DNA of 10,712 bases from the NCBI RefSeq assembly GCF_900637655.1, contig NZ_LR134384.1, forward strand, positions 3,157,501-3,168,212. The letters are read 5' to 3'. This DNA is from Segatella oris. GTDB taxonomy: Bacteria > Bacteroidota > Bacteroidia > Bacteroidales > Bacteroidaceae. The position numbers and the translations under genes were made by a program. The notes under the pieces are model-generated. The model saw nothing but the letters and a program-made list of their open reading frames with translations, ran no database searches and was not told the DNA's origin. Positions 1 to 10,712 of this stretch are shown one piece after another; within the stretch, counting starts at the first letter, position 1, and every line of letters starts with the position of its first letter.

Positions 1-276
1 GAAATAATAAGGCATGTCTTTATAACTATCCTTGATATAATTTTTCCATTCGTTATTAAATACTCCATTGAGAATATACACAAGTTGTGTGATGCTTTCT
101 GCGGCTCGAACTCGTATACTAATGGGAGATTGGTTTATTCTATCTATATATACCTTAAACTTTCGCATTATCTCTGCAGTTTGACTTGCAGTCAGGCCTC
201 TTCCTTTTAAATATTTGTTCTTATACAGGCTTCTACACTTTAGGTCAAGATAGAACTCCCAAGGTTTTCTTTTCAT
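1..276 (-). CDS. Unknown protein, N-terminal part (runs off left edge)
   Basis: A minus-strand reading frame starts at ATG 276-274 and stays open for all 92 codons to base 1, so the C-terminus lies outside the window. The protein starts MKRKPWEFYLDLKCRSLYKN and is rich in Lys, Arg, Tyr and Ile. It looks soluble, with no signal peptide or membrane segment. Charged and aromatic residues are spread as in a helical protein, and the absence of stops in AT-rich DNA supports real coding. It is divergent from cas6, with about 460 bases between them, so it is not part of the cas operon. I do not recognise the family and assign no function. Confidence 0.6.
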   Translation of the reverse strand, partial: MKRKPWEFYLDLKCRSLYKNKYLKGRGLTASQTAEIMRKFKVYIDRINQSPISIRVRAAESITQLVYILNGVFNNEWKNYIKDSYKDMPYYF

Positions 277-736
277 AGACAATATTAAAAAATCAGATAA
301 CTGTCTTTTTGTATTCTAAACAGTAAATCAATATCTATCTTTCAAAGTTCTTATAGTCTTTTTCATTCGGTATATCTTTTACGGTCAAAGTTTTATCTAT
401 TTAGTTTGAATATGGCAAATTTAGGTATATTGCAGAATATAATGCCATTCTTAGAACTGTAATTTTGAAAAACTTTAAAAGTTTAACATAAAGATAAGAG
501 TTGATGTTACTTGTCATACAAAGATATTAATTTATAAGTGCTGCCATAGGGGTTCTTGAGAATAGATTCTTTCCGTCTAATGTAATATAGATCGATGTGG
601 AAATTCAATGAAATGACCTTAAATTTGACTTTTTGTTAAGATATTTATAAGAAAAATGCGAAATTATTTTGAAGTTATTGAATAAAAGAGTATCTTAGAT
701 GCTTGAAATTATTAATAATCTATAAACCTTCATTTC
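277..736. other. AT-rich intergenic gap between divergent genes
   Basis: These 460 bases hold no convincing reading frame, tRNA, or direct repeats of CRISPR size. They separate the minus-strand gene ending at 276 from cas6 at 737, so promoters for both probably lie here. I found no clean TAnnTTTG box with a matching upstream TTTG. The last 130 bases before cas6 are the likely cas operon leader and promoter region, but I cannot place a start site. Confidence 0.5.
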
Positions 737-1513
737 ATGAGATTTAAGATGACTTTCCGTATAGACCGCAGTCAGGGTGATTGTTTACCAATAAACTATC
801 AGTATGAACAGTCTGCGGTCATATATAAGATATTGTCGAATGCTGATAAAGCTTATTCGGCGTGGTTGCATGATAATGGCTTTCAGCTTGATAATGGAAA
901 GCATTTCAAGTTGTTCTGCTATTCGCGTTTTCAATTTGAGAAATATCGTATTATGAGAGCAGCAAAGTGTATTAATATCATAGGGGATAAGATAGAATGG
1001 TATGTCAGTTTCCTGCCCGAGAAGAGCACAGCTGAGTTTGTCCATGGTTTGTTTGCCAATCAGCATGTAGTGATTGGGAATAAGGATTATCGGGTAGCCT
1101 TGGATGTAGTCGGCATTGAGGCTTTATCTTCTAAGCCTTTAGAAGACGCAATGACTTTCCGTGTAAACTCTTCTGTCTGTATTCGGGAGAAGAAAGATAA
1201 TCGGGTACAATATCTTTCTCCTTTAGACAATCATTATAGGGAGGGCTTGTTGAAGGGGCTTCTTGCACGTTATGAATCGTTTTATGGCTGCCCTTTTGTG
1301 GGAGATATCTCTTCGTTTGGATTTGAGTTGCTGACTCATAAGCCGAAGTCTGTTCTTATTACAATCAAGGCTGACACTCCCGAGCAAACTCGCGTTCGTG
1401 GCTTTCGCTATGATTTCCGCTTGAAGGCTCCGATAGAATTGATGAAGATAGCCTATGAGGGTGGTTTGGGCGAATTGTGTTCTCAAGGTTTTGGATTTAT
1501 AGAAAATAAGTAG
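737..1513 (+). CDS. cas6: CRISPR-associated endoribonuclease Cas6
   Basis: Cas6 cuts the CRISPR precursor transcript inside each repeat to give mature crRNAs, and usually stays on the crRNA. The 258-aa length fits the family. The N-terminus (MRFKMTFRID, then LPINYQY at 17-23) is the usual first RAMP strand and turn. His45 in AWLHDNGF is the likely catalytic histidine by position. The C-terminus, GGLGELCSQGFGFIENK, is the glycine-rich loop typical of Cas6. The start at 737 gives the expected N-terminus. The gene ends 6 bases before cas8, so the two were probably co-transcribed as a type I-B operon. The reading frame is intact, so crRNA processing may survive even though cas8 is cut. Confidence 0.9.
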   Translation: MRFKMTFRIDRSQGDCLPINYQYEQSAVIYKILSNADKAYSAWLHDNGFQLDNGKHFKLFCYSRFQFEKYRIMRAAKCINIIGDKIEWYVSFLPEKSTAEFVHGLFANQHVVIGNKDYRVALDVVGIEALSSKPLEDAMTFRVNSSVCIREKKDNRVQYLSPLDNHYREGLLKGLLARYESFYGCPFVGDISSFGFELLTHKPKSVLITIKADTPEQTRVRGFRYDFRLKAPIELMKIAYEGGLGELCSQGFGFIENK

Positions 1514-1519
1514 TATACA

Positions 1520-2227
1520 ATGAAAGAAACGTATAGAAATGTGGATTATAAGTCTCTTTTTGAGATGACAGGAGATCCTTTTGTCGATGCAGGAGGTTTT
1601 GCCTTAGAAGAATTTGCTTCTCATTTTCCGGATTTAGATATATTGGAGTTGATAGTTAAAGCAACAAATATCTATGTAGATTGGTGGGATGCGAAAATTG
1701 ATTCATTCTTTTTAAATTCGAAAATTACTCAGCATGGATTTAAGAGTAGACAGAAGAAAGAAGAAACAGAAAAATATTTTCGTAGTCTATTGGAAGAAGC
1801 TGGAGGAAAAAAAGGGATATGTCGCTTGACGGGCAAAAAATGTCTTGTTTTTCCTGCAGGTAGGGATAATATGGTTTTAGGAGGTTCTCGAGCTTTTATT
1901 AATTTCCATCATAGTTTTGAAGAAGGATTGTTATTTTCTAAAGAGGTTTTGATAAAATATTTCTTTTTACCATTGGCTTGTGAACAAGTACAAGGAAAAA
2001 TAGCTTTGATAAGTAGTAATACTCCTGAAATTTCTCGTTTCTTTTCACAAGAGGTCTGCAAAGAAAACTTATCAGCTGTTGCACATAATAATTCTACCTC
2101 CATAAATAAAACGAAGGCAAATAATCCAAGTACCGCTTTATTTAGATATGCTGATCATGTAATTATATTAATCCGGCAAAACGAAATGTACCGCTTTGGT
2201 AAAACGAAATGTGATTATTTTGTGTAA
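1520..2227 (+). pseudogene. cas8b1: cas8b1/cst1, truncated by prophage insertion
   Basis: This is the N-terminal part of the large subunit (Cas8b1/Cst1 family) of a type I-B Cascade complex, which recognises the PAM and holds the target-strand complex for Cas3. Supporting features are its position directly after cas6, the CRLTGKKC cysteine pair (residues ~101-108) and the following GGSRAFINFHHSF stretch. The open frame is 235 codons, whereas full Cas8 proteins are usually about twice that or more. Native-looking sequence runs to about residue 212 (NPSTALFRYADHV). The last ~22 codons are read from the phage-end repeats and stop at 2225-2227. The product should lack the C-terminal half, so interference is expected to be lost. 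The family call rests on motif recollection and context, not a search. Confidence 0.75.
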
Positions 2228-2237
2228 AACGAAATGT
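2178..2237 (+). repeat. Three direct repeats, likely transposase-binding end sites
   Basis: AAAACGAAATGT occurs exactly at 2178-2189, 2201-2212 and 2226-2237. The start-to-start spacing is 23 and 25 bases, about two helical turns. The first two copies are preceded by GGC and GGT. In Mu, MuA binds three sites at each phage end with similar spacing to assemble the transpososome. The position, immediately inside the cas8 break, fits that role. An inverted set is expected at the opposite end of the prophage, outside this window. Confidence 0.7.
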
Positions 2238-2263
2238 GTTTTTTTCGAGCGCACACGTGCAAG

Positions 2264-2298
2264 AAACGCCTCAAAAAATCTTTTATTTTGAGGCGTTT
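2264..2298. terminator. Hairpin terminator at the prophage end
   Basis: A perfect 13-bp inverted repeat pairs AAACGCCTCAAAA (2264-2276) with TTTTGAGGCGTTT (2286-2298) around a 9-base loop. On the plus strand it ends in TTTTT. The A/T flanks of the stem also give short U-runs on the minus strand. It lies 73 bases past the stop of the last phage gene on the minus strand, and just after the truncated cas8 stop on the plus strand. It could therefore end both transcripts and insulate phage from host. Confidence 0.65.
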
Positions 2299-2312
2299 TT
2301 CTATTACAAATA

Positions 2313-2344
2313 TTTGTATATCTCGCAGAAAATTACTATCTTTG
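2313..2344 (+). promoter_or_regulatory. Bacteroidetes-type promoter, inward and antisense
   Basis: TTTG at 2313-2316 and TATCTTTG at 2337-2344 are separated by 20 bases, matching the -33/-7 (TAnnTTTG) promoter of Bacteroidetes. It points into the phage on the plus strand, where no credible plus-strand gene follows. A transcript starting near 2350 would be antisense to the 3' end of the thymidylate synthase-like gene (stop at 2372). The match is to a short consensus only, in AT-rich DNA. Confidence 0.4.
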
Positions 2345-2371
2345 TATAGTATATATTGGGACTTTACGCAC

Positions 2372-3010
2372 TCAAACATTGAGTTCAAACCTCACCGTCT
2401 CATCACCATCAAGCAGCAACCTCGTGCGCTCCAAGTTATTCTCGTATATGTGCACGTTTCCGAGGTTCAGCGTTATGTTTTTCAGCGGCAGGTCTATCTG
2501 TCGCGACATGAGGTAAAGGTGGTATATATCTGCAGGTAACCCTAAATTAGCATCGCTGCTCCTTTGGTAGGCCGACAACACCAATTCTCCATCATCTATC
2601 TGGAACTGCACAAGGCTAAGGCAAGGAGCCTGATTACTCTCCGCATTGGTTTCACCAAGGAATAGCACATAATTCTTGCTGTTACGTTTCTCACGATTTA
2701 TTTTCGCTATCAGCGGTGGCAGTTTCTCAAAGTAGGTCGGATAACTGTTCACCAGCACGCTTCCGCAATAGTCCCACCAGTTTATTCCAACCTCACGATA
2801 TTTTTGCACCTGACGCTCGCCTTGCATGAACAGCTGCAGCTCATTTTTTAATTTCTTTCTTGCTATGCCGTGGCTCTCGAATATGTCGAGCAGGTCGACT
2901 GGAGATAATGACAGCTGCTCGTTGAGCAGGTAGCGGATACTGCCTTTTCTGTTATGTTGTGTCTTCCCTGAAACTATGATCCGCTTCAATATTTCGTGAT
3001 ATTTGTTCAT
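2372..3010 (-). CDS. Thymidylate synthase-like protein; predicted dCMP-type hydroxymethylase or methylase
   Basis: This protein is homologous to thymidylate synthase (ThyA), which adds a one-carbon group to C5 of dUMP using folate. It aligns along most of its 212 aa: KYHEILKR with HNRKGS (Arg21, phosphate-binding), NELQLFMQGE (Glu57), INWWDYCG (77-83), APCLSLVQFQIDDG with the nucleophile Cys130, YQRSSDANLGLPADI (Arg150, Asp153), and NVHIYENN (His187, Tyr189). Three things differ from ThyA. The conserved Asn of GLPFN is Asp161 (GLPAD), as in T4 dCMP hydroxymethylase. The phosphate-binding Arg-Arg pair (SRR) is SKN. The protein is about 50 residues shorter, lacking the C-terminal folate-closing tail. 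It overlaps the methyltransferase stop by 4 bases (ATGA), implying coupled translation. The fold is near certain; dCMP specificity is inferred from one residue. Confidence 0.75.
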   Translation of the reverse strand: MNKYHEILKRIIVSGKTQHNRKGSIRYLLNEQLSLSPVDLLDIFESHGIARKKLKNELQLFMQGERQVQKYREVGINWWDYCGSVLVNSYPTYFEKLPPLIAKINREKRNSKNYVLFLGETNAESNQAPCLSLVQFQIDDGELVLSAYQRSSDANLGLPADIYHLYLMSRQIDLPLKNITLNLGNVHIYENNLERTRLLLDGDETVRFELNV

Positions 3011-3861
3011 CGTTCGAATGGTATTTGAACAGTATTTTTATAAAGCATGATATCCGTATAAGAAGCGTTATAGTTCATGTGGGCATTGAACTCCCTACGG
3101 TGGCAGTTCTCAAAGGGGTTGCCGATGAGCTTGTTTTTACCTATCCATTCACAAAGCTCTGTTATGGAGGATTTGTTTGAAGTGAAGTAGATGAAACGAT
3201 GACCAGCAAGGATGGTTAGTATATCAAGGTAATCAGACAGTTTCCAATACATTTTGTATGTTTTGCTGTCTGTGCTCAAATATGGAGGGTCAACGAGGAA
3301 CACCACATCGGGTATATTCTTGTACTGCTCGAACAGCTGACGATAATCACATGAGGTAACGGTCAGGCCGTCAAGGTAGGTATCGGCAAGTGGGTAATCG
3401 GTGGCTTTTATTCTGTTATATAACGTTTCTTTCGACAACTCTTCATAGCAGGTAGCGTATTTCATCGAAAACAGGAGCGAGCCTGACAGAGTGATATAAT
3501 CGACATAACCGAAAGTGTGCTCATACTCGTGTATGCAGGAAAGGACGCTCCTACGCATGGCGCCTGCAATGGCTTTCTTTCTTGGATAATCGCACAGAAT
3601 GCTGCGCAGCCTGGAGAGCAATGCGTTGGTCTGTGGAATGTGCTCTAATCGCAGCCTATAACCGTCGAAGTCATTATAGACTACGGTGGAGTTCGGCTTC
3701 TGATGCTTGGCGATATGTGACAACAAACCGCTGCCACCGAAAAGATCCACGAAGGTCGTATTGTCAGGGAACTGTTGGAGTACTTTGATGTACTCTTTGG
3801 CGAACATCCGCTTCTGTCCCTGAAATGGAAGCGGCGCTGAAAGATATTGTTTCTTCATCAT
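3007..3861 (-). CDS. D12-class (Dam-like) DNA adenine N6-methyltransferase
   Basis: Such enzymes transfer methyl from S-adenosylmethionine to adenine N6 in a short DNA site. The 284 aa match the family's size and its alpha motif order: LPFQGQKRMF (11-20, the Dam-type N-terminal strand), FVDLFGGSG (37-45, motif I, AdoMet binding), and VDPPYLST (190-197, motif IV DPPY, catalysis). Between them lies the target-recognition region, whose sequence specificity cannot be read by eye. No restriction endonuclease gene adjoins it, so it is probably an orphan phage methylase protecting phage DNA or marking it. It is coupled to the next gene by an ATGA overlap and follows the small helix-turn-helix-like gene by 65 bases. 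Confidence 0.9.
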   Translation of the reverse strand: MMKKQYLSAPLPFQGQKRMFAKEYIKVLQQFPDNTTFVDLFGGSGLLSHIAKHQKPNSTVVYNDFDGYRLRLEHIPQTNALLSRLRSILCDYPRKKAIAGAMRRSVLSCIHEYEHTFGYVDYITLSGSLLFSMKYATCYEELSKETLYNRIKATDYPLADTYLDGLTVTSCDYRQLFEQYKNIPDVVFLVDPPYLSTDSKTYKMYWKLSDYLDILTILAGHRFIYFTSNKSSITELCEWIGKNKLIGNPFENCHRREFNAHMNYNASYTDIMLYKNTVQIPFER

Positions 3862-3926
3862 TTTTGTTTTTTAGTGGCTTGCAAAGGTCGGCATATCCCG
3901 TAAAGAGAAAGAATATTCATCTACAA

Positions 3927-4175
3927 TTATACTGCAAATACATTACACTCACGGTTCATCCGCTTTATAAGACTGTACACAGTACGCTCACTCACGGCGT
4001 AGCGGGTTGACAATACTAACACGATATAGGAAACCTTCTCACCGCGCAGACGTAGTTCTGTATAATCATTGTAAAGGGCTATATACTGTTCGTCTTTCAA
4101 GCGTATACCGGCCTCGCGAAGCCTTTTTATCAATTCCCTGTTAAATTTCAAGATGTCTATTATCTTCATAATCAT
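3927..4175 (-). CDS. Small helix-turn-helix-like protein, possible phage regulator
   Basis: This is an 82-aa basic protein. Residues about 48-71 (VSYIVLVLSTRYAVSERT and following) read as a helix-turn-helix: a helix, a tight turn at the YAVSE position, and a second helix VYSLIKRMNRE. The general pattern (recognition helix after S-E-R-T-V) resembles Mor/C-type activators of Mu and RNA polymerase sigma-4-like domains, but the N-terminus (ILKFNRELIKRLREAGIRL) does not let me choose. ATGs at 4175 and 4169 are both possible starts. It leads the methyltransferase and thymidylate synthase-like genes and lies directly beside the proposed small RNA, so it may control that cassette. Function is inferred only from fold and place. 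Confidence 0.6.
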   Translation of the reverse strand: MIMKIIDILKFNRELIKRLREAGIRLKDEQYIALYNDYTELRLRGEKVSYIVLVLSTRYAVSERTVYSLIKRMNRECNVFAV

Positions 4176-4183
4176 ATTTTTTG

Positions 4184-4191
4184 TATCTTTG
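4184..4191 (+). promoter_or_regulatory. TAnnTTTG -7 box at the foot of the inverted repeat
   Basis: TATCTTTG matches the Bacteroidetes -7 consensus on the plus strand and ends 3 bases before the inverted repeat begins at 4195. Transcription would start about where the stem starts, as expected for a structured RNA gene. No clear TTTG or TTG element is seen at the usual distance upstream, so the promoter is unproven. Confidence 0.45.
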
Positions 4192-4194
4192 CAT

Positions 4195-4322
4195 CATCTC
4201 ACTTACATAAGCGCAAAAAAAGAAGTGCCGCGACAAGGGTATTTGCCCCCGGTCGTGCGGTACTTCGTATTGCGTTAATATGTAGGTGAGATGACTATTA
4301 ACAGGCCGGGGGCTTCTTTTTT
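4195..4322 (+). ncRNA. Candidate structured small RNA (long hairpin plus pseudoknot)
   Basis: Bases 4195-4293 form one long imperfect inverted repeat. The outer stem is 4195-4209 with 4279-4293, 15 pairs including one G-U. A middle stem is 4210-4216 with 4270-4276. An upper stem is 4222-4231 with 4257-4266, then 4232-4234 with 4252-4254. The clear imperfect positions (T4203/G4285, G4211/T4275, G4227/T4261) are G-U pairs only if the plus strand is transcribed; on the minus strand they are A-C mismatches. The apical loop holds GCCCCCGG (4245-4252; its last base is shared with the top of the stem), exactly complementary to CCGGGGGC at 4306-4313, which is followed by TTCTTTTTT. This could make a pseudoknot or a plus-strand terminator. 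It lies between two minus-strand genes with its own -7 box. No known RNA family is recognised. Confidence 0.45.
4215..4266 (-). terminator. Rho-independent terminator of the late tail operon
   Basis: Read on the minus strand, the upper stem (4252-4266 with 4222-4234) is a GC-rich hairpin followed at once by a run of seven U (4221-4215). This is a standard intrinsic terminator about 90 bases beyond the stop of the 153-aa gene. It would separate the tail operon from the helix-turn-helix/methyltransferase/thymidylate synthase-like cassette. It uses the same DNA as the proposed plus-strand RNA and may be the repeat's only function. Confidence 0.6.
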
Positions 4323-4333
4323 CTACCCCCCGG
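4306..4333. repeat. CCGGGGG/CCCCCGG hairpin, competitor of the pseudoknot
   Basis: CCGGGGG at 4306-4312 can pair with CCCCCGG at 4327-4333, with a pyrimidine-rich 14-base loop. The same left arm can instead pair with the loop sequence at 4245-4252. Neither strand has a U-run after this hairpin, so it is not a classical terminator. The two mutually exclusive pairings are what draws attention. Confidence 0.45.
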
Positions 4334-4357
4334 GATGATTATTAAATTGGCTATATA

Positions 4358-4819
4358 CTACATCGTAAGCCAATCAAGTTTTTCTGCATCTTCGAACGTT
4401 CTGTCCGAACCTTTGTACGCTTTGAGGAGTTCTGCAGCATCGAGCGGGTCGATTTTAACTTCAACCTCTTTTTCAGCTAACGATTTGAGATACTCCTCGC
4501 CTTTTTTGTTCCACGCAGCAAACCAGGTATTGATTTCAGAGATTTCCTGCTTTTCAGCATCAGTCATACCGCGCACATCTTCCTTTGCCCGTCGCTCAAG
4601 TTCCTGCGCCTCTTTCACTCGCTGTTGCATCTTCTCAAACTCTTCGTCCTGAAGTGTTGCTCGTACCTCCTCGATATCTTTGTCGTAGGCCTCCGCAATA
4701 GGGCGTAAAACTTTGAGGTCCTTCCATATTGCGAGCATGGCTTCATTGCTCATACCCCCCACTTTCAACGCCTTTAATGCTCTGTAGGCTTCAACTGCCT
4801 TAATCGTTTTTACTTTCAT
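4358..4819 (-). CDS. Small coiled-coil phage protein, unknown function
   Basis: This is a 153-aa acidic, highly charged and mostly helical protein with no cysteine, signal or membrane segment. Residues about 44-83 (from YDKDIEEVRATL to QELERRAKEDV) are heptad-like and probably a coiled coil. The C-terminal part (DPLDAAELLKAYKGSDRTFE) could be a short helical hairpin. It starts MKVKTIKAV, similar to the MEVKVKAIA start of the gene before it, from which it is separated by 34 bases. It is the last gene of the late operon, ahead of the terminator. It could be a structural or assembly accessory, but nothing in the sequence shows which. Confidence 0.65.
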   Translation of the reverse strand: MKVKTIKAVEAYRALKALKVGGMSNEAMLAIWKDLKVLRPIAEAYDKDIEEVRATLQDEEFEKMQQRVKEAQELERRAKEDVRGMTDAEKQEISEINTWFAAWNKKGEEYLKSLAEKEVEVKIDPLDAAELLKAYKGSDRTFEDAEKLDWLTM

Positions 4820-4853
4820 TTTTACTTTAATTCTTACTAAATTACTTTGTTAT

Positions 4854-5174
4854 TTACTTTTCTTTTGCTTCTGTTGCATTGACTGTGCCGAGCTTCGCTG
4901 CGTTCGCCTTGCAGTACTTCACGAACTTTGCAACGTCGGTAACCACGCTGATGATTTCGTCTTCGTCAGTAGTCAGGTAACTGATGTTGATACCTCCGAA
5001 ATGCGCGAAAGTCGCGAGAAGTTCTTTGCTGGCCTCGTTGCTGCTTACACTTCCATTTTCGATGTTTGCATACTTGTCGTTTTCAACCGAAACAACGGCC
5101 TTGATAGTCGTACCTGTACCTACAGCTTCAACACTTGCCTTGAAGCCTGCAATTGCTTTTACTTTTACTTCCAT
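4854..5174 (-). CDS. Small phage protein, unknown function
   Basis: This 106-aa protein has an N-terminal half that looks like alternating short strands (VKVKAIAGFKASVEAV, then TTIKAVVSVEND). A more helical, Ala/Lys-rich C-terminus follows (DVAKFVKYCKANAAKLG). It begins 6 bases after the stop of the 368-aa gene, so it belongs to the tail-fibre operon. There is no signal peptide or membrane segment and no motif I recognise. A role as a fibre-associated or assembly protein is only suggested by position. Confidence 0.65.
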   Translation of the reverse strand: MEVKVKAIAGFKASVEAVGTGTTIKAVVSVENDKYANIENGSVSSNEASKELLATFAHFGGINISYLTTDEDEIISVVTDVAKFVKYCKANAAKLGTVNATEAKEK

Positions 5175-5180
5175 GATTGT

Positions 5181-6287
5181 CTATTTTAATTGATTAATAA
5201 AAGGGTTTAATTCTATAATATAAATTTCCTGCGTTACGGTCATGAACGTGTATTCAATCTTGTAGCGCTGTTCAGCCTTCAGGCCGCTAAAGATATGTGT
5301 GTATTTTGTTCCAGCTTCGATATCAGTAAAGGTGAACGCCTGCTCTCCTACCAGCATCGGAGATCCAAGCTCGCTTGTCGCAAATCTAAGTATGATATAG
5401 AAATTCTCATTGTTCGAAGTACGCACATAGTTGTCCTTTATCTCTACCTCTACGATAACACGTCCTCTGATGTCCTCACGCGCTTTAATCGAGAAGTAAT
5501 CGTGCATCTGCTGTGCATCAGAAACGATTTCTACAGCTGACGGTCTGAAGTCATGTATCGTGTAGTAGGTAGTAGCCTGTACTGGAGGTATGTTGAATGC
5601 AAGCGCCCTGGAACAAAGGAAAATATAGGCTTTATAGCTGCCAGTTGCGAAAATCATACCCTGCATTTCCACGCTTGTTCCCCCGTCTTTCAGAGGTTTG
5701 TCAGACGTTTTGAAATAAGCAATCTGTCCTGCAGCATTTTTCAGTGCAAGCCCGAAATAAGCCTCCGACAATTTACCGAATTCCTGCAGCGTCAGTTCGT
5801 TTTCCGTACCAAGACTTTTTATCATCATCGTTGCGAATACGCTGCCATTTTCATTTGTCTTGCTTGTGACAAAAGGCCTTTTGAAAGGCGCAGTCGCAGC
5901 ATGCTTGTAGCCTACGAAATCAGACAGCCGGTAAGGGCATGCAAATGTAGAACCTACTTTCACACGCGACCAGTTACTTTGTCCTTTGTCGTATAATTCT
6001 GTCAGACTTTGCAAAGTGCTGCTATGTGCGATTTTTATACCGCATATCCCAACCCCCTCAAAGTCCGCTCCCTTGAACCACGTTGCATTGTCACGCCATT
6101 TTCTATTTTCAAAATCGAACTCGTCTGAGGTAAAGGGCTTGTTCAGTTCCACGGGCTTGAACTTCGCCCACATATTTATTTTTTCACTTTTGCATAATGT
6201 TGCAAGGTCGTTACTCGTCTCACCGAGCACGGTCCTCACGTCCGCAATGCTGACAGGGGCCTGTATGATACCATTAATGATGCTCAT
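5181..6287 (-). CDS. Phage fibre-associated or head/tail decoration-like protein, unknown
   Basis: This 368-aa protein is encoded 2 bases after the tail-fibre stop. The N-terminus (GIIQAPVSIADVRTVLGE, then LATLCKSEKINMWAKFKPV) is a pattern I associate with hypothetical phage proteins of Bacteroidales, without known function. Residues about 75-250 contain short aromatic and glycine-rich strands. The last ~100 residues (RVIVEVEIKD to YKIEYTFMTVTQEIYIIEL) look like a beta-sandwich, with a FSGLKAEQRYKIEYTF stretch like a fibronectin type III or Ig-like domain, which often binds carbohydrate or other fibres on phage tails. Placement directly after the fibre suggests a fibre partner or second receptor-binding subunit. 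The role is inferred from context. Confidence 0.7.
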   Translation of the reverse strand: MSIINGIIQAPVSIADVRTVLGETSNDLATLCKSEKINMWAKFKPVELNKPFTSDEFDFENRKWRDNATWFKGADFEGVGICGIKIAHSSTLQSLTELYDKGQSNWSRVKVGSTFACPYRLSDFVGYKHAATAPFKRPFVTSKTNENGSVFATMMIKSLGTENELTLQEFGKLSEAYFGLALKNAAGQIAYFKTSDKPLKDGGTSVEMQGMIFATGSYKAYIFLCSRALAFNIPPVQATTYYTIHDFRPSAVEIVSDAQQMHDYFSIKAREDIRGRVIVEVEIKDNYVRTSNNENFYIILRFATSELGSPMLVGEQAFTFTDIEAGTKYTHIFSGLKAEQRYKIEYTFMTVTQEIYIIELNPFINQLK

Positions 6288-6289
6288 TT

Positions 6290-8671
6290 TCAGTTTCCTT
6301 TCAATTTTTCAATTTCTGTTTCAAGCACTTTTATCCGCTTCTTTAACCGCTCGACCTTATCGTCCACCTGCACGGCTGCACCTAATGCGAGTGCAATAAG
6401 TCGCGTGTCGAGGTAGTTCAGCTTCAGATAGCCTTTTGCATCTGTGTAAACCATGTTCCTTAGAACGCTTCCTTTCACGCTCTGCGCAATAAATCCTATA
6501 CTGTGCTCACCCGTGTCCTTGTAATCGAACTGCCAGGTTCCACCGAGCGAGCGAATTATCCGCATACTATCAACCTGCTTGATATTCGCTTTCAAACGCC
6601 TATCTGACGTGGTGTAAGCTGTTACGCCACCCTGCGCTAATACATTACCTGTAAAAATTGCAGTTCTGTCCCTGCTGATAACGAGTGCGTTCTGCCAGCC
6701 TTTGTTGTACACGTTAAATTGTAATTCATCACCCTCAAAAAGCGTGTAAAGTGGTCGGTCGTTGCAACCGAAATAAACAGTGTTAGAAGAGGATATGAAC
6801 AAGGCTCGCTGATTGCCTCCCTCCTTATCTTTCAGGCACAGACCCTTGTTATTTGCAAGGTAGAGAAAGCTGTTCACAAACAGCTCATCAGATATCCGCA
6901 TATTGCCGTTTACGTCAAGTTTGTAAACAGGAGTATTTGTACCAATACCAACGTTGTTTCCTGCTAAATGCAACAGATTATTGATATTCGTCACGCTGCT
7001 TAACTCCCCTGTGACATTGCCTGTACCGTCGAAATCCTGCCCCCAAATCTTGCGAGTTTGCTCAAGTTTTGTTGCACTGTTAACTTCACATTTAAGCAGC
7101 GTCCCGACATCAGAAGGCAGTTGCGGATAATAGTTGTTGTCACCATTCAAGGTGATATTGCTCTCTTCTAATACCGTGATGAATTTTGTGTAATCAAAAT
7201 CATTGAAAGGGGCCCAAATTGAGAATATTCCCGTATTTACATTGTAATAAAACTGCAAAGCATTTACTATGTCATTAAAGCTGCCCGTTGCACGTATATC
7301 AGCATCAAAGGATGATAAAGTAGAATTTACACGAAAAAGAAGCGTTATAAATCCAACCCCTTTGTGACGCGATATCATCGCAAAAATAAGTTTGTTGATT
7401 GACCACGGATATACTTTTTTTGATTTTGAAATACACCGATAGCCACCTCCGGCACCACCTTCTGTACTGACATCTAAACTTAGCTGTGTGACTTTCCCGT
7501 CCGAAGTCAGAATTTTTGAGTAATGCTTACCTCCTACAAATTCAGAATTCAGGTTATGGATCATGCTCGTGTTCTGCATTGTTCCACCGGCAAGAGATAA
7601 GTACTTACCCGTCACAACATCATCGGTCAACTGTGAGAGCTTCGTCAGGTTCTTTTCATCCCAAATTTTTATCCATTTTGCATCTTTGATTTGCTTACCG
7701 TCAGCTTCATTCTTGCGATAATATACGCTTTCATTTCGCTGCGTAGGGAGTGCGAGTTGACTAATCCAGTTCACGCTGTCATTTTTAGACCAGTCCATCG
7801 AAATGATATGTCGCCAATCATCGCCAATTCCGCTCTTTGTAGTCATCACAGCATAATAGCCAGCCTCGTCTGGTGCGAAATTGACTTCTCTGTGCGTCTT
7901 GAATGTATCGATAATACCATAGCCGTCAACGGTTGTAGGCTTATCTCGCAGCTGCGAGAAAGCGTGCGTGTGTGATATGCTTGCAGCGTCGGTGATGCCG
8001 TACCCCTGCAGAGTCGTAGGCTTATTCAACAGAGAAGCAAAAGTGTGCGAATGTGCTGCAGGATTGAACTCATTCGGTTTGTTCCTGATAATTGACCAGT
8101 CCACCGAGGTCAATGCGCCACCCTCAACTTTCTTTAATCGCTCGTTAAGGTCGTTACCGAGGAACGCAGAGAGGACGGCTGCTGCCTTTGCAGTAGTGTA
8201 GTCGCTCCAACGATCCAGGCGCTCATACGACATACCGCTACCTCCGCCACCTTGCACGGCGCCTGCACCGAATGCCGTCAATCCACCTGTTGCATACAGC
8301 CCCGCAGCCTTTCTTGTATCCGAAACACGTGTCAGTGAAAGTGCGCCGCTTTTCTCATCATAGCTGATTTTAATATCGCCGATAGTGACACCCTTGAGGA
8401 AATTTATCAACTCCTTGGCTGTATCTTCCTTATCCTTGCGCAGGAACTCATCGTATGCAGGGCTGTCCTCTGCCAAGGCCCGCGCTTTATCGGCATAGGC
8501 GGCCCGGGCTGCATCGTTTGCCTGCAGTGCCTTGTCTGCCTGTTCTGCAAACGTAGCCTTGTCTGCCGACAGTGCATGCCGCACGTCGTCACTCTGTGTC
8601 CAGGGCGTAGTGCTGCCACCCCTGCCGGTTCCCTCAGCCCGCTTTCGGGCAAACATCTTGATATCAATCAT
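6290..8671 (-). CDS. Tail fibre with C-terminal S74 self-cleaving chaperone domain
   Basis: This is a 793-aa receptor-binding fibre. A frame extension to TTG at 8680 is possible, but ATG 8671 is preferred: it overlaps the stop of the preceding gene as ATGATTGA. The N-terminal part is Ala/Asp/Lys-rich and helical (to ~95), followed by a QGGGGSG linker (~140-146). Two tandem units carry HSHTF (207-211) and HTHAF (234-238), each followed by a KPTT..GYGI stretch; H-x-H motifs bind metal ions in trimeric phage fibres. A region reading NNVGIGTNTPVYKLDVNGNM precedes the final domain. TSDRRLKANIK places Ser689 and Lys694 five apart, as in the S74 intramolecular chaperone dyad, which trimerises the fibre and then cuts itself off N-terminal to the Ser. 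A terminal coiled coil covers ~770-792. Confidence 0.9.
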   Translation of the reverse strand: MIDIKMFARKRAEGTGRGGSTTPWTQSDDVRHALSADKATFAEQADKALQANDAARAAYADKARALAEDSPAYDEFLRKDKEDTAKELINFLKGVTIGDIKISYDEKSGALSLTRVSDTRKAAGLYATGGLTAFGAGAVQGGGGSGMSYERLDRWSDYTTAKAAAVLSAFLGNDLNERLKKVEGGALTSVDWSIIRNKPNEFNPAAHSHTFASLLNKPTTLQGYGITDAASISHTHAFSQLRDKPTTVDGYGIIDTFKTHREVNFAPDEAGYYAVMTTKSGIGDDWRHIISMDWSKNDSVNWISQLALPTQRNESVYYRKNEADGKQIKDAKWIKIWDEKNLTKLSQLTDDVVTGKYLSLAGGTMQNTSMIHNLNSEFVGGKHYSKILTSDGKVTQLSLDVSTEGGAGGGYRCISKSKKVYPWSINKLIFAMISRHKGVGFITLLFRVNSTLSSFDADIRATGSFNDIVNALQFYYNVNTGIFSIWAPFNDFDYTKFITVLEESNITLNGDNNYYPQLPSDVGTLLKCEVNSATKLEQTRKIWGQDFDGTGNVTGELSSVTNINNLLHLAGNNVGIGTNTPVYKLDVNGNMRISDELFVNSFLYLANNKGLCLKDKEGGNQRALFISSSNTVYFGCNDRPLYTLFEGDELQFNVYNKGWQNALVISRDRTAIFTGNVLAQGGVTAYTTSDRRLKANIKQVDSMRIIRSLGGTWQFDYKDTGEHSIGFIAQSVKGSVLRNMVYTDAKGYLKLNYLDTRLIALALGAAVQVDDKVERLKKRIKVLETEIEKLKGN
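7904..8053 (-). repeat. Two tandem H-x-H repeat units inside the tail fibre gene
   Basis: These bases encode residues 207-256 of the fibre. They are two related ~27-residue units, HSHTFASLLNKPTTLQGYGI and HTHAFSQLRDKPTTVDGYGI, joined by TDAASIS. The units differ enough at the DNA level that they look old. Such units build the metal-binding shaft of phage fibres. Confidence 0.8.
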
Positions 8672-10371
8672 TGCTGTCAATTTCCTTTAATGTCAGTTCT
8701 GCCGTTCCCTCTGCAAGGTTTCTGCTGATACCCTGCACAAAGAAATTCTTGTTTAGAAAATTATGCCTATAGTGCGCAAACGGAATCTACAAACCCTCCG
8801 CGGATATCCGTCATGTGCTGTGTCATGATCACCCGTGGAGCATGATATTCCTGATAGTAGCTGTTCACATAGAGTTGCTCGGGTTTGGCCATGCTGTCTG
8901 TCATCCGACTGTAGAGCGTGAGTACGCCGTCACCACTGGCAGCGTCTACAGGCGTAGAGAGACAGAGGGCATTCTTGACACCTATCTGCATGCATTCGTC
9001 ATGCGTCAGTGCAGAGGTAACCTTGAACTCAAGGTCATCCTTGCGGTTGCAGAAGGAACTCTGTGCAGCACTCATATATACGATGTCATGATCATCCCCG
9101 AGCAACTCCGTCTTTCCATTGTCACTCACCACCTTCACCTCGAAAGACTTTATCTGTATGGAACTCACGTGTGCCAGCAGTGGAATGGCATCCTCGGTCC
9201 ACTTTGTGTGTCTGAAGAATGTAGGATGACGGCGTGTGATATCACTCCAAAGCACATTCACCGGACCAAGGACGATAAACCTTACCGCACCGCTCACATG
9301 GTCTCGTTTCCGAATAGGTATAGCCATACCTTCACTGTCTACGCCATGCTTCCAGCTGATGTTGTTCTGCAGGCTGTATTCGTGACCAATCAGTTTGTCA
9401 CCAATTTTCGGGTCAAAACCTATGGTGAACGACTGCTGATAATATTCATCATCACTGCTGCACTCCGAGCGCTCCTTGTACTTGCGCCACTCGAAATCTT
9501 CCATCTGCGAGCCGCTTCCTGTCTCAACGACGCATTTGTCACCGATGATAAGCATACAGGCTATGAGTCCTACTTTGCTGATTTTATCAGTTCCGTCACC
9601 CACGCTGCTGTACTTGAACTCATACAGCTCGGGGGCAGTGTCTGTGAATGGATACCACCCACTATCGCCACTTTCGTCCCAGCGGGTCTCTTCATTATGT
9701 TTAGGGTCCGAGTATGTCTGTTTCCAGAATTTGCGCGTATAGTAGAGTCTGTCTCCTTTTTTGTTCTTTGTCACATTCCCTCTTACGTCAACCTTGCCTT
9801 CAGGTGGTGTTCCGCCGAACGGCATGAACACCCATTCCTTAGTCCGGAGGTCGTAGTATTTGGCTGTTACTTTCACGGTTGGGTTCAGGAGCATTTCCCT
9901 GAAAACACAATATAGTTCGTTGTCTCCTCATCGACAGGGAAAACATCCCCCCGGAATGCTGACTCACATAAGTGGCATAAGGAAATGGCACTGCGAAGAG
10001 CAGACTCGTTCGGATACGCCTCTGCAGCACTGTTCTTTCCGTTACCGTTCACCGACAGCACCAGGACATTGTCCATGTTGATTTTCGACACGGGCTGTTG
10101 TCTTTTCTGGCCATGGCCCGCTCCACCTTGCCATAGGAAAACGAGCGCTGCCCAAGGTTCTTGCCGAGCCACTGCAGCAACGCCTGCTGGTCCTTACCGC
10201 CACGGCCGAAGTGAACCATGAGTTCCTCACCGCTGCCAGTGCCCCCATGCATGGGGAAACGCCACGAAACATGATGCTTCAACCACACATACCAATCCAC
10301 GATGCTTCCATCATAGTCGGTATCACCTTCAAGCACCAAATCTCTGAAACCTCTATAGGCTCGTTTTCCAT
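8664..10371 (-). pseudogene. Tail/baseplate-region protein broken by four single-base frameshifts
   Basis: Five reading-frame segments join into one ~569-aa protein. The start is ATG 10371 (MENEPIEVSEI). Segments run to a T run at 10338-10340, a C run (minus strand) at 10092-10094, an A run at 9894-9896, and a TT at 8784-8785, then to stop TGA 8666-8664. Adding one base at the first three places and removing one at the fourth makes the 1708 bases an exact 570 codons and gives smooth joins: SEILVLEGDTDYDG, KDNSPVSKINMDN, FSGKMLLNPTVKV, GFVDPFAHYRHNF. The largest intact piece is 9894-8767. The C-terminus (FFVQGISRNLAEGTAELTLK) overlaps the tail-fibre start. The position upstream of the fibre suggests a large tail or baseplate protein; I do not recognise the family. 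It may be true decay or assembly error. Confidence 0.7.
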
Positions 10372-10643
10372 CGCCTAAGCTGAATCAGTTCTGACATGTA
10401 TTTCTGCCGTGCTGCGAAATAACTCCCGAGCGCACTTTCCTCCAGGCTTTCGATGAGACTTTCCATTTTCTCAACCTTACAGGTCAGCAGCAGCTGGTTG
10501 TAGATTTCGCCGACGCTGATGGTGGTATCCGTTCCTGAGACCTTATCTGTCGTTATCCCTATCAGTCTGTGAGGTGTAGTCAGAGGCTTGTTGCTGTAAA
10601 GGTCTTTCCATGCGATGTTTTCTGCCTTTTTTACATTCTCCAT
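10353..10643 (-). CDS. Small phage protein, unknown function
   Basis: This is a 96-aa protein starting MENVKKAENIAWKDL. It has a likely beta/loop N-terminal half (KPLTTPHRLIGITTDKVSG, then TISVGEIYNQLLL) and a helical C-terminal half (KVEKMESLIESLEESALGSYF). It overlaps the start of the next, broken tail gene by 19 bases, so both belong to one late operon. No family is recognised. The ~70 bases before it, to the window edge, are too short to assign to a gene. Confidence 0.6.
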   Translation of the reverse strand: MENVKKAENIAWKDLYSNKPLTTPHRLIGITTDKVSGTDTTISVGEIYNQLLLTCKVEKMESLIESLEESALGSYFAARQKYMSELIQLRRWKTSL

Positions 10644-10712
10644 GAAAACAGATAGAAAGAAAAGCCCTGCTGTACGATGTGCAGTTAAGGTACTTCAGCA
10701 GTTCCGTCAGCA

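Follow-up and report, generated by a model that had tools for sequence, protein, structure and literature searches.

What does a phage gene do that is filed as a thymidylate synthase (TS) and carries Asp where the residue that reads the uracil ring is Asn? The question is raised by a gene at the end of a prophage of Segatella oris, in a stretch of 10,712 nucleotides that was analysed as a whole and is called the window below. Its features are the following:

2166..2240, no strand assigned: prophage end; the sequence common to three places in the genome starts near 2166.
2372..3010, minus strand: TS-like gene; ATG start, 212 aa, TS fold, with Asp161, Cys130, Gln127, Leu131 and Lys112-Asn113, and without a C-terminal tail.
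3007..3861, minus strand: D12-class DNA methyltransferase with a VDPPY motif (PF02086, E 1.2e-8; PHROG_56, E 5.1e-35; PADLOC MTase_II, E 2.1e-56).
3927..4175, minus strand: small helix-turn-helix (HTH) protein (PHROG_17790; Pfam HTH and Mor matches below cut-offs), first gene of an apparent HTH-methyltransferase-TS cluster.
4358..10643, minus strand: remaining late region of the phage within the window; the S74-chaperone tail fibre lies in it.
6290-8680, minus strand: large tail-fibre protein with an S74 intramolecular chaperone end (from the ORF scan).

The TS-like gene ends a Mu-like, hankyphage-like prophage, in which the minus strand reads tail genes, HTH, D12 methyltransferase, TS-like gene and phage end, the methyltransferase frame overlapping the TS-like start codon by 4 bases. 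This prophage end occurs three times in the genome, with a repeated sequence that takes in both the TS-like and the methyltransferase genes; insertion at three sites of a single genome is in keeping with transposition by the phage. At the end itself, AAAACGAAATGT occurs three times as a direct repeat (at 2178, 2201 and 2226), possibly as sites for the transposase; inverted copies of this 12-mer lie near a phage end at the start of the genome record. As the window reaches the end of the record, the record start was taken to continue its prophage; there, genes for TerL, a MuB-like protein, a transposase and a CI-like repressor are related to those of Bacteroides phage p00 (transposase 54% and MuB-like 64% identical), with matches to PHROG_310, PHROG_296 and PHROG_4. 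If the record start does continue the prophage, the p00-related transposase, MuB-like protein and CI-like repressor by which a hankyphage-like transposable phage is recognized are thus all present. Promoter- and terminator-like sites were about as numerous as in shuffled sequences. Within a few genes of the TS-like gene, a relative of the HTH protein occurs in 103 of 161 related loci. A comparable arrangement is the com-mom pair of phage Mu, where a DNA-modification gene also lies at the end of a transposable phage, past the tail-fibre genes; Mom, however, modifies adenine in DNA by a chemistry unrelated to the TS fold, and any likeness of the HTH protein to Com is putative.

Phage p00, which we take to be the hankyphage, is likewise transposable and encodes an orthologue of the TS-like protein (83% identical, annotated as thymidylate synthase/ThyA) beside a DNA methyltransferase, although the order is TS then methyltransferase in p00 and methyltransferase then TS in the window. 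The window phage is a more distant relative of p00 (TerL, for example, is 35% identical), and unlike in p00, no reverse transcriptase match was found in the ORFs scanned between the tail fibre and the TS-like gene. The orthologous gene is also present in the jmh43_hp record, by strain name the phage of PMC12135933, passages of which state that all hankyphage genes are expressed, so that the hankyphage orthologue is transcribed. The prophage end lies inside a gene (1520-2227, plus strand) directly after cas6 (737-1513, plus strand). This gene matches the PADLOC Cas8b model at positions 2-208 of 477 (E 5.8e-11) and has no Pfam or NCBIfam match. Cas8b model positions 230-471 are matched about 110 kb away (G000:C1:3047079-3047789, minus strand), and this split suggests either that copies of the prophage have undergone rearrangement with one another or that the assembly was joined within repeats.

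Does the protein belong to the TS superfamily, and how conserved is it? The TS fold spans its whole chain, with matches to PF00303 (E 2.4e-20, 73.2 bits against a Pfam cut-off of 24.3) and PHROG_160 (thymidylate synthase, E 3.8e-28); the protein falls short of the cut-off for each of the eight NCBIfam equivalogs listed, scoring 62.8 where the best hit requires 327 and 57.8 where TIGR03284 requires 108.35. Wherever a source supplied a name, it was thymidylate synthase, bar one 'hypothetical protein' among 120 relatives listed out of 8000. Conservation was followed in 320 distinct members, counting that of the window. This sample leans towards close relatives; identical sequences are merged in it, and matches under 200 bits and proteins outside 205-225 aa were dropped at one step. 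Against 8 relatives, the TS-like gene has a dN of 0.065-0.112 and a dS of 0.74-0.92 per site (pairwise counts, with dS at or near saturation); it is a selected gene under strong purifying selection, not a chance ORF.

Compared with ThyA, five changes surround the active site: Asn177 to Asp, His147 to Leu, Leu143 to Gln, Arg126-Arg127 to Lys-Asn, and the loss of the C-terminal tail. The Asn-to-Asp switch, on which the preliminary description of this DNA had been built, is borne out by a gapless stretch of the TS-like protein and E. coli ThyA (YQRSSDANLGLPADI / YQRSCDVFLGLPFNI) that sets Asp161 opposite Asn177. A MAFFT alignment places it in one column with the Asn of Bacteroidota ThyA and with Asp179 of T4 gp42, so the statement that T4 dCMP hydroxymethylase has Asp at the same place holds as well; this residue match is one of sequence alignment, the fold searches giving ranges only. 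Asp161, Arg150, Ser151, Asp153, His187 and Tyr189 are invariant (320/320), and Cys130 and Glu57 each occur in 319 of the 320. Of the active-site residues first listed as shared with ThyA, only 'Arg21' needs correcting: its position is Lys in 204 and Arg in 102 of the 320 members. The Lys-Asn pair recognized earlier in place of the phosphate Arg pair is found in every member (Lys112-Asn113). Three residues before the catalytic Cys, Gln127 is likewise fixed (320/320) where E. coli ThyA has Leu143 and T4 gp42 has Asp145, and Leu131 follows the Cys in 319 of 320 where ThyA has His147. The chain stops some 40 residues early and has no tail closing the site; the shortness already pointed out (212 aa) is mainly due to this missing tail and to a shorter loop after Trp-Trp-Asp, a four-residue gap also lying in the helix after Asp161.

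Is this then another T4-type dCMP hydroxymethylase? The TS-like protein resembles T4 gp42 in its Asp for Asn177, its Cys and Glu, the absence of a C-terminal tail and of His147, and an Asn-Ser before the Tyr region. Passages of PMC6400193 define the hydroxymethylase signature as an Asp/Glu three before the Cys (Asp145 in T4, where D145N abolishes activity), Ser94-x-Tyr96 and an Arg123/Arg124 pair. The TS-like protein, in contrast, has Gln at the first place; Asn88-Ser89-Tyr90 without spacer at the second, where the loop alignment is uncertain; and Lys112-Asn113, in all 320 members, for the pair that grips the phosphate from the partner subunit in T4. Tyr90 or Tyr93 could be the catalytic Tyr, as the stretches 78-89 and 121-128 of the AlphaFold model have a pLDDT below 50. 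On these three signature residues, filing under T4 gp42 was rejected. By sequence the family is closer to ThyA than to T4 gp42. In a tree of 22 rows, a 99/97 branch separates the family, on the ThyA side, from T4 gp42 and three others; its stem has about 5 changes per column, and branches of such length, as the program warns, may mislead. In turn, hhalign against the single T4 sequence aligned residues 128-193 only (probability 8, E 0.004). This suggests a switch to cytosine that may have been made independently of T4 gp42. In a viral fold library, the Gp42 dCMP hydroxymethylase of Acinetobacter phage Acj9 came at rank 7; T4 gp42 and MilA were not among the best 50 matches of either PDB fold search, which proves nothing.

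The CMP hydroxymethylases MilA and BcmA, by their description in passages of PMC5175136, share with the TS-like protein the Asp at the base-reading site and a Lys at the Arg126 place, and differ from it in an Ala (Ala176) at the Ser167 place that gives ribose preference, where the family has Ser151 (320/320); of the Lys and Ala that such an enzyme requires, the family thus has only the Lys, as Lys112. Their setting is antibiotic, that of the TS-like gene a phage. According to the same passages, the MilA variant A176S, which combines Lys and Ser as the TS-like protein does, loses CMP activity and gains dCMP activity. Passages of the MetaGPA study (PMC8670742) single out positions 177 and 147 as those that differ most between the TS of cytosine-modified phage contigs and the rest, and cite Asn-to-Asp mutants of ordinary TS making 5mdCMP. 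By its readable features the TS-like enzyme is cytosine-like, yet it fully matches none of the three known types.

Two other phages carry variants of their own. Edwardsiella phage KF-1 (L204, 1983-2780) has a full-length TS with Asp at 177 that retains His147 and the C-terminal tail, near nucleotide pyrophosphohydrolase and dCMP deaminase genes, and it looks like a dCMP methylase candidate. In Nonlabens phage P12024S (L167, 1124-1496), two short adjacent ORFs resemble only the C-terminal part of the TS-like family and end in HIYENN..KFELNV; they may be a decayed or very divergent relative, and this phage also has a DNA methyltransferase gene.

How tightly is the gene bound to its methyltransferase neighbour? 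Related-locus searches covered the best 80 of 236, the best 80 of 244 and, for a second set found with a 68%-identical relative, the best 80 of 214 matches. Among 160 loci (80 viral and 80 genome contigs, some holding one and the same phage), the D12 methyltransferase lies beside the TS-like gene on the same strand in 131, some of them redundant (67 upstream, 64 downstream); in 29 it was not found, contig ends truncating some of these. When called genes are clustered, it ranks as first or second neighbour in 121 of 161 loci. The second set comprises 79 loci, none of its rows being dropped and at least 4 of its contigs also being in the first set; the main methyltransferase is present in 41 of them (21 upstream, 20 downstream; 40 at a stricter cut-off). 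Eleven second-set loci with at least 900 bases downstream are without it. Four of these have another DNA methyltransferase directly adjoining (three D12, one N6_N4), and in the other 7, no directly adjoining methyltransferase was seen by eye in the first 110 residues of the called ORFs. A D12 neighbour is also present in L282, a second-set locus with a shorter flank, and tblastn did not link the four D12 and one N6_N4 neighbours to the main methyltransferase. Conversely, the TS-like gene adjoins in 70 of 103 methyltransferase-seeded loci and is absent in 32, one being without a methyltransferase hit; these loci are partly redundant and not independent, as the two seeded searches share contigs. 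In 18 of these 32, the sequence past the methyltransferase is shorter than 600 bases; in the other 14 it is 1 kb or longer. The two genes are strongly linked, though one can occur without the other. A PDB sequence search with the window's D12 methyltransferase gave no match up to E 1, and for its counterpart in the second-set locus L226 Pfam gave none up to E 0.001. A different neighbour follows the TS-like gene in the first-set loci L021, L110 and L162, where other loci have the methyltransferase: a protein of 368 aa that matches an ABC ATPase and, below threshold, GNAT. In L162 (3335-4904), a Formyl_trans_N (formyltransferase-like) gene comes next. This may be an alternative modification pair.

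Taken together, the TS-like protein is probably a folate-dependent enzyme of the TS fold that modifies C5 of cytosine on a nucleotide, most likely dCMP, within a phage DNA-modification module. By homology, Cys130 would attack C6 of the ring, while Asp161, in place of the uracil-reading Asn, would hold or protonate cytosine N3; Glu57 and Asp153 would serve methylene-tetrahydrofolate, the carbon donor, Arg150/Ser151 would hold the 5' phosphate and His187/Tyr189 the 3'-OH. With no tail sealing the site, the exocyclic methylene would be captured by water (5-hydroxymethyl) rather than by hydride (5-methyl). For this reason, 5-hydroxymethyl-dCMP may be favoured over 5-methyl-dCMP, a preference that is weak because Gln127 is not the catalytic Asp of T4. 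Built into the DNA that is synthesized during the lytic cycle, the product would shield this DNA from restriction jointly with the co-encoded methyltransferase. A nucleotide route wants a kinase and often a dCTPase; neither is named among the 20 phage ORFs scanned nor in the p00 annotation, both with many genes of unknown function, and the kinase might come from the host, or incorporation might be partial.

Several points speak for this explanation: the near-complete conservation of Asp161 and Cys130, the Asp at 177 and the loss of His147 at the very positions set out in passages of PMC8670742, the Lys/Ser precedent of MilA A176S in those of PMC5175136, and the T4 enzyme, which works without a C-terminal tail according to passages of PMC6400193. 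To these are added the methyltransferase adjacency, the purifying selection, and a ThyA in 16 of 17 other carrier genomes with ThyX in the 17th. Against it stand Gln127 for the Asp needed in T4, the absent Ser-x-Tyr spacing, the lost phosphate Arg pair, the lack of a named kinase or dCTPase in the ORFs and annotation just cited, and the loci without the pairing (29/160 of the first set, the 14/32 seeded loci with at least 1 kb, 7/11 of the second set). Published mutants back the residues on which the cytosine reading depends; the substrate, the product and the role are inferred. The preliminary description, which had proposed a divergent C5-pyrimidine modifying enzyme, is strengthened by an Asn-to-Asp switch fixed in the sampled family together with the His147 loss and the phage cluster with a methyltransferase; its pointing to T4 gp42 is not sustained, the signature being absent.

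Part of the probability given to the cytosine explanation, a smaller and tentative share, goes to a dCMP methylase, in which hydride transfer would yield 5-methyl-dCMP. The 5mdCMP-making mutants cited in passages of PMC8670742, the nearness to ThyA rather than to T4 gp42, and the missing water-activating Asp/Glu are all consistent with it; the tail that seals the site of E. coli TS for the methylation reaction (passages of PMC6400193) is, however, precisely what the TS-like protein lacks.

Could the substrate instead be cytosine already in DNA, or another large molecule? In this rather unlikely alternative, the TS-fold enzyme would transfer a folate one-carbon unit to C5 of cytosines in the DNA itself, with the adjacent methyltransferase as its guide or partner. 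Both the Arg pair gripping a free 5' phosphate and the tail capping the site are lost, the frequent neighbours are DNA methyltransferases, the kinase or dCTPase of a nucleotide route was not noticed in the ORFs and annotation cited above, and a temperate transposing phage would presumably share the nucleotide pool of its host. The residues that hold the free 3'-OH in TS (His187 and Tyr189) are nevertheless invariant, as are Arg150 and Ser151, and the sugar-binding pair speaks for a nucleotide substrate; we know of no TS-fold enzyme that acts on DNA. If true, this would be the first such enzyme to work on polynucleotides, and transposable Bacteroidota phages would possess in it a mom-like device.

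That the phage carries an ordinary thymidylate synthase to boost dTMP while it grows is very improbable. The Pfam, PHROGs and NCBIfam matches are all thymidylate synthase, and the window's own host has ThyX and no PF00303 match in its genome besides the three prophage copies. A dUMP-specific ThyA, in contrast, requires Asn at 177, where all members have Asp, and all the NCBIfam equivalog scores are below cut-off. Moreover, of 17 other carriers (from the 80 genome loci, all named isolates), 16 encode a full-length ThyA (E 3.1e-125 or better) in addition to the phage gene, which makes a role in thymidylate supply unlikely. ThyA identity was rejected on Asp161 and these ThyA/ThyX counts. A non-catalytic or regulatory TS relic, which the loss of two active-site Arg and the tail could suggest, is the least credible reading of all, given the strong purifying selection and the full or almost full conservation of the catalytic Cys, Glu57, Arg150, Asp153, His187 and Tyr189.

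Among the open-access papers listed by literature searches, no account of the TS-like gene in transposable Bacteroidota phages was found, nor any published base analysis of such a phage. The word 'thymidylate' is absent from the main texts of PMC12135933, PMC6199706 and PMC12629997; PMC7644841 and PMC10354031 mention thymidylate synthase, in other phages to judge by their titles.

As prophages, hankyphages and their kin are widespread in gut Bacteroidota; their TS-like gene has been filed as a thymidylate synthase, and the family is a coherent variant of the TS fold in this common phage group. If its product is indeed a modified cytosine, a common group of gut prophages would carry an unrecognised DNA modification, with consequences for restriction, for the host range of phages, and for methylome and hmC measurements made on gut samples. 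The TS fold would then also have reached cytosine by another route, with an active-site solution that differs from that of T4.
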